Positions 1 through 49,058 of a stretch of 49,058 bases of DNA are shown here, piece by piece. The notes under the pieces were generated by a model that had not been told where the DNA came from, did no database searches, and saw only the letters and a program-made list of their open reading frames with translations. Source of the DNA: Candidatus Izemoplasma sp. (lineage in GTDB: Bacteria > Bacillota_I > Bacilli_A > Izemoplasmatales > Hujiaoplasmataceae). A program made the position numbers and the translations under genes. Each line of letters begins with the position of its first letter. Position 1 is the first letter of the stretch. The stretch is from contig JAIPGD010000005.1 of assembly GCA_021736305.1 (NCBI GenBank), positions 1 to 49,058 of the forward strand, written 5' to 3'.

Positions 1-135
1 AAGAGGCCTCGTGAGTGCACGAGACCACTATTTAAAAATTCATACTGTAATATAAATTGAACCGCCCTGTACGTGAACCGTACGCAGGGTGGTGTGAGAG
101 GGGCGAAAATAATTAATATTTAGCCTCTACTCGAT
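1..135 (+). mobile_element. 3' end of a group II intron (class C type), domains V and VI
   Basis: Positions 59-93 fold as a domain V hairpin. The strand beginning ACCGCCCTG pairs with AGGGTGGT, and a 2-nt bulge (GC, 84-85) lies on the 3' side, as in domain V. The catalytic triad reads CGC, as in class C introns. Positions 96-128 (AGAGG...GCCTCT) form domain VI with an unpaired A at 129, seven bases before the likely 3' end CTACTCGAT at about 135. Positions 2-55 are open in one frame, ending in TAA, and could be the last codons of the intron's reverse transcriptase, but this is too short to judge. The body of the intron lies outside the window. Confidence 0.78.
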
Positions 136-257
136 TAAAATACTAAATAAAACAAACATTATTACATTTATAATTATTGCTTATGTATTTAAAACAAAAA
201 TTATAAGTTCAAAAAGAAAAACAAAAGAAATGAAAGATATATTTCTTATAATGATAA

Positions 258-286
258 TTGAAGAAAATATGCTTTCGTGCTATAAT
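258..286 (+). promoter_or_regulatory. sigma-A type promoter of the AspRS gene
   Basis: TTGAAG (258-263) and TATAAT (281-286) are separated by 17 bases, with a TG one base before the -10 (TGcTATAAT). It sits 35 bases before the start codon. The stretch 136-257 between intron and promoter shows nothing else recognisable. Confidence 0.75.
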
Positions 287-321
287 TGAGAAGATATTTC
301 AAAAGAAAATAGAGGTAGATT

Positions 322-1641
322 ATGGGGAAAATATATTTTAAAGATTTGGCTAACTATTATAATCAAGAAATTGAACTTCAAGGTTTTGTAGATAAGGTTA
401 GGGATTTGCAGTATGTTCAGTTCGTTATATTGCGAGACTCATCTGCAAAAGTGCAGATGACAATCGAAAAAAACGAGGAAAACAAAGTATTAAATGAAAT
501 AGTTTCTGATTTAACCAAAGAAAGTACCCTTTTAGCTAAGGGTATAATATATAAACAAGATAAAGTTAAATTAAGAGGTATGGAATTCATACCTAAAACA
601 ATTGAAATTACTTCGAAAAGTGAAGAAGAACTTCCAATTGATATTTTAGATTTTAATAATAAGTCTAAACAAGACTTGCGGTTAGATAATCGCTTTTTAG
701 ACTTAAGGTTAGAAAAAAACTATTTAATTTTTAAAGGTCAAACAATAGCTGAAATGGCTATGAGAGAATATTGGTTAAGAAATGACTTTATTGAAATACA
801 TTCGCCTAAAATACTTGGTACAGCATCTGAAACTGGTGCTGAAGTTTTTGATTTAGAATATTTTGGCAAGAAAGTCTATTTAGCACAATCGCCACAATTT
901 TATAAACAAATGGCTATGGGCGCAGGATTTAATAATGTTTTTGAAATCGGTCCCGTTTTTAGAGCTGAGAATTCACACACAGCTTACCATGCTACAGAAT
1001 TCACTTCTGTTGATTGCGAAATTAGTTGGATTAAGTCTTTTCATGAAGTAATGGATATAGAAGAAGAAAAATTAATAGAAGTGATGAAAAAAATAAAAAA
1101 TGATATTGGTGAAGACTATCAACGTATTTTCAAAAAGGAAATTGCAGTACCTCAAGAAAAATTCCCAAGAATCAATTTCTATGATGCTAAAAAAATTGTT
1201 CAAGATAATTATAATTATGTAGGAAAAAAAGATTTCGATTTTGATCGTAGAGAAGAAGAGCTTATCTGTATATACGCAAAAAAGAAATTGAATTCTGAAT
1301 TTGTGTTTGTAACTGATTATCCATTTGAAGCGCGACCTTTTTATCATATGATTGATCCTGAAACTAAATTAACAAAAAGTTTTGATTTATTATATAAAGG
1401 AATAGAAATCACTACTGGTGCTCAAAGAGAACATCGAATTGATATTTTAGAAAAACAAGCATTAGAAAAAGATATGAATTTAGAATCTATAGATTTCTAT
1501 CTAAACTTCTTTAGATATGGTATGCCACCTCATGGTGGATATGGTTTTGGTTTAACAAGGTTTTTAATGCGTTTGTTTGAAGTGGATAGTATACGCGATG
1601 TAACATTCTTATATAGAGGTCCTAACCGCGTTATGCCCTAG
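322..1641 (+). CDS. aspS: aspartyl-tRNA synthetase, archaeal/non-bacterial type (AspRS2)
   Basis: Class IIb synthetase charging tRNA with aspartate in the cytoplasm. An N-terminal OB-fold anticodon-binding domain (about 1-100) is followed by the catalytic core: motif 1 RFLDLR (124-129), motif 2 FRAENSHT (213-220) and motif 3 GLTRFLMR (410-417). At 439 aa it lacks the large GAD insertion of ordinary bacterial AspRS (about 590 aa), so it belongs to the archaeal/eukaryal-like AspRS group. RFLDLR and the motif 2 context favour Asp over Asn specificity. Members of this group often also aspartylate tRNA-Asn for GatCAB; whether this one does cannot be seen. It has its own promoter, SD (AGAGGT, 311-316) and terminator, so it is monocistronic. 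Confidence 0.9.
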   Translation: MGKIYFKDLANYYNQEIELQGFVDKVRDLQYVQFVILRDSSAKVQMTIEKNEENKVLNEIVSDLTKESTLLAKGIIYKQDKVKLRGMEFIPKTIEITSKSEEELPIDILDFNNKSKQDLRLDNRFLDLRLEKNYLIFKGQTIAEMAMREYWLRNDFIEIHSPKILGTASETGAEVFDLEYFGKKVYLAQSPQFYKQMAMGAGFNNVFEIGPVFRAENSHTAYHATEFTSVDCEISWIKSFHEVMDIEEEKLIEVMKKIKNDIGEDYQRIFKKEIAVPQEKFPRINFYDAKKIVQDNYNYVGKKDFDFDRREEELICIYAKKKLNSEFVFVTDYPFEARPFYHMIDPETKLTKSFDLLYKGIEITTGAQREHRIDILEKQALEKDMNLESIDFYLNFFRYGMPPHGGYGFGLTRFLMRLFEVDSIRDVTFLYRGPNRVMP

Positions 1642-1650
1642 GTATATATT

Positions 1651-1687
1651 GGATTATTTCTAATTAATAGAAATAATCCTTTTTTTT
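1651..1687 (+). terminator. Rho-independent terminator of aspS
   Basis: A perfect 11-bp stem GGATTATTTCT / AGAAATAATCC (1651-1661, 1669-1679) with a 7-nt loop is followed by eight T. Confidence 0.92.
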
Positions 1688-1764
1688 AGAATAACGATTT
1701 CCTTGATTTGTAATATAAACTTTAATCAAAATATATAAGACAAATAACAAAATCCATTAACTTA

Positions 1765-1773
1765 TGTTAAAAT
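1765..1773 (+). promoter_or_regulatory. extended -10 promoter before the pseudouridine synthase gene
   Basis: TGtTAAAAT at 1765-1773. A weak -35 (TAACAA, 1745-1750) lies 17 bases upstream. It is the only promoter-like element between the aspS terminator and the next gene. Confidence 0.45.
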
Positions 1774-1795
1774 ATTTAAGAGGTTATTAATTATT

Positions 1796-2479
1796 ATGAA
1801 TATATTATATGAAGATAATCATTTAATTGTGTGTGTTAAAGAACCTGGAGTATTATCTCAAGCTGGTTCTTTGGATATGCCTGATATGTTAACAAAAATA
1901 AAAGCATATATAAAAGAAAAATATAACAAGCCAGGAAATGTATATCTTGGGCTCGTGCATAGGCTTGATTTAAATGTAGGCGGTGTAATGGTTTTTGCTA
2001 AAACTTCTAAAGCTGCAAAAAGATTAAATGAACAAATTAGATATCACTCAATAGAGAAAAAATATCTTGCTGTTGTAATTGGAGCTTTAGATAAAAATAA
2101 AATTTATAGTTTAGAAAATTATATTATTAAAGATACTACAAATAAAAAAGCAATTATTTCAAATAAAGAAAATGGGAAATATGCTAAATTATCATTTAAA
2201 GTAATTGAAAACTTAGTAATTGATAAGCAAATTTATTCTTTAATCGATATTGATTTAGAGACAGGAAGATTTCACCAGATTAGAGTTCAACTAGCAAATA
2301 TTAATCATCCATTATATGGTGATAATAAATATGGCCCAAAAACATTAGGGTATGAACTTGGATTATATGCCTATTCACTAAGTTTTTATCATCCAACAAA
2401 AAAAGAAAAACTAATATTTACTCATTATCCTAATGAAGGAATTTTTAAAAATTATAAAAAAATTTTGAAGGGGAATTAA
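1796..2479 (+). CDS. RluA/RluD-family RNA pseudouridine synthase
   Basis: Isomerises uridine to pseudouridine in rRNA or tRNA. The catalytic motif HRLD is at 55-58 with Asp58 as nucleophile. The family-typical TSG after it is replaced by LNVGG. The RxHQIR-type segment is present as TGRFHQIRVQL (about 157-167). At 227 aa it lacks the N-terminal S4 domain of RluD, so it resembles the short stand-alone members (RluA/TruC/YtzG-like). The target nucleotide cannot be told from sequence. The start is ATG with AGAGG about 12 bases upstream. It ends 3 bases before galT, so the two are probably co-transcribed. Confidence 0.85.
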   Translation: MNILYEDNHLIVCVKEPGVLSQAGSLDMPDMLTKIKAYIKEKYNKPGNVYLGLVHRLDLNVGGVMVFAKTSKAAKRLNEQIRYHSIEKKYLAVVIGALDKNKIYSLENYIIKDTTNKKAIISNKENGKYAKLSFKVIENLVIDKQIYSLIDIDLETGRFHQIRVQLANINHPLYGDNKYGPKTLGYELGLYAYSLSFYHPTKKEKLIFTHYPNEGIFKNYKKILKGN

Positions 2480-2482
2480 GAT

Positions 2483-3952
2483 ATGATAAATAAAAAAATA
2501 AATCAATTAATTATATATGGTCTTGAACATAATTTATTAAAAGAAGATGATAAATATTATGCAGTTAATAGAATTTTGACTATATTAAATTTAAAAAAAT
2601 TTAATTGGGAAGAAATCGAATCAACAAATTTTTCTGAAATAATCCAAGGAATTATTGATTTTGCTCTTAAAAACAAAATAATTACTCATGATTCTATAAC
2701 TGAAAGAGATGCTTTTGAGGCGCGTATAGTTGATTGTTTAATTCCAAGGCCAAGTGAATTAAATAAAATATTCCGTAATTATTATAAAAAAGCACCTAGA
2801 TATGCTACTGACTTTCTTCATAAGTTTTCAATTGACACAAATTATATTAAAGTAAATAGAATTAAAAAAAATATTCAATATAAGTATCAAGGCAAATATG
2901 CAGATTTGATTTTAGCTATTAATTTATCGAAACCAGAAAAAGATCCGATGGACATAAAAAAACAAAATCAAGATAACTCAAAATATCCAATATGTCCATT
3001 GTGTATGGAAAATGTTGGCTCATATCAAACTCCTTCCTTAGCGCCAAGATCTAATCATCGTGTGGTATCTATTTCTTTGGATAATGAAAAAGATGCTTGG
3101 GGTATTCAATATTCACCATACGCTTATTTTAATGAGCATATGATTGTTTTAAGAAAAGAACATTCTGATATGTATGTGAACGAAAAAACTTTTTCAGAAT
3201 TAATTGATTTTATCAATAAATTCCCTCATTATTTAATTGGTTCTAATGCAGGTTTACCTATAGTAGGTGGTTCAATATTATCACATCATCATTTCCAGGG
3301 AGGTAGATTTGACTTCCCAATTGAATCTGCTAGAGTAATAAAGAAATACAAAAAAAATCGTGTAAATATTGAAGTGTTAGACTGGCCAATGGCAACTATA
3401 CGATTTTCTGGTAATAATGAAAATCGTATTCTTGATATGGTTAATCAAGTTTACCAATATTGGCAAACATACACTAATGAGGAAATTATGGTTTTTGCAA
3501 AAACCAATGAAGAACATAACACTGTAACACCGATTGTTAAGTTAAATGGCTCAAATTATAATTTCTATATGATTTTGAGAAATAATTATACTACTAAAGA
3601 ATTTCCCTATGGTTTATTTCATACTAAGCCAGAAAGATTTCACATCAAAAAAGAAAATATAGGTTTAATCGAAGTTATGGGAATGGCTATATTGCCTGGT
3701 AGGTTAATGGAAGAATTAGAGTTGATTAAGGATGTATTAAACCAGGAAAAGAAAATTAGTGATGATGATTTGTTGTTGAAACACAGTAAGTGGATTGAAG
3801 AATTACAATCAAAGAATATTAACGAAGATATAGATATTTATCTTAGAGATGATATTGGAAGAATATTCGAAAATATGTTAGAAGATGCAAATGTATTTAA
3901 GTTTGGAGATATAAATAACTTTTTAGATTTTGTTGAAAAAGCAATTTATTAA
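2483..3952 (+). CDS. galT: UDP-glucose--hexose-1-phosphate uridylyltransferase, class II (Firmicutes type)
   Basis: Leloir-pathway enzyme exchanging UMP between UDP-glucose and galactose-1-phosphate. Length (489 aa) and organisation match the class II GalT of lactobacilli and bacilli, not the 350-aa E. coli class. Visible features are CPLC at 171-174, a conserved NHRVVSISL segment after it, and the active-site block SHHHFQGG at 267-274, where the uridylylated histidine of the H-x-H-x-Q type motif is expected. No galK, galE or galM lies nearby, so the gene is an orphan sharing an operon with the pseudouridine synthase. It could supply UDP-sugars for glycolipids or process galactose; context does not decide. 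Confidence 0.9.
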   Translation: MINKKINQLIIYGLEHNLLKEDDKYYAVNRILTILNLKKFNWEEIESTNFSEIIQGIIDFALKNKIITHDSITERDAFEARIVDCLIPRPSELNKIFRNYYKKAPRYATDFLHKFSIDTNYIKVNRIKKNIQYKYQGKYADLILAINLSKPEKDPMDIKKQNQDNSKYPICPLCMENVGSYQTPSLAPRSNHRVVSISLDNEKDAWGIQYSPYAYFNEHMIVLRKEHSDMYVNEKTFSELIDFINKFPHYLIGSNAGLPIVGGSILSHHHFQGGRFDFPIESARVIKKYKKNRVNIEVLDWPMATIRFSGNNENRILDMVNQVYQYWQTYTNEEIMVFAKTNEEHNTVTPIVKLNGSNYNFYMILRNNYTTKEFPYGLFHTKPERFHIKKENIGLIEVMGMAILPGRLMEELELIKDVLNQEKKISDDDLLLKHSKWIEELQSKNINEDIDIYLRDDIGRIFENMLEDANVFKFGDINNFLDFVEKAIY

Positions 3953-3974
3953 TCTTCATTAAATATTTATTTTA

Positions 3975-3983
3975 TGATATAAT
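3975..3983 (+). promoter_or_regulatory. extended -10 promoter of proS
   Basis: TGaTATAAT at 3975-3983, only 21 bases before the chosen start. The hexamer 17 bases upstream (TTCATT, 3955-3960) is a poor -35, as expected for an extended -10 promoter. Confidence 0.65.
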
Positions 3984-4004
3984 TACTTGAAAATGAGGTG
4001 TAAC

Positions 4005-5441
4005 ATGGGAAAGAAAAATTTTGTTAAAGCAATTACTTCAAGAGATGATGATTTTGCTCAATGGTATACAGACGTTTGTCGTAAAGCCGAACTAATGGAC
4101 TACTCTGATGCAAAAGGATTTATTATTTATCGTCCTTATGGATATGCTTTATGGGAAAATATGAAGAATTATTTAGATGGAGAGTTTAAAAAAACTGGAC
4201 ATGAAAATGTGTATATGCCTTTAGTGATTCCAGAATCACTATTTATGAAAGAAGCTGAACATGTTGAAGGTTTCGCTCCAGAAACCGCTATAATTACAAT
4301 TGGCGGTAATGAGGAATTACAAGAAAGATTAATTATAAGACCTACTTCTGAAGTTTTATTTTGTAATCATTATTCTAAAATTATAGAATCTCATAGGGAT
4401 TTACCAAAGAAATACAATCAATGGTGTTCTGTGGTTCGATGGGAAAAAACTACAAGACCTTTTTTAAGAGGATCTGAATTTTTATGGCAAGAAGGTCATA
4501 CTGTTCATTCTAATGAACAAGAGGCAAAAAAAGAAGCATTAGATATCTTGAAAATTTATGAGAATCTTGGCAAAGAAATTTTAGCTATTCCATTTATTAC
4601 CGGTTTAAAAACAGAAAAAGAAAAATTTGCAGGAGCTGTTGATACATATACTATTGAAGCACTCATGCATGATAATAAAGCTCTTCAAAGTGGAACGACA
4701 CATTATTTAGGTACAGGATTTTCAAAAGCTTTTGATATTAAATTTCAAGATAAAGATGGAAAAGTTAAACCTGTATATCAAACTTCATGGGGAGTTTCTA
4801 CACGCTTAATTGGTGCCGTTATTATGGTTCATGGTGATGATTCAGGGCTGGTTTTGCCTCCACGTTTAGCTCCTGTTCAAGTTGATATTATTCCAATTAT
4901 GCAACATGTAGAAGGTGTATTAGAAAAGGCTGAAGAAATTAAAGAAAAATTACAAAAATTAAACATCAGAGTTAAACTCGATGAAACTGATAAATCGCCA
5001 GGATGGAAGTTTTCCGAATCAGAAATGAAAGGCACTCCAATAAGAATCGAGCTAGGACCAAGAGATTTGAAAGAGAATAAAGTTGTAGTTGTAAAACGAT
5101 ATAATCGCGAAAAAGAAACGATTTCAATCGATGACATTGTAGATTATATACCAAAGACATTGGAAAACATACATCAAGAAATGTATAATCAAGCACTTGA
5201 AAATGTCATGAAAAATACTCGTGAAGCATATGATTATGAAACATTTAAAAAGATTATGAATGAAAAATCTGGATATGTTAAAATGATGTGGTGTGGTGAT
5301 GATGCTTGTGAAACTAAGATAAAAGAAGATACGAAAGCAACAGCTAGATGTATGCCATTTGATCAGACGCCAATTGGAGAAGAATGTCCAGTTTGTAAAA
5401 GAAAAGCTAAACATGTTGTGTTCTATGCTAAAGCTTATTAG
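4005..5441 (+). CDS. proS: prolyl-tRNA synthetase, eukaryote/archaeon-like type
   Basis: Class II synthetase attaching proline to tRNA-Pro. Motif 2 is seen as VVRWEKTTRPFLRGSEFLWQ-type sequence, and the C-terminus carries a zinc-binding-like Cys set (CGDDAC, then CPVCK) ending in the YAKAY tail characteristic of this class. At 478 aa it lacks the editing insertion domain of the standard bacterial ProS and matches the ProS of mycoplasmas and archaea. The start is ATG 4005 because GAGGTG (3995-4000) lies 4 bases before it; an in-frame TTG at 3987 lies before that SD and is unlikely. It has its own extended -10 promoter and a strong terminator. Confidence 0.94.
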   Translation: MGKKNFVKAITSRDDDFAQWYTDVCRKAELMDYSDAKGFIIYRPYGYALWENMKNYLDGEFKKTGHENVYMPLVIPESLFMKEAEHVEGFAPETAIITIGGNEELQERLIIRPTSEVLFCNHYSKIIESHRDLPKKYNQWCSVVRWEKTTRPFLRGSEFLWQEGHTVHSNEQEAKKEALDILKIYENLGKEILAIPFITGLKTEKEKFAGAVDTYTIEALMHDNKALQSGTTHYLGTGFSKAFDIKFQDKDGKVKPVYQTSWGVSTRLIGAVIMVHGDDSGLVLPPRLAPVQVDIIPIMQHVEGVLEKAEEIKEKLQKLNIRVKLDETDKSPGWKFSESEMKGTPIRIELGPRDLKENKVVVVKRYNREKETISIDDIVDYIPKTLENIHQEMYNQALENVMKNTREAYDYETFKKIMNEKSGYVKMMWCGDDACETKIKEDTKATARCMPFDQTPIGEECPVCKRKAKHVVFYAKAY

Positions 5442-5460
5442 TTAAAAATTAAAATAACAT

Positions 5461-5500
5461 AAAAGGCTTAGTTCTATTAAATTAGAACTAAGCCTTTTAT
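5461..5500. terminator. bidirectional terminator between proS and the fumarase operon
   Basis: A perfect 16-bp stem AAAAGGCTTAGTTCTA / TAGAACTAAGCCTTTT (5461-5476, 5483-5498) has A- and T-rich flanks on both sides, so it can serve proS (+) and the converging fumarase genes (-). Confidence 0.92.
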
Positions 5501-5533
5501 TGTATAATAACAAAACATATAGAAACATGCTGA

Positions 5534-6058
5534 CTATTTAAATATAGAATTACCCTTTGAATCTATCGCAACTATAGCAGGGAAATTAATGACTTTTAAT
5601 CGGTGAATAGCTTCTGATTCTAAATGATTATAAGCGATTTTGGTGTTTTCAATTACTGTTTTTGATAATTTTGCACCTAATCCACCAATCGCAATTAAAT
5701 ATACAGCTTCATTTTCAACAAGTGATTTAGTAAATGCATCGCTTCTTGGCCCTTTTCCAATCATGATTTTTAATCCATTTTCCATGAGAGTGGGACTAAA
5801 CTTATCCATTCTATAGCTTGAAGTTGGGCCACACGCACCAATTACTTGATTAGGTCTAGCTGGTGTAGGACCAACATAATATACAATTTGATCCTTAATA
5901 TCAAAAGGAGTTTTTTCTTTTTTATTTATCGCATCAACTAATAACTTATGAGCAGCATCTCTTGCAGTATAAATATAGCCACTAATTAATACCTCTTGAC
6001 CAGCTATTAGAGTTTCTCTTGTAGAATCGTTAATTGGAGTTGTTAATTTTTTTTCCAA
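5534..6058 (-). CDS. class I fumarate hydratase (or tartrate dehydratase) beta subunit
   Basis: C-terminal half of a two-subunit class I fumarase that interconverts fumarate and malate together with the alpha subunit. The signature stretch PTPARPNQVIGACGPTSSYRMD and the following GKGPRSDAF are those of the FumA C-terminal/TtdB family; length (174 aa) is typical of the split form. The start is TTG at 6058, chosen because GAGGTG (6066-6071) lies 7 bases upstream; it overlaps the alpha gene by 29 bases, implying translational coupling. L-tartrate dehydratase or another hydro-lyase of the same fold cannot be excluded. Confidence 0.88.
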   Translation of the reverse strand: MEKKLTTPINDSTRETLIAGQEVLISGYIYTARDAAHKLLVDAINKKEKTPFDIKDQIVYYVGPTPARPNQVIGACGPTSSYRMDKFSPTLMENGLKIMIGKGPRSDAFTKSLVENEAVYLIAIGGLGAKLSKTVIENTKIAYNHLESEAIHRLKVINFPAIVAIDSKGNSIFK

Positions 6059-6896
6059 CTAATGTCACCTCTTTCTTTCTAGCACTATGGCATTGAAGAT
6101 TAACTGCTACAGGCAATGATGCAATATGACATGGATACGAATTTACTTTAACAGCTAATGCTGTTGTTAAACCGCCTAATCCCATTGGCCCAATATCTAG
6201 TTGATTAATCTTTTTAAGTAATTTTTCTTCGAGATTTCTGTCAATCAAACTTTTCGAAGAATCATTGATTTTTCTAAAAATTGCTTGTTTAGCAAGTAAG
6301 GCAACTTTTTCAAAATTTCCACCTATTCCAACTCCAACAATTAGGGGAGGACATGCCTTTCCACCAGCTAATTTTATTGTTTCTAAAACGAAATTAATGA
6401 TTCCTTCTTCACCTTCACTTGGGGATAACATTTTAAGTCTTGACATATTTTCGCTACCGCCACCTTTAGGTGCTATATGTATGTTTAGGTTTTTTCCCGG
6501 AATATAGTTATAATGAATAATTGCAGGAGTATTATCAAGTGTATTTATTCTGTTTAAGGGATGTTGAACAATTGATTTTCTTAAATATCCATCCATATAT
6601 GCTTTTCTTACGCCAGTGTTAATTGCTTTTTCTAAATCATATGAAAAAATTAATTGTCTGCCAATTTCTAGGAAGATAACTGCTACGCCAGTATCTTGGC
6701 AAAGAGGAATATTTTCTGTCTTTGCTATAACTTGATTCTCTATGATTTTACGTAAAATGCTTTTTCCTAATTTATTAGTTTCTAGCTTTTCTGCTCTTTC
6801 AAACTTATTAACTAATTTGTTATTTAAATTATAAGCAGAATCGATAAACATATCTTTGATAGTATTTATTATTTCGTTTCTTTCAACTGTATACAT
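6030..6896 (-). CDS. class I fumarate hydratase (or tartrate dehydratase) alpha subunit
   Basis: Binds the catalytic [4Fe-4S] cluster of the split class I fumarase. Three cysteines sit in the expected contexts: IPLCQDTG (Cys66), GKACPPLIVG (Cys182) and NLQCHSARK (Cys269). The PKGGGSENMS block (about 143-152) is also conserved. Length is 288 aa, normal for the alpha subunit. Transcription starts from an extended -10 on the minus strand about 20 bases upstream. No other TCA-cycle gene is visible, so a role in fumarate/malate interconversion outside a complete cycle is likely, but this is inference. Confidence 0.9.
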   Translation of the reverse strand: MYTVERNEIINTIKDMFIDSAYNLNNKLVNKFERAEKLETNKLGKSILRKIIENQVIAKTENIPLCQDTGVAVIFLEIGRQLIFSYDLEKAINTGVRKAYMDGYLRKSIVQHPLNRINTLDNTPAIIHYNYIPGKNLNIHIAPKGGGSENMSRLKMLSPSEGEEGIINFVLETIKLAGGKACPPLIVGVGIGGNFEKVALLAKQAIFRKINDSSKSLIDRNLEEKLLKKINQLDIGPMGLGGLTTALAVKVNSYPCHIASLPVAVNLQCHSARKKEVTLVGKKINNSN

Positions 6897-6916
6897 ATAC
6901 TCACCTCACAATAATT

Positions 6917-6945
6917 ATTATATCATTTTATAAATTTTAATTAAG
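6917..6945 (-). promoter_or_regulatory. extended -10 promoter of the fumarase operon
   Basis: On the minus strand TGaTATAAT occupies 6925-6917. The -35 position (6945-6940, CTTAAT) is poor. Confidence 0.6.
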
Positions 6946-6978
6946 AGATAATTTAAAATATGTATAAATAGAATCGTA

Positions 6979-7007
6979 TTTACAAAAAATCGATTTTTAG
7001 TTATAAT
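6979..7007 (+). promoter_or_regulatory. promoter of the DegV gene
   Basis: TTTACA (6979-6984), 17-base spacer, TATAAT (7002-7007). It is divergent from the fumarase promoter, with about 55 bases between the two -10 elements. Confidence 0.75.
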
Positions 7008-7027
7008 TCTATGTAAGGAAGGTAAAT

Positions 7028-7876
7028 ATGAACAAGATTAAATTAATTAGTGACAGTACTTGTGATTTAAGTAAAGAGTTAATTGAAAAATATGACATAG
7101 AAATAATTCCCTTATACGTGAATTTTAAAAGTAAGTCATATTTAGATGGTAAAGATTTAACAGTTGCTGAAATGTATGACTTAGTATCAAAAACAAATGA
7201 ATTGCCTAAAACTGCTGCGCCATCACCTGGAATTTTCTTTGAAACATTTAAAAAATATCTTGATGAAGGTTATGAAATAATATATACAGGTATTGGTTCT
7301 AAATTTTCAGCTTCTTTTAATAGCGCTAAAATTGCTAGCGAAATGTTAGAATCAGAAAATATATATTTAGTCGATTCACTAAACTTATCATCAGGTTCAG
7401 GTTTATTACTTTTAAAAGCCGGGGAAATGATAAAGTCAGAAATGATAGCATCAGAAATTAAAATAAAAATGGAAGAATTAGTTCCAAAGGTTAGAAGTCA
7501 ATTTGTAATTAAAACATTAGAATATTTATACAAGGGTGGTAGGCTTAATGGATTAAGCGCACTCTTTGGTAGTTTTTTAAGAGTTAAACCAATAATTAAA
7601 GTTAGAGATGGATTAATGGCTGTTGGCAAGAAAGGCCGAGGTAATGTCAAAAACGCAATAAACATTATGGTAAAAGACATGTTGAATGAAAAAGAAAATA
7701 TCGATAACGAATTTATGATGATTACTCATTCGATGGCTAAGGAAGATACAGATTATATAAAGGAAAAAATAGAATCAAAAGTAAATATTAGTAATCTTTA
7801 TGAGACGAGTGCTGGTTGTGTAATATCTAGTCATTGTGGTAAAGGCACAATTGGCATTTTATATATTTTAAAATAA
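7028..7876 (+). CDS. DegV family fatty-acid-binding protein (FakB-like)
   Basis: DegV proteins bind a fatty acid and, in the FakA/FakB system, present it to the fatty acid kinase for phosphorylation. The N-terminal SDSTCDLSKEL and the later TAAPSPGIF-type segment are family hallmarks, and the 282-aa length is standard. No fakA is visible in the window. It is a single gene between its own promoter and a terminator. The bound lipid and any physiological role beyond the family assignment cannot be inferred. Confidence 0.88.
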   Translation: MNKIKLISDSTCDLSKELIEKYDIEIIPLYVNFKSKSYLDGKDLTVAEMYDLVSKTNELPKTAAPSPGIFFETFKKYLDEGYEIIYTGIGSKFSASFNSAKIASEMLESENIYLVDSLNLSSGSGLLLLKAGEMIKSEMIASEIKIKMEELVPKVRSQFVIKTLEYLYKGGRLNGLSALFGSFLRVKPIIKVRDGLMAVGKKGRGNVKNAINIMVKDMLNEKENIDNEFMMITHSMAKEDTDYIKEKIESKVNISNLYETSAGCVISSHCGKGTIGILYILK

Positions 7877-7881
7877 AAGAA

Positions 7882-7908
7882 CTTATGCTGTGCATAAGAT
7901 TTTTTTTG
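7882..7908 (+). terminator. terminator of the DegV gene
   Basis: Stem CTTATGC / GCATAAG (7882-7888, 7892-7898) with a 3-nt loop is followed by a run of T. Confidence 0.85.
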
Positions 7909-7934
7909 CTTTTTTAATAGGAATAATGTAGAAT
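7906..7934 (+). promoter_or_regulatory. promoter of the first ABC exporter operon
   Basis: TTGCTT (7906-7911), 17-base spacer, TAGAAT (7929-7934). The -35 overlaps the end of the degV terminator T-run. Confidence 0.5.
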
Positions 7935-7940
7935 ACATTA
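7924..7940 (+). promoter_or_regulatory. operator-like dyad over the -10 of the first ABC exporter operon
   Basis: Perfect inverted repeat TAATGTA-GAA-TACATTA (7-3-7). It covers the -10 and the presumed transcription start, a position typical of a repressor site. The regulator is not identified; the sequence is unlike the dyad before the MarR gene. Confidence 0.5.
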
Positions 7941-7958
7941 CTATGGATGGTGAGGAAA

Positions 7959-9740
7959 ATGCTGTTTGGCAAACATGTTAATAATTTTTATCTTAAGTAT
8001 GGTGTGTTTTTCTTATTGGGAATTGGTGCATTATTTTTAGTTGATATCTATCAATTGAAAATACCCGAATACATAGGGAATATAATTGATGCATTAAATC
8101 CGAATGAGGAAAGCATTTTTATAATAAATGATTTGGCTGACATAATGCCTATTATTATTGAATTGCTATTTATTGCTTTAGTAATTGTTTTGGGTAGAAT
8201 TTTTTGGAGAATATTTATATTTGGAACATCTAGAAGAATAGATTATGATTTACGTAACAAAATGTTTTCTCACGCAGAAAAACTAAGCCAAAGTTATTAT
8301 GGTAAGAAAAAAACTGGAGGTTTAATGGCGTTATTCACTAACGATTTGAACGCTGTTAGAATGGTGTTTGGTCCTGGAATGTTGATGATGTTTGATGTTT
8401 TGATTTTAGGTACATTGGCTTTTAGAAAGATGTATCTTTTAGATCCATTCATTACATATATGGCTGCGATTCCTCTGGCTTTAATCGCTATTTTAGCGAC
8501 ATATATTTCAAAAATTACTCGAATTAAATTTAAAGAAAGACAAAAAGCCTTTGAAGATTTGAGTGATTTTACTCAAGAAAATTTTTATGGAATTGGTGTT
8601 ATAAAAGCTTTTGTAAATGAAGTAAGAGAAATACGAGAGTTTGCAAAAGTTAATAAAAATAATCGTGAAAAGAATGAAGCATTTATTCGTACTAGAACAA
8701 TATTACATGTTAGTGTTGAATTGTTTATCAATATAGTTAGAGTTATTATGTTAGGTTTAGGGGCATTATTAGTTATGAATACTATCTCAGCTGCTGGATC
8801 TTTTTCTGTTGGGAATTTAACAACATATATAGGCTATTTTGGCGCTTTAATATGGCCAATGATGGCAATAGGTAGACTAATAAATATGCGTGCACAAGGA
8901 AAAGCATCCTTAGATAGAATTTCTGAGTTTTTAGATGAAGAAGTTGAAATTCATGATGACCGAGAAGTATTAGATGTTGATGAAATCAAAGGTAAAATAA
9001 CTTTTAATAATTTGACCTTTGCATATCCAGGAACTGAAGAAAAAGTTTTAAAGAATATTAGTTTAGATATTGAAAAAGGACAAACTGTTGGAATAATTGG
9101 AAGGACAGGCTCTGGTAAAACAACTATGGTTGATTTATTGCTAAGATTATATAACCTTAGAACTAACGAACTTCTTCTAGATGACTACGACATTATGAAG
9201 TTACCGATAAAAACAATTAGAGATTCTATAGGATATGTCCCTCAGGATAATTTTATATTTACGGATGTAATTAAAAATAATATTTCGTTTTCTGAAGATG
9301 AAGTAGATCAAGAATTAGTTAAACAAATGGCTATATATTCTGATGTGCATGATAACATTGTGGATTTCCCAAGACAGTACGATACAATGGTTGGCGAAAG
9401 AGGTGTAACTCTATCTGGCGGTCAAAAACAAAGGATATCAATTGCTCGAGCTTTACTGAAAAAACCAAATATCCTTATTATGGATGATTCTTTTTCTGCA
9501 GTAGACACTAAAACAGAAGAATCGGTTATTGGTAATTTAAGAAAACTTAGAAAAGGCCAAACAACAATAATAATTGCACATAGAATTTCAACAATTAAGC
9601 AAGCTGATCAAATAGTCTTTCTTGAAGATGGCAAAATTTTCGCAAAAGGCACTCATAAAGAGTTGCTAGAATCTTGTGAATTATATAAAGAATTAGTTCT
9701 TCGTCAACAACTTGAATCTGAGTTAGAGGGGGAAGAATAA
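7959..9740 (+). CDS. ABC exporter half-transporter, subunit with degenerate ATP site (BmrC/YheI-like)
   Basis: Type IV ABC exporter subunit: a six-helix membrane domain followed by an ATPase domain with Walker A GRTGSGKTT (about 381-389), signature LSGGQKQR and Walker B ILIMDDS. The catalytic Glu after Walker B is Asp, as in the degenerate-site partner of heterodimers such as BmrC or TM287. It pairs with the next gene, whose ATG overlaps this stop by one base. The start is ATG 7959 because GGTGA (7949-7953) is correctly placed; an in-frame ATG at 7947 lacks an SD. The substrate is unknown; drug or lipid export is typical of the family. Confidence 0.88.
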   Translation: MLFGKHVNNFYLKYGVFFLLGIGALFLVDIYQLKIPEYIGNIIDALNPNEESIFIINDLADIMPIIIELLFIALVIVLGRIFWRIFIFGTSRRIDYDLRNKMFSHAEKLSQSYYGKKKTGGLMALFTNDLNAVRMVFGPGMLMMFDVLILGTLAFRKMYLLDPFITYMAAIPLALIAILATYISKITRIKFKERQKAFEDLSDFTQENFYGIGVIKAFVNEVREIREFAKVNKNNREKNEAFIRTRTILHVSVELFINIVRVIMLGLGALLVMNTISAAGSFSVGNLTTYIGYFGALIWPMMAIGRLINMRAQGKASLDRISEFLDEEVEIHDDREVLDVDEIKGKITFNNLTFAYPGTEEKVLKNISLDIEKGQTVGIIGRTGSGKTTMVDLLLRLYNLRTNELLLDDYDIMKLPIKTIRDSIGYVPQDNFIFTDVIKNNISFSEDEVDQELVKQMAIYSDVHDNIVDFPRQYDTMVGERGVTLSGGQKQRISIARALLKKPNILIMDDSFSAVDTKTEESVIGNLRKLRKGQTTIIIAHRISTIKQADQIVFLEDGKIFAKGTHKELLESCELYKELVLRQQLESELEGEE

Positions 9741-11887
9741 TGCCTAGAATAAAATATGATATTGATGATTATGTTAATCGTGAAATGAATGATACAGAAA
9801 TTATCAAACGTTTATTAACTTATGTAAAGCCATTTTTAAAGCCAGTGATTATATCATTTATCTTAGTTCTTTTAATTGTTGGATTGGATTTGTTAGGTCC
9901 TTTATTTATTTCAGATGTATTAGATTCATTGGGTAAAGAAACTATACCCAAAGTTAGAATTTTAATAGTTGTTATAACTTACTTAGTTTCACTTGGGTTA
10001 TTAGCATTAACAACCTATAAACAAAGAATCATTCTGCAAATGACTGGACAAAAAATAATATATAATATTCGTCGTGATGTATTTAATCATATCGAGACTC
10101 TATCAATCGCACAATTCAATAAAGTGCCGATTGGAAAACTTGTTACTCGTGTTAGTTCTGATATTGATAAACTTAATATGTTATATACAGATGTAGTAAT
10201 TAATGTTTTAAAAGATATTTTAATGGTTATCGGAGTGTTTGTTGTTATGGCAATCTTATCGCCGCGATTAACGCTTTGGTTATCGGGGTTAGTACCACTT
10301 ATTTTCATTGCTTCATATATTTTTAGAAGATTTTCTAGAAAAGCTTTTCGAAAAGTTAGAAGAAATGTATCAATTATTAATGCATTTTTATCTGAGCATT
10401 TATCAGGAATGAAATTAATTCAAATATTCAATCGCGAAGAGAAAAAATTTCAAGAATTTAAAGATAAAAATAATCATCTAAAAGGATCCTATTATCAACA
10501 GATTTTAACCTTTAGTCTTTATAGACCCTTTATGTATATGTTGTACATTCTTGGTTTGATTATCGTTTTATGGCAGGGATCAGGATTAGTAGTACAAGGT
10601 TATATAACTTATGGCGTATTATTTGCATTTACACAATATGTTAGGAGATTTTTCCAACCTATTCAAAATCTAGCTGCACAGTTTAACACATTGCAATCAG
10701 CATTTACCTCAGGTGAACGAATATTTGATATCTTAGATACTGAACCTGATGTTCAAGACAAAGATTCAGCTAAAGAATTAACTAATGTTAAAGGTAAAAT
10801 TGAGTTTAGAAATGTATGGTTTGCTTATAATGAAGCAAAATGGAATAATTTACTAACAATTTCTTCTTTAGTAGAACATAAATCAAAAAAAGTTCCTTTA
10901 AATAAAGTAAATATTAAAAAAGCATTTATTGATGACCACAATACTTTATATTTTATTCTTAGTGACAAGAAACAGATAAAAGCAAGTGATTTGGTTAAAG
11001 GTAGAAACGAAGATATAACTTTTGAAATTGTAGATGATTATCTTGTATGGCGTAATAAATTAGAGCTTAAAAAGCATAAACTTGTGTCTTTAGATATTTT
11101 AAAACAAGCAATTGATCATCAAGGTCGAGAACTTAAGTTTGATATTAGTGATAATATGATTCGTTATCAATTTGTAGATGAAATGGAATGGGTATTAAAA
11201 GATGTTTCATTTGTTGTGGAAGCTAATCAAACGTTAGCATTAGTAGGTGCAACAGGTTCAGGTAAAACAACAATTATTTCATTAATTGTCAGAAATTATG
11301 ATATTCAAAAAGGCCAAATTTTAGTTGATGATATTGATATTAGAGAAATTACAATGAGTAGTTTGCGAAAGCATATTGGCCAAATGTTACAAGATGTATT
11401 TTTGTTTTCAGGAACTATTGAATCAAATATTCGATTAAGAAACGAAAATATCACCGACAAAGAAGTTTTATCAGCTTCAAAATATGTTAATGCGGATTAT
11501 TTTATTCAAAAGCTACCAAATAAATATGATGAATTAGTAAGAGAAAGAGGAAATAATTTTTCTTCTGGGCAAAGACAATTATTATCTTTTGCTAGAACAA
11601 TAGTACATAACCCTAAAATTATGATTCTCGATGAAGCAACCGCGAATATAGATACTGAGACTGAAATGTTAATACAAGAATCACTTAAGAAAATTATGAC
11701 AATAGGAACAATGATTATTGTTGCTCATCGTCTCTCCACTATTCAACACGCTGATAACATATTAGTTATGCAAAAAGGAGAAATAATCGAAAGTGGTAAT
11801 CATCAAGAGTTGTTAAAACAAAAAGGCCATTATTATCAACTGTATCGGTTACAGTATGATAAAAGCATTGAAGATGCAGACATTTAA
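9740..11887 (+). CDS. ABC exporter half-transporter, catalytic partner with an insertion in the ATPase domain (BmrD/YheH-like)
   Basis: Second half of the heterodimer: an N-terminal six-helix domain and an ATPase domain with Walker A GATGSGKTT (503-511), Walker B ILDEATAN with the catalytic Glu intact, and a diverged signature FSSGQRQL. This is the usual reciprocal pattern to the upstream subunit. At 715 aa it is about 110 residues longer than ordinary half-transporters. The extra segment lies at about 368-478, between the A-loop region (VWFAYNE) and WVLKDVSF, inside the ATPase domain. It is followed by a terminator, so the operon is two genes. Confidence 0.88.
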   Translation: MPRIKYDIDDYVNREMNDTEIIKRLLTYVKPFLKPVIISFILVLLIVGLDLLGPLFISDVLDSLGKETIPKVRILIVVITYLVSLGLLALTTYKQRIILQMTGQKIIYNIRRDVFNHIETLSIAQFNKVPIGKLVTRVSSDIDKLNMLYTDVVINVLKDILMVIGVFVVMAILSPRLTLWLSGLVPLIFIASYIFRRFSRKAFRKVRRNVSIINAFLSEHLSGMKLIQIFNREEKKFQEFKDKNNHLKGSYYQQILTFSLYRPFMYMLYILGLIIVLWQGSGLVVQGYITYGVLFAFTQYVRRFFQPIQNLAAQFNTLQSAFTSGERIFDILDTEPDVQDKDSAKELTNVKGKIEFRNVWFAYNEAKWNNLLTISSLVEHKSKKVPLNKVNIKKAFIDDHNTLYFILSDKKQIKASDLVKGRNEDITFEIVDDYLVWRNKLELKKHKLVSLDILKQAIDHQGRELKFDISDNMIRYQFVDEMEWVLKDVSFVVEANQTLALVGATGSGKTTIISLIVRNYDIQKGQILVDDIDIREITMSSLRKHIGQMLQDVFLFSGTIESNIRLRNENITDKEVLSASKYVNADYFIQKLPNKYDELVRERGNNFSSGQRQLLSFARTIVHNPKIMILDEATANIDTETEMLIQESLKKIMTIGTMIIVAHRLSTIQHADNILVMQKGEIIESGNHQELLKQKGHYYQLYRLQYDKSIEDADI

Positions 11888-11901
11888 ATAAAATATATTG
11901 G

Positions 11902-11943
11902 AGGTTAAATAACTTAGCTAGCGCTTAAGTATTTAACCTTTTT
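11902..11943 (+). terminator. terminator of the first ABC exporter operon
   Basis: Imperfect stem AGGTTAAATA / TATTTAACCT (outer arms 11902-11911 and 11930-11939), extended inward with one bulge, then a short T-run. Confidence 0.75.
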
Positions 11944-11970
11944 ATTAAATAAACAATTTATATTCCCTTA

Positions 11971-12000
11971 ATAATTTAGTTGACAATGCAACTAATTTAT
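11971..12000 (+). promoter_or_regulatory. MarR-type operator overlapping the -35
   Basis: Two 12-base arms, ATAATTTAGTTG and CAACTAATTTAT, are inverted repeats matching at 11 of 12 positions with a 6-base centre. The dyad encloses the TTGACA -35. A second perfect dyad ACTTAT-T-ATAAGT (12006-12018) overlaps the -10. Both fit autoregulation by the MarR protein encoded just downstream. Confidence 0.7.
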
Positions 12001-12008
12001 TTTATACT
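11980..12008 (+). promoter_or_regulatory. promoter of the marR-ABC exporter operon
   Basis: A perfect -35 TTGACA (11980-11985), 17-base spacer, TATACT (12003-12008). It is one of the strongest consensus promoters in the window and is covered by inverted repeats. Confidence 0.85.
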
Positions 12009-12046
12009 TATTATAAGTGAAAATACCGGAAATGAGTTGATATTTT

Positions 12047-12478
12047 TTGAATAATAAAAATGAAAGAATGATTAATAAGTATCATTATAAATTTTTAGAA
12101 GATAAATTTAAAGATTTAGAATTAGGGAGAGCAGAAGCTCCTTATTTAAAGATGATTGATGCTCATAGTCCAATTAAAATGAATTCTTTAATAACAAAAG
12201 TTGTTTTTCATAAATCTCATACTACACGAGCAATTAATCAAATGGAAAAAGATGGGTTAATTAAGAAACAAAAAGATCTAAATGATCTACGTAGTTATAT
12301 ATTATCAATTACCGAAAAGGGAAAAAAAATTGCTAAACAAGTTAATCAAATTTTACAAGAGTGGGATGATTTGGTTAACAGCGCTTTAAGTAATGAGGAA
12401 ATTAAACAACTAGATAATATTCGTGAAAAAGTGTATTTAAAGCTTAAAGATTACTTCGAGGAGGACTTTGCGGAATGA
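12047..12478 (+). CDS. MarR family transcriptional regulator
   Basis: Winged-helix repressor of 143 aa. The helix-turn-helix region reads KMNSLITKVVFHKSHTTRAINQMEKDGLIKKQKDLNDLRSY in two parts (recognition helix about 62-73, wing about 78-90); the DLRS wing is typical of MarR proteins. The start is TTG 12047 after GAGTTGAT (12034-12041); an in-frame ATG at 12068 is the alternative. It overlaps the following ABC gene by 4 bases (ATGA). The operon layout MarR plus two ABC half-transporters implies ligand-responsive control of the exporter from the dyad sites at 11971-12018. Confidence 0.88.
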   Translation: MNNKNERMINKYHYKFLEDKFKDLELGRAEAPYLKMIDAHSPIKMNSLITKVVFHKSHTTRAINQMEKDGLIKKQKDLNDLRSYILSITEKGKKIAKQVNQILQEWDDLVNSALSNEEIKQLDNIREKVYLKLKDYFEEDFAE

Positions 12479-14310
12479 AAAGAATGTTTAGCTATTTAAA
12501 ACCTTATAAGTTAAAAGTGTTTTATATTTTCATATTGGTTAGTTTAACTGCCCTTGGAACACTTTTATTACCTAATTATATGAGTAAAATTATCGGGGAA
12601 GGTTTAGATGCCAGGTATGAAGAATTAAACACTAATGATGAATGGGTAGAAGTTGAGAGATGTGATTTAGAAGCTAATCCTGACACTTGTAAGATTATTC
12701 AAACATCTGATTTTGATATTATTATGAAGTATGGTGGAATTATGTTAGGGGTAACTTTAGCATCTACAGTTGCCTTTATTGGACTTATGTATTATTCAAG
12801 TGAAATTTCTAGTAAGGTTGGAAAAGATATAAGAAGTGATTATTATAAAAAAATTAATTCTCTTTCTTTATATGAAACAGGACAATTCGGAACCTCAACG
12901 TTAATTACAAGAGCTACGAATGATGTTATGCAGGTCCAAAATTTTATTATTATGGCATTAAGAATGGTTTTAAGAATTCCGATTTTATTTATTGGTGCTT
13001 TAGTGTTGTCTTTACAACAATCAATAGCTTTAACATTAATTATTTTAGCCGGTGTTCCTTTGCTTCTAATTCTTATTGGCGTAATGTTTAAGTTAGTTGT
13101 GCCTTTATTTAGAAAATTACAAAAAAGAATAGATAAATTAACTTTAGTAACTAGAGAAAGTATTAATGGTGTTAGAGTAATTAGAGCTTTTGGTCAAGGA
13201 GATAGAGAAGTTAAAAGATTTAATGATAATAATGATCGCTTAGCTGAAGTATCATATAAAGCAGGTAAGATTATGTCATTTTTAAATCCTTCAATTAATT
13301 TGATTTTTAATATTGTTATTATTGGAGTAGTATTTTTTGCTTTTCAAATGATTATCAGTGAATCGTTTACTGATTATCAATTTTTAGGAAATGTTTCAGC
13401 TGTTATTCAATATGCAATGCAGATATTATTTAGCATTTTGATGTTAACAATGACTTTTATTTTGTATCCTCGTGCTGATGTTTCGGGTAAAAGGATTAAA
13501 GAAATACTTGATTTAGAATCATCAGTTGTTGATACAGGTAGTAATGAGTTTGATGATTATAATTTTAGAGGACAAGTCGAATATAAAGATGTTTCTTTTA
13601 AATTTCCTGATGCTGAAAAGAATGTTCTTGATAAAATAAGTTTTAAAGCAAAACCCGGAGAAACAATAGCTATTGTCGGTTCAACAGGCTCTGGTAAATC
13701 AACAATAGTAAATCTTATGCCAAGATTTTTTGATATAAGCGAAGGTTCTTTAAAAATCGATAATGTGGATATTAAAGATATTAAATTAAATAAATTAAGA
13801 TCATTAATTGGTTTTGTGCCACAAAAAGCATCTTTATTTAGTGGAACTATAAAATCGAATATTGCTTATGGAAGAGATTATGCATCTGATGAAGAAATAA
13901 AAAAAGCTGCACAAATAGCACAAGCAGAAGAATTTATTGATGAAATGGAAGCTGGTTATGATTCAACAGTAGATCAAGGTGCGACTAATTTTTCCGGAGG
14001 ACAGAAACAACGAATTTCAGTTGCTCGAGCAATTATTAGAAAACCTAAAATATTTGTTTTTGATGACAGTTTTTCAGCACTTGATTTTAAAACTGATTTT
14101 AAATTAAGAAAAGCTTTAAGAGAAGAAATTAAAGATGCAACCGTCTTTATTGTCGCGCAAAGAATTGGAACTATAAGAGATGCTGATCAAATTATTGTAT
14201 TGCAAGAAGGTAAAATGGTAGGTCTTGGAAAACATGAGGATTTAATAGAGTCATGTGAAGTATATCGTGAAATTGCCTTATCTCAATTAGATGAGGAGGA
14301 ATTGTCATGA
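12475..14310 (+). CDS. ABC exporter half-transporter with degenerate ATP site and extended outer loop (TM287-like)
   Basis: Six membrane helices, then an ATPase domain: Walker A GSTGSGKST (about 402-410), signature FSGGQKQR, Walker B FVFDDS. Two catalytic residues are replaced: Asp for the Walker B Glu and Gln for the switch His (VAQRIGT, about 561), the degenerate-site pattern of TM287-type subunits. The loop between the first two helices is enlarged (about 43-80), acidic, and contains two cysteines (63 and 72) predicted to face outward. Overlapping ATGA junctions with marR and the next gene indicate tight coupling. The substrate is unknown. Confidence 0.9.
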   Translation: MKRMFSYLKPYKLKVFYIFILVSLTALGTLLLPNYMSKIIGEGLDARYEELNTNDEWVEVERCDLEANPDTCKIIQTSDFDIIMKYGGIMLGVTLASTVAFIGLMYYSSEISSKVGKDIRSDYYKKINSLSLYETGQFGTSTLITRATNDVMQVQNFIIMALRMVLRIPILFIGALVLSLQQSIALTLIILAGVPLLLILIGVMFKLVVPLFRKLQKRIDKLTLVTRESINGVRVIRAFGQGDREVKRFNDNNDRLAEVSYKAGKIMSFLNPSINLIFNIVIIGVVFFAFQMIISESFTDYQFLGNVSAVIQYAMQILFSILMLTMTFILYPRADVSGKRIKEILDLESSVVDTGSNEFDDYNFRGQVEYKDVSFKFPDAEKNVLDKISFKAKPGETIAIVGSTGSGKSTIVNLMPRFFDISEGSLKIDNVDIKDIKLNKLRSLIGFVPQKASLFSGTIKSNIAYGRDYASDEEIKKAAQIAQAEEFIDEMEAGYDSTVDQGATNFSGGQKQRISVARAIIRKPKIFVFDDSFSALDFKTDFKLRKALREEIKDATVFIVAQRIGTIRDADQIIVLQEGKMVGLGKHEDLIESCEVYREIALSQLDEEELS

Positions 14311-16175
14311 CAGATAAAAACAGTAAAAAGAAAGAAAACACCAGACAAAGCGGTCCAAAACATGGACCTGGAGCAATGGCAATGAATCGCCCCGTTGTTA
14401 AGGCAAAAGACTTTAAAGGGACAACAAAAAGACTACTACAATATATAGGTAATTATAGGATACAATTATTGGTTATTTCTCTTTTTACTATTTTAGTTAC
14501 AGGAGTAATGGTTGTAGCACCTAATTTCTTAAGATTAATTATAAATGACCTACAAAGAATCATTAATGGTTCTATTTCTCAAGATCAAGGTATTTCGAAT
14601 ATAATTACAGCCTTTGTAGTTATTATTTCTTTATATGCCTTAAGATACGTTTTAGAAGTTATCTTACATTTATTAGGAAATAAAGTTAGTATTAGTATTG
14701 GTAAAAAAATGCGTAATGATTTACGAACTAAACTTGAGAAATTGCCAATCAAATACTTTGATGAAAAAAGCACTGGGGATGTTTTGTCAGTATTTTCAAA
14801 TGATGTTGATATAGTTACAAACTCTATACAACAAAGTTTAATTAATGTAATATCTTCAGTTTTCCAAGTATTAGGTATATTAGTTATGATGATAATAATA
14901 TCTTGGAAATTAACAATTATTGCTTTATTTGTCTTACCGTTGTATGTTTTTACAACAATGATTATTGCGAAAAAATCACAAGCAAAATTTAAAGCTCAAC
15001 AAAAAGAATTAGGTAATTTAAATGGGCATATTGAAGAAATATTTACAGCGAGTAAAATTGTAAAATTATTTAATAAAGAAGAAGAAGCCTATAAAGAGTT
15101 TAGTACAATAAATTATAAATTAGCCGATAAAATGCGCGGAGCACAATTTTTAAGCGGATTAATCAGGCCTTTAATGACCTTTATTAGTAATCTTTCTTAC
15201 GTAGCAGTTGTTATTGTTGGTGGTATTTTAGCGGGAGCAACAAATCCATTATTGGTCGGAGATATTACTGTATTTGTTAACTATCAAAGAAACTTTGCTC
15301 AACCAATATTAAATATTGCGAACATTGCTAATCAACTTCAATCTACAATAGCTGGAGCTGAAAGAGTATTTATGGTTTTAGATGAAACTGAAGAATTAAA
15401 TAAGGCCACAGATGATGAGATATGTTTATCTGAAGTCGATGGACATGTGTTGTTTGAGAATATTGATTTTTCTTATTCTAAAGATACCGAATTAATTAAG
15501 AATTTGAATTTAGAAGTGAAACCGGGAAAACAAATAGCAATAGTTGGCCATACTGGTGCAGGGAAAACAACTTTAGTTAATTTATTAATGCGTTTTTATG
15601 AAATTGATAAAGGTGGTATTTATATTGATGGCATAAAAACAACTGATTGTACAAGAGTTTCTTTAAGAAAAAAATTCGGTATGGTATTGCAAGATACTTG
15701 GTTGTTCTCTGGTAGTATTAAAGAAAATGTTGCTTACGGGAAAGCTAATGCTACTGATCAAGAGATAATTAAAGCATGTAAACAAGCTCATGTTCATCAT
15801 TATATTGAAACCCTTCCTGAAGGCTATGATACAGTCTTGAAAGAAGATGCAGATAATATATCCCAAGGACAAAAGCAATTACTCACGATAGCAAGAGCAA
15901 TTCTTTTTGATCCCAAAATATTAATCCTTGATGAAGCAACTTCTTCAGTTGATACGCGAACTGAAAGTTATATTCAGAACGCAATGTTAAAAATGATGGA
16001 AGGGAAGACTTCCTTTGTTATCGCTCATAGATTATCAACCATTAAAAATGCTAATACGATTTTGGTTATGGATCATGGACAAATAGTTGAACAAGGGAAT
16101 CATCAAGAATTGTTAGAAAAAAATGGTGTTTATGCTGATTTGTATAATTCACAATTTTTAAACAAACCAATTTAA
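14307..16175 (+). CDS. ABC exporter half-transporter, catalytic partner (TM288-like)
   Basis: Catalytic partner of the preceding subunit. A basic, Gly-rich N-terminal tail of about 35 residues precedes the first helix; the membrane domain is followed by an ATPase with Walker A GHTGAGKTT, signature ISQGQKQLL, Walker B ILDEATSS with Glu, and an intact H-loop IAHRLST. The weak signature plus intact Walker B is the expected reciprocal of the upstream subunit. Length 622 aa. rimO follows after 12 bases with its own SD, so read-through is possible because no terminator is seen between them. Confidence 0.9.
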   Translation: MTDKNSKKKENTRQSGPKHGPGAMAMNRPVVKAKDFKGTTKRLLQYIGNYRIQLLVISLFTILVTGVMVVAPNFLRLIINDLQRIINGSISQDQGISNIITAFVVIISLYALRYVLEVILHLLGNKVSISIGKKMRNDLRTKLEKLPIKYFDEKSTGDVLSVFSNDVDIVTNSIQQSLINVISSVFQVLGILVMMIIISWKLTIIALFVLPLYVFTTMIIAKKSQAKFKAQQKELGNLNGHIEEIFTASKIVKLFNKEEEAYKEFSTINYKLADKMRGAQFLSGLIRPLMTFISNLSYVAVVIVGGILAGATNPLLVGDITVFVNYQRNFAQPILNIANIANQLQSTIAGAERVFMVLDETEELNKATDDEICLSEVDGHVLFENIDFSYSKDTELIKNLNLEVKPGKQIAIVGHTGAGKTTLVNLLMRFYEIDKGGIYIDGIKTTDCTRVSLRKKFGMVLQDTWLFSGSIKENVAYGKANATDQEIIKACKQAHVHHYIETLPEGYDTVLKEDADNISQGQKQLLTIARAILFDPKILILDEATSSVDTRTESYIQNAMLKMMEGKTSFVIAHRLSTIKNANTILVMDHGQIVEQGNHQELLEKNGVYADLYNSQFLNKPI

Positions 16176-16187
16176 AGAGGTGTAAAA

Positions 16188-17486
16188 ATGAAGATAGGTT
16201 TTATAAGCTTAGGATGCGCAAAAAATCTTGTAGACTCTGAAATGATACTTGGAATACTAAAACAAGCAGGATGTGAGATTGTTAGCGATCCAGAAGCAGC
16301 TGATGCAATATTTATTAATACTTGCGGATTTATCGAATCAGCTAAAAATGAAACAATAAATACGATAAAAGAAATGTCCGAGTATAATAAAAAATTAATT
16401 GTAACTGGTTGTTATGCAAAAAGATATAAAGAAAAACTACTAAAGGAAATGCCTTTTATTGATAAGGTTATAACTTTAGCTGATTATCCTAAGATACATT
16501 TAATATTAAATGATTTGTTTTCAGAAAACCATCTTAAATTTTCTCCCTTAAAATATGAAAATAGATTACTTACAACTTCAAGATTTTCTCCATATGTTAA
16601 AATAGGAGAAGGGTGTAATAATAATTGTACATATTGTGCAATACCGTTAATTCGCGGTAGGTTTAAATCTAAACCATTTAATACAATTATTGAAGAAAGC
16701 AAATTTTTGGCTAAGCAAGGTGCGAAAGAAATTAATTTAATTAGTCAGGATACTTCAAGATATGGTTCTGATTTGACTATTAGTAAAAAATCAATTCTCC
16801 ATGAATTGGTATCTGAAGTATCAAAAGTACCAGGAATTGAAATGGTACGTTTTCTATATCTCTACCCAGATGAAATAACCGATGATTTGATTGAAGAAGT
16901 GAAGACAAACCCTAAAATTGCAAGTTATTTTGATGTTCCAATTCAACATATTTCGGATAGAGTATTAAAAAAAATGAATCGCAGAGGCGATTCAAAATTA
17001 ATAAAAAATATATTGGACAAAATTAGGAATGAAATACCAGAAGCCATTATTAGAACTACTTACATAGTTGGTTTTCCTGGAGAAACAGAAGCTGATTTCG
17101 AGGAGTTATATCAGTTTACTGAAAAGTTTAAATTTGACCGACTTGGAGTTTTCGCTTATTCTAAAGAAGAAGATACACCGGCTTACAAAATGCCTGATCA
17201 AGTATCTGAATCAATAAAACAAGAACGTCTTGATAGAATCATGAAGTTACAAAACAAAATTTCACGAAAATTAAATAAGCAACAAATTAATAAAATTCAC
17301 AAAACTTTGGTTGAAAATTATGATCCTGAAACAAAATTTTATTATGGAAGAAGTTATGCTTTTGCTCCAGATGATATTGATGGAATGATTGTTTTTCAAT
17401 CGGAGAAAGCACTTGAAATTGGAGATTTTGTTAATGTGAAAATTACAACTTCTTTTGGTTATGATTTAATTGGTGATGCTTTGTAG
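16188..17486 (+). CDS. rimO: ribosomal protein uS12 methylthiotransferase
   Basis: Radical-SAM enzyme adding a methylthio group to an Asp of ribosomal protein S12. The N-terminal domain holds Cys10 (LGCAKNLVDSE, the RimO rather than MiaB form), Cys46 and Cys75 for one [4Fe-4S] cluster; the radical-SAM cluster motif CNNNCTYC is at 143-150; a TRAM-like domain closes the 432-aa protein. SD AGAGGTG lies just upstream. It starts a run with the DUF368 gene (8-base gap) and two hydrolases. Confidence 0.94.
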   Translation: MKIGFISLGCAKNLVDSEMILGILKQAGCEIVSDPEAADAIFINTCGFIESAKNETINTIKEMSEYNKKLIVTGCYAKRYKEKLLKEMPFIDKVITLADYPKIHLILNDLFSENHLKFSPLKYENRLLTTSRFSPYVKIGEGCNNNCTYCAIPLIRGRFKSKPFNTIIEESKFLAKQGAKEINLISQDTSRYGSDLTISKKSILHELVSEVSKVPGIEMVRFLYLYPDEITDDLIEEVKTNPKIASYFDVPIQHISDRVLKKMNRRGDSKLIKNILDKIRNEIPEAIIRTTYIVGFPGETEADFEELYQFTEKFKFDRLGVFAYSKEEDTPAYKMPDQVSESIKQERLDRIMKLQNKISRKLNKQQINKIHKTLVENYDPETKFYYGRSYAFAPDDIDGMIVFQSEKALEIGDFVNVKITTSFGYDLIGDAL

Positions 17487-17494
17487 GAGGAAAT

Positions 17495-18427
17495 ATGTTT
17501 AATATTATATTAATATTAAAAGGTTTTATTGTTGGAGTTGCTTTTATTATACCTGGAGTTAGCGGCGGTACACTGGCCGTTTATTTAGGCGTATATAAAA
17601 AGTTTTTAGACTCAGTGGGCAATTTACTAACTGATTTTAAAAATAGTATTAAGTTTTTAATACCTTTTTTTCTTGGAGCATCGATATCCGTTCTCTCTCT
17701 AGCTAAATTATTTGCTATTTTGATTGAATGGAATTCATTTATTGTTTTAATGTTTTTTATTGGGCTTTTAGCAGGTGGAATTAAGCACCTTTATTTAAAA
17801 GCCAAGTTAAAAAAATTTAATATTTCGGCAATAATTGCTTTAGTTGTTGCTTTTGGACTTTTAATAACAATAATAATTATAGATAAAACCAATACCCCAA
17901 ATGTGATTGCTACTTTTGATTTGAATTTAAGTAGTTATTTATTAATAGTTGGTTTAGGTATTATTTCAGTAACAACAATGATTGTTCCAGGCATTAGTGG
18001 CTCAGCTATGTTAATGGTCCTTGGGTACTATACGGCAATTGTATCAAATGTTATTGGCAATATTACTGATTTAAGTAATTTTGCTTATAATTTTCAAGTG
18101 TTAATATTTTATGTTATTGGAATGGTTATTGGTATATTTGTCTTTTCTAAACTAATTAGTTATTTATTAGAAAAATATCCTAAACAAACTTATTTTGCGA
18201 TTTTAGGATTTGTTCTAGCTAGTATGATTGGTGTTTTTCTAGAAATTAGAAATCCAGTTACTTCAAGTAACTATGAAGAACAAGTTCCAATATATAAAAA
18301 TATTTTGGATTATTTTCAAAATAATATTTTAGTTGTTTTAGTTGGTGTTATTTTGTTTGTTATTGGTTTTGTAACAACAAAATACTTAACAAAATTAGAA
18401 TATAGGCGGGAGATAAAAAATGGATAA
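17495..18427 (+). CDS. DUF368 membrane protein, PopT-type undecaprenyl-phosphate translocase candidate
   Basis: Polytopic membrane protein of 310 aa. It carries the family's duplicated signature: IPGVSGGTLAVYLG (19-32) and a second copy VPGISGSAMLMVLG (about 163-176), each next to a membrane helix. DUF368 members (PopT) have been assigned to recycling of undecaprenyl phosphate across the membrane. A strong SD (AGGAGG) precedes the ATG. The following gene overlaps by 8 bases. The biochemical assignment is by family only; the link to the downstream hydrolases is unexplained. Confidence 0.85.
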   Translation: MFNIILILKGFIVGVAFIIPGVSGGTLAVYLGVYKKFLDSVGNLLTDFKNSIKFLIPFFLGASISVLSLAKLFAILIEWNSFIVLMFFIGLLAGGIKHLYLKAKLKKFNISAIIALVVAFGLLITIIIIDKTNTPNVIATFDLNLSSYLLIVGLGIISVTTMIVPGISGSAMLMVLGYYTAIVSNVIGNITDLSNFAYNFQVLIFYVIGMVIGIFVFSKLISYLLEKYPKQTYFAILGFVLASMIGVFLEIRNPVTSSNYEEQVPIYKNILDYFQNNILVVLVGVILFVIGFVTTKYLTKLEYRREIKNG

Positions 18428-19577
18428 TTTTAATGATTTGAATGATTATATTATTAAGCACAGAAGATATTTACATATGTATCCTGAAACGGGATTTAAT
18501 TGTAAAAATACTAGTAAGTATATTTTTAATGAATTGAATAAATTATCAATTGATGAAATAGTAAGTGTTGGTGATTATTCATTAATTGCAATAATAAGAA
18601 ATGGAAAAGGTTTAACGACTGGTTTAAGAGCAGACTTTGATGCTTTAAGTATAACTGAAAAAACCGATCTTGATTTTCAATCAAAAAACAAAGGTAAAAT
18701 GCATGCATGTGGTCATGATGCTCACACGGCAATGTTATTAGGTGCTTGTAAGTTTTTATCAGAAAATAAGGATTTATGGAAAGGCACTATTAAGTTTATT
18801 TTTCAAGAAGCTGAAGAGGGCCCTTCACCGGGTGGTGCTCTAGCTATAGTAAAATCGGGAGTAGTAGATGATTGTGATGATTTCTTCGCTATACATGTTT
18901 CGCCTAATTATGAGACAAATCATCTAGCAATTAATTATGGTGAAACTATGGCCGCTGCAGATACTTTAGACTTAGAATTAATTGGCAAAGGAGCTCATGC
19001 AGCTTTACCACAAGAAGGAATAGATCCAATTATTATGCAAGCTGAATTTATTTTAAACGCTCAACAAATTGTATCGAGAAAAATTTCTCCAATGGAAAAA
19101 GCGGTGGTTACAATAGCAAAAGTTGAAGCAGGAACTACTCACAACGTAATTCCTGAAAAAGCCAAATTAAAAGGTACAATTAGAACTTTTAATACCGCTG
19201 TAAGAGAAACTGTGAAATTTGAACTTGAAGAATTAGCAAAATCTATCGCAATGAGACATGGCGGAAAATACAAAATGAATTATATTTATGGTTATGATCC
19301 AACTATTAATTCCTTGGAATCAACAAAAGAATTTATTACTTCAGCTAATGAAGTATTAGGTTCAGAAAATGTTGAAGTTTTAAAACAGCCAATGGCAGGA
19401 AGTGAAGATTTCTCTCGATATATTAATTTGAAACAAGGTGCTTTAACTTGGCTTGGAGTGAAGCAAGAAACAAAAGAAACTTATAATATTCATCATCCTA
19501 AATTTAATTTAAACGAGGATGCTTTAATTCTAGGTACAAAAATATTTATAGATATAATAAAAAGAAGGAGTGAGTAG
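18420..19577 (+). CDS. M20 family metallo-amidohydrolase (N-acyl-amino-acid/peptide amidase type)
   Basis: Zinc-dependent hydrolase of the M20D group (hippurate hydrolase, N-acetyldiaminopimelate deacetylase, IAA-amino-acid hydrolase). Metal and catalytic residues are visible in GLRADFDAL, MHACGHDAHT (His95, Cys97, His99, Asp100), QEAEEG (Glu132-133) and a C-terminal AGSEDF/HHPKF segment. Length 385 aa is typical. The overlap with DUF368 and the zero-gap junction with the next hydrolase put all three in one operon. The acyl substrate is not predictable; N-acetyl-diaminopimelate would normally come with dapD/dapL, which are absent here. Confidence 0.88.
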   Translation: MDNFNDLNDYIIKHRRYLHMYPETGFNCKNTSKYIFNELNKLSIDEIVSVGDYSLIAIIRNGKGLTTGLRADFDALSITEKTDLDFQSKNKGKMHACGHDAHTAMLLGACKFLSENKDLWKGTIKFIFQEAEEGPSPGGALAIVKSGVVDDCDDFFAIHVSPNYETNHLAINYGETMAAADTLDLELIGKGAHAALPQEGIDPIIMQAEFILNAQQIVSRKISPMEKAVVTIAKVEAGTTHNVIPEKAKLKGTIRTFNTAVRETVKFELEELAKSIAMRHGGKYKMNYIYGYDPTINSLESTKEFITSANEVLGSENVEVLKQPMAGSEDFSRYINLKQGALTWLGVKQETKETYNIHHPKFNLNEDALILGTKIFIDIIKRRSE

Positions 19578-20750
19578 ATGTATTTAATTAAAAACGCTAA
19601 TTTAATTAGCATGGCAGATATTAACTATGAAATAGTTGATATTTTAGTTGAAAAAAGTATAATTAAAAAAATCGGAAAATTAGATGAAAAAGATTATCCA
19701 GATGCAGAAGTTATTGATGCAAAAGAGAATTATGTTACACCAGGAATTGTTGATCCGCATTGTCATATTGGAATGTATGAAGAAGCAATTGGTTTTGAAG
19801 GTGCAGACGGGAATGAAATGACTTCACCTATAACACCAGAATTAAGAGCTATAGATGCTATTAAACCTCAAGATGTTGCATTTAAAGAAACAAGGGAGCA
19901 CGGGGTGACAACGGTTGTTACTGGACCAGGAAGTGCAAATTGTATTGGTGGTACTTTTACAGTAATTAAAACTTATGGTAAAACTATTGATGATATGATT
20001 GTTGTTGAAGAGTCATCAATGAAAATGGCGCTTGGAGAAAATCCTAAAAGAGTTTACAGTTCGAAACAACAAGCACCATCAACTAGGATGGCAACTGCTG
20101 CAGCAATTAGAGAAGCGTTATCAAAAGCTAAAGATTATAAAGAGAAACTTGATGAATATGAAGAAAATAAAAAAGCTAACAAAGATGCTAAAAAACCTGA
20201 TTATAACATCAAGTGGGATTCCTTATCGCGCGTTTTTGATGGCTTTCAAGTTAAGATACACGCGCATCAACAAGATGATATTGTTACTGCGATAAGAATT
20301 ATTGAAGAATTTGGTTTAAATGGAACAATTGAACACGCAACTGAAGCGCACTTAATAACTGATTATATTAAAAAACATAAAGTGCCTTTAATAATCGGGC
20401 CTACTTTAGGATCAAAATCAAAATATGAATTAAGAAATAAGACATTTGAATCAGCAAAGATCTTAAAAGAAGCAAACATAGATTTTGCAATAATGACCGA
20501 TCATCCAGTTATTCATTTATCTAATACCTTAACACAACTTGGAATTTTTGTTAGAGAAGGTTTAGATGAATTAGAAGCTTTTAAAGCTGTAACTATTAAT
20601 TCAGCTAAAATCAATAACGTTGCTGACCGAGTTGGAAGCATAGAAGTTGGTAAAGACGCTGATATAGTTATTTGGAACGGACACCCATTACATTATATGA
20701 CAAAACCAGAAAAAGTATTTATCAATGGTGAGATTATCCATTCTAAATAA
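19578..20750 (+). CDS. metal-dependent amidohydrolase (imidazolonepropionase-like superfamily)
   Basis: TIM-barrel amidohydrolase of 390 aa. It shows metal-binding DPHCHIG near residue 62, later histidines in KIHAHQQDD and IEHATEAH, and the terminal Asp in MTDHPVIHLSN. The C-terminal VGSIEVGKDADIVIWNGHP is the usual beta-sandwich closing motif. A Lys-rich helical insert (about 185-213) is seen in the middle. The ATG follows the stop of the M20 gene directly, with GGAGTGAG as SD. Substrate unknown; pairing with an M20 hydrolase suggests sequential steps of one degradative route, which is inference. Confidence 0.85.
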   Translation: MYLIKNANLISMADINYEIVDILVEKSIIKKIGKLDEKDYPDAEVIDAKENYVTPGIVDPHCHIGMYEEAIGFEGADGNEMTSPITPELRAIDAIKPQDVAFKETREHGVTTVVTGPGSANCIGGTFTVIKTYGKTIDDMIVVEESSMKMALGENPKRVYSSKQQAPSTRMATAAAIREALSKAKDYKEKLDEYEENKKANKDAKKPDYNIKWDSLSRVFDGFQVKIHAHQQDDIVTAIRIIEEFGLNGTIEHATEAHLITDYIKKHKVPLIIGPTLGSKSKYELRNKTFESAKILKEANIDFAIMTDHPVIHLSNTLTQLGIFVREGLDELEAFKAVTINSAKINNVADRVGSIEVGKDADIVIWNGHPLHYMTKPEKVFINGEIIHSK

Positions 20751-20751
20751 A

Positions 20752-20790
20752 AAAAAGCCTATAAATCTTAAAATGATTTATAGGTTTTTT
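20752..20790. terminator. bidirectional terminator between the amidohydrolase and ppa
   Basis: Perfect stem CCTATAAATC / GATTTATAGG (20758-20767, 20775-20784) with poly-A before and poly-T after, serving both converging genes. Confidence 0.9.
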
Positions 20791-21292
20791 ATAATTGTTT
20801 TGTTAAGTTTTCTGTGTAACGTATTTGACAAGATTCGATTAATTCAATTGCATCGGTTTTAGAATAGTAATCTAAAACTTTTACGTGGTGTCCTGGCTCT
20901 AAAATCTTATAGTTTTCAAAAAACAATTTAATTTCTCTTAATTGAAGATTTTTAATATCACTAATATCATTAATATCTTCAAAGCGAGGATCAGCATCGA
21001 CAACTGCAATAATTTTTTGATCATGCTCACCAGAATCATACATATCTAAATATCCAACAACTCGCGCATCAACTATGCAGCCTGGGAAAGTTTGAGTGGT
21101 TGCTAAAACTAAAATATCGAGTGGATCGCCATCTTCAGCTAAAGTTTTTTCTATAAAACCGTATTCTGCAGGATAAGTCATTTTAGAGTATAATACACGA
21201 TTCAATTTAATGCGATTTTTTTCTTTGTCAACTTCATATTTGTTTTGTGTACCCATTGGGATTTCAATGATTGCTTCAATAATTTTTGACAT
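20789..21292 (-). CDS. ppa: inorganic pyrophosphatase, family I
   Basis: Soluble enzyme hydrolysing pyrophosphate to drive biosynthesis. The signature EDGDPLDILVL supplies the metal-binding Asp54, Asp56 and Asp59; further acidic residues follow in VDADPRF. At 167 aa it is a normal family I enzyme rather than the manganese family II common in Bacillus. Monocistronic with its own consensus promoter and a shared terminator. Confidence 0.94.
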   Translation of the reverse strand: MSKIIEAIIEIPMGTQNKYEVDKEKNRIKLNRVLYSKMTYPAEYGFIEKTLAEDGDPLDILVLATTQTFPGCIVDARVVGYLDMYDSGEHDQKIIAVVDADPRFEDINDISDIKNLQLREIKLFFENYKILEPGHHVKVLDYYSKTDAIELIESCQIRYTENLTKQL

Positions 21293-21312
21293 TATATCAC
21301 CCTTTCGAAAAG

Positions 21313-21341
21313 ATTATATATGAATTTGGCGACAATTGCAA
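21313..21341 (-). promoter_or_regulatory. promoter of ppa
   Basis: On the minus strand TTGCAA (21341-21336), 17-base spacer, TATAAT (21318-21313). Confidence 0.75.
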
Positions 21342-21391
21342 TATATTTGTTTAAGAATTTTTGAATTCCATCTTCTAATTTTTTTATATTG

Positions 21392-21400
21392 TGATAAAAT
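21392..21400 (+). promoter_or_regulatory. extended -10 promoter of the EIIB-like/HPr-like/MFS operon
   Basis: TGaTAAAAT at 21392-21400, 30 bases before the start codon, with no good -35. Confidence 0.5.
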
Positions 21401-21429
21401 ATTTACATAGATAATATAAGAGGTGAATC

Positions 21430-21825
21430 ATGATATTTGCAATAGTAATAAATGATATTTTTACTTGGTTAAAGTATAACTTTTGGTGGTTATTAATCTT
21501 AATAGTTTTAATTATAGTTTTAATTATGTTGATAAGATTGACAAAAGCAAGTAAAGAAACATCGAAAAAACCCCTAGAAGATGAGAAAATTAATGCGTTC
21601 ATTGATTGTTATGGTGGTATAGAAAATATTAATAAAATTGAATTAGATGGTTCTCGATTAAAAGTGAGCATTAAAAATATAGATAAAGTTAACATTAATG
21701 AGTTTAAAGCTTTAGGAGCTACTGGGATATTTATTTCTGGAAACAACATTAAAATGGTTTTACCATACGATATGGACAAATTAGTTAAGAAAATTAATGA
21801 TGATAAATATGGAGGAAAAGTATGA
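21430..21825 (+). CDS. membrane-anchored glucose-PTS EIIB-like domain lacking the phosphorylated cysteine
   Basis: 131 aa. One N-terminal membrane helix (about 17-36) and a charged linker lead to a domain (about 50-122) matching glucose-family PTS EIIB: a YGGIENI segment, SRLKV, then KALGATGIFISGNNIKMVL. In active EIIB the block reads A-C-x-T-R-L-R-V; here it is L-D-G-S-R-L-K-V, so the phosphoryl-accepting Cys is Asp73. It cannot phosphorylate sugar by the known mechanism and has no EIIC partner. SD AGAGGTGA (21419-21426) is strong. Its stop overlaps the next start (ATGA), which encodes an HPr paralogue that also lacks its phosphotransfer residue. A regulatory role is inferred. Confidence 0.75.
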   Translation: MIFAIVINDIFTWLKYNFWWLLILIVLIIVLIMLIRLTKASKETSKKPLEDEKINAFIDCYGGIENINKIELDGSRLKVSIKNIDKVNINEFKALGATGIFISGNNIKMVLPYDMDKLVKKINDDKYGGKV

Positions 21826-22088
21826 TAGAGGAAAAATTTAAAATTACTTATCAAAATGGCTTACAAGCTCGCCCAGCTACAAAATTAGTCTCAAAAGCTA
21901 ATAGTTATCAATCTGAAATGTATTTAGAATATGGTGATAGAAAAGTTAATTTAAAATCAATCATGGGCGTTTTATCTTTAGGTGTGCCTGGAGACAGTAA
22001 GATTAAAATTACTTTTTCTGGTAAAGATGAGGATGATGCATATAAAGCAATATCTAGAATTATTTCAGATATTAATGAAATGGTATAA
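21822..22088 (+). CDS. Crh-like HPr paralogue (Gln15, Ser46)
   Basis: 88-aa HPr-fold protein. The active-site block reads GLQARPAT with Gln15 where HPr has the phosphorylated His15, while the regulatory block NLKSIMGV keeps Ser46, the target of HPr kinase/phosphorylase. This is exactly the residue pattern of Bacillus Crh, a CcpA co-effector that cannot carry phosphate to sugars. SD GGAGG lies 6 bases before the ATG. It is coupled by a 4-base overlap to the EIIB-like gene. Orthology to Crh versus independent loss of His15 cannot be settled here; hprK and ccpA are not in the window. Confidence 0.85.
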   Translation: MIEEKFKITYQNGLQARPATKLVSKANSYQSEMYLEYGDRKVNLKSIMGVLSLGVPGDSKIKITFSGKDEDDAYKAISRIISDINEMV

Positions 22089-22090
22089 AA

Positions 22091-23353
22091 ATGTCTAGTA
22101 TAAATCAACATAAAGGACAAATGCTTAAATTTGGAATGTATGGGTTCTTAAAAAATCTCCGTTTTTTTGAACCTTTTTTAATTCTATTCTTTTTAGAAGT
22201 AGGTGATTTGAACTTATTTCAAGTTGGTGTATTAATATCAATTAGAGAAATTATAATATATATCGTAGAAATACCATCAGGAGTAATTGCGGATATGTAT
22301 GGTAAGAAAACACAACTAGTTATGTGTTTTCTATTTTATATAGCTTCCTTCACTGTTTTCTTCTTTGGTGGAATATATCCTTCGTTTTTGATATTCATTT
22401 TAGCGATGGGATTATTTGGTTTTGGTGAGGCGTTTAGATCTGGAACCCATAAAGCAATGATTATGCAGTTTTTAGATGTTGAAGAAATTGAAGAACCAAA
22501 AAGTGAAGTTTATGGTAAAACTCGTTCAATGTCATTAGTTGGATCTACAGTAATGAGTGTTATTTCGGTTTTATTAATTCTTTGGGTTAAAGGAGAATAT
22601 CAATATTTATTTTTAGTAGCTATTATTCCTTATACGTTAGATTTATTGATGATTATTACTTATCCAAAATATATGAACCAAAAAAAGGAAAGTCAATTCA
22701 AATTAAAACAATTTCTTGTTGAAAACTGGCTGAGTTTAAAATATGTTTTTAAGAAGAAAAAAGTTCGAAACTTTGTATTAGATGCTTCTAGTTTTCAGGC
22801 GGGTTTTAAAAGTATTAAAGATTATATCCAACCATTAGTAGTTACGGCTTCAATGGGTTTTATATTATTTAGTCAATTAGATACTGAAGAGAACGAAAAA
22901 GTTTATATCGGAGCTATTTACGCTGTTATATATATAATTAGTGCAATTGCTAGTCGAAATGCTTTTAAACTCGAAAGTAAAGTCAATAAGGTTAAGGCAA
23001 TTAATCTAGCGTGGTTATTTATGGGAGCTGTTTCATTAATACTTGGTTTCTTTACTAATAGTATTCTAGTTATCTTTATAGCTTTCATTGTTATGTATAT
23101 TGTCTTGAATCTAAGAAGACCAATAATGGTTCAAGAAATTGGTGATGTTACTGAAGAGGGTAGAAGAGCAAGTGCTTTAAGTATTCAAGCACAACTTACA
23201 TCACTATTACTTGTTATCTTCGCTCCAATTATCGGATTGATTGCTGATTATAGTCTAAAATTATTATTTATTCTAGTTGGTGCAACAATGATTATTATTT
23301 ATTTTGTCACAGAAATTACAAGAAGGAATTTCAAACAAAATCAAGAAGCATAA
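22091..23353 (+). CDS. major facilitator superfamily transporter
   Basis: 420-aa polytopic membrane protein. The segment GVIADMYGKKTQL between the second and third helices is the MFS loop signature (G-x-x-x-D-x-x-G-x-K), and about 12 hydrophobic segments follow in two halves. No SD is visible before the ATG, which lies 2 bases after the HPr-like stop, so translation probably depends on re-initiation. Substrate unknown: the family includes drug efflux and sugar carriers. Co-transcription with the EIIB-like and Crh-like genes suggests a carbon-source link, an inference. Confidence 0.82.
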   Translation: MSSINQHKGQMLKFGMYGFLKNLRFFEPFLILFFLEVGDLNLFQVGVLISIREIIIYIVEIPSGVIADMYGKKTQLVMCFLFYIASFTVFFFGGIYPSFLIFILAMGLFGFGEAFRSGTHKAMIMQFLDVEEIEEPKSEVYGKTRSMSLVGSTVMSVISVLLILWVKGEYQYLFLVAIIPYTLDLLMIITYPKYMNQKKESQFKLKQFLVENWLSLKYVFKKKKVRNFVLDASSFQAGFKSIKDYIQPLVVTASMGFILFSQLDTEENEKVYIGAIYAVIYIISAIASRNAFKLESKVNKVKAINLAWLFMGAVSLILGFFTNSILVIFIAFIVMYIVLNLRRPIMVQEIGDVTEEGRRASALSIQAQLTSLLLVIFAPIIGLIADYSLKLLFILVGATMIIIYFVTEITRRNFKQNQEA

Positions 23354-23357
23354 ATAA

Positions 23358-23404
23358 AAGACTTTAAAGGAGTTTGATTATAACCTTTAAAGTCTTGTTT
23401 TTTT
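23358..23404. terminator. bidirectional terminator between the MFS gene and trpS
   Basis: A perfect 13-bp stem AAGACTTTAAAGG / CCTTTAAAGTCTT (23358-23370, 23384-23396) with T-rich sequence on both outer sides. Confidence 0.88.
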
Positions 23405-24398
23405 ACTTTCTTCCTAAACCAATTTTTCGTTTGCATTTTCTCATCTTTTTAAAAGCATAATCACTAGCGATAGATCTTCCTTTATCAAGAATTTCATTTA
23501 ATTCATTTGAATTTATGATTTCTTGATATTTTAATTGAATAGGAATTAATACATCAACTAATGTTTTTGCTAAGTCCTCTTTAAAAGTCTTATAATCAGA
23601 GTTTTTATATTTGTCAACAATTTGATTAATAGATATATCGGAAATACTAGCAAAAATATTAATTAAATTAGCTAAACCTTTTTGTTCTAGAGGATCATAT
23701 TTAATAATTCCCAAAGAGTCAGTTTTAGCTGATTTTATTTTTCTTGTAATAGTTTTTTCATCATCAAAAAGAGTAATATAACCTTTTGGGTTATTTTCAG
23801 ACTTAGACATCTTTTTTTCAGGGTTTTGCAAATCCATTATTCTAGCTCCAACTTCTGGAATTAATGGCTCAGGCACAGTGAAGAAGTCTGAATAGTAATG
23901 ATTAAATCTATTTGCTATATCTCTTGTTAATTCTAAATGTTGTTTTTGGTCATCTCCAACAGGCACATAATCAGCATCATATAAAATAATATCAGCAGCC
24001 ATTAATGCAGGATAAGTAAATAAAGAAGAACTTATAGATACATCATTACTTTCTAATTTATCTTTATATTGTGTCATCCGTTCTAGTTCACCCATATATA
24101 CATTAGATTGTAAAATATAACCTAATTCAGCGTGTTGAGGAATTTCTGATTGAATAAATAAAGTGGTTCTTTCTTTATCTAATCCACATGCTAAATACAT
24201 TGCAGCAATATCTAAAGTTCTTTTTCTTAGTTCATGAGGAATCTGTCTGGTTGTTATTGCGTGTAAATCAGCAATAAAGAGAAAAAACTCATCATTTTCT
24301 CTTGCTTTTTGAAGTTTTACAAATTGTTTTATAGCACCAATATAATTTCCTAATGTTAAACTACCTGTTGGTTTTATTCCAGATACTATTCTTTTCAT
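23403..24398 (-). CDS. trpS: tryptophanyl-tRNA synthetase
   Basis: Class I synthetase. The HIGH-equivalent is in KPTGSLTLGNYIG (about 10-22), the KMSKS loop reads KKMSKSENN, and PVGDDQKQHLELTRD is characteristic of TrpRS. Length 331 aa is normal. The SD AGGAGG precedes the ATG. Expression is controlled by the T-box leader directly upstream, whose specifier reads UGG. The C-terminus ends in a basic tail. Confidence 0.95.
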   Translation of the reverse strand: MKRIVSGIKPTGSLTLGNYIGAIKQFVKLQKARENDEFFLFIADLHAITTRQIPHELRKRTLDIAAMYLACGLDKERTTLFIQSEIPQHAELGYILQSNVYMGELERMTQYKDKLESNDVSISSSLFTYPALMAADIILYDADYVPVGDDQKQHLELTRDIANRFNHYYSDFFTVPEPLIPEVGARIMDLQNPEKKMSKSENNPKGYITLFDDEKTITRKIKSAKTDSLGIIKYDPLEQKGLANLINIFASISDISINQIVDKYKNSDYKTFKEDLAKTLVDVLIPIQLKYQEIINSNELNEILDKGRSIASDYAFKKMRKCKRKIGLGRK

Positions 24399-24415
24399 AA
24401 TTTAAACCTCCTAAT

Positions 24416-24624
24416 AATAAAAAATCGCCCTTTAAAAAGGACGATTCAATCGCGGTACCACCTTTGTTCTAGTTTCCTAGCACTTTATACTTTTAACGCA
24501 AGTATACGGATGTCATTAGCATCTCTCAATGGCCCATTCATTTATATCCGATTAAGGTTTTCACCAACCACCTATTCTCTAAAAACCAAAATATAAATTA
24601 CTCTTCCACATCATCAATTTATTT
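24416..24624 (-). ncRNA. T-box riboswitch of trpS (tryptophan specifier)
   Basis: On the minus strand the T-box sequence AGGTGGTACCGCG occupies 24463-24451 in the antiterminator, and the competing terminator AATCGTCC / GGGCGATT lies at 24446-24423 followed by T. The stem I region contains GGTGGTTGGTGAAAACC, and a UGG Trp codon stands at 24536-24534 in the position expected for the specifier loop. Uncharged tRNA-Trp would stabilise the antiterminator and turn trpS on. Confidence 0.92.
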
Positions 24625-24625
24625 T

Positions 24626-24654
24626 ATTATAGCAAATTTATGATTTTAAGACAA
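24626..24654 (-). promoter_or_regulatory. promoter of the trpS T-box
   Basis: On the minus strand TTGTCT (24654-24649), 17-base spacer, TATAAT (24631-24626) with TG one base before it. The -35 lies inside the 3' end of pepF. Confidence 0.7.
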
Positions 24655-26401
24655 CTTCTAATTCATCAACTAATTCTTCCAGCCTATTCACTACTGCTTT
24701 AAAAGCTTCCTCTTTGGTTAAATCAACTCCAGCTTCTAATACTTGTTTTACAGGAAAATCTGAACCTCCAGATTTTAATAGTTTAATATAATTGTTAAAT
24801 GCATTTGGTTGTTTAGTTTTCACATTCTCATATATTTTTAATGAAGCAGCAAAACTAGTAGCGTATTGATATACATAAAAAGGTGTATAGAATAAATGTG
24901 GGATATATGCCCAAACAAATTCTTTTACATTTTCTTCGGTGATATCAATATCATAAAACTCTTTATATAAATCTATCATAATTTTTGAAAGATTATCAAC
25001 TGTAATAGGTTGACTATTTTCAACTAGTTTATGAGCCTCTAATTCATAAATTGCAAATAATGTTTGGCGATAGAAAGTGCCCATTATGTCATCAATTGCT
25101 CTTTGTAATAAAGCGATTTTTTCGTTTTTAGAAGCTTTTGATTCATTGATAATATAATCAAGAAGATTATGTTCGTTGAAAGTAGAAGCTACTTCAGCAA
25201 CAAATATTGTATAATTTTGTAAACTTGTTGGTTGAGTTTCTGAAGCATATAGCGAATGCATTGAATGTCCAGATTCATGAGCAACTGTAAAGACATCAGA
25301 TAATGTTTTGTCATAGTTTAGTAGAATATAGGGGTGAAGATTAGGCATTGAACTTGAATACGCTCCAGTACGCTTACCAGGTTGTTCATATACATCAACA
25401 AAACCATCCTTCAAAACATCTTTAGCTTTTTCTTGAAAATCTTTTGGGAATTGTTTAATTGATTTAAAAAATAAGTCTTTAGCTTCATTAAACTCATATT
25501 CTTTATCAGTTTTTGCTAATTCTAAGAAGCGATCATATGTATGGTGTTTTTCAAGTTTTAAATACTCTTTTCTAAGTTTGAGATATTTTTTAACTGCTTT
25601 AGTATTTTCTCTAGCAACTTTGGTTAAAGAATAGTACACTTCTGCAGGAATGTTATTATTGAATAAATAACTTTCTAAAGAGTTTTTATAGTTTCTTATT
25701 TTTACTCTTGCATAATCAGTATCTAAAACAGTTTTGTATATATTTGCATAAGTATTTTTATGGTCATCATAATAATTAAATACAGCTTCAAAAATATCTT
25801 TTCTTTCTTCAGCTGAGTTGCTTTTTTGAATGTATGAACGGTAATTGCTGTTAGTGATTGTTACTATTTTTCCACTATCTAACATTACATCGCTACCTTC
25901 AATATCCGCAACTGATAAAGAACTATACAAATTCCTTCCTGCAGAAGAAAGTTGTGAGTAATTTGCTAATAAGGATTCTGATTTATCATCCAAAATATGT
26001 TCTTGTCTTCTAAAAAGTTTTTCCATTGCAAATTTATATTCATGTAGATCTTTATCTTTTTCTATAAATTCCATAACTTTTTCTTTGCCCAAAGCAATTA
26101 ATTCTGGTTCTTCAAAAGAAACTGCTTGTTGTAATTTTGAAAAAGCTAATTGTACTTTTTGTAATCTAGCAGCGTTTTTTGTGTCTTTTTTATTTAAGTC
26201 ACTTAATAAAGATGCATATTGATAAGCTCTTAAACCAGTATTTTCAATTTCTTTTTGCAAATTAAAAAACTCTTTAAAACTTTTAAAATCGTCTAATTTA
26301 CCTTTATAAGTGGCTAGTTTTTCTATTATTTTTTCCGTTTTATGATAAGCCTTTTCAAACTCGTCTAAATTCTTGAATAGATAAGTCAAATCCCATTTCA
26401 T
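24638..26401 (-). CDS. pepF: oligoendopeptidase F, M3 family metallopeptidase
   Basis: Cytoplasmic zinc peptidase cutting short peptides. The zinc motif HESGH is at 375-379 within FTVAHESGHSMHSLYA, and the upstream block GAYSSSMPNLHPYILLNY and downstream FVAEVASTFNEHNL are conserved in PepF. The start is ATG 26401 (MKWDLTYLF, the usual PepF beginning), with GAGGAG about 11 bases upstream; a TTG at 26422 lies before that SD. The protein is 587 aa. No terminator is obvious at its end, and the trpS promoter overlaps its last codons, so pepF transcripts may run into the T-box. Confidence 0.93.
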   Translation of the reverse strand: MKWDLTYLFKNLDEFEKAYHKTEKIIEKLATYKGKLDDFKSFKEFFNLQKEIENTGLRAYQYASLLSDLNKKDTKNAARLQKVQLAFSKLQQAVSFEEPELIALGKEKVMEFIEKDKDLHEYKFAMEKLFRRQEHILDDKSESLLANYSQLSSAGRNLYSSLSVADIEGSDVMLDSGKIVTITNSNYRSYIQKSNSAEERKDIFEAVFNYYDDHKNTYANIYKTVLDTDYARVKIRNYKNSLESYLFNNNIPAEVYYSLTKVARENTKAVKKYLKLRKEYLKLEKHHTYDRFLELAKTDKEYEFNEAKDLFFKSIKQFPKDFQEKAKDVLKDGFVDVYEQPGKRTGAYSSSMPNLHPYILLNYDKTLSDVFTVAHESGHSMHSLYASETQPTSLQNYTIFVAEVASTFNEHNLLDYIINESKASKNEKIALLQRAIDDIMGTFYRQTLFAIYELEAHKLVENSQPITVDNLSKIMIDLYKEFYDIDITEENVKEFVWAYIPHLFYTPFYVYQYATSFAASLKIYENVKTKQPNAFNNYIKLLKSGGSDFPVKQVLEAGVDLTKEEAFKAVVNRLEELVDELEVVLKS

Positions 26402-26491
26402 ATTATTAATTGCTCCTCTCAAATTTATAGATATATTATAACATAAATAGAGTTGTTCGATAAAAATAAATCTTTTTTATTCATATTTATA

Positions 26492-26500
26492 TGTTATAAT
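26492..26500 (+). promoter_or_regulatory. extended -10 promoter of spx
   Basis: TGtTATAAT at 26492-26500, 23 bases before the ATG; no good -35. Confidence 0.6.
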
Positions 26501-26522
26501 ATTAAGGAAGTGAGGTGTTAAA

Positions 26523-26966
26523 ATGATAACATTATATACAAGTTCAAGTTGTTCATCGTGCCGAAAAGCTAAAAAGTGGTTAGATATTAATAAAATCCCT
26601 TATAAAGAAAAGAATATTATTGGTATTAAACTCACTAGAAACGATATAATTAATATGTTAAAATATTCCGAAAATGGATTTGAAGATATCATATCAACAA
26701 GATCAAAGGTTTTTAAAGAAAGTGAAATAGAACCTGATAGTATGAAATTTTCTGAGTTAGCGAATTTTATAATTGATAATCCAACGATTCTTAAAAGACC
26801 AATTATTATTAACGATCAAATTATGCAAACCGGTTATAATAAAGATGAAATTCGCGCATTTATTCCAAGAGAGTTAAGAAACATTTCTCTTTGCACTGAT
26901 GAATGTACTGATTGTGAATATAAAGAGCGTGTTGAAAATGCATTAGCAAGAGCAAAAAGTTCATAA
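26523..26966 (+). CDS. spx: Spx-type redox regulator with a C-terminal cysteine cluster
   Basis: ArsC-fold protein that binds the RNA polymerase alpha subunit and redirects transcription under thiol stress. It keeps the redox switch CSSC at 10-13, the segment ISTRSKVF, and Arg92 in KRPIII, which contacts the switch in Bacillus Spx. After the normal end of Spx (about residue 120) comes a 27-residue extension with CTDECTDC (Cys124, 128, 131) that Bacillus Spx lacks, giving 147 aa against about 131. The extra cysteines could bind a metal or form a second redox switch (inference). Monocistronic, with its own promoter and terminator. Confidence 0.88.
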   Translation: MITLYTSSSCSSCRKAKKWLDINKIPYKEKNIIGIKLTRNDIINMLKYSENGFEDIISTRSKVFKESEIEPDSMKFSELANFIIDNPTILKRPIIINDQIMQTGYNKDEIRAFIPRELRNISLCTDECTDCEYKERVENALARAKSS

Positions 26967-26974
26967 TTTACTTG

Positions 26975-27003
26975 AAAAGACCATAATTTATGGTCTTTTA
27001 TTT
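26975..27003 (+). terminator. terminator of spx
   Basis: Inverted repeat AAAAGACCATAA / TTATGGTCTTTT (26975-26986, 26988-26999), followed by T-rich sequence. Confidence 0.85.
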
Positions 27004-27063
27004 AATAAATCCTTAAAAATAAACATTTATATGATGAAAACGCTTTTACATTTGTTAAGATAA

Positions 27064-27092
27064 TTGAAAATAAAAGTTATTTAAGTTAAAAT
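27064..27092 (+). promoter_or_regulatory. promoter of gap
   Basis: TTGAAA (27064-27069), 17-base spacer, TAAAAT (27087-27092). The gene has one of the best SD sites in the window (AAGGAGGA). Confidence 0.6.
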
Positions 27093-27125
27093 AGATATGT
27101 AATAAATAAATTAAGGAGGACAATT

Positions 27126-28130
27126 ATGTCAGTAAAAGTTGCAATTAATGGTTTTGGAAGAATCGGAAGATTAGCTTTCAGAATTATGTTTGGTAACGAT
27201 GATTATGAAATCGTTGCAATTAATGATTTAACAGATGCAGAACAATTAGCTTATCTATTGAAATATGATAGTTCACAAGGTAGATATAACAAAGAAGTTT
27301 CATTTAAAGGAAACGATTTAATCGTCGAAGGGAAGAAATTCCAAATTTTCTCAGAAAGAGATCCTGAGAATTTACCTTGGAAAGAAAAAAATGTAGATGT
27401 TGTATTAGAATGTACCGGGATATTTACTTCAGAGGAAGGCGCTAATAAGCACATAATCGCTGGGGCAAAGAAAGTTTTAATTTCTGCACCAGCAAAAGGA
27501 AATATTCCAACAGTAGTTTACGGAGTTAATGATGAAGTTTTAACTGGAAAAGAAAAATTGGTTTCAGCAGCTTCATGTACAACTAATTGTTTAGCACCAA
27601 TTGCTAAGATTTTAGATGATGAATTTGGTATAGTAAAAGGTTTCATGACAACAGTTCACGCATATACTAATGATCAATCTACTTTAGATGTTCCGCATAA
27701 AAAAGGAATTAAAGCACGAAGAGGTAGAGCGGCAGCAATTAATATTATTCCAACTTCAACTGGAGCTGCGGCTGCAGTAGGAAAAGTTTTACCAAAATTA
27801 AATGGTAAATTAGACGGAATGGCACTTAGAGTACCTGTAAGTGTAGGTTCAGTTGTTGATTTAGTTGTTGAATTAAACAAAAACGTAACTATAGAAGAAG
27901 TTAATAACGCAGTGAAAGCAGCACAATCTGAAGTTGTTGGTTATACAGAAGATCCAATTGTATCTTCTGATGTTATTGGTATTTCATATGGAACTTTATT
28001 TGATGCTTTATCAACAAAGGTTATGGAAGTAGACGGGAAACAATTAGTTAAAATAATCACTTGGTATGATAATGAATATTCATTTACTACTCAAATGATT
28101 AGAACACTAAAAATACTTGTTAATAACTAA
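27126..28130 (+). CDS. gap: glyceraldehyde-3-phosphate dehydrogenase, NAD type
   Basis: Glycolytic enzyme oxidising glyceraldehyde-3-phosphate. The NAD-binding GFGRIGR is at 9-15, Asp34 in AINDL favours NAD over NADP, and the catalytic Cys151 lies in SCTTNCLAP. The 334-aa length is standard. It stands alone between a promoter and a terminator, unlike the gapA-pgk-tpi operons of many Bacillota. Confidence 0.96.
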
Positions 28131-28138
28131 ACTTAAAT

Positions 28139-28162
28139 AAAAGCATCTACGGATGCTTTTTT
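28139..28162 (+). terminator. terminator of gap
   Basis: Stem AAAAGCATC / GATGCTTTT (28139-28147, 28152-28160) with a TACG loop and T-run. Confidence 0.85.
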
Positions 28163-28177
28163 ACTTTGAGGTTATAT

Positions 28178-28807
28178 ATGGATTTTTTTAATGAATGGTT
28201 AGAAGCTTTACGAATATTAGTACAAGAAAATATTTGGATTGCGCCTTTAGTGGGATTATTGTTGCCCTTTTTAGAGGCGATTTTTCCAACGCTACCTTTA
28301 GCAATTATTATTTCATTTAATTTAAGTGTTTTTGGTAGTGCCTTCGGTTTAGTTAATGGAACTATTTTAACAATTATTCTTTCAATAATAGGATCATTTG
28401 TAGGCATGTTTTTAATCTTTATTTTAATTAGATTAACTTTCGCAAATTACTTTATAAAAAAAGTGAGAAAATACAAATATGGAACAACTTTTTTAAATGC
28501 TGTAGAAGGAAAAAGTAAATGGTTTGTTTTAGCTTTAATGTCTAATCCCTTTATGCCTTCTTCTATATTAAACTATGGCTTAGCACTTACAAAAGTATCT
28601 ATAAAGAAATATATTTTATTAACAACTGTTTCCAGGATGATTATCATTTTATTCATGGTGTTTTTAGGTTCAATTTTTAATCTTCAAGATAATTTATTAA
28701 ATGTAGTTTGGATGATGACAGCATATTTTATAATATTAGGTATTTGGGTATTATATCTGCGATCTAGAAGAAATAAAAAAGGATCTTTTTTTGAAGATAA
28801 TGAATAG
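28178..28807 (+). CDS. DedA/VTT-domain (SNARE-associated) membrane protein
   Basis: About 209 aa with five or six hydrophobic segments. A Pro-rich re-entrant-like stretch LLPFLEAIFPTLPLAII near the N-terminus and the later SNPFMPSSILNYGLALTKVSIKKYI segment match the VTT/TVP38/DedA superfamily, whose members move or scramble lipids such as undecaprenyl phosphate. The start is ATG 28178 after GAGGT (28168-28172); a TTG at 28166 overlaps that SD. No promoter is seen after the gap terminator, so it may depend on read-through. The substrate is not determinable. Confidence 0.72.
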   Translation: MDFFNEWLEALRILVQENIWIAPLVGLLLPFLEAIFPTLPLAIIISFNLSVFGSAFGLVNGTILTIILSIIGSFVGMFLIFILIRLTFANYFIKKVRKYKYGTTFLNAVEGKSKWFVLALMSNPFMPSSILNYGLALTKVSIKKYILLTTVSRMIIILFMVFLGSIFNLQDNLLNVVWMMTAYFIILGIWVLYLRSRRNKKGSFFEDNE

Positions 28808-28832
28808 GTGAAGTGTAAGTTTTAAATAATCA

Positions 28833-28841
28833 TGATATAAT
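28833..28841 (+). promoter_or_regulatory. extended -10 promoter of pepP
   Basis: TGaTATAAT at 28833-28841, 18 bases before the ATG; the -35 region is poor. Confidence 0.6.
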
Positions 28842-28859
28842 ATACTTTGAGGTGAAAAT

Positions 28860-30128
28860 ATGAATAAAAATGAATTTATTAAAAGAAGAAAAAAATTATG
28901 TAAAAGATTAGAGGATCAATCTTTTGCACTTTTTGCTTCTGGTGAAGCAAAACATAAAAGTTTAGATCAAAATTTCAAATATTTTCCTGAAAGAAATTTT
29001 TATTACTTAACTGGTTTAAAAAGAGAAAAATTTGTACTCTTATTAGCAAAAAATAAGTTAGCTAATTTGGAATATGTTTTTATTGAAGAACCAAGTGATT
29101 TTGCGACTAAATGGTTAGGTAAGCGAATGACTAAAGAAGAAGTTAGTGAAATTTCAGGCATTGATATTAAACATATTCACTATTTAAAGGATTTTGATGA
29201 ATTTCTTGGGAACAATCTTTTATTAGATTCACGTAAATTAATATTGGATAGAGTTCCAGAATATATTTATCTTGATTTATATAGAACTAAATACATGAAG
29301 AAACCAATAAGTTTAGAGTATTTTGGGAAAGTTATAAAAAATTATCCTGAATTAAAAATTAAAGATGCTAATATTATTGTATCTGACATGCGTAGAATAA
29401 AATCTAAACTTGAGATTGAAGAGATTAAACAAGCTATCGAATATACTAAAAAAGGTATTTATGCAATTTTAGATTATGCAAAGCCTAAAATAAATGAAAG
29501 AGAATTAGAAGCTACTTTTGAATATAATATTAAACTTACTGGTTCTAGTGGTATGGCTTTTGATACTATAGTTGCTAGTGGTAAAAATGCTACAGTATTA
29601 CACTATATTGAGAATAATCAAACAATAAATGACAACGAGTTAGTATTGCTTGATTTAGGTGCTTATAGTAATGAATATCCTGGAGATATCAGCAGAACTT
29701 TTCCTGTAAATGGCAAATTTTCAAAAAAACAAGCCGAATTATATCAAATGGTATTAGATGTTAATAAAGCGACTATAAAAAAAATTAAACCGGGAATATA
29801 TATTAAAGAGTTAAATGATTTTGCTAAAGATCAATTAGCAGAAGGTATGATTAAATTAAACATGATTAAAGAAAAGTCGGAGATTAGCAAGTATTATTAT
29901 CATGGAGTCAGTCATTATCTTGGCTTAGATGTTCATGATGTTGGAACTTACTCAAAACAATTAGAACCAGGTGTTATTCTAACTATAGAACCAGGAATAT
30001 ATATCGAAGAAGAAAAAATTGGTATTAGAATAGAAGATAATATATTAGTTACTGAAAATGGGTATGAAAATTTAAGTGAAGATATTATTAAAGAAATTAA
30101 TGATATTGAGGAATTTATGAGTAAGTAG
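28860..30128 (+). CDS. pepP: Xaa-Pro aminopeptidase, M24B family
   Basis: Two-metal aminopeptidase removing residues before proline. An N-terminal AMP_N domain (about 1-150, GEAKHKSLDQNF...FYYLTG) precedes the pita-bread catalytic domain, whose ligands can be read as Asp265, Asp276, His352 (HGVSHYLGLDVHD), Glu377 (TIEPG) and Glu392 (RIEDN). Length 422 aa, close to E. coli PepP. recD2 follows after 7 bases, probably in the same transcript. Confidence 0.93.
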   Translation: MNKNEFIKRRKKLCKRLEDQSFALFASGEAKHKSLDQNFKYFPERNFYYLTGLKREKFVLLLAKNKLANLEYVFIEEPSDFATKWLGKRMTKEEVSEISGIDIKHIHYLKDFDEFLGNNLLLDSRKLILDRVPEYIYLDLYRTKYMKKPISLEYFGKVIKNYPELKIKDANIIVSDMRRIKSKLEIEEIKQAIEYTKKGIYAILDYAKPKINERELEATFEYNIKLTGSSGMAFDTIVASGKNATVLHYIENNQTINDNELVLLDLGAYSNEYPGDISRTFPVNGKFSKKQAELYQMVLDVNKATIKKIKPGIYIKELNDFAKDQLAEGMIKLNMIKEKSEISKYYYHGVSHYLGLDVHDVGTYSKQLEPGVILTIEPGIYIEEEKIGIRIEDNILVTENGYENLSEDIIKEINDIEEFMSK

Positions 30129-30135
30129 GAGTTAT

Positions 30136-32373
30136 ATGGCTTTTGTTGAAGGAACTATAAAGCGGTATTTATTTTACAGTGAAGAAAATTCTTATTCTGT
30201 AATTAAAGTCAGTATTATTGATACTGATGAAACTGAGTTGATTCATTATGAACCCACAATAATTGTTTGTGGGTTTTTTCCTAAGTTAGAGGTAAATGCT
30301 AATTACCGTTTTAAAGGCGAAATTACTCATCATGAAAAATATGGGATGCAATTTAACGCTATTAGTTTTGAAAGAATTATTGATAACACTTATGATGGAC
30401 TTGTTGATTATTTATCTAGTGATATTTTTTCTGGAATAGGCGTAAAAACGGCTCAAAGAATTATTGATGCTTTGGGAATTGATGCTTTAGATTTAATTGC
30501 TGATGATAAAAATGTTTTGGACAAAGTCCCGCGAATAAATACTAAATTAAAAGATGTTTTATATCAAGGCATTATAGAAAACAGAGAAATGGAAAATACT
30601 CTAGTTTGGCTATATGGTTTTTCAATATCACCGAATATGGCAATGAAAATTTATTCGAATTATGGAATTGAAACTAAACAAATAATAAAAGAAAATCCTT
30701 ATATTTTAATGGAAGAAATAGATGGGATTGGTTTTAAAAGAGCGGATGAAATTGGTTTAAAAGTTGGTTTTAAATATGATTCGGATTTAAGAATACAAGC
30801 AGTTATATATTATCTTTTAAGTGAGTATATGAATAAGTTTGGTGATACTTATTTAGAAAGAGAAAAGTTGTTAAACTACACCTTGAATTATTTGAATAAC
30901 GGAATGGAGAGTGAAGTAGAGTACAATAAAGTTGAAACTTTGTTAAATAGTCTAATTGAGAAAGGCAAAGTTATTCAAACAGAAGAACTCATTTCATTAA
31001 ATCTTTTATATTATGCTGAAAAATTCATTGCAAAAAAATCTTTAGGTCTTAATTATAAAACTGATGAATTGATTGATGTTAAAAATTTTATTTTAGATTT
31101 TCAAAAGATGAATGACATTAACTACACAAAAGCGCAAAAAAAGGCGATTTCTCTAGCTCTTAACAATCATTTTAGTATTATTACAGGTGGACCAGGAACT
31201 GGTAAAACTACAGTTATTAAAGGAATTGTTGATATTTATAAAATGTTAAGAAATTATCAAATAGATAGTGAATTAATTAAGTTAGCTGCTCCGACAGGTA
31301 AAGCAGCAAAAAGACTTTCTGAAGCGACCCTTTTACCAGCAACAACTATACATAAACTCCTCGGTTTTGATTTTGAAGGACAATTCAAATTTGGGCCTGA
31401 TAACTTTATTGATGCGTCAATAATTATTATTGATGAAGCTTCTATGATCGATTGTATTTTGATGAAGAGAATGTTAAGTGCTATAAAACGCGATACAATA
31501 CTGGTTTTAGTCGGGGATGCAAATCAGTTGCCTTCAGTTGGCCCAGGAGATGTTTTAAATGATTTAATTCTTTCTGATTTGTTTCCAGTTCAAAGATTAG
31601 ATATTATCCATCGACAAGCAAAAGATTCTCATATTATATCTCTTGCTTATGATGTGTTAGAAAAACAAATATCAGAAGATATTTTTACTGATTATAATGA
31701 TCGGATATTTATGAAGACGAAGGATGAGTATATTAGTTCTAAAATATTAAAGGTGATTGATCAAGCAATCAAAGATGGCTATCAATTATTAGAGGATATT
31801 CAGGTACTCATACCTATGTATAAAGGCTATAATGGAATTAATCGTTTAAACGATTTAATCCAAGAAACATTTAATTCCGATAATAAACAATACAAAATCG
31901 AATACCGTGGCAAAAATTTTTATTACCAAGATAAAGTTATGCAACTTGTTAATCAACCAGAAAAAAATGTTATGAATGGTGATCAAGGAATAATAGTTGG
32001 AATAAATGATGGAAAAGAACTTATTGTAGATTTTTCGGGTAATTTTGTTAAGTATAACATTAAAGAATTAGATAATTTGACTTTAGCTTACGTAGTCTCG
32101 ATTCATAAATCACAAGGCTCTGAGTTTAAATTAGTAGTTTTACCATTTTCAAATTCTTATACAATAATGTTAAGAAAAAAACTCTTATATACAGCGATTA
32201 CTAGAGCAAAAGAAAAGTTGATAATGGTCGGAAATTTTGATGCTTATAGACATGGTATACTAGGAAAAGATCGAAAGAGATTGACAAATTTACTCAGGTT
32301 TTTAGAAATTGAAAGTCAGGATAGTTTGACTAATAAAATAACTATCGAAGATTTTCTCGACGAACCTCAATAA
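30136..32373 (+). CDS. recD2: RecD2-type ATP-dependent DNA helicase
   Basis: Superfamily 1 5'-3' helicase found without RecBC, active in replication-fork and mismatch-associated repair. An N-terminal OB-like and helix-hairpin-helix region (about 80-200, with IFSGIGVKTAQRII and EEIDGIGFKRADEIG) precedes the motor: Walker A GGPGTGKTT (351-359), motif II IIIDEASM, GDANQLPSVGPGDVL, and the C-terminal VVSIHKSQGSEF with YTAITRAKEKL. Length 745 aa is typical. Proximity to alaS matches Bacillus, where yrrC lies upstream of alaS. Confidence 0.95.
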   Translation: MAFVEGTIKRYLFYSEENSYSVIKVSIIDTDETELIHYEPTIIVCGFFPKLEVNANYRFKGEITHHEKYGMQFNAISFERIIDNTYDGLVDYLSSDIFSGIGVKTAQRIIDALGIDALDLIADDKNVLDKVPRINTKLKDVLYQGIIENREMENTLVWLYGFSISPNMAMKIYSNYGIETKQIIKENPYILMEEIDGIGFKRADEIGLKVGFKYDSDLRIQAVIYYLLSEYMNKFGDTYLEREKLLNYTLNYLNNGMESEVEYNKVETLLNSLIEKGKVIQTEELISLNLLYYAEKFIAKKSLGLNYKTDELIDVKNFILDFQKMNDINYTKAQKKAISLALNNHFSIITGGPGTGKTTVIKGIVDIYKMLRNYQIDSELIKLAAPTGKAAKRLSEATLLPATTIHKLLGFDFEGQFKFGPDNFIDASIIIIDEASMIDCILMKRMLSAIKRDTILVLVGDANQLPSVGPGDVLNDLILSDLFPVQRLDIIHRQAKDSHIISLAYDVLEKQISEDIFTDYNDRIFMKTKDEYISSKILKVIDQAIKDGYQLLEDIQVLIPMYKGYNGINRLNDLIQETFNSDNKQYKIEYRGKNFYYQDKVMQLVNQPEKNVMNGDQGIIVGINDGKELIVDFSGNFVKYNIKELDNLTLAYVVSIHKSQGSEFKLVVLPFSNSYTIMLRKKLLYTAITRAKEKLIMVGNFDAYRHGILGKDRKRLTNLLRFLEIESQDSLTNKITIEDFLDEPQ

Positions 32374-32376
32374 TAT

Positions 32377-32405
32377 TTGCAAATAAAAAATAAATATTGT
32401 ATAAT
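32377..32405 (+). promoter_or_regulatory. promoter of the alaS T-box
   Basis: TTGCAA (32377-32382), 17-base spacer, TATAAT (32400-32405), beginning 3 bases after the recD2 stop. Confidence 0.8.
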
Positions 32406-32411
32406 ATTTTT

Positions 32412-32617
32412 GAAATCGTTGACGAAGATAAGTAGTAAATTATTTTTTATTCAGAGAGTTTAGAAATCGGTGAAACTAAACAAAAATTAGTTTATGAAGC
32501 TCCTTCAAAGAGGTGTTAATCGCACACGTGGCTCGCGTTAAGAGCATGAGAGCGCTAGGAAACTAGAATTAAGGTGGTACCGCGATTAAATCGTCCTTTT
32601 TATAGGGACGATTTTAT
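32412..32617 (+). ncRNA. T-box riboswitch of alaS (alanine specifier)
   Basis: Stem I with a GACGAAG-type turn near 32420 and a GGTGAAAC distal loop near 32470; specifier GCT (32499-32501) within GAAGCTCC; T-box sequence AGGTGGTACCGCG at 32572-32584; terminator AAATCGTCC / GGACGATTT (32588-32596, 32606-32614) with a short T-rich tail. Uncharged tRNA-Ala should allow read-through into alaS. Confidence 0.94.
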
Positions 32618-32639
32618 TTATGTGATACGAGGTGAAGAT

Positions 32640-35273
32640 ATGAAAAAAATGACAGGAAATGAAATAAGAAAAACTTGGCTTGACTTTTTTAAAGATAAAA
32701 GTCATAAAGTTGAAGAGAGTGCATCATTAATACCAAATAATGATCCGACTTTGCTTTGGATGAATTCAGGAGTTGCTGCATTAAAAAAATATTTTGACGG
32801 AAGAGTCGTTCCAAAGAACCCAAGAATTGTAAATATTCAAAAATGTTTAAGAACTAACGATATAGAAAATGTCGGTAATACAGCAAGACATCACACATTT
32901 TTTGAAATGATGGGAAACTTTTCTATTGGTGATTATTTCCGCGATAAAGCAATTGATTTTGCATATGAAATATTAATTGATGAAAAATATTTTGATTTTC
33001 CATTAGATAAATTATATTTTACATATTATCCTACTGATATTGAAACATATAATAAATGGTTAGAAAAAGGAATTAAAAAATCACATTTAATTGCTTCAGA
33101 AAATAATTTTTGGGAGATTGGTACTGGTCCTTGTGGTCCATGTACTGAAGTGTTTTTTGATCGCGGTGAAGAATTTGGTGATTATACTACTGAAACTATT
33201 AAAAAAGACATTGAAAATGATCGTTATGTAGAATTGTGGAATATTGTTTTATCACAATTTAATGCAATTGAAGGAAAATCGCGCGAGGAATATCCGGAAT
33301 TACCAAGTAAAAATATTGATACAGGCGCAGGCCTTGAAAGATTTGCATCGATACTTCAAAATGCAAAAACAAATTTTGAAACTGATCTTTTCATGCCTAT
33401 GATAAATAAGTTCTCTGAAATAACCAATATTAAGTATACTGGACAAAAATCATTTAAAATCGTCGCTGACCACATTAGGACAATAACTATGGCTTTAAAT
33501 GATGGTGCTATGATTTCAAATGAAGGAAGAGGATATGTGATTAGACGGTTGTTAAGAAGAGCTGTTAAATATGGAAAACAGCTGGGAATTAATCATCCAT
33601 TCTTAACTGATTTAGTTACTGTAGTAATTAAATTAATGAAAGATTTTTATCCAGGTTTAGAAGAAAAAGAAAAAATTATTAAAAAAATAATTAAAAGTGA
33701 AGAAATTAAATTTTTAGAAACGTTAACATCAGGAGAACAAAAATTTAATGAATTAATAAAGAAATCAAAAAATAAAATAATTACCGGTAAAGATGCTTTC
33801 GTTTTATATGACACTTATGGATTTCCTTTAGAATTAACTGAGGAATATGCTGAAGAATTCGGCTATAAGGTTGATATTGCTGGTTTTAATAAAGAAATGT
33901 TAAAACAAAAACAAAGAGCAAGGAATGCTAGAAATGATGAATCTTCTTTGGCTTCTCAAAATCAAGATTATTTAGATTTTGTAGAAAAATCTGTTTTTGT
34001 TGGATATGACCGCTTAGACGAAGTAGCCCAAGTAATAAAAATTTTCACTGAAGGAATTGTATTAGATAAAACACCATTTTACGCAACATCAGGCGGACAG
34101 GTATCTGATAAAGGTTACATATATAATGATGATATAAAATTAACGGTTTATGATGTTATTAAATTACCTAATGGTCAATTTCTTCATAGTGTAAAAGAAA
34201 GCATACCAAAAGATTTAGAAGGACAAACTGTAAGAGCGAGCGTGGATGAAGAAAATCGTAGCTTTACAGAATACCATCATTCTGCTACTCATCTATTATT
34301 TAAAGCTTTAAGAGATGAGTTGGGCGCACATGTGACCCAACAAGGATCATCTGTTTCAAGTGAGGGATTGAGATTTGATTTTAATCATTATGAAAACATT
34401 ACAGACAAGCAAATCTTAGCTATTGAAAAATCTGTAAACCAAATGATTAATGATACTTATAAAACAAATACAATGATTTTATCTGTAGATGAAGCAAAGA
34501 AAAAAGGCGCAATTGCAGAATTTGGAGAAAAGTATACCGAAAAAGTAAGAACAGTTGATTTAAAATATACACTTGATTTATGTGGTGGAACTCATGTAAA
34601 AAATATACAAGATATAGAAAGATTTGCAATTAAATCCGTATATTCTATCGGATCGGGTATTTTTCGAATAGAAGCACTAGCAAATGATTTAGCAAAAAAT
34701 TTAGTGAATGAGTTATCAGGGATAAATGATGATATTCAAAATTTATTAAATAAAGTAGATAACATTTTAGAAGCAGCAAAGAAACAAAATATTAATTTAG
34801 AATTTAATTCCGAAGATAATTACAAGCCAATTGGTAGCTATAAAGATGTTCTTCATAAAAGAGAACAATTAAAAAAATTACAAACTAATGTAAAGAATTT
34901 AGAAAAGCTTTATAATAAGAAAAAAGAAGAAAAAAGTTTGAAATCGGTTAGGGATTTTTCAAATGAGACATATGGCAATAATATTATTGCTAAGTTAGAA
35001 AACATTAATGGTTCTGTTTTGAAACATTTAGCAGATGAGCAAATTGAGAAACTAGAAAACGGATTTGTATTCTTAGCTTCAATTATTAATGGCAAAATAA
35101 TTTTCGTTGCTAAAAGCAATAATAACAAGTTAGATGCTGGTAAAATAGTTAGAGAAGCAGCTAAGATTTGTGGTGGTGCAGGCGGAGGAAGAAAAGATTT
35201 TGCTCAAGCTGGAGGAAAAGATATAACCAAATTACCCGAAGCATTAAAATATGTTAAGGAGCTTGTTTTATGA
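32640..35273 (+). CDS. alaS: alanyl-tRNA synthetase
   Basis: Class II synthetase of 877 aa. The catalytic core starts MTGNEIRKTWLDFF, then the editing domain with the zinc motif HHSATHLL and CGGTHV, then a coiled-coil linker (about 720-780), then a C-Ala domain with the glycine-rich GGAGGGRKDFAQAGG. The start is ATG 32640 after GAGGTGA (32629-32635); the open frame continues upstream to 32574, but that part is the T-box antiterminator and terminator. ruvX overlaps its stop by 4 bases and begins a long co-directional run. Confidence 0.96.
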   Translation: MKKMTGNEIRKTWLDFFKDKSHKVEESASLIPNNDPTLLWMNSGVAALKKYFDGRVVPKNPRIVNIQKCLRTNDIENVGNTARHHTFFEMMGNFSIGDYFRDKAIDFAYEILIDEKYFDFPLDKLYFTYYPTDIETYNKWLEKGIKKSHLIASENNFWEIGTGPCGPCTEVFFDRGEEFGDYTTETIKKDIENDRYVELWNIVLSQFNAIEGKSREEYPELPSKNIDTGAGLERFASILQNAKTNFETDLFMPMINKFSEITNIKYTGQKSFKIVADHIRTITMALNDGAMISNEGRGYVIRRLLRRAVKYGKQLGINHPFLTDLVTVVIKLMKDFYPGLEEKEKIIKKIIKSEEIKFLETLTSGEQKFNELIKKSKNKIITGKDAFVLYDTYGFPLELTEEYAEEFGYKVDIAGFNKEMLKQKQRARNARNDESSLASQNQDYLDFVEKSVFVGYDRLDEVAQVIKIFTEGIVLDKTPFYATSGGQVSDKGYIYNDDIKLTVYDVIKLPNGQFLHSVKESIPKDLEGQTVRASVDEENRSFTEYHHSATHLLFKALRDELGAHVTQQGSSVSSEGLRFDFNHYENITDKQILAIEKSVNQMINDTYKTNTMILSVDEAKKKGAIAEFGEKYTEKVRTVDLKYTLDLCGGTHVKNIQDIERFAIKSVYSIGSGIFRIEALANDLAKNLVNELSGINDDIQNLLNKVDNILEAAKKQNINLEFNSEDNYKPIGSYKDVLHKREQLKKLQTNVKNLEKLYNKKKEEKSLKSVRDFSNETYGNNIIAKLENINGSVLKHLADEQIEKLENGFVFLASIINGKIIFVAKSNNNKLDAGKIVREAAKICGGAGGGRKDFAQAGGKDITKLPEALKYVKELVL

Positions 35274-35686
35274 AAATACTTGGCTTAGATTTAGGGTCAA
35301 AGACATTAGGAGTCGCTAGTTCGGACACCACTAAAACAGTAGCTTCAAAAATGAAAACCTTGACTTTTGAACCTTTTGATTACAAATCAGCAATCAAGCA
35401 GTTAAGACCTATTATAGATGAATTTGATTATGAAAAAATTGTTTTAGGATTACCTAAAAACATGAATGGTTCTATAGGCAATCAAGCTCAAGAAAGTATT
35501 GACTTTAAACAAATGTTAGAAGATGAATTCAATATTGAAGTTGTTTTGTGGGATGAAAGATTAACATCAAGAATAGCACAAACTTTAATGATAAGTGCTG
35601 ATTTAAGTAGAAAAAAACGCAAAAAAAAGGTTGATTATATAGCTGCGACAATAATATTACAAAGTTATTTAGATAGTAGAAAGTGA
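35270..35686 (+). CDS. ruvX: RuvX/YqgF family Holliday-junction resolvase-like nuclease
   Basis: RNase H-fold protein of 138 aa implicated in pre-16S rRNA 5' processing and possibly Holliday-junction resolution. LGLDLGSKTLGVASSD (4-19) holds the first catalytic Asp; VLGLPKNMNGSIGNQA and the later WDERLTSRIA and KVDYIAATIIL complete the family pattern. Overlap with alaS (ATGA) indicates coupling. In Bacillus ireB sits between these two genes; it is missing here. Confidence 0.93.
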   Translation: MKILGLDLGSKTLGVASSDTTKTVASKMKTLTFEPFDYKSAIKQLRPIIDEFDYEKIVLGLPKNMNGSIGNQAQESIDFKQMLEDEFNIEVVLWDERLTSRIAQTLMISADLSRKKRKKKVDYIAATIILQSYLDSRK

Positions 35687-35693
35687 GGATATA

Positions 35694-35963
35694 ATGGAAG
35701 AGATGCAAGACACACTAATTTTAACAGACGAATTAGGAAATGAGTTACACGCAAGAATAATTATGACTTTTGAATCAGAGGAATTCAATAAATCATATGT
35801 TGTCTATCAATTAGAAGATGATGATACTGAAGAGTATCACGCTGCTAGTTTTAACCCTGAAGATGGTGATGAAGGCAAACTTGGTCAAATTGAAACTGAT
35901 GCAGAATGGGATTTAGTTGAAGAAGTACTTGAGAGCTTTTTAGAAGATGAAGAAGAAAAATAA
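35694..35963 (+). CDS. yrzB: DUF1292 protein (YrzB-like)
   Basis: 89-residue, strongly acidic protein. The segment LILTDELGNELHARIIMTFE, then YVVYQLEDDDTEEYHAASF, and the EDEEE tail are those of DUF1292/YrzB, whose function is unknown. Position between ruvX and the methyltransferase matches Bacillus (yrrK-yrzB). Good SD (GTGAGGATAT) and 7-base spacing. Confidence 0.88.
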   Translation: MEEMQDTLILTDELGNELHARIIMTFESEEFNKSYVVYQLEDDDTEEYHAASFNPEDGDEGKLGQIETDAEWDLVEEVLESFLEDEEEK

Positions 35964-36584
35964 ATGAATAACCATTATTTGTCATCAGTTAATAAAGAAT
36001 TTGATCATCAAATGATCAAATTCTTATTAACTCAAGCAAAAGAATTTAATGTTCCAATAATCTCGGATGAAGGCATAAATCTACTAATTCAATTAATTAA
36101 GATTAGTTCATCAAAAAAGATTCTAGAAATCGGTACTGCCATTGGATATAGTTCGATTTTAATGGCTTTATTTTCTGATGCAATAATTACTACTATAGAA
36201 CGTGATGAAAAGATGGTTGTTTTAGCTAAAAATAATATTAAAAAGGCTAATTTAACCAGTCGAGTCACTTTAATACAAGGTGATGGAAGAGATATTAGTC
36301 TTGAAGATAATGACTATGATATTTTGTTTATAGACGCTGCTAAAGCAGCATATATAGATTTATTTGAAAAGTTTTCTAAAAACGTTAAAACAGGTGGAAT
36401 TATAATTTGTGATAATTTACTTTTTAAAGGTCAAGTTGAAAATCCAGATATTATTGAAAGTCGTAATAGACGACAATTAGTAAAAAAAATTGATAAGTTT
36501 AATCAGTATTTAGTTAATAATTCTAACTTTAATACTTATATATATGGTATTGGTGATGGAATCTCAATATCGATTAAAAAATAG
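35964..36584 (+). CDS. trmR: tRNA 5-hydroxyuridine methyltransferase (TrmR, YrrM-like)
   Basis: SAM-dependent O-methyltransferase of 206 aa. The SAM-binding LEIGTAIGYSSILMA (about 55-69), acidic IERDEKM and IDAAKAAYIDLF with the metal-binding Asp place it in the COMT-like family. Being directly upstream of the two U32 genes fits TrmR, which methylates 5-hydroxyuridine-34 of tRNA to 5-methoxyuridine. The ATG follows the yrzB stop with no gap. Without this context one could only say O-methyltransferase. Confidence 0.88.
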   Translation: MNNHYLSSVNKEFDHQMIKFLLTQAKEFNVPIISDEGINLLIQLIKISSSKKILEIGTAIGYSSILMALFSDAIITTIERDEKMVVLAKNNIKKANLTSRVTLIQGDGRDISLEDNDYDILFIDAAKAAYIDLFEKFSKNVKTGGIIICDNLLFKGQVENPDIIESRNRRQLVKKIDKFNQYLVNNSNFNTYIYGIGDGISISIKK

Positions 36585-36595
36585 AAGGTGTTTGT

Positions 36596-37480
36596 TTGAA
36601 TATTGTTGGTAGATTAAAAAATAGTGAAGAAATTAAAACATTAGTCGATTTAGGACTTGATGTTTTTTTACTTGATCTTAAAGGTGTAACTACTAAGGGT
36701 ATATATTCTTTAAATATTGATGAATTAAAAGAAGTCACTGATAAAATCAAAATACATCAAAAAAAAATATATCTTTTAATTAACAAAATAATACATGAAA
36801 AAGATATTGAATTAGTTGAAACTATTTTTAATGATATTGAAAACCTAAAAATTGATGGTATTGTAATTAATGATTTAAGTGTCTATGTAATTGCTAAAAA
36901 ACATCAATTGGAAAATAGAATAATCTATCAACCAGGGACAATGAATACAAATAGTTATGATGCTTATTTTTTTAAAGATAAAATTAAAGGGATAACTTTA
37001 TCAAAAGAATTAACTTTAGAAGAAATCAAAACTATTCTTATGAAAAATTATGATATTGAATATTCATTTATTGGGCATGGGTATTTAGACATGTTTTATT
37101 CAAAAAGAAAATTACTAACTAATTATTTTATTCATAAAAACATTACTAAAGAAAATATTAAAAATAATCATAATTTTATACTAGAAGAAAAAACTAGAAA
37201 AGAAACTCAATACCCCATTATCGAAGATGATTATGGTACACACATTTTTAGAAGCAAAAAATTGGAATCATTTAATGAAATAAAAAATCTCAAAAATCAA
37301 ATTTCAGATTTTTTTATTGAGAGATTATTAATAGATGATGATGAATATTATGATTCTATTAAATTATACAAAAACATTTTAAGTTATGATGAGTTTTTAC
37401 TAAAATATGGAGACGAATATAATAAAGGATTTTATTATTTGCCAACAGAAAAAGTAAAAGGTGATCGAAATGAAGACTGA
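36596..37480 (+). CDS. trhP1: U32 family protein, TrhP1 (YrrN-like) subunit of tRNA uridine hydroxylation
   Basis: 294 aa with a TIM-barrel core of the peptidase U32 family but without the four cysteines of the larger paralogue next door, as in YrrN. YrrN/YrrO (TrhP1/TrhP2) are needed for prephenate-dependent 5-hydroxylation of tRNA uridine-34. The start is TTG 36596, with GAAGGTG (36584-36590) 5 bases upstream; no ATG is placed well. The C-terminal third is more divergent than the N-terminal barrel. It overlaps trhP2 by 11 bases. Confidence 0.82.
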   Translation: MNIVGRLKNSEEIKTLVDLGLDVFLLDLKGVTTKGIYSLNIDELKEVTDKIKIHQKKIYLLINKIIHEKDIELVETIFNDIENLKIDGIVINDLSVYVIAKKHQLENRIIYQPGTMNTNSYDAYFFKDKIKGITLSKELTLEEIKTILMKNYDIEYSFIGHGYLDMFYSKRKLLTNYFIHKNITKENIKNNHNFILEEKTRKETQYPIIEDDYGTHIFRSKKLESFNEIKNLKNQISDFFIERLLIDDDEYYDSIKLYKNILSYDEFLLKYGDEYNKGFYYLPTEKVKGDRNED

Positions 37481-38657
37481 GTTATTGGCTCCTGCTGGCA
37501 ATCTAGAAAAAGCTAAGATTGCCTTAATTTATGGTGCAGATGCAGTTTATATAGGTGGAAAATTATTTTCTTTAAGAGCTCGAGCATCCAATTTTGATTT
37601 ATCAATGATTAAAGAATTAGTTGAGTTCGCTCATGACTTAAATAAAAAAGTATATGTAACTATGAATATTGTTTTTCATGATGAAGATAATTATGGTTTA
37701 GAAGATTATTTGCTTGAATTAGACGCGATGAAAGTTGATGCGATTATTTGTACAAATACGTTAGTGATTGAAAAAGCAAGAGAATTAACAAGTTTAGAGA
37801 TACATCTTTCCACGCAATTTTCAGTAACAAATTCGGCTTTAGCAAATTATTTTTTCAAACAGGGCGTTAAAAGAGTTGTTCTTTCAAGAGAAGCTTCACT
37901 CAATGAGATTAAAGCTATTAAGCAAAACACTAAAACTGACTTAGAGATATTTATTCACGGAGGTATGTGTGTTTCTTATTCAGGGCGTTGCACTTTATCA
38001 AATTATATGGTTTTAAGAGATGCTAATAGAGGAGGATGTGCTCATTCTTGTCGTTGGTTATATAATTTGTATGAAAAAGATGAGTTATTATCCGAGAATT
38101 ATGATTTCCAAATGTCCTCAAAAGATTTAGAAGCAACTAGTTTTGTAAAAGAGCTTTTAGATTTAGGAATTGCTTCATTAAAAATAGAAGGTAGAATGAA
38201 ATCAATTCATTACATTGCAACTGTTATAAGCACTTATAGAATGATGATAGATGATTATTATAATGGCTGTCTTCGCAATATAGCTGTGTATCAAAGTGAA
38301 ATTAAGAAAGCTGAGAATCGGTTAACATCATATGGTTTCTTTGCTGGAGATACCACAATTGAACAACAACTATATAATAGTCGAAGTGAATCACCAACAA
38401 AAGAATTTGTTGGAATAGTCAAAGATTATAATATAGAAACAAAAACAGTAATTATTCAGCAAAGAAATTATTTTGAACCTGGTGATGAGTTAGAAATTCT
38501 TATGCCAAATAAAACTTTTATTCAATTTAAAGCTGAAAAACTTTTTGATGAAGATAATAATATTTTAGATGCTGCTAGACATCCATTACAATTAATTAAG
38601 GTTCATCTTGAGGTTTCAGCAATAAAAAATAGTATGATAAGAAAAGTAAAAAAATAA
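37470..38657 (+). CDS. trhP2: U32 family protein, TrhP2 (YrrO-like), prephenate-dependent tRNA uridine-34 hydroxylase
   Basis: 395-aa U32 protein. The start motif ELLAPAGNLEKAKIALIYGADAVYIG is split over residues 4-29, and an Fe-S ligand set can be read as Cys167, Cys174, Cys190 and Cys194 (HGGMCVSYSGRC, then RGGCAHSC). Family enzymes make 5-hydroxyuridine at the tRNA wobble position. The start is ATG 37470 because AGGTGATC (37459-37466) is a near-perfect SD; a GTG at 37461 lies inside it. The operon continues no further: greA has its own promoter. Confidence 0.9.
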   Translation: MKTELLAPAGNLEKAKIALIYGADAVYIGGKLFSLRARASNFDLSMIKELVEFAHDLNKKVYVTMNIVFHDEDNYGLEDYLLELDAMKVDAIICTNTLVIEKARELTSLEIHLSTQFSVTNSALANYFFKQGVKRVVLSREASLNEIKAIKQNTKTDLEIFIHGGMCVSYSGRCTLSNYMVLRDANRGGCAHSCRWLYNLYEKDELLSENYDFQMSSKDLEATSFVKELLDLGIASLKIEGRMKSIHYIATVISTYRMMIDDYYNGCLRNIAVYQSEIKKAENRLTSYGFFAGDTTIEQQLYNSRSESPTKEFVGIVKDYNIETKTVIIQQRNYFEPGDELEILMPNKTFIQFKAEKLFDEDNNILDAARHPLQLIKVHLEVSAIKNSMIRKVKK

Positions 38658-38681
38658 ACTATTAAGTTATTTATTTAGATA

Positions 38682-38690
38682 TGATATAAT
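38682..38690 (+). promoter_or_regulatory. extended -10 promoter of greA
   Basis: TGaTATAAT at 38682-38690, 21 bases before the start codon. Confidence 0.65.
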
Positions 38691-38711
38691 ATTAAAAGTA
38701 AGGAGTAGATT

Positions 38712-39182
38712 ATGGAAAACAAGTATAAATTAACACAATCAGGTTATGAACAACATAAAGAAGAATTAGAAGAGCTAAAAGGTCCAATTAGAGAAAAAAA
38801 CTTAAAAGATTTAAAAGAAGCCCGAGCTCAAGGGGATTTATCTGAAAATGCCGATTATGATGCTGCTAGAGATGAGCAAGCTCGAATTGAAGCACGGATA
38901 AAAGAAATTGAAAACATATTAAAAAATAGTACAATAATTAACGAAAATAATCGTTCAAGATCAATCACTTTAGGGAAACAAGTTAAAATTAAATTTATCA
39001 AGCAAAATTTAGAAAAGTCTTTTAAAATTGTTGGAGCGGTTGAAGCTAATCCGTTAAACAATCAAATTTCTGATGAATCACCTTTAGGCAAAGCACTTAT
39101 AGGACATAAGAAAGGCCAAACTGTTAATTACAAAGCCGAAACTGGACAAGAAATTACTGTTGAAATTTTAGATGTAAAATAA
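38712..39182 (+). CDS. greA: transcription elongation factor GreA
   Basis: 156-aa factor that stimulates cleavage of backtracked RNA in RNA polymerase. An N-terminal coiled coil (about 10-75) carries the acidic tip LSENADYDAARDEQ, and the C-terminal FKBP-like domain contains ISDESPLGKALIGHKKGQTV. Normal length. SD AAGGAG. mtnN follows after 20 bases, as in the greA-mtnN neighbourhood of Bacillus but without the intervening genes. Confidence 0.96.
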   Translation: MENKYKLTQSGYEQHKEELEELKGPIREKNLKDLKEARAQGDLSENADYDAARDEQARIEARIKEIENILKNSTIINENNRSRSITLGKQVKIKFIKQNLEKSFKIVGAVEANPLNNQISDESPLGKALIGHKKGQTVNYKAETGQEITVEILDVK

Positions 39183-39202
39183 TTCTTTGAAAGGGCGATA
39201 TT

Positions 39203-39895
39203 GTGGTAGGAATTATAGGAGCACTTGATATTGAATTGAATTTCTTTTTTGAACACATGATTATTGCAAAAACAGAATTAATTGCTGATAAAACATTTTA
39301 TATAGGTAAAATTGGTAATCGAGAAGTTGTTATAGTTAAATCTGATATTGGTAAAGTAAACGCAACAATTACGGCCACTATTTTAGCGAATCATTATAAA
39401 GTGGCTACAATAATAAACACTGGTGTTGCAGGTGGTTTGAAACCAGCTGAACTAGGTGATATTGTTATTGCTAAAGGATTAGCTTATTTTGATGCATCTT
39501 TAACAGCTATAGATGATACACCTTATGGTAAAATGGGCGGAGATCCTTTAGTAGTAGAAACTGATGAAGTCCTCCTTAAAAAGGCAAAATCAGTATTCGA
39601 TAAACTTGATTATAAATATCGGGTAGGACATATTGTGTCAGGTGATAAGTTTGTTACTAAATTACGCTATTTAGATAAAATAAGCAAAAATGTAGATAAT
39701 ATTCTTGCTTGTGAAATGGAAGGTATGGCTATAGCCATGACTGCTTATAAGTTTAATATACCTTTTATATCAATCCGAGGTATATCTGATTTAGTTGAAG
39801 ATTATATGCAAACTAATACATTTTTAAAACTATCAAAACAAATTGCGAAAAAAACATCAAACTTTGTTATGGCTTTTCTGGAGATAATTGAGTGA
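39203..39895 (+). CDS. mtnN: 5'-methylthioadenosine/S-adenosylhomocysteine nucleosidase
   Basis: 230-aa enzyme cleaving adenine from MTA and SAH, thereby clearing the by-product of the SAM methyltransferases in this region. VGIIGALDIEL at the start, NTGVAGGL (about 73-80), ACEMEGMAIA with the ribose-binding Met-Glu, and SIRGISDLVED with catalytic Asp are all present. The start is GTG 39203. The last codons overlap the next gene by 4 bases (GTGA). Confidence 0.95.
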   Translation: MVGIIGALDIELNFFFEHMIIAKTELIADKTFYIGKIGNREVVIVKSDIGKVNATITATILANHYKVATIINTGVAGGLKPAELGDIVIAKGLAYFDASLTAIDDTPYGKMGGDPLVVETDEVLLKKAKSVFDKLDYKYRVGHIVSGDKFVTKLRYLDKISKNVDNILACEMEGMAIAMTAYKFNIPFISIRGISDLVEDYMQTNTFLKLSKQIAKKTSNFVMAFLEIIE

Positions 39896-40569
39896 ATAAA
39901 ATAATACTTGATAATTATTCAATAAATTATCAAGTTTTTTTCAAGAAAAATAAGCATATGTATCTTCGGATTGAAAATGGCGAAATAATAATAACTTGCA
40001 ATCAAAAGGTCAAAATAAAAGCAATTGAAAAGTTTATTTATAGTAAAAAAACATGGATACTTAAACATATAAAAAAAGAACCAATGTATTTATATAACTT
40101 AGAAAACATGTGCCTTTGGGGCGAAAAATTTCCTGTTAAAATAAATGAAAAGCAAAAAAAATATTTAGAATACAAGGATAATACTTTTATTTTGAATACT
40201 AACTTAATCAAAAAAGATTTAATAGAAAAATTTTATAAAAAGTGTGTTTTAGATAAAATAGAAGAGCTATTATATAGGAATAATTTATTTATAAACATAG
40301 GAATTGATATTAATAATATTGAAGTTAAAAGCCAATTAATGAAAACGCGTTTTGGAAGTTGTATAAAGCAAAAGCGAATAATCAAGCTTAATTCAATTTT
40401 AGCTAGATTTGACCCGAAATATATAGAAATGGTTTTATCACATGAACTTGTTCATTTGATTGTGAATAATCATTCGAAATCATTCTATATTGAATTAAAA
40501 AAACTATTCCCTCGGTATAAAGATGTAAGTAAAGAATTAAAGAAACTAATGAAAAATATTTATCATTAA
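39892..40569 (+). CDS. YgjP-like M48-type metallopeptidase domain protein
   Basis: 225-aa protein of the YgjP/DUF45 family. The zinc motif is HELVH at 184-188 with a third His194 (VNNHSKSFY), preceded by MKTRFGSC (150-157), the usual WGSC-type block. The N-terminal part is Lys-rich with short beta strands. No signal peptide. The start is GTG overlapping the mtnN stop. The function is unknown; a role in protein or SUMO-like deconjugation has been suggested for relatives only by analogy. Confidence 0.82.
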   Translation: MNKIILDNYSINYQVFFKKNKHMYLRIENGEIIITCNQKVKIKAIEKFIYSKKTWILKHIKKEPMYLYNLENMCLWGEKFPVKINEKQKKYLEYKDNTFILNTNLIKKDLIEKFYKKCVLDKIEELLYRNNLFINIGIDINNIEVKSQLMKTRFGSCIKQKRIIKLNSILARFDPKYIEMVLSHELVHLIVNNHSKSFYIELKKLFPRYKDVSKELKKLMKNIYH

Positions 40570-40598
40570 GCAAATTATTTTTGTTGGTTCCAAAAAAA

Positions 40599-40627
40599 TA
40601 GACTTTTTTCAATATTTTAGGTATAAT
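40599..40627 (+). promoter_or_regulatory. promoter of the yqeG-yqeM operon
   Basis: TAGACT (40599-40604), 17-base spacer, TATAAT (40622-40627). Confidence 0.6.
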
Positions 40628-40650
40628 AGTGAGTACCGATGGAGGATAAA

Positions 40651-41211
40651 ATGCTCGAAATTTTTTTAAAGAAAAAATATTTCTATCCCAATCAGTATAA
40701 AAAAACAATTTATGAAATTGATTTTAGTTATTTAAAAGAACAAGGTATAGAATATATATTTATTGATTTGGATAATACTTTAATATCTTATGATGAAAAT
40801 CATCCAAGTAAAGAAATAAAAAATTTAATTAATAAAATTAAAGACTTAAATCTTAAAGTTGTTATTATTTCTAATAATAAAAAAACTAGAGTTAAGTCTT
40901 TTAGTGATAATATCAATTGTGATTATATATTTAGTGCAAAAAAGCCTTTTAGAAGCGGATTTAAACGCGCTTTAAAATTACTTGGCAATCCTAATCCTGA
41001 AAAAGTTTGTTTGATTGGTGATCAATTTTTGACAGATGTTTTAGGAGGAAAGAAAATGGGCTTTTATGTCATAGTTGTTGATGCAATTAAAAGAAAGTCA
41101 GAAAAATGGTATACAAAACTAAATCGACGTTTAGAAAAAAAAGTATTAAATAGACTAAAAAAAACTGATCGTCAGTTTTATGATAAATTACATTTAGAAG
41201 AAAAGAGGTAG
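40651..41211 (+). CDS. yqeG: YqeG family HAD-type phosphatase
   Basis: 186-aa HAD phosphatase. Motif I is FIDLDNTLISY with nucleophile Asp, motif II VVIISNN, and GDQFLTDVLGG carries the acidic motif III/IV residues. The YqeG group is related to mitochondrial phosphatidylglycerophosphate phosphatase, but its bacterial role is not settled. The start is ATG 40651 because GGAGG (40641-40645) lies 5 bases upstream; an ATG at 40639 lies before that SD. yqeH follows after 3 bases. Confidence 0.9.
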   Translation: MLEIFLKKKYFYPNQYKKTIYEIDFSYLKEQGIEYIFIDLDNTLISYDENHPSKEIKNLINKIKDLNLKVVIISNNKKTRVKSFSDNINCDYIFSAKKPFRSGFKRALKLLGNPNPEKVCLIGDQFLTDVLGGKKMGFYVIVVDAIKRKSEKWYTKLNRRLEKKVLNRLKKTDRQFYDKLHLEEKR

Positions 41212-41214
41212 ACT

Positions 41215-42333
41215 ATGGTAGATGCTTATTGTATCGGATGCGGTGCTAAAATTCAAAATAAAGATGATACTTTACCAGGATATATTAGTGATGATCTACG
41301 AGAGCAAAAACCTGATGAAGAATTAGTTTGCCAAAGATGTTTCAGGATAAAAAATTATTCTGACAATTATCGATATCAAGTAACGAACAATGAGTTTTTA
41401 GATGTTGTTAGTAAAATTAAAAACGAAGATGCCTTAATTGTAAAAATAGTTGATATTTTTGATTTTTCTGGATCTTTTGTTCCAGCAATAAAAACATTAA
41501 CTGGGAAAGAAGATGTATTATTAGTAGGAAATAAAGTAGATTTATTGCCTAAAAATGTTAAATTTAAAAAAATCCTTAATTGGCTTAAACTAATGTTAAA
41601 GAATCAAGGGTTTAGTGTATTAGATAGCGTTTTAGTTTCAGCTAAATATGGCGATAATTTTGATGAGTTAATGCGTTTAATATATAAATATAAAGGCAAT
41701 AGGAATGTTTATATTGTTGGATCTTCAAATGTTGGAAAATCAAAGATTATTAATCAAATATTAAAACGCTATTTGGGTGTAGCTTCTGATATTGTAACAG
41801 AATCACTTTCTCCACAAACAACCATAGGCCTTATAGGCTTTAATTTGTTGGATGGATCAATTATTTATGATACTCCTGGTGTAATCAATAAACATCAATA
41901 TATGCATTATCTTACACGAAAGTCTTATAAATTAACTTATCCGCAGAAAGAAGTTAAACCTTTAGTCTTTCAGTTAAACGAAGAACAAACCTTGTTTTTT
42001 GGCGGTTTAGCAAGATTGGATATAATTTCTGGAGAAACTTGCGATGTGATAAATGTAGTAACTTACTTTTCAAATAAACTAAATATTCATAGAACGAAAA
42101 CTGAGAAAGCTAATCGTTTATATAAAGAAAAATTGTATTCGTTACTTTCACCACCAATATCAAAGGAAGAAGAATTACCTAAATGGGTTTTTCACGAGTT
42201 TAGAATTAGAGATAACCAAAAATATGATATAGTTTTTTCTGGTCTAGGTTTTGTTACTCTTAGAGCACCATTTTGTATTAGGGCTTATGCGCCATTTGTA
42301 GTGGGCGTATATACAAGGTTAGCGATTATATAA
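41215..42333 (+). CDS. yqeH: ribosome biogenesis GTPase YqeH
   Basis: Circularly permuted GTPase required for 30S subunit assembly. An N-terminal zinc finger (Cys6, Cys9, Cys39, Cys42) precedes the G domain, in which G4 NKVD (106-109) comes before G1 GSSNVGKS (169-176) and G3 DTPG (219-222), the order diagnostic of permutation. The C-terminal region binds RNA in homologues. Length 372 aa. It overlaps yqeK by one base (ATAATG). Confidence 0.95.
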   Translation: MVDAYCIGCGAKIQNKDDTLPGYISDDLREQKPDEELVCQRCFRIKNYSDNYRYQVTNNEFLDVVSKIKNEDALIVKIVDIFDFSGSFVPAIKTLTGKEDVLLVGNKVDLLPKNVKFKKILNWLKLMLKNQGFSVLDSVLVSAKYGDNFDELMRLIYKYKGNRNVYIVGSSNVGKSKIINQILKRYLGVASDIVTESLSPQTTIGLIGFNLLDGSIIYDTPGVINKHQYMHYLTRKSYKLTYPQKEVKPLVFQLNEEQTLFFGGLARLDIISGETCDVINVVTYFSNKLNIHRTKTEKANRLYKEKLYSLLSPPISKEEELPKWVFHEFRIRDNQKYDIVFSGLGFVTLRAPFCIRAYAPFVVGVYTRLAII

Positions 42334-42923
42334 TGAATCAATTATTGATTGAAAATATAATATTATTTTTGAAAAAGGAATTCCAAACCGATGATAGACG
42401 CCTTAAACATATTTTTAGTGTTGAAAAGATGGCAATTGAACTTGGAAAAATTTATAATATAGATATTCATAAATTGCGGATTGCTGCCTTATTACATGAT
42501 TCTACAAAATTACTAACACATTCTGAAAACTATAATTTGGCTTTAAAAAGATTCTCTAAAAGCGAAATAAATCTTGTTCCAAAATCGTGTTTACATGCTT
42601 ACGCAGCTAGTCAACTTGCGGTAGAAAAGTTTAATATCAGCGATATAGATATTTTAAATGCTATTGCATATCATTGTAGCGGAAAAAAAGCAATGTCTAA
42701 GTTACAACAAATAATCTATATTAGTGACTACATCGAAGAAACAAGAGCTTTTACTAATGATAATTTAAAAAAATTAGCAAAACAGAGTTTAGACAAAACT
42801 ACGTATGAAATTTTGTATAAAACTATTCAATATTTAGAATTGAATAATCGTCATATTTCAAAGTTAAGCCAAGAAGCTTTAGAGTACTATAAAACAAAAA
42901 TGGAGGGTATTAATGAGCGTTAG
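42333..42923 (+). CDS. yqeK: HD-domain phosphohydrolase YqeK (Ap4A hydrolase type)
   Basis: 196-aa HD-domain protein; YqeK family members cleave diadenosine tetraphosphate symmetrically. Metal ligands are visible as His26 (RLKHIFSV) and His55-Asp56 (ALLHDSTKL), with later AYHCSGKKAMSKLQQIIYISDYIE. Normally nadD precedes yqeK; here aroE, yqeI and nadD are absent between yqeH and yqeK. It overlaps rsfS by 11 bases. Confidence 0.92.
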   Translation: MNQLLIENIILFLKKEFQTDDRRLKHIFSVEKMAIELGKIYNIDIHKLRIAALLHDSTKLLTHSENYNLALKRFSKSEINLVPKSCLHAYAASQLAVEKFNISDIDILNAIAYHCSGKKAMSKLQQIIYISDYIEETRAFTNDNLKKLAKQSLDKTTYEILYKTIQYLELNNRHISKLSQEALEYYKTKMEGINER

Positions 42924-43260
42924 TTTAAAAAAAGTATACGACACATTAACAGACTTAAAATTATTTGATATTTCAATTTATGACTTTAGAGGTCAATCTC
43001 CTTTTTTTGATTATCAAATTATTGCATCAGCTTCAAACGAACGACAAGCTCATTCATCAATAGAATTTATCAAACGAATTTTAAGCGATGACGCTGCTTA
43101 TCACGTAGAAAATGATACTAATAGTCGCTGGGTATTGATAGACTTAAGGGACATTATTATTCATGTTATGCATAAAGAGACTAGGGAGAACTACCAAATT
43201 GAAAAATTATTTTATGATCGAAAAAAATTAGACCCAAAGGAACTTAATCATGGAATATGA
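42913..43260 (+). CDS. rsfS: ribosomal silencing factor RsfS
   Basis: 115-aa factor that binds ribosomal protein uL14 and blocks subunit joining. The C-terminal core SSRWVLIDLRDIIIHVM-type segment (here NSRWVLIDLRDIIIHVM) and the ETRENYQIEKLF end are diagnostic. SD GGAGG lies 7 bases upstream within yqeK. It overlaps yqeM by 11 bases. Confidence 0.93.
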   Translation: MSVSLKKVYDTLTDLKLFDISIYDFRGQSPFFDYQIIASASNERQAHSSIEFIKRILSDDAAYHVENDTNSRWVLIDLRDIIIHVMHKETRENYQIEKLFYDRKKLDPKELNHGI

Positions 43261-43924
43261 TTATTTAGCAAATTTTTATGACGCATTTATTGATGAAGAA
43301 GTTTATGACCAATATCTTGATTTCATTAATAAATATAGTTCTATTGGTTCTGTTCTAGATATTGGTTGTGGAACAGGTAATTTATCTTTAGAACTAGCCA
43401 GACTAGGTTATGATGTTGTCGCAACTGACTTGTCAGAGAATATGCTCCACATTGTTAATCAAAGAGCTCAAGAAGAAGGATATAAAATTGAAGTAGGTGT
43501 ATATGACTTGCTTGATCCTATCGACTATAATTTCGATTTAATCGTTGCTTCAATGGATGTTATTAATCATTTGTCTGATTTAGAGGATGTTGAATTTGGT
43601 TTCACCAATATATATAATAGTTTAAAATCTAATGGAGTTTTTATTTTCGATGTTCTATCTGTTGATTTCATTGATGCTTTTGATGGCTATGATGAAGTTG
43701 ATAAGGAATATAACTTTCGCTGGAAAAGTGAAAAAGGTGAAAAACCGCACAGCATTATCCATACTATCAAATTAAATAATGAGGATGATGAATCACAAGA
43801 GATTCAAATTCATGAACAAACTCATGAATTCATCGAATATGAAAAGATATTAAAAAACGTTGGTTTTTCTTTAATTGATACCAAAACATTACCAGAAAGA
43901 AAAATTTTTGTTGTTCAAAAATAA
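43250..43924 (+). CDS. yqeM: class I SAM-dependent methyltransferase (YqeM)
   Basis: 224-aa methyltransferase with SAM-binding VLDIGCGTGNLSLELARLG (about 35-53), ATDLSENML, and the post-II DLIVASMDVINHL segment. Position after rsfS matches Bacillus yqeM, whose substrate is unknown. Overlap with rsfS signals coupling. A strong terminator follows, ending the yqeG-yqeM operon. Confidence 0.9.
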   Translation: MEYDYLANFYDAFIDEEVYDQYLDFINKYSSIGSVLDIGCGTGNLSLELARLGYDVVATDLSENMLHIVNQRAQEEGYKIEVGVYDLLDPIDYNFDLIVASMDVINHLSDLEDVEFGFTNIYNSLKSNGVFIFDVLSVDFIDAFDGYDEVDKEYNFRWKSEKGEKPHSIIHTIKLNNEDDESQEIQIHEQTHEFIEYEKILKNVGFSLIDTKTLPERKIFVVQK

Positions 43925-43940
43925 GCTAATAATAACTAAG

Positions 43941-43975
43941 ATAACACTTTTAAAATTAAGTGTTATTTTTTTTAA
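43941..43975 (+). terminator. terminator of the yqeG-yqeM operon
   Basis: Perfect stem ATAACACTT / AAGTGTTAT (43941-43949, 43958-43966) followed by eight T. Confidence 0.92.
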
Positions 43976-44025
43976 AAAAAAGAAAATCGCCTAATAAATA
44001 GTAATATTTATATGAGGTGAAAACA

Positions 44026-45774
44026 ATGAGATTGTTTAAGGGGAATTTTGGGATTGTTTTGATTATTATTGGAATAATTGGATTTATCTATTTTAATAAT
44101 TTTCAAACTATAGATGATTCAAAGGAATATAATCAAAACGAAGAATTTGTAGACATAAAAGATAATTTTCTAATTAAAGTTGAAATTAAAGGCGAAATAA
44201 ACATACCTGGAATTTATTCAGTGGATGCTAATCTTCGAGTAGTAGATTTAATATCTCTAGCTGGTGGATTAACAATTAACGCTGATACAAGAACAATTAA
44301 TCGAGCGCAAAAGTTAACAGATGAAATGGTAATAATTATTCCTCGAAAAGAAAACAGTAATAGTTTAGTTGATGAAGTTGTATTTAAATATATTGATGTT
44401 GAAATTCGAGGTGAGGTTAAATTTCCTGGTGTATATCAATTAAACGAAAATGCAATTGTCAACGATATTGTTTTAAAGGCAGGTGGTTTAACCAAAGAGG
44501 CAAATCTCTTTGACATCAATTTAGCAAAGAAATTACAAAATGGTGAACAAATAAATATATCATGTATAAGCAAAGATAATGAAACTGATATTTTTGTAGA
44601 GATAAAAGGGGAAATTAATCAACCAGGAGTTTATGTTTTAGATGAAGGAGCAATTGTACTTGATTTAATAGAAAAAGCCGGTGGAATAACTGAGAACGCC
44701 GATACATCTAATTTTTCGCAAGTCGAACTATTGTTAAATCATCAAGTCATTATAGTGCCATCAATTCAACTAACTGAAGAGAAAACAATAGTTGTTGATG
44801 TTAAAGGCGAAGTCAATAATCCTGACGTGTACTATTTTTCTGAATCACTAAGAGTAATTGATGTGATAAATGCTGCTGGTGGATTTACAAAAGATGCGAA
44901 TTATCATGATTTAAATCTATCTGAAATAGTTAATGATGAAGAATTGGTTATTATTGAAAAAATTCCTGATTCAAATAATTTAATCGTGGTAGATTTAAAG
45001 GGGGAGGTTAGATATCCTGGTGTATATTTTTTAGAAAAAGGTAATCGAGTTGAAGATTTGATTAAATTAGGAGGAGGCTTTAAAACAAACGCTAATATAG
45101 ATGATATTAATCTTGCTGAGCAGTTAGTCGACGAACAAGTTGTAATTGTTACAAAAGGCGATTATGAAAATATATATATCTATGTCCAAATTTCAGGTGA
45201 AGTAATGAAACCCGGGATTTATGCATTGATGACTGGTTCTAGAATGAACACCTTAATCAATAGAGCGGGAGGATTCACAAAATATGCAGACACTGAAAAT
45301 ATAAATTTAACAAAATTATTGTCTGATGAAGATACTTTTAATATTCCAAGACTAGAAGATGAAGCAAATAAAATATATATTTCAATAATTGGAGAAGTTA
45401 AAAATCCTGGAACTTATTATGTTGATGATGAAATAAATATATTAGAGGCAATTAATATTGCTGGGGGGTTAACTTTAAAAGCTAATCTTGAAATGATTGA
45501 TTATAATTTATCAATTGATTTAGGAACTGTTATAGTAATCCCTAGCTTAGAAAAAGATATTAAATTACCTGGAGAAACTGTTGGATTAATAAATATTAAT
45601 ACAGCAAATTCGGAAGTTTTACAAACATTAAATGGAATAGGGATCATATTAGCTGAAAGAATTATTGAATATAGAATAACTCACAATGGATTTAATTCTA
45701 TTGATGAAATAATGAATGTATCTGGAATAAAAGATAGTATTTATGATCAGATTAAGAACGATATTACAGTCTAA
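44026..45774 (+). CDS. comEA: ComEA-like DNA-binding protein with seven tandem SLBB domains
   Basis: 582 aa. One N-terminal membrane helix (about 8-24) and no further helices imply an outward-facing anchored protein. Seven SLBB repeats follow at roughly 50-107, 121-180, 189-246, 254-311, 319-376, 384-442 and 449-506, each with the pattern K-G-E-x-x-x-P-G-x-Y followed by A-G-G-(L/F)-T and a closing V-I-I-x-P. The C-terminus (520-582, NINTANSEVLQTLNGIG) is the helix-hairpin-helix DNA-binding domain of ComEA. Ordinary ComEA has one SLBB and about 200 aa. The start is ATG 44026 after GAGGTGA (44014-44020). Location before comEC supports a DNA-uptake receptor role. Confidence 0.88.
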   Translation: MRLFKGNFGIVLIIIGIIGFIYFNNFQTIDDSKEYNQNEEFVDIKDNFLIKVEIKGEINIPGIYSVDANLRVVDLISLAGGLTINADTRTINRAQKLTDEMVIIIPRKENSNSLVDEVVFKYIDVEIRGEVKFPGVYQLNENAIVNDIVLKAGGLTKEANLFDINLAKKLQNGEQINISCISKDNETDIFVEIKGEINQPGVYVLDEGAIVLDLIEKAGGITENADTSNFSQVELLLNHQVIIVPSIQLTEEKTIVVDVKGEVNNPDVYYFSESLRVIDVINAAGGFTKDANYHDLNLSEIVNDEELVIIEKIPDSNNLIVVDLKGEVRYPGVYFLEKGNRVEDLIKLGGGFKTNANIDDINLAEQLVDEQVVIVTKGDYENIYIYVQISGEVMKPGIYALMTGSRMNTLINRAGGFTKYADTENINLTKLLSDEDTFNIPRLEDEANKIYISIIGEVKNPGTYYVDDEINILEAINIAGGLTLKANLEMIDYNLSIDLGTVIVIPSLEKDIKLPGETVGLININTANSEVLQTLNGIGIILAERIIEYRITHNGFNSIDEIMNVSGIKDSIYDQIKNDITV

Positions 45775-47887
45775 TAGTTCTAAGTATATTCATTTAGCAT
45801 TATTGATTACATTATCGATTTTTGCTTTAAAGATTGCTTGGTTAATAGTTTTAGTAGCTGTATATTTAATATATCTATATAAAAAAGCTAAAACCTTATT
45901 CATTATCTCATTACTATTTTTATCAATAATTTTTTTTCGTTTACATATGTTGAATCTGATTGTTAAAGAAAATTTACCAATGATAGGTGAGGTAAACGAA
46001 GTATTTGATAAACATATCATTATTAAAAACAAGAACAAATATATAGTTTATTTTGAAAACACAAAAAATCTTAAGCCTGGGATGATTATTAATATTGAGG
46101 GTACATATATTGAAAACGATGCATATAATATAATTCATACTTTTAATTATAATCTATATTTAAAGAGTGAAGGAATAAAAGGGGTAATAAAAGCAGATAA
46201 AATAACATACATACATAATGAATTTAATCTTAAAATATTTAGGTTTCAAATAGAAAAATATCTTGAAAAAGAATATTCATCAATTTCTGGTTATTTAAAA
46301 ATGTTCCTTATAGGTAATAAAGAAGATTTGAGTCCTGAAATTTATGAAAAAAGTAATAAAATTGGTATTTCACATTTGTTTGCAATTTCTGGGATGCATT
46401 TGGCTTTAATAGTTGGTTTTATTAATATTATATTGAATTTTTTCTACCTAAAAAAATCAACTTATAACATAATAATCTATATTTTTCTTTTTTGCTACAC
46501 TTTAATAACGGGGTTTTCTATTTCAATTATAAGAGCTTCATTGCTGATTGCTTCTTTAATGTTTGCTAAACAAAATAATTATATTGTATCAACATCAGAT
46601 TTATTAAGCTTTTCATTTATATTTCTCTTGATAATTAATCCTTATTATATATTTAATATTGGATTTCAATTCTCGTATATAATTGCTTTTACCTTAGTGT
46701 TAAACAGAATGATGATTAAAAATAAGGAGCGCATAAAGCAAATTTTTATAGTAGGTTTATTTGCAAATCTTATTAGTTTACCAATTATCCTAGAAATGAA
46801 TAAAGAAATTGGTTTGCTAAATATATTTCTAAATGTATTTTTTGTTATTATTGTAGCTTATCTACTTTTGCCAGGTGCATTTATTGTTTTACTAATTCCC
46901 GGATTTTCATCTATTTACTTAAAATTGACTATTTTTTTAGAGCAAACTATTGAGTACTTAGATAGATTAAATTATTATCTATCATTTAATTTCACTAATA
47001 CCTTTATTAAATTAAGTTATTGGGTTTTACTTTTTTGGTTAATTGTTTATATAAATAAAAGAAAAAAATATCAATATCTAATTTTATTATTTATTTTTAT
47101 GTTGTTTTTTGGAAACATTAGTTACATTCCAAATTTAAGTTTTGTTAGAATATTAGATGTTAATCAAGGCGATGCAATTCATATCCATAGTGGAAGTTGT
47201 AATATGCTAATTGATACTGGGAACGATGACAATTATGATAATTTAATAAATTATTTAAATGGTTCGAATATTAGAAAATTAGATAGTTTAGTTATAACGC
47301 ATAATCATATTGATCATTATGGGGAAACAAATGATTTAATTGAAGAAATGGATATATCAAAGATATATGTAAATAAAAAGTTAAACGCCATTAATGCTAA
47401 TAATCAAATTGTTATTAGTAAAGATGAGTATATTAAGTGTGGAAAATCAAATTTTATTGTTTTAAATAGTAATAATAATTTATTAAACGAAAATAATAAC
47501 TCCATTGTTCTATACGGAAAAGTTGGTTCAGATAAATGGTTATTTACTGGAGATATTGGGGAAGAAATAGAGAAAGAGATTATTGCGAATTATAATTTAG
47601 AAATTGATCAACTAAAAGTAGCTCATCATGGTTCAAAATCATCTAGTTCAAATGATTTTCTTGATATTTTTAAACCAGAAGAAGGTTATATATCTGTAGG
47701 TAAAAATAGTTATGGATTACCTGACAATGAAGTGATTAATCTTTTTCGGGATAAAAATATTAATTTAAGTACTACTTTAGATCATGGCTCAATCACAATA
47801 TATTATTTTAAAGGGTGTCGTTTAAAAGAATATTATTATAATAATAAAAGCAAATATATATTTATTTTAAACCATAAAATCAACTGA
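45743..47887 (+). CDS. comEC: ComEC/Rec2-type DNA uptake channel
   Basis: 714-aa membrane protein transporting single-stranded DNA inward. N-terminal helices and a small soluble domain (about 75-160) precede the competence domain with ISHLFAISGMHLALI (about 205-219) and many helices. The C-terminal metallo-beta-lactamase domain has ITHNHIDHYGE and AHHGSKSSSSNDF and may degrade the second strand. It overlaps comEA by 32 bases; the SD before ATG 45743 is weak, so the exact start is uncertain. comEB is missing. It is possibly active in natural transformation or in scavenging DNA. Confidence 0.93.
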   Translation: MIRLRTILQSNSSKYIHLALLITLSIFALKIAWLIVLVAVYLIYLYKKAKTLFIISLLFLSIIFFRLHMLNLIVKENLPMIGEVNEVFDKHIIIKNKNKYIVYFENTKNLKPGMIINIEGTYIENDAYNIIHTFNYNLYLKSEGIKGVIKADKITYIHNEFNLKIFRFQIEKYLEKEYSSISGYLKMFLIGNKEDLSPEIYEKSNKIGISHLFAISGMHLALIVGFINIILNFFYLKKSTYNIIIYIFLFCYTLITGFSISIIRASLLIASLMFAKQNNYIVSTSDLLSFSFIFLLIINPYYIFNIGFQFSYIIAFTLVLNRMMIKNKERIKQIFIVGLFANLISLPIILEMNKEIGLLNIFLNVFFVIIVAYLLLPGAFIVLLIPGFSSIYLKLTIFLEQTIEYLDRLNYYLSFNFTNTFIKLSYWVLLFWLIVYINKRKKYQYLILLFIFMLFFGNISYIPNLSFVRILDVNQGDAIHIHSGSCNMLIDTGNDDNYDNLINYLNGSNIRKLDSLVITHNHIDHYGETNDLIEEMDISKIYVNKKLNAINANNQIVISKDEYIKCGKSNFIVLNSNNNLLNENNNSIVLYGKVGSDKWLFTGDIGEEIEKEIIANYNLEIDQLKVAHHGSKSSSSNDFLDIFKPEEGYISVGKNSYGLPDNEVINLFRDKNINLSTTLDHGSITIYYFKGCRLKEYYYNNKSKYIFILNHKIN

Positions 47888-47892
47888 TTTCA

Positions 47893-47901
47893 TGTTATAA
47901 T
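47893..47901 (+). promoter_or_regulatory. extended -10 promoter of holA
   Basis: TGtTATAAT at 47893-47901, 31 bases before the ATG; no clear -35. Confidence 0.5.
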
Positions 47902-47932
47902 AATGATGTAAATAAAGTTAGGTAGTGATAAG

Positions 47933-48892
47933 ATGAATAATAATTGTTTTTTATTTTATGGCAACGATAGTTTTTTAATTAAAGAACAAACAAAAAAAAT
48001 ATTTATTCAAAATAATATTGCTGATGGTTCTGTCGAAGTTTATGATTCTGAAGAAGAAGGCATACATTTAGCATTATCAAATGCGTTAACTTTACCATTT
48101 TTAGTTGATAAAAAGGGTGTAGTTATAAAAGATGCTAGTTTTTTAACCAAACAAGGAAAAATCACTCCTGAAGAAATCGATGATTTAATTCGTTTTATTG
48201 ATATGGCTGTTAAAGAGACTATACTTGTTATTCAGTGTCCATATGACAAATTAGATAATCAAAGTAAAATTGTTAAGTTTTTAAAAAAACATATAATTAC
48301 TAAACAATATAATAATCAAGAAGGTTTAAATGTATATGATTTTGTAAAAAACAAACTATTAGAGAATAATTTAAAAATTGAACCTTTTGCTTTAACCCAA
48401 TTTGTTAATCGGATTCACCATGATTTGGATAGTATAAATAATGAAGTTGATAAATTGATTGCTTTTTCATATGATAAAGAAACAATTAATTCGGATATGA
48501 TTTCAGAAATCACTAGCAAGGATATTGATGAAAATATTTTTGATTTAGTAAATGCTTTATTAGACAACAATAAACCTAAATTAATGGAAATATATCACGA
48601 CTTGAAAAGGATTAATACAAATCCAATATGGATGTTAAGTTCAATAACAAATAAATTTTTAGAAATGTTGCATACAAAAGCGTTGTTAAAAATCGGGTAT
48701 AATCAAAAAGATTTAATAAAGTATTTTAATACATCAAGTGGAAGAGCATATTATATGAAAAAGAATGCTGAAGAGGTAAAAGAAGAATTACTGGAAAATT
48801 ATATAGATGCTCTACATGAACTGGATTATCAAATAAAAAGCGGAAAAATCGACAAGTCTTTAGGGCTTGAACTGTTTTTACTAAAAATATAA
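47933..48892 (+). CDS. holA: DNA polymerase III subunit delta
   Basis: 319-aa clamp-loader subunit that opens the sliding clamp. The N-terminal NCFLFYGNDSFLIKEQTKKI, the middle helix region DENIFDLVNALLDNN and the C-terminal ALHELDYQIKSGKIDKSLGLELFLLKI are typical of HolA. Its place after comEC is the standard Bacillota order. In Bacillus rpsT follows divergently; the sequence here ends before that can be seen. Confidence 0.93.
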   Translation: MNNNCFLFYGNDSFLIKEQTKKIFIQNNIADGSVEVYDSEEEGIHLALSNALTLPFLVDKKGVVIKDASFLTKQGKITPEEIDDLIRFIDMAVKETILVIQCPYDKLDNQSKIVKFLKKHIITKQYNNQEGLNVYDFVKNKLLENNLKIEPFALTQFVNRIHHDLDSINNEVDKLIAFSYDKETINSDMISEITSKDIDENIFDLVNALLDNNKPKLMEIYHDLKRINTNPIWMLSSITNKFLEMLHTKALLKIGYNQKDLIKYFNTSSGRAYYMKKNAEEVKEELLENYIDALHELDYQIKSGKIDKSLGLELFLLKI

Positions 48893-48897
48893 AATAA

Positions 48898-48920
48898 ACT
48901 CTACTAAAAAATAGTAGAGT
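48898..48920 (+). other. hairpin just after holA
   Basis: Perfect 9-bp stem ACTCTACTA / TAGTAGAGT with a 5-base loop, 5 bases after the holA stop. There is no T-run, so it is more likely an RNA-stabilising 3' hairpin than the terminator itself. Confidence 0.5.
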
Positions 48921-48934
48921 CAGAGTGTAGACAA

Positions 48935-48979
48935 AAACAGTTTAGTTATTGAAAACTAGACTGTTTTTTTGTTTTTTAA
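48935..48979 (+). terminator. terminator of holA
   Basis: A 13-bp stem AAACAGTTTAGTT / AACTAGACTGTTT (48935-48947, 48954-48966; one G-U pair) is followed by a long T-run. Confidence 0.88.
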
Positions 48980-48980
48980 A

Positions 48981-49013
48981 GAAAAAGAGACCTATTTTGT
49001 TTAAAAACGGTCT
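48981..49013 (-). terminator. possible minus-strand terminator at the window end
   Basis: On the minus strand AGACC / GGTCT arms (49013-49009, 48992-48988) enclose a 16-base loop and are followed by CTTTTTC. This is weak by itself but placed just after a minus-strand stop codon. Confidence 0.35.
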
Positions 49014-49015
49014 TA

Positions 49016-49058
49016 TTAGTACTGATTCTTTAGGTATTTTAATATTATTTTTCGTAAC
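49016..49058 (-). CDS. possible C-terminal end of a minus-strand gene entering from the right
   Basis: The last 43 bases are open on the minus strand, reading ...RKIILKYLKNQY and stopping at TAA (49018-49016), with a weak hairpin/T-run directly after. The stretch is far too short to identify and no family is recognised. A second minus-strand frame is also open to about 48945, so the frame itself is uncertain. Confidence 0.22.
   Translation of the reverse strand, partial: LRKIILKYLKNQY

Follow-up and report, generated by a model that had tools for sequence, protein, structure and literature searches.

Why a sediment bacterium without wall-synthesis genes should carry a DNA receptor with seven copies of a domain that ComEA normally has once is the question raised by one gene in the 49,058-nucleotide stretch of Candidatus Izemoplasma sp. 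DNA analysed here (contig JAIPGD010000005.1, hereafter the window). Work published in 2022 established the ComEA SLBB domain as an oligomerization domain (OD) whose copies associate head-to-tail; the B. subtilis OD crystal contains a ring of 14 with seven in the asymmetric unit, the interface includes a salt bridge between R83 and D111, and transformation is abolished by A106Y or by removal of the OD (PMC9747964). ComEA was further shown in 2026 to bridge and condense DNA, a longer linker between OD and helix-hairpin-helix (HhH) domain favouring bridging and a short one favouring non-bridging oligomers (PMC13168374). A published mutant with a long linker binds DNA but transforms poorly. In ordinary Gram-positive ComEA, the ODs of separate molecules join head-to-tail on DNA, which they bridge and condense toward the membrane, and the purpose proposed for the OD in both papers is to draw DNA across the thick wall (PMC9747964, PMC13168374).

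The gene (Table 1) starts at an ATG (44026) with an RBS-like GAGGTG 6 nt upstream, and an alternative GTG at 44017 falls within that RBS-like site. The Pfam model SLBB (PF10531) matched seven separate stretches of the protein (264 bits summed, E=4e-80) and HHH_3 matched its C-terminus (61 bits, E=1e-16). In the whole-genome search all seven single SLBB matches exceeded the curated cut-off. Shuffling the protein 500 times gave no match at E<10. The only other HHH_3 match in the window genome was a 733-aa frame, taken to be Tex. The units start at residues 50, 123, 189, 255, 320, 385 and 450, that is, at spacings of 73, 66, 66, 65, 65 and 65 aa, and the gaps between units 2-7 are regular (6-9 residues). 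AlphaFold2 modelled all seven units as SLBB folds with high confidence (mean pLDDT 84.7), while the linker between the membrane helix and unit 1 and the linker before the HhH domain (aa 510-518) were of low confidence. The initial annotation had described seven SLBB units about 65 residues apart between a membrane anchor and a DNA-binding tip, and this layout was recovered in full, with seven units rather than fewer than five by both domain search and structure prediction. The anchored protein presumably faces outward.

Table 1. Coordinates of the comEA gene, its domains and its downstream neighbours in the window
Feature	Position	Strand	Evidence or remark
comEA, seven SLBB units, 582 aa	44026..45774	+	ORF; Pfam SLBB x7 and HHH_3; TIGR01259 over cut-off
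N-terminal membrane helix of ComEA, aa 8-26	44047..44103	+	AlphaFold2 helix; hydrophobic sequence
SLBB unit 1	44173..44343	+	Interface R and D kept
SLBB unit 2	44392..44562	+	Interface residues lost (I, N)
SLBB unit 3	44590..44760	+	Interface residues lost (I, N)
SLBB unit 4	44788..44958	+	Interface R and D kept
SLBB unit 5	44983..45153	+	Interface R and D kept
SLBB unit 6	45178..45348	+	Interface R and D kept
SLBB unit 7	45373..45543	+	Adjoins HhH; interface residues lost (N, L)
HhH (HHH_3), putative DNA-binding domain, aa 522-581	45589..45768	+	K166-equivalent is L542
comEC, channel and metallo-beta-lactamase domain	45743..47887	+	HNHIDH motif; start overlaps comEA end
holA (DNA polymerase III delta)	47933..48892	+	Conserved downstream neighbour

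The identity of the protein was examined by profile, fold and gene order. The NCBIfam comEA model TIGR01259 scored 156.2 bits against a cut-off of 152.35, a score to which the repeated units may contribute part. A single window unit superposed on the B. subtilis ComEA domain 8dfk_A with a TM of 0.95 and an rmsd of 0.7 Å, Foldseek fitted the window units to the ComEA OD at TM 0.93-0.95, with looser matches to linear polyubiquitin and Wza, and the window HhH domain matched 8dfk by phmmer. The order YqeH-YqeK-RsfS-methyltransferase-ComEA-ComEC-HolA is kept in nearly all loci read across Izemoplasmatales, the methyltransferase being absent from some, and comEC adjoins comEA at every locus of the order where the contig extends far enough, indicating that these ComEAs are orthologues at one locus. 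Judged by its HhH domain, the adjoining comEC and this order-wide gene order, the window protein is a true ComEA orthologue, and no relative was found that carries the same array but lacks comEC and the HhH domain. Membership in the polysaccharide export (Wza/EpsE) proteins was considered and rejected, there being no Pfam Poly_export match and EpsE scoring 94 bits where the cut-off is 263. We regard it as improbable that the units form a ligand array for polysaccharide, on the surface or extracellular, or for some other polymer: the superfamily name, the polysaccharide-export relatives, the sub-threshold EpsE similarity and the appearance of Wza in Foldseek point that way, but in both sequence and fold the nearest solved structures are those of ComEA ODs, for which oligomerization has been demonstrated (PMC9747964), and the Poly_export match is missing.

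Exactly seven units were found in all five species of the window genus, one of which is apparently Hujiaoplasma nucleasis zrk29. Elsewhere in the family, two units occur in genera g2 and g4, three in most other genera, and four in g6 and one g10 genome. In the two sister families of Izemoplasmatales, all 21 ComEAs have a single unit. The ComEAs of the seven-unit species are 45-60% identical to that of the window. Units within the window ComEA are 24-51% identical to one another, whereas orthologous units average 53-62% identity between species, indicating that the expansion is old rather than recent, as had been suggested from the divergence of the units. In a tree of units, the last unit of the window genus lies nearest the last units of other genera in the family, unit 7 and the last units of the family's other multi-unit ComEAs being orthologues, and units 3-6 lie nearest one another, suggesting that the middle part of the array probably expanded within the lineage of the window genus.

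Each unit of the seven-unit ComEAs is conserved position by position, and the array has not been homogenised. These two features, together with the fixed number of seven in species whose ComEAs have diverged so far, speak against largely neutral repeat growth, in which loss of the wall would have relaxed the constraints on ComEA and no new function would have arisen; the drift of unit number among genera (2, 3, 4, 7) and the degenerate interfaces of several units fit such growth, which we nevertheless consider quite unlikely.

Outside the family, a multi-SLBB ComEA was found neither in a survey of 198 genomes, all from one class, nor in the contig search with the genus alignment, which alone covered other phyla; the same contig search gave no match with the single window protein as query and did give matches with the alignment. 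Among the survey matches listed outside the family, none covering the SLBB half lay in a frame longer than 305 aa. The longer frames with HhH-only matches were of 715-770 aa, probably Tex, and of about 320-545 aa in mycoplasma-like genomes. Relatives from other bacteria checked at the locus level had one SLBB each. In two gut Bacilli drafts, a gene just upstream of an ordinary one-SLBB ComEA (L121:7971-9227 and L122:7929-9212, both + strand) encodes one SLBB unit and a domain that, by eye, resembles GH25 lysozyme; its product could be a muramidase docked on ComEA via SLBB-SLBB contact.

We mapped R83, A106 and D111 on every unit, the three identities fixing the numbering. In the single-unit ComEAs of the order, R was present in 18/21, A, S or T in 21/21 and D in 18/21 at these positions, respectively. 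Across the five species of the seven-unit genus, R is retained in 19/20 and D in 19/20 cases of units 1, 4, 5 and 6, while in units 2, 3 and 7 R is absent and D mostly absent. Counted per unit over the multi-unit proteins, 60 units have both R and D, none has R only, eight have D only and 42 have neither, which is the pairing expected if units are of two kinds, complete two-faced oligomerizers and others; such counts, drawn from related sequences, describe a pattern and are by themselves no proof of selection. Between neighbouring units of multi-unit ComEAs, no coupling of R in one unit with D in the next, or of D with R in the next, was found. Head-to-tail stacking of units within one chain gained no support from this, and AlphaFold2 gave no fixed arrangement, either for the full chain (pTM 0.39, overall shape not fixed) or for the fragment of units 4-6 (pTM 0.61, good models in only 2/5). 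Furthermore, the unit next to the HhH domain lacks R in 27/27 multi-unit ComEAs outside genus g2, as against R in 18 of the 21 single-unit proteins. Together with the published linker rule, this loss suggests a folded unit that acts as a spacer and keeps the sticky units off the DNA tip.

The main rival is a passive stalk, close to what the initial annotation proposed, in which the array sets distance only and raises the HhH tip some tens of nanometres off the membrane, through the glycans or lipoproteins that cover a cell without a wall. The regular gaps between units 2-7, the fixed number of seven and the three units that keep the fold without the interface residues are all compatible with it. 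A pure spacer, however, gives no reason for R and D to be kept in units 1, 4, 5 and 6, and the annotation's choice of a stalk or polymer binder leaves aside that the SLBB domain of ComEA is a demonstrated head-to-tail OD (PMC9747964). Moreover, MraY and FtsW were absent from all 61 Izemoplasmatales genomes searched, indicating that there is no wall for ComEA to span. The window genome itself is a 1.5-Mb draft, 95.75% complete, and the cultured strains H. nucleasis zrk29 and Xianfuyuplasma coldseepsis zrk13 are reported to be wall-less by electron microscopy (PMC10470597, PMC8397711). We judge the stalk rather unlikely.

The array had also been suspected to make up for a missing competence pilus, and PilB and PilC were therefore searched for over the 61 genomes of the order. 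Both are absent from the window genome and from zrk29, and PilC is absent from all six four-unit genomes, which would suit that idea. On the other hand, PilB and PilC are both present in three of the five seven-unit species (G001-G003), and G001 has a whole type IV pilus cluster (L141:2385-12705) with PilB, PilC, pilins, a prepilin peptidase and PilM/N-like proteins; it contains one PilB-type ATPase, and in the genome no second T2SSE match over the cut-off and no PilT were found. The cluster is patchy within the genus. Genomes with one, two or three units occur both with and without pilus genes, seven of the 21 single-unit genomes lack PilC and yet show no expansion, and unit number correlated with PilC at a Spearman coefficient of -0.26 (p=0.07, relatedness uncorrected). 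There being no consistent link, compensation for a pilus is highly improbable. Of the earlier interpretation as a whole, the assignment to ComEA and the old expansion hold, and the pilus compensation and the wall to be reached through do not.

The HhH tip is remodelled as well. K166 of G. stearothermophilus ComEA (K164 in B. subtilis) is needed for the DNA shift; the residue is K in 16/29 and T in 7/29 ComEAs of other bacteria, and being conserved yet not universal it was not treated as defining ComEA. At this position T occurs in 16/21 sister-family proteins and L, I or Y in 29/29 of the family, with L542 in the window. The family also has R at 169 in 26/29 proteins, as against 2/21 in the sister families, and its second hairpin has changed from GIG to GIK (K193) in 27/29, a change seen in 0/21 sister-family and 0/29 other bacterial ComEAs; K at 201 is found in 26/29. 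These changes map to the base of the family, as does the multiplication of the OD. Read from these substitutions, either the DNA-binding surface of the HhH domain was rewired, or its affinity dropped and was compensated by avidity, which is the chief uncertainty as to DNA binding. Given the exchange of K166 for L, DNA binding by the window HhH domain is not certain, though the protein gained R169 and K193, at its residues R545 and K569, and retains K201.

As to the fate of the DNA, Izemoplasmatales have been described as specialised DNA degraders (PMC8289736), and both zrk29 and zrk13 are reported to be capable of nucleic-acid degradation or use (PMC10470597, PMC8397711). In zrk29, comE/comF were induced up to 120-fold in situ, the text not specifying which comE gene (PMC10470597).

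In known transformation systems, DprA loads incoming DNA for recombination. DprA is absent from 60 of the 61 genomes of the order even though comEA-comEC persists, which suggests that recombination is not the main use of incoming DNA; the exception is the apparent zrk29 genome (G004:C1:991054-991641), so that recombination is possible in zrk29. Elsewhere in the window genome, a membrane-anchored protein of 373 aa with an endonuclease/exonuclease/phosphatase fold is encoded (L147:285-1406, on G000:C32), and each of the other four species of the genus has frames of 312-377 aa that belong to this Pfam family; the window-genome protein is a possible surface nuclease and alone no proof of DNA degradation. 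At 7947-16175 the window also contains two adjacent pairs of ABC-type exporter half-genes, four in all, between which lies a gene for a MarR-like regulator, as read from sequence.

The reading that we favour, at somewhat short of an even chance, is that the window ComEA is an oligomerizer whose units are joined covalently and which carries its own spacer, serving a bridging-prone and probably nutritional capture of DNA. The four two-faced units (1, 4, 5 and 6) of each chain would supply oligomerization, and the degenerate unit 7 would act as the folded spacer between these sticky units and the HhH tip. By the published linker rule, under which a longer spacing between OD and HhH favours bridging, receptors of this kind would be expected to form bridging networks of high avidity. 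They would gather extracellular DNA on the wall-less surface and hand it to ComEC, the captured DNA probably being mainly food and not a substrate of transformation. For the seven-unit protein, oligomerization, bridging and the nutritional role are alike inferred. A stronger version, tentative and rather doubtful, is that single chains replace the transient ComEA oligomer altogether, forming a pre-assembled DNA-condensing machine in which the dead spacer biases toward bridging in wall-less, DNA-feeding bacteria. Seven units are half of the 14-unit B. subtilis crystal ring, and if this version is true, adaptation to a thick wall is not the primary role of ComEA oligomerization.

The seven-unit ComEA marks one genus and is a new ComEA variant, its parts ordinary and their multiplication unusual. 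An order without MraY and FtsW has kept the OD, and one family of it has multiplied the OD up to seven times per receptor, which challenges the proposed role of pulling DNA through a thick wall. Close relatives offer a natural 1-2-3-4-7 series of units that includes cultured strains at both ends, zrk13 with one and zrk29 with seven, so that the purpose of ComEA oligomerization and nutritional DNA uptake are directly testable.

Compared with the ComEAs of B. subtilis and G. stearothermophilus (8dfk, 8dss; PMC9747964, PMC13168374), the window protein has in common the anchor, the SLBB OD, the linker, the C-terminal HhH domain and the adjoining comEC. It differs in having seven SLBB units instead of one and in having L at the K166 position with R169 and K193 gained, and its host differs in lacking wall-synthesis genes and comEB between comEA and comEC. 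With other Izemoplasmatales ComEAs, such as that of X. coldseepsis zrk13 (G041), it shares the locus, the gene order and a setting of wall-less, DNA-using relatives; the sister families have one SLBB unit, and other genera of the same family two to four. Polysaccharide export (Wza/OPX-type) proteins, like the window ComEA, carry several SLBB domains per chain, but they have no HhH domain, and the window protein, in a different gene context, has no Poly_export match.
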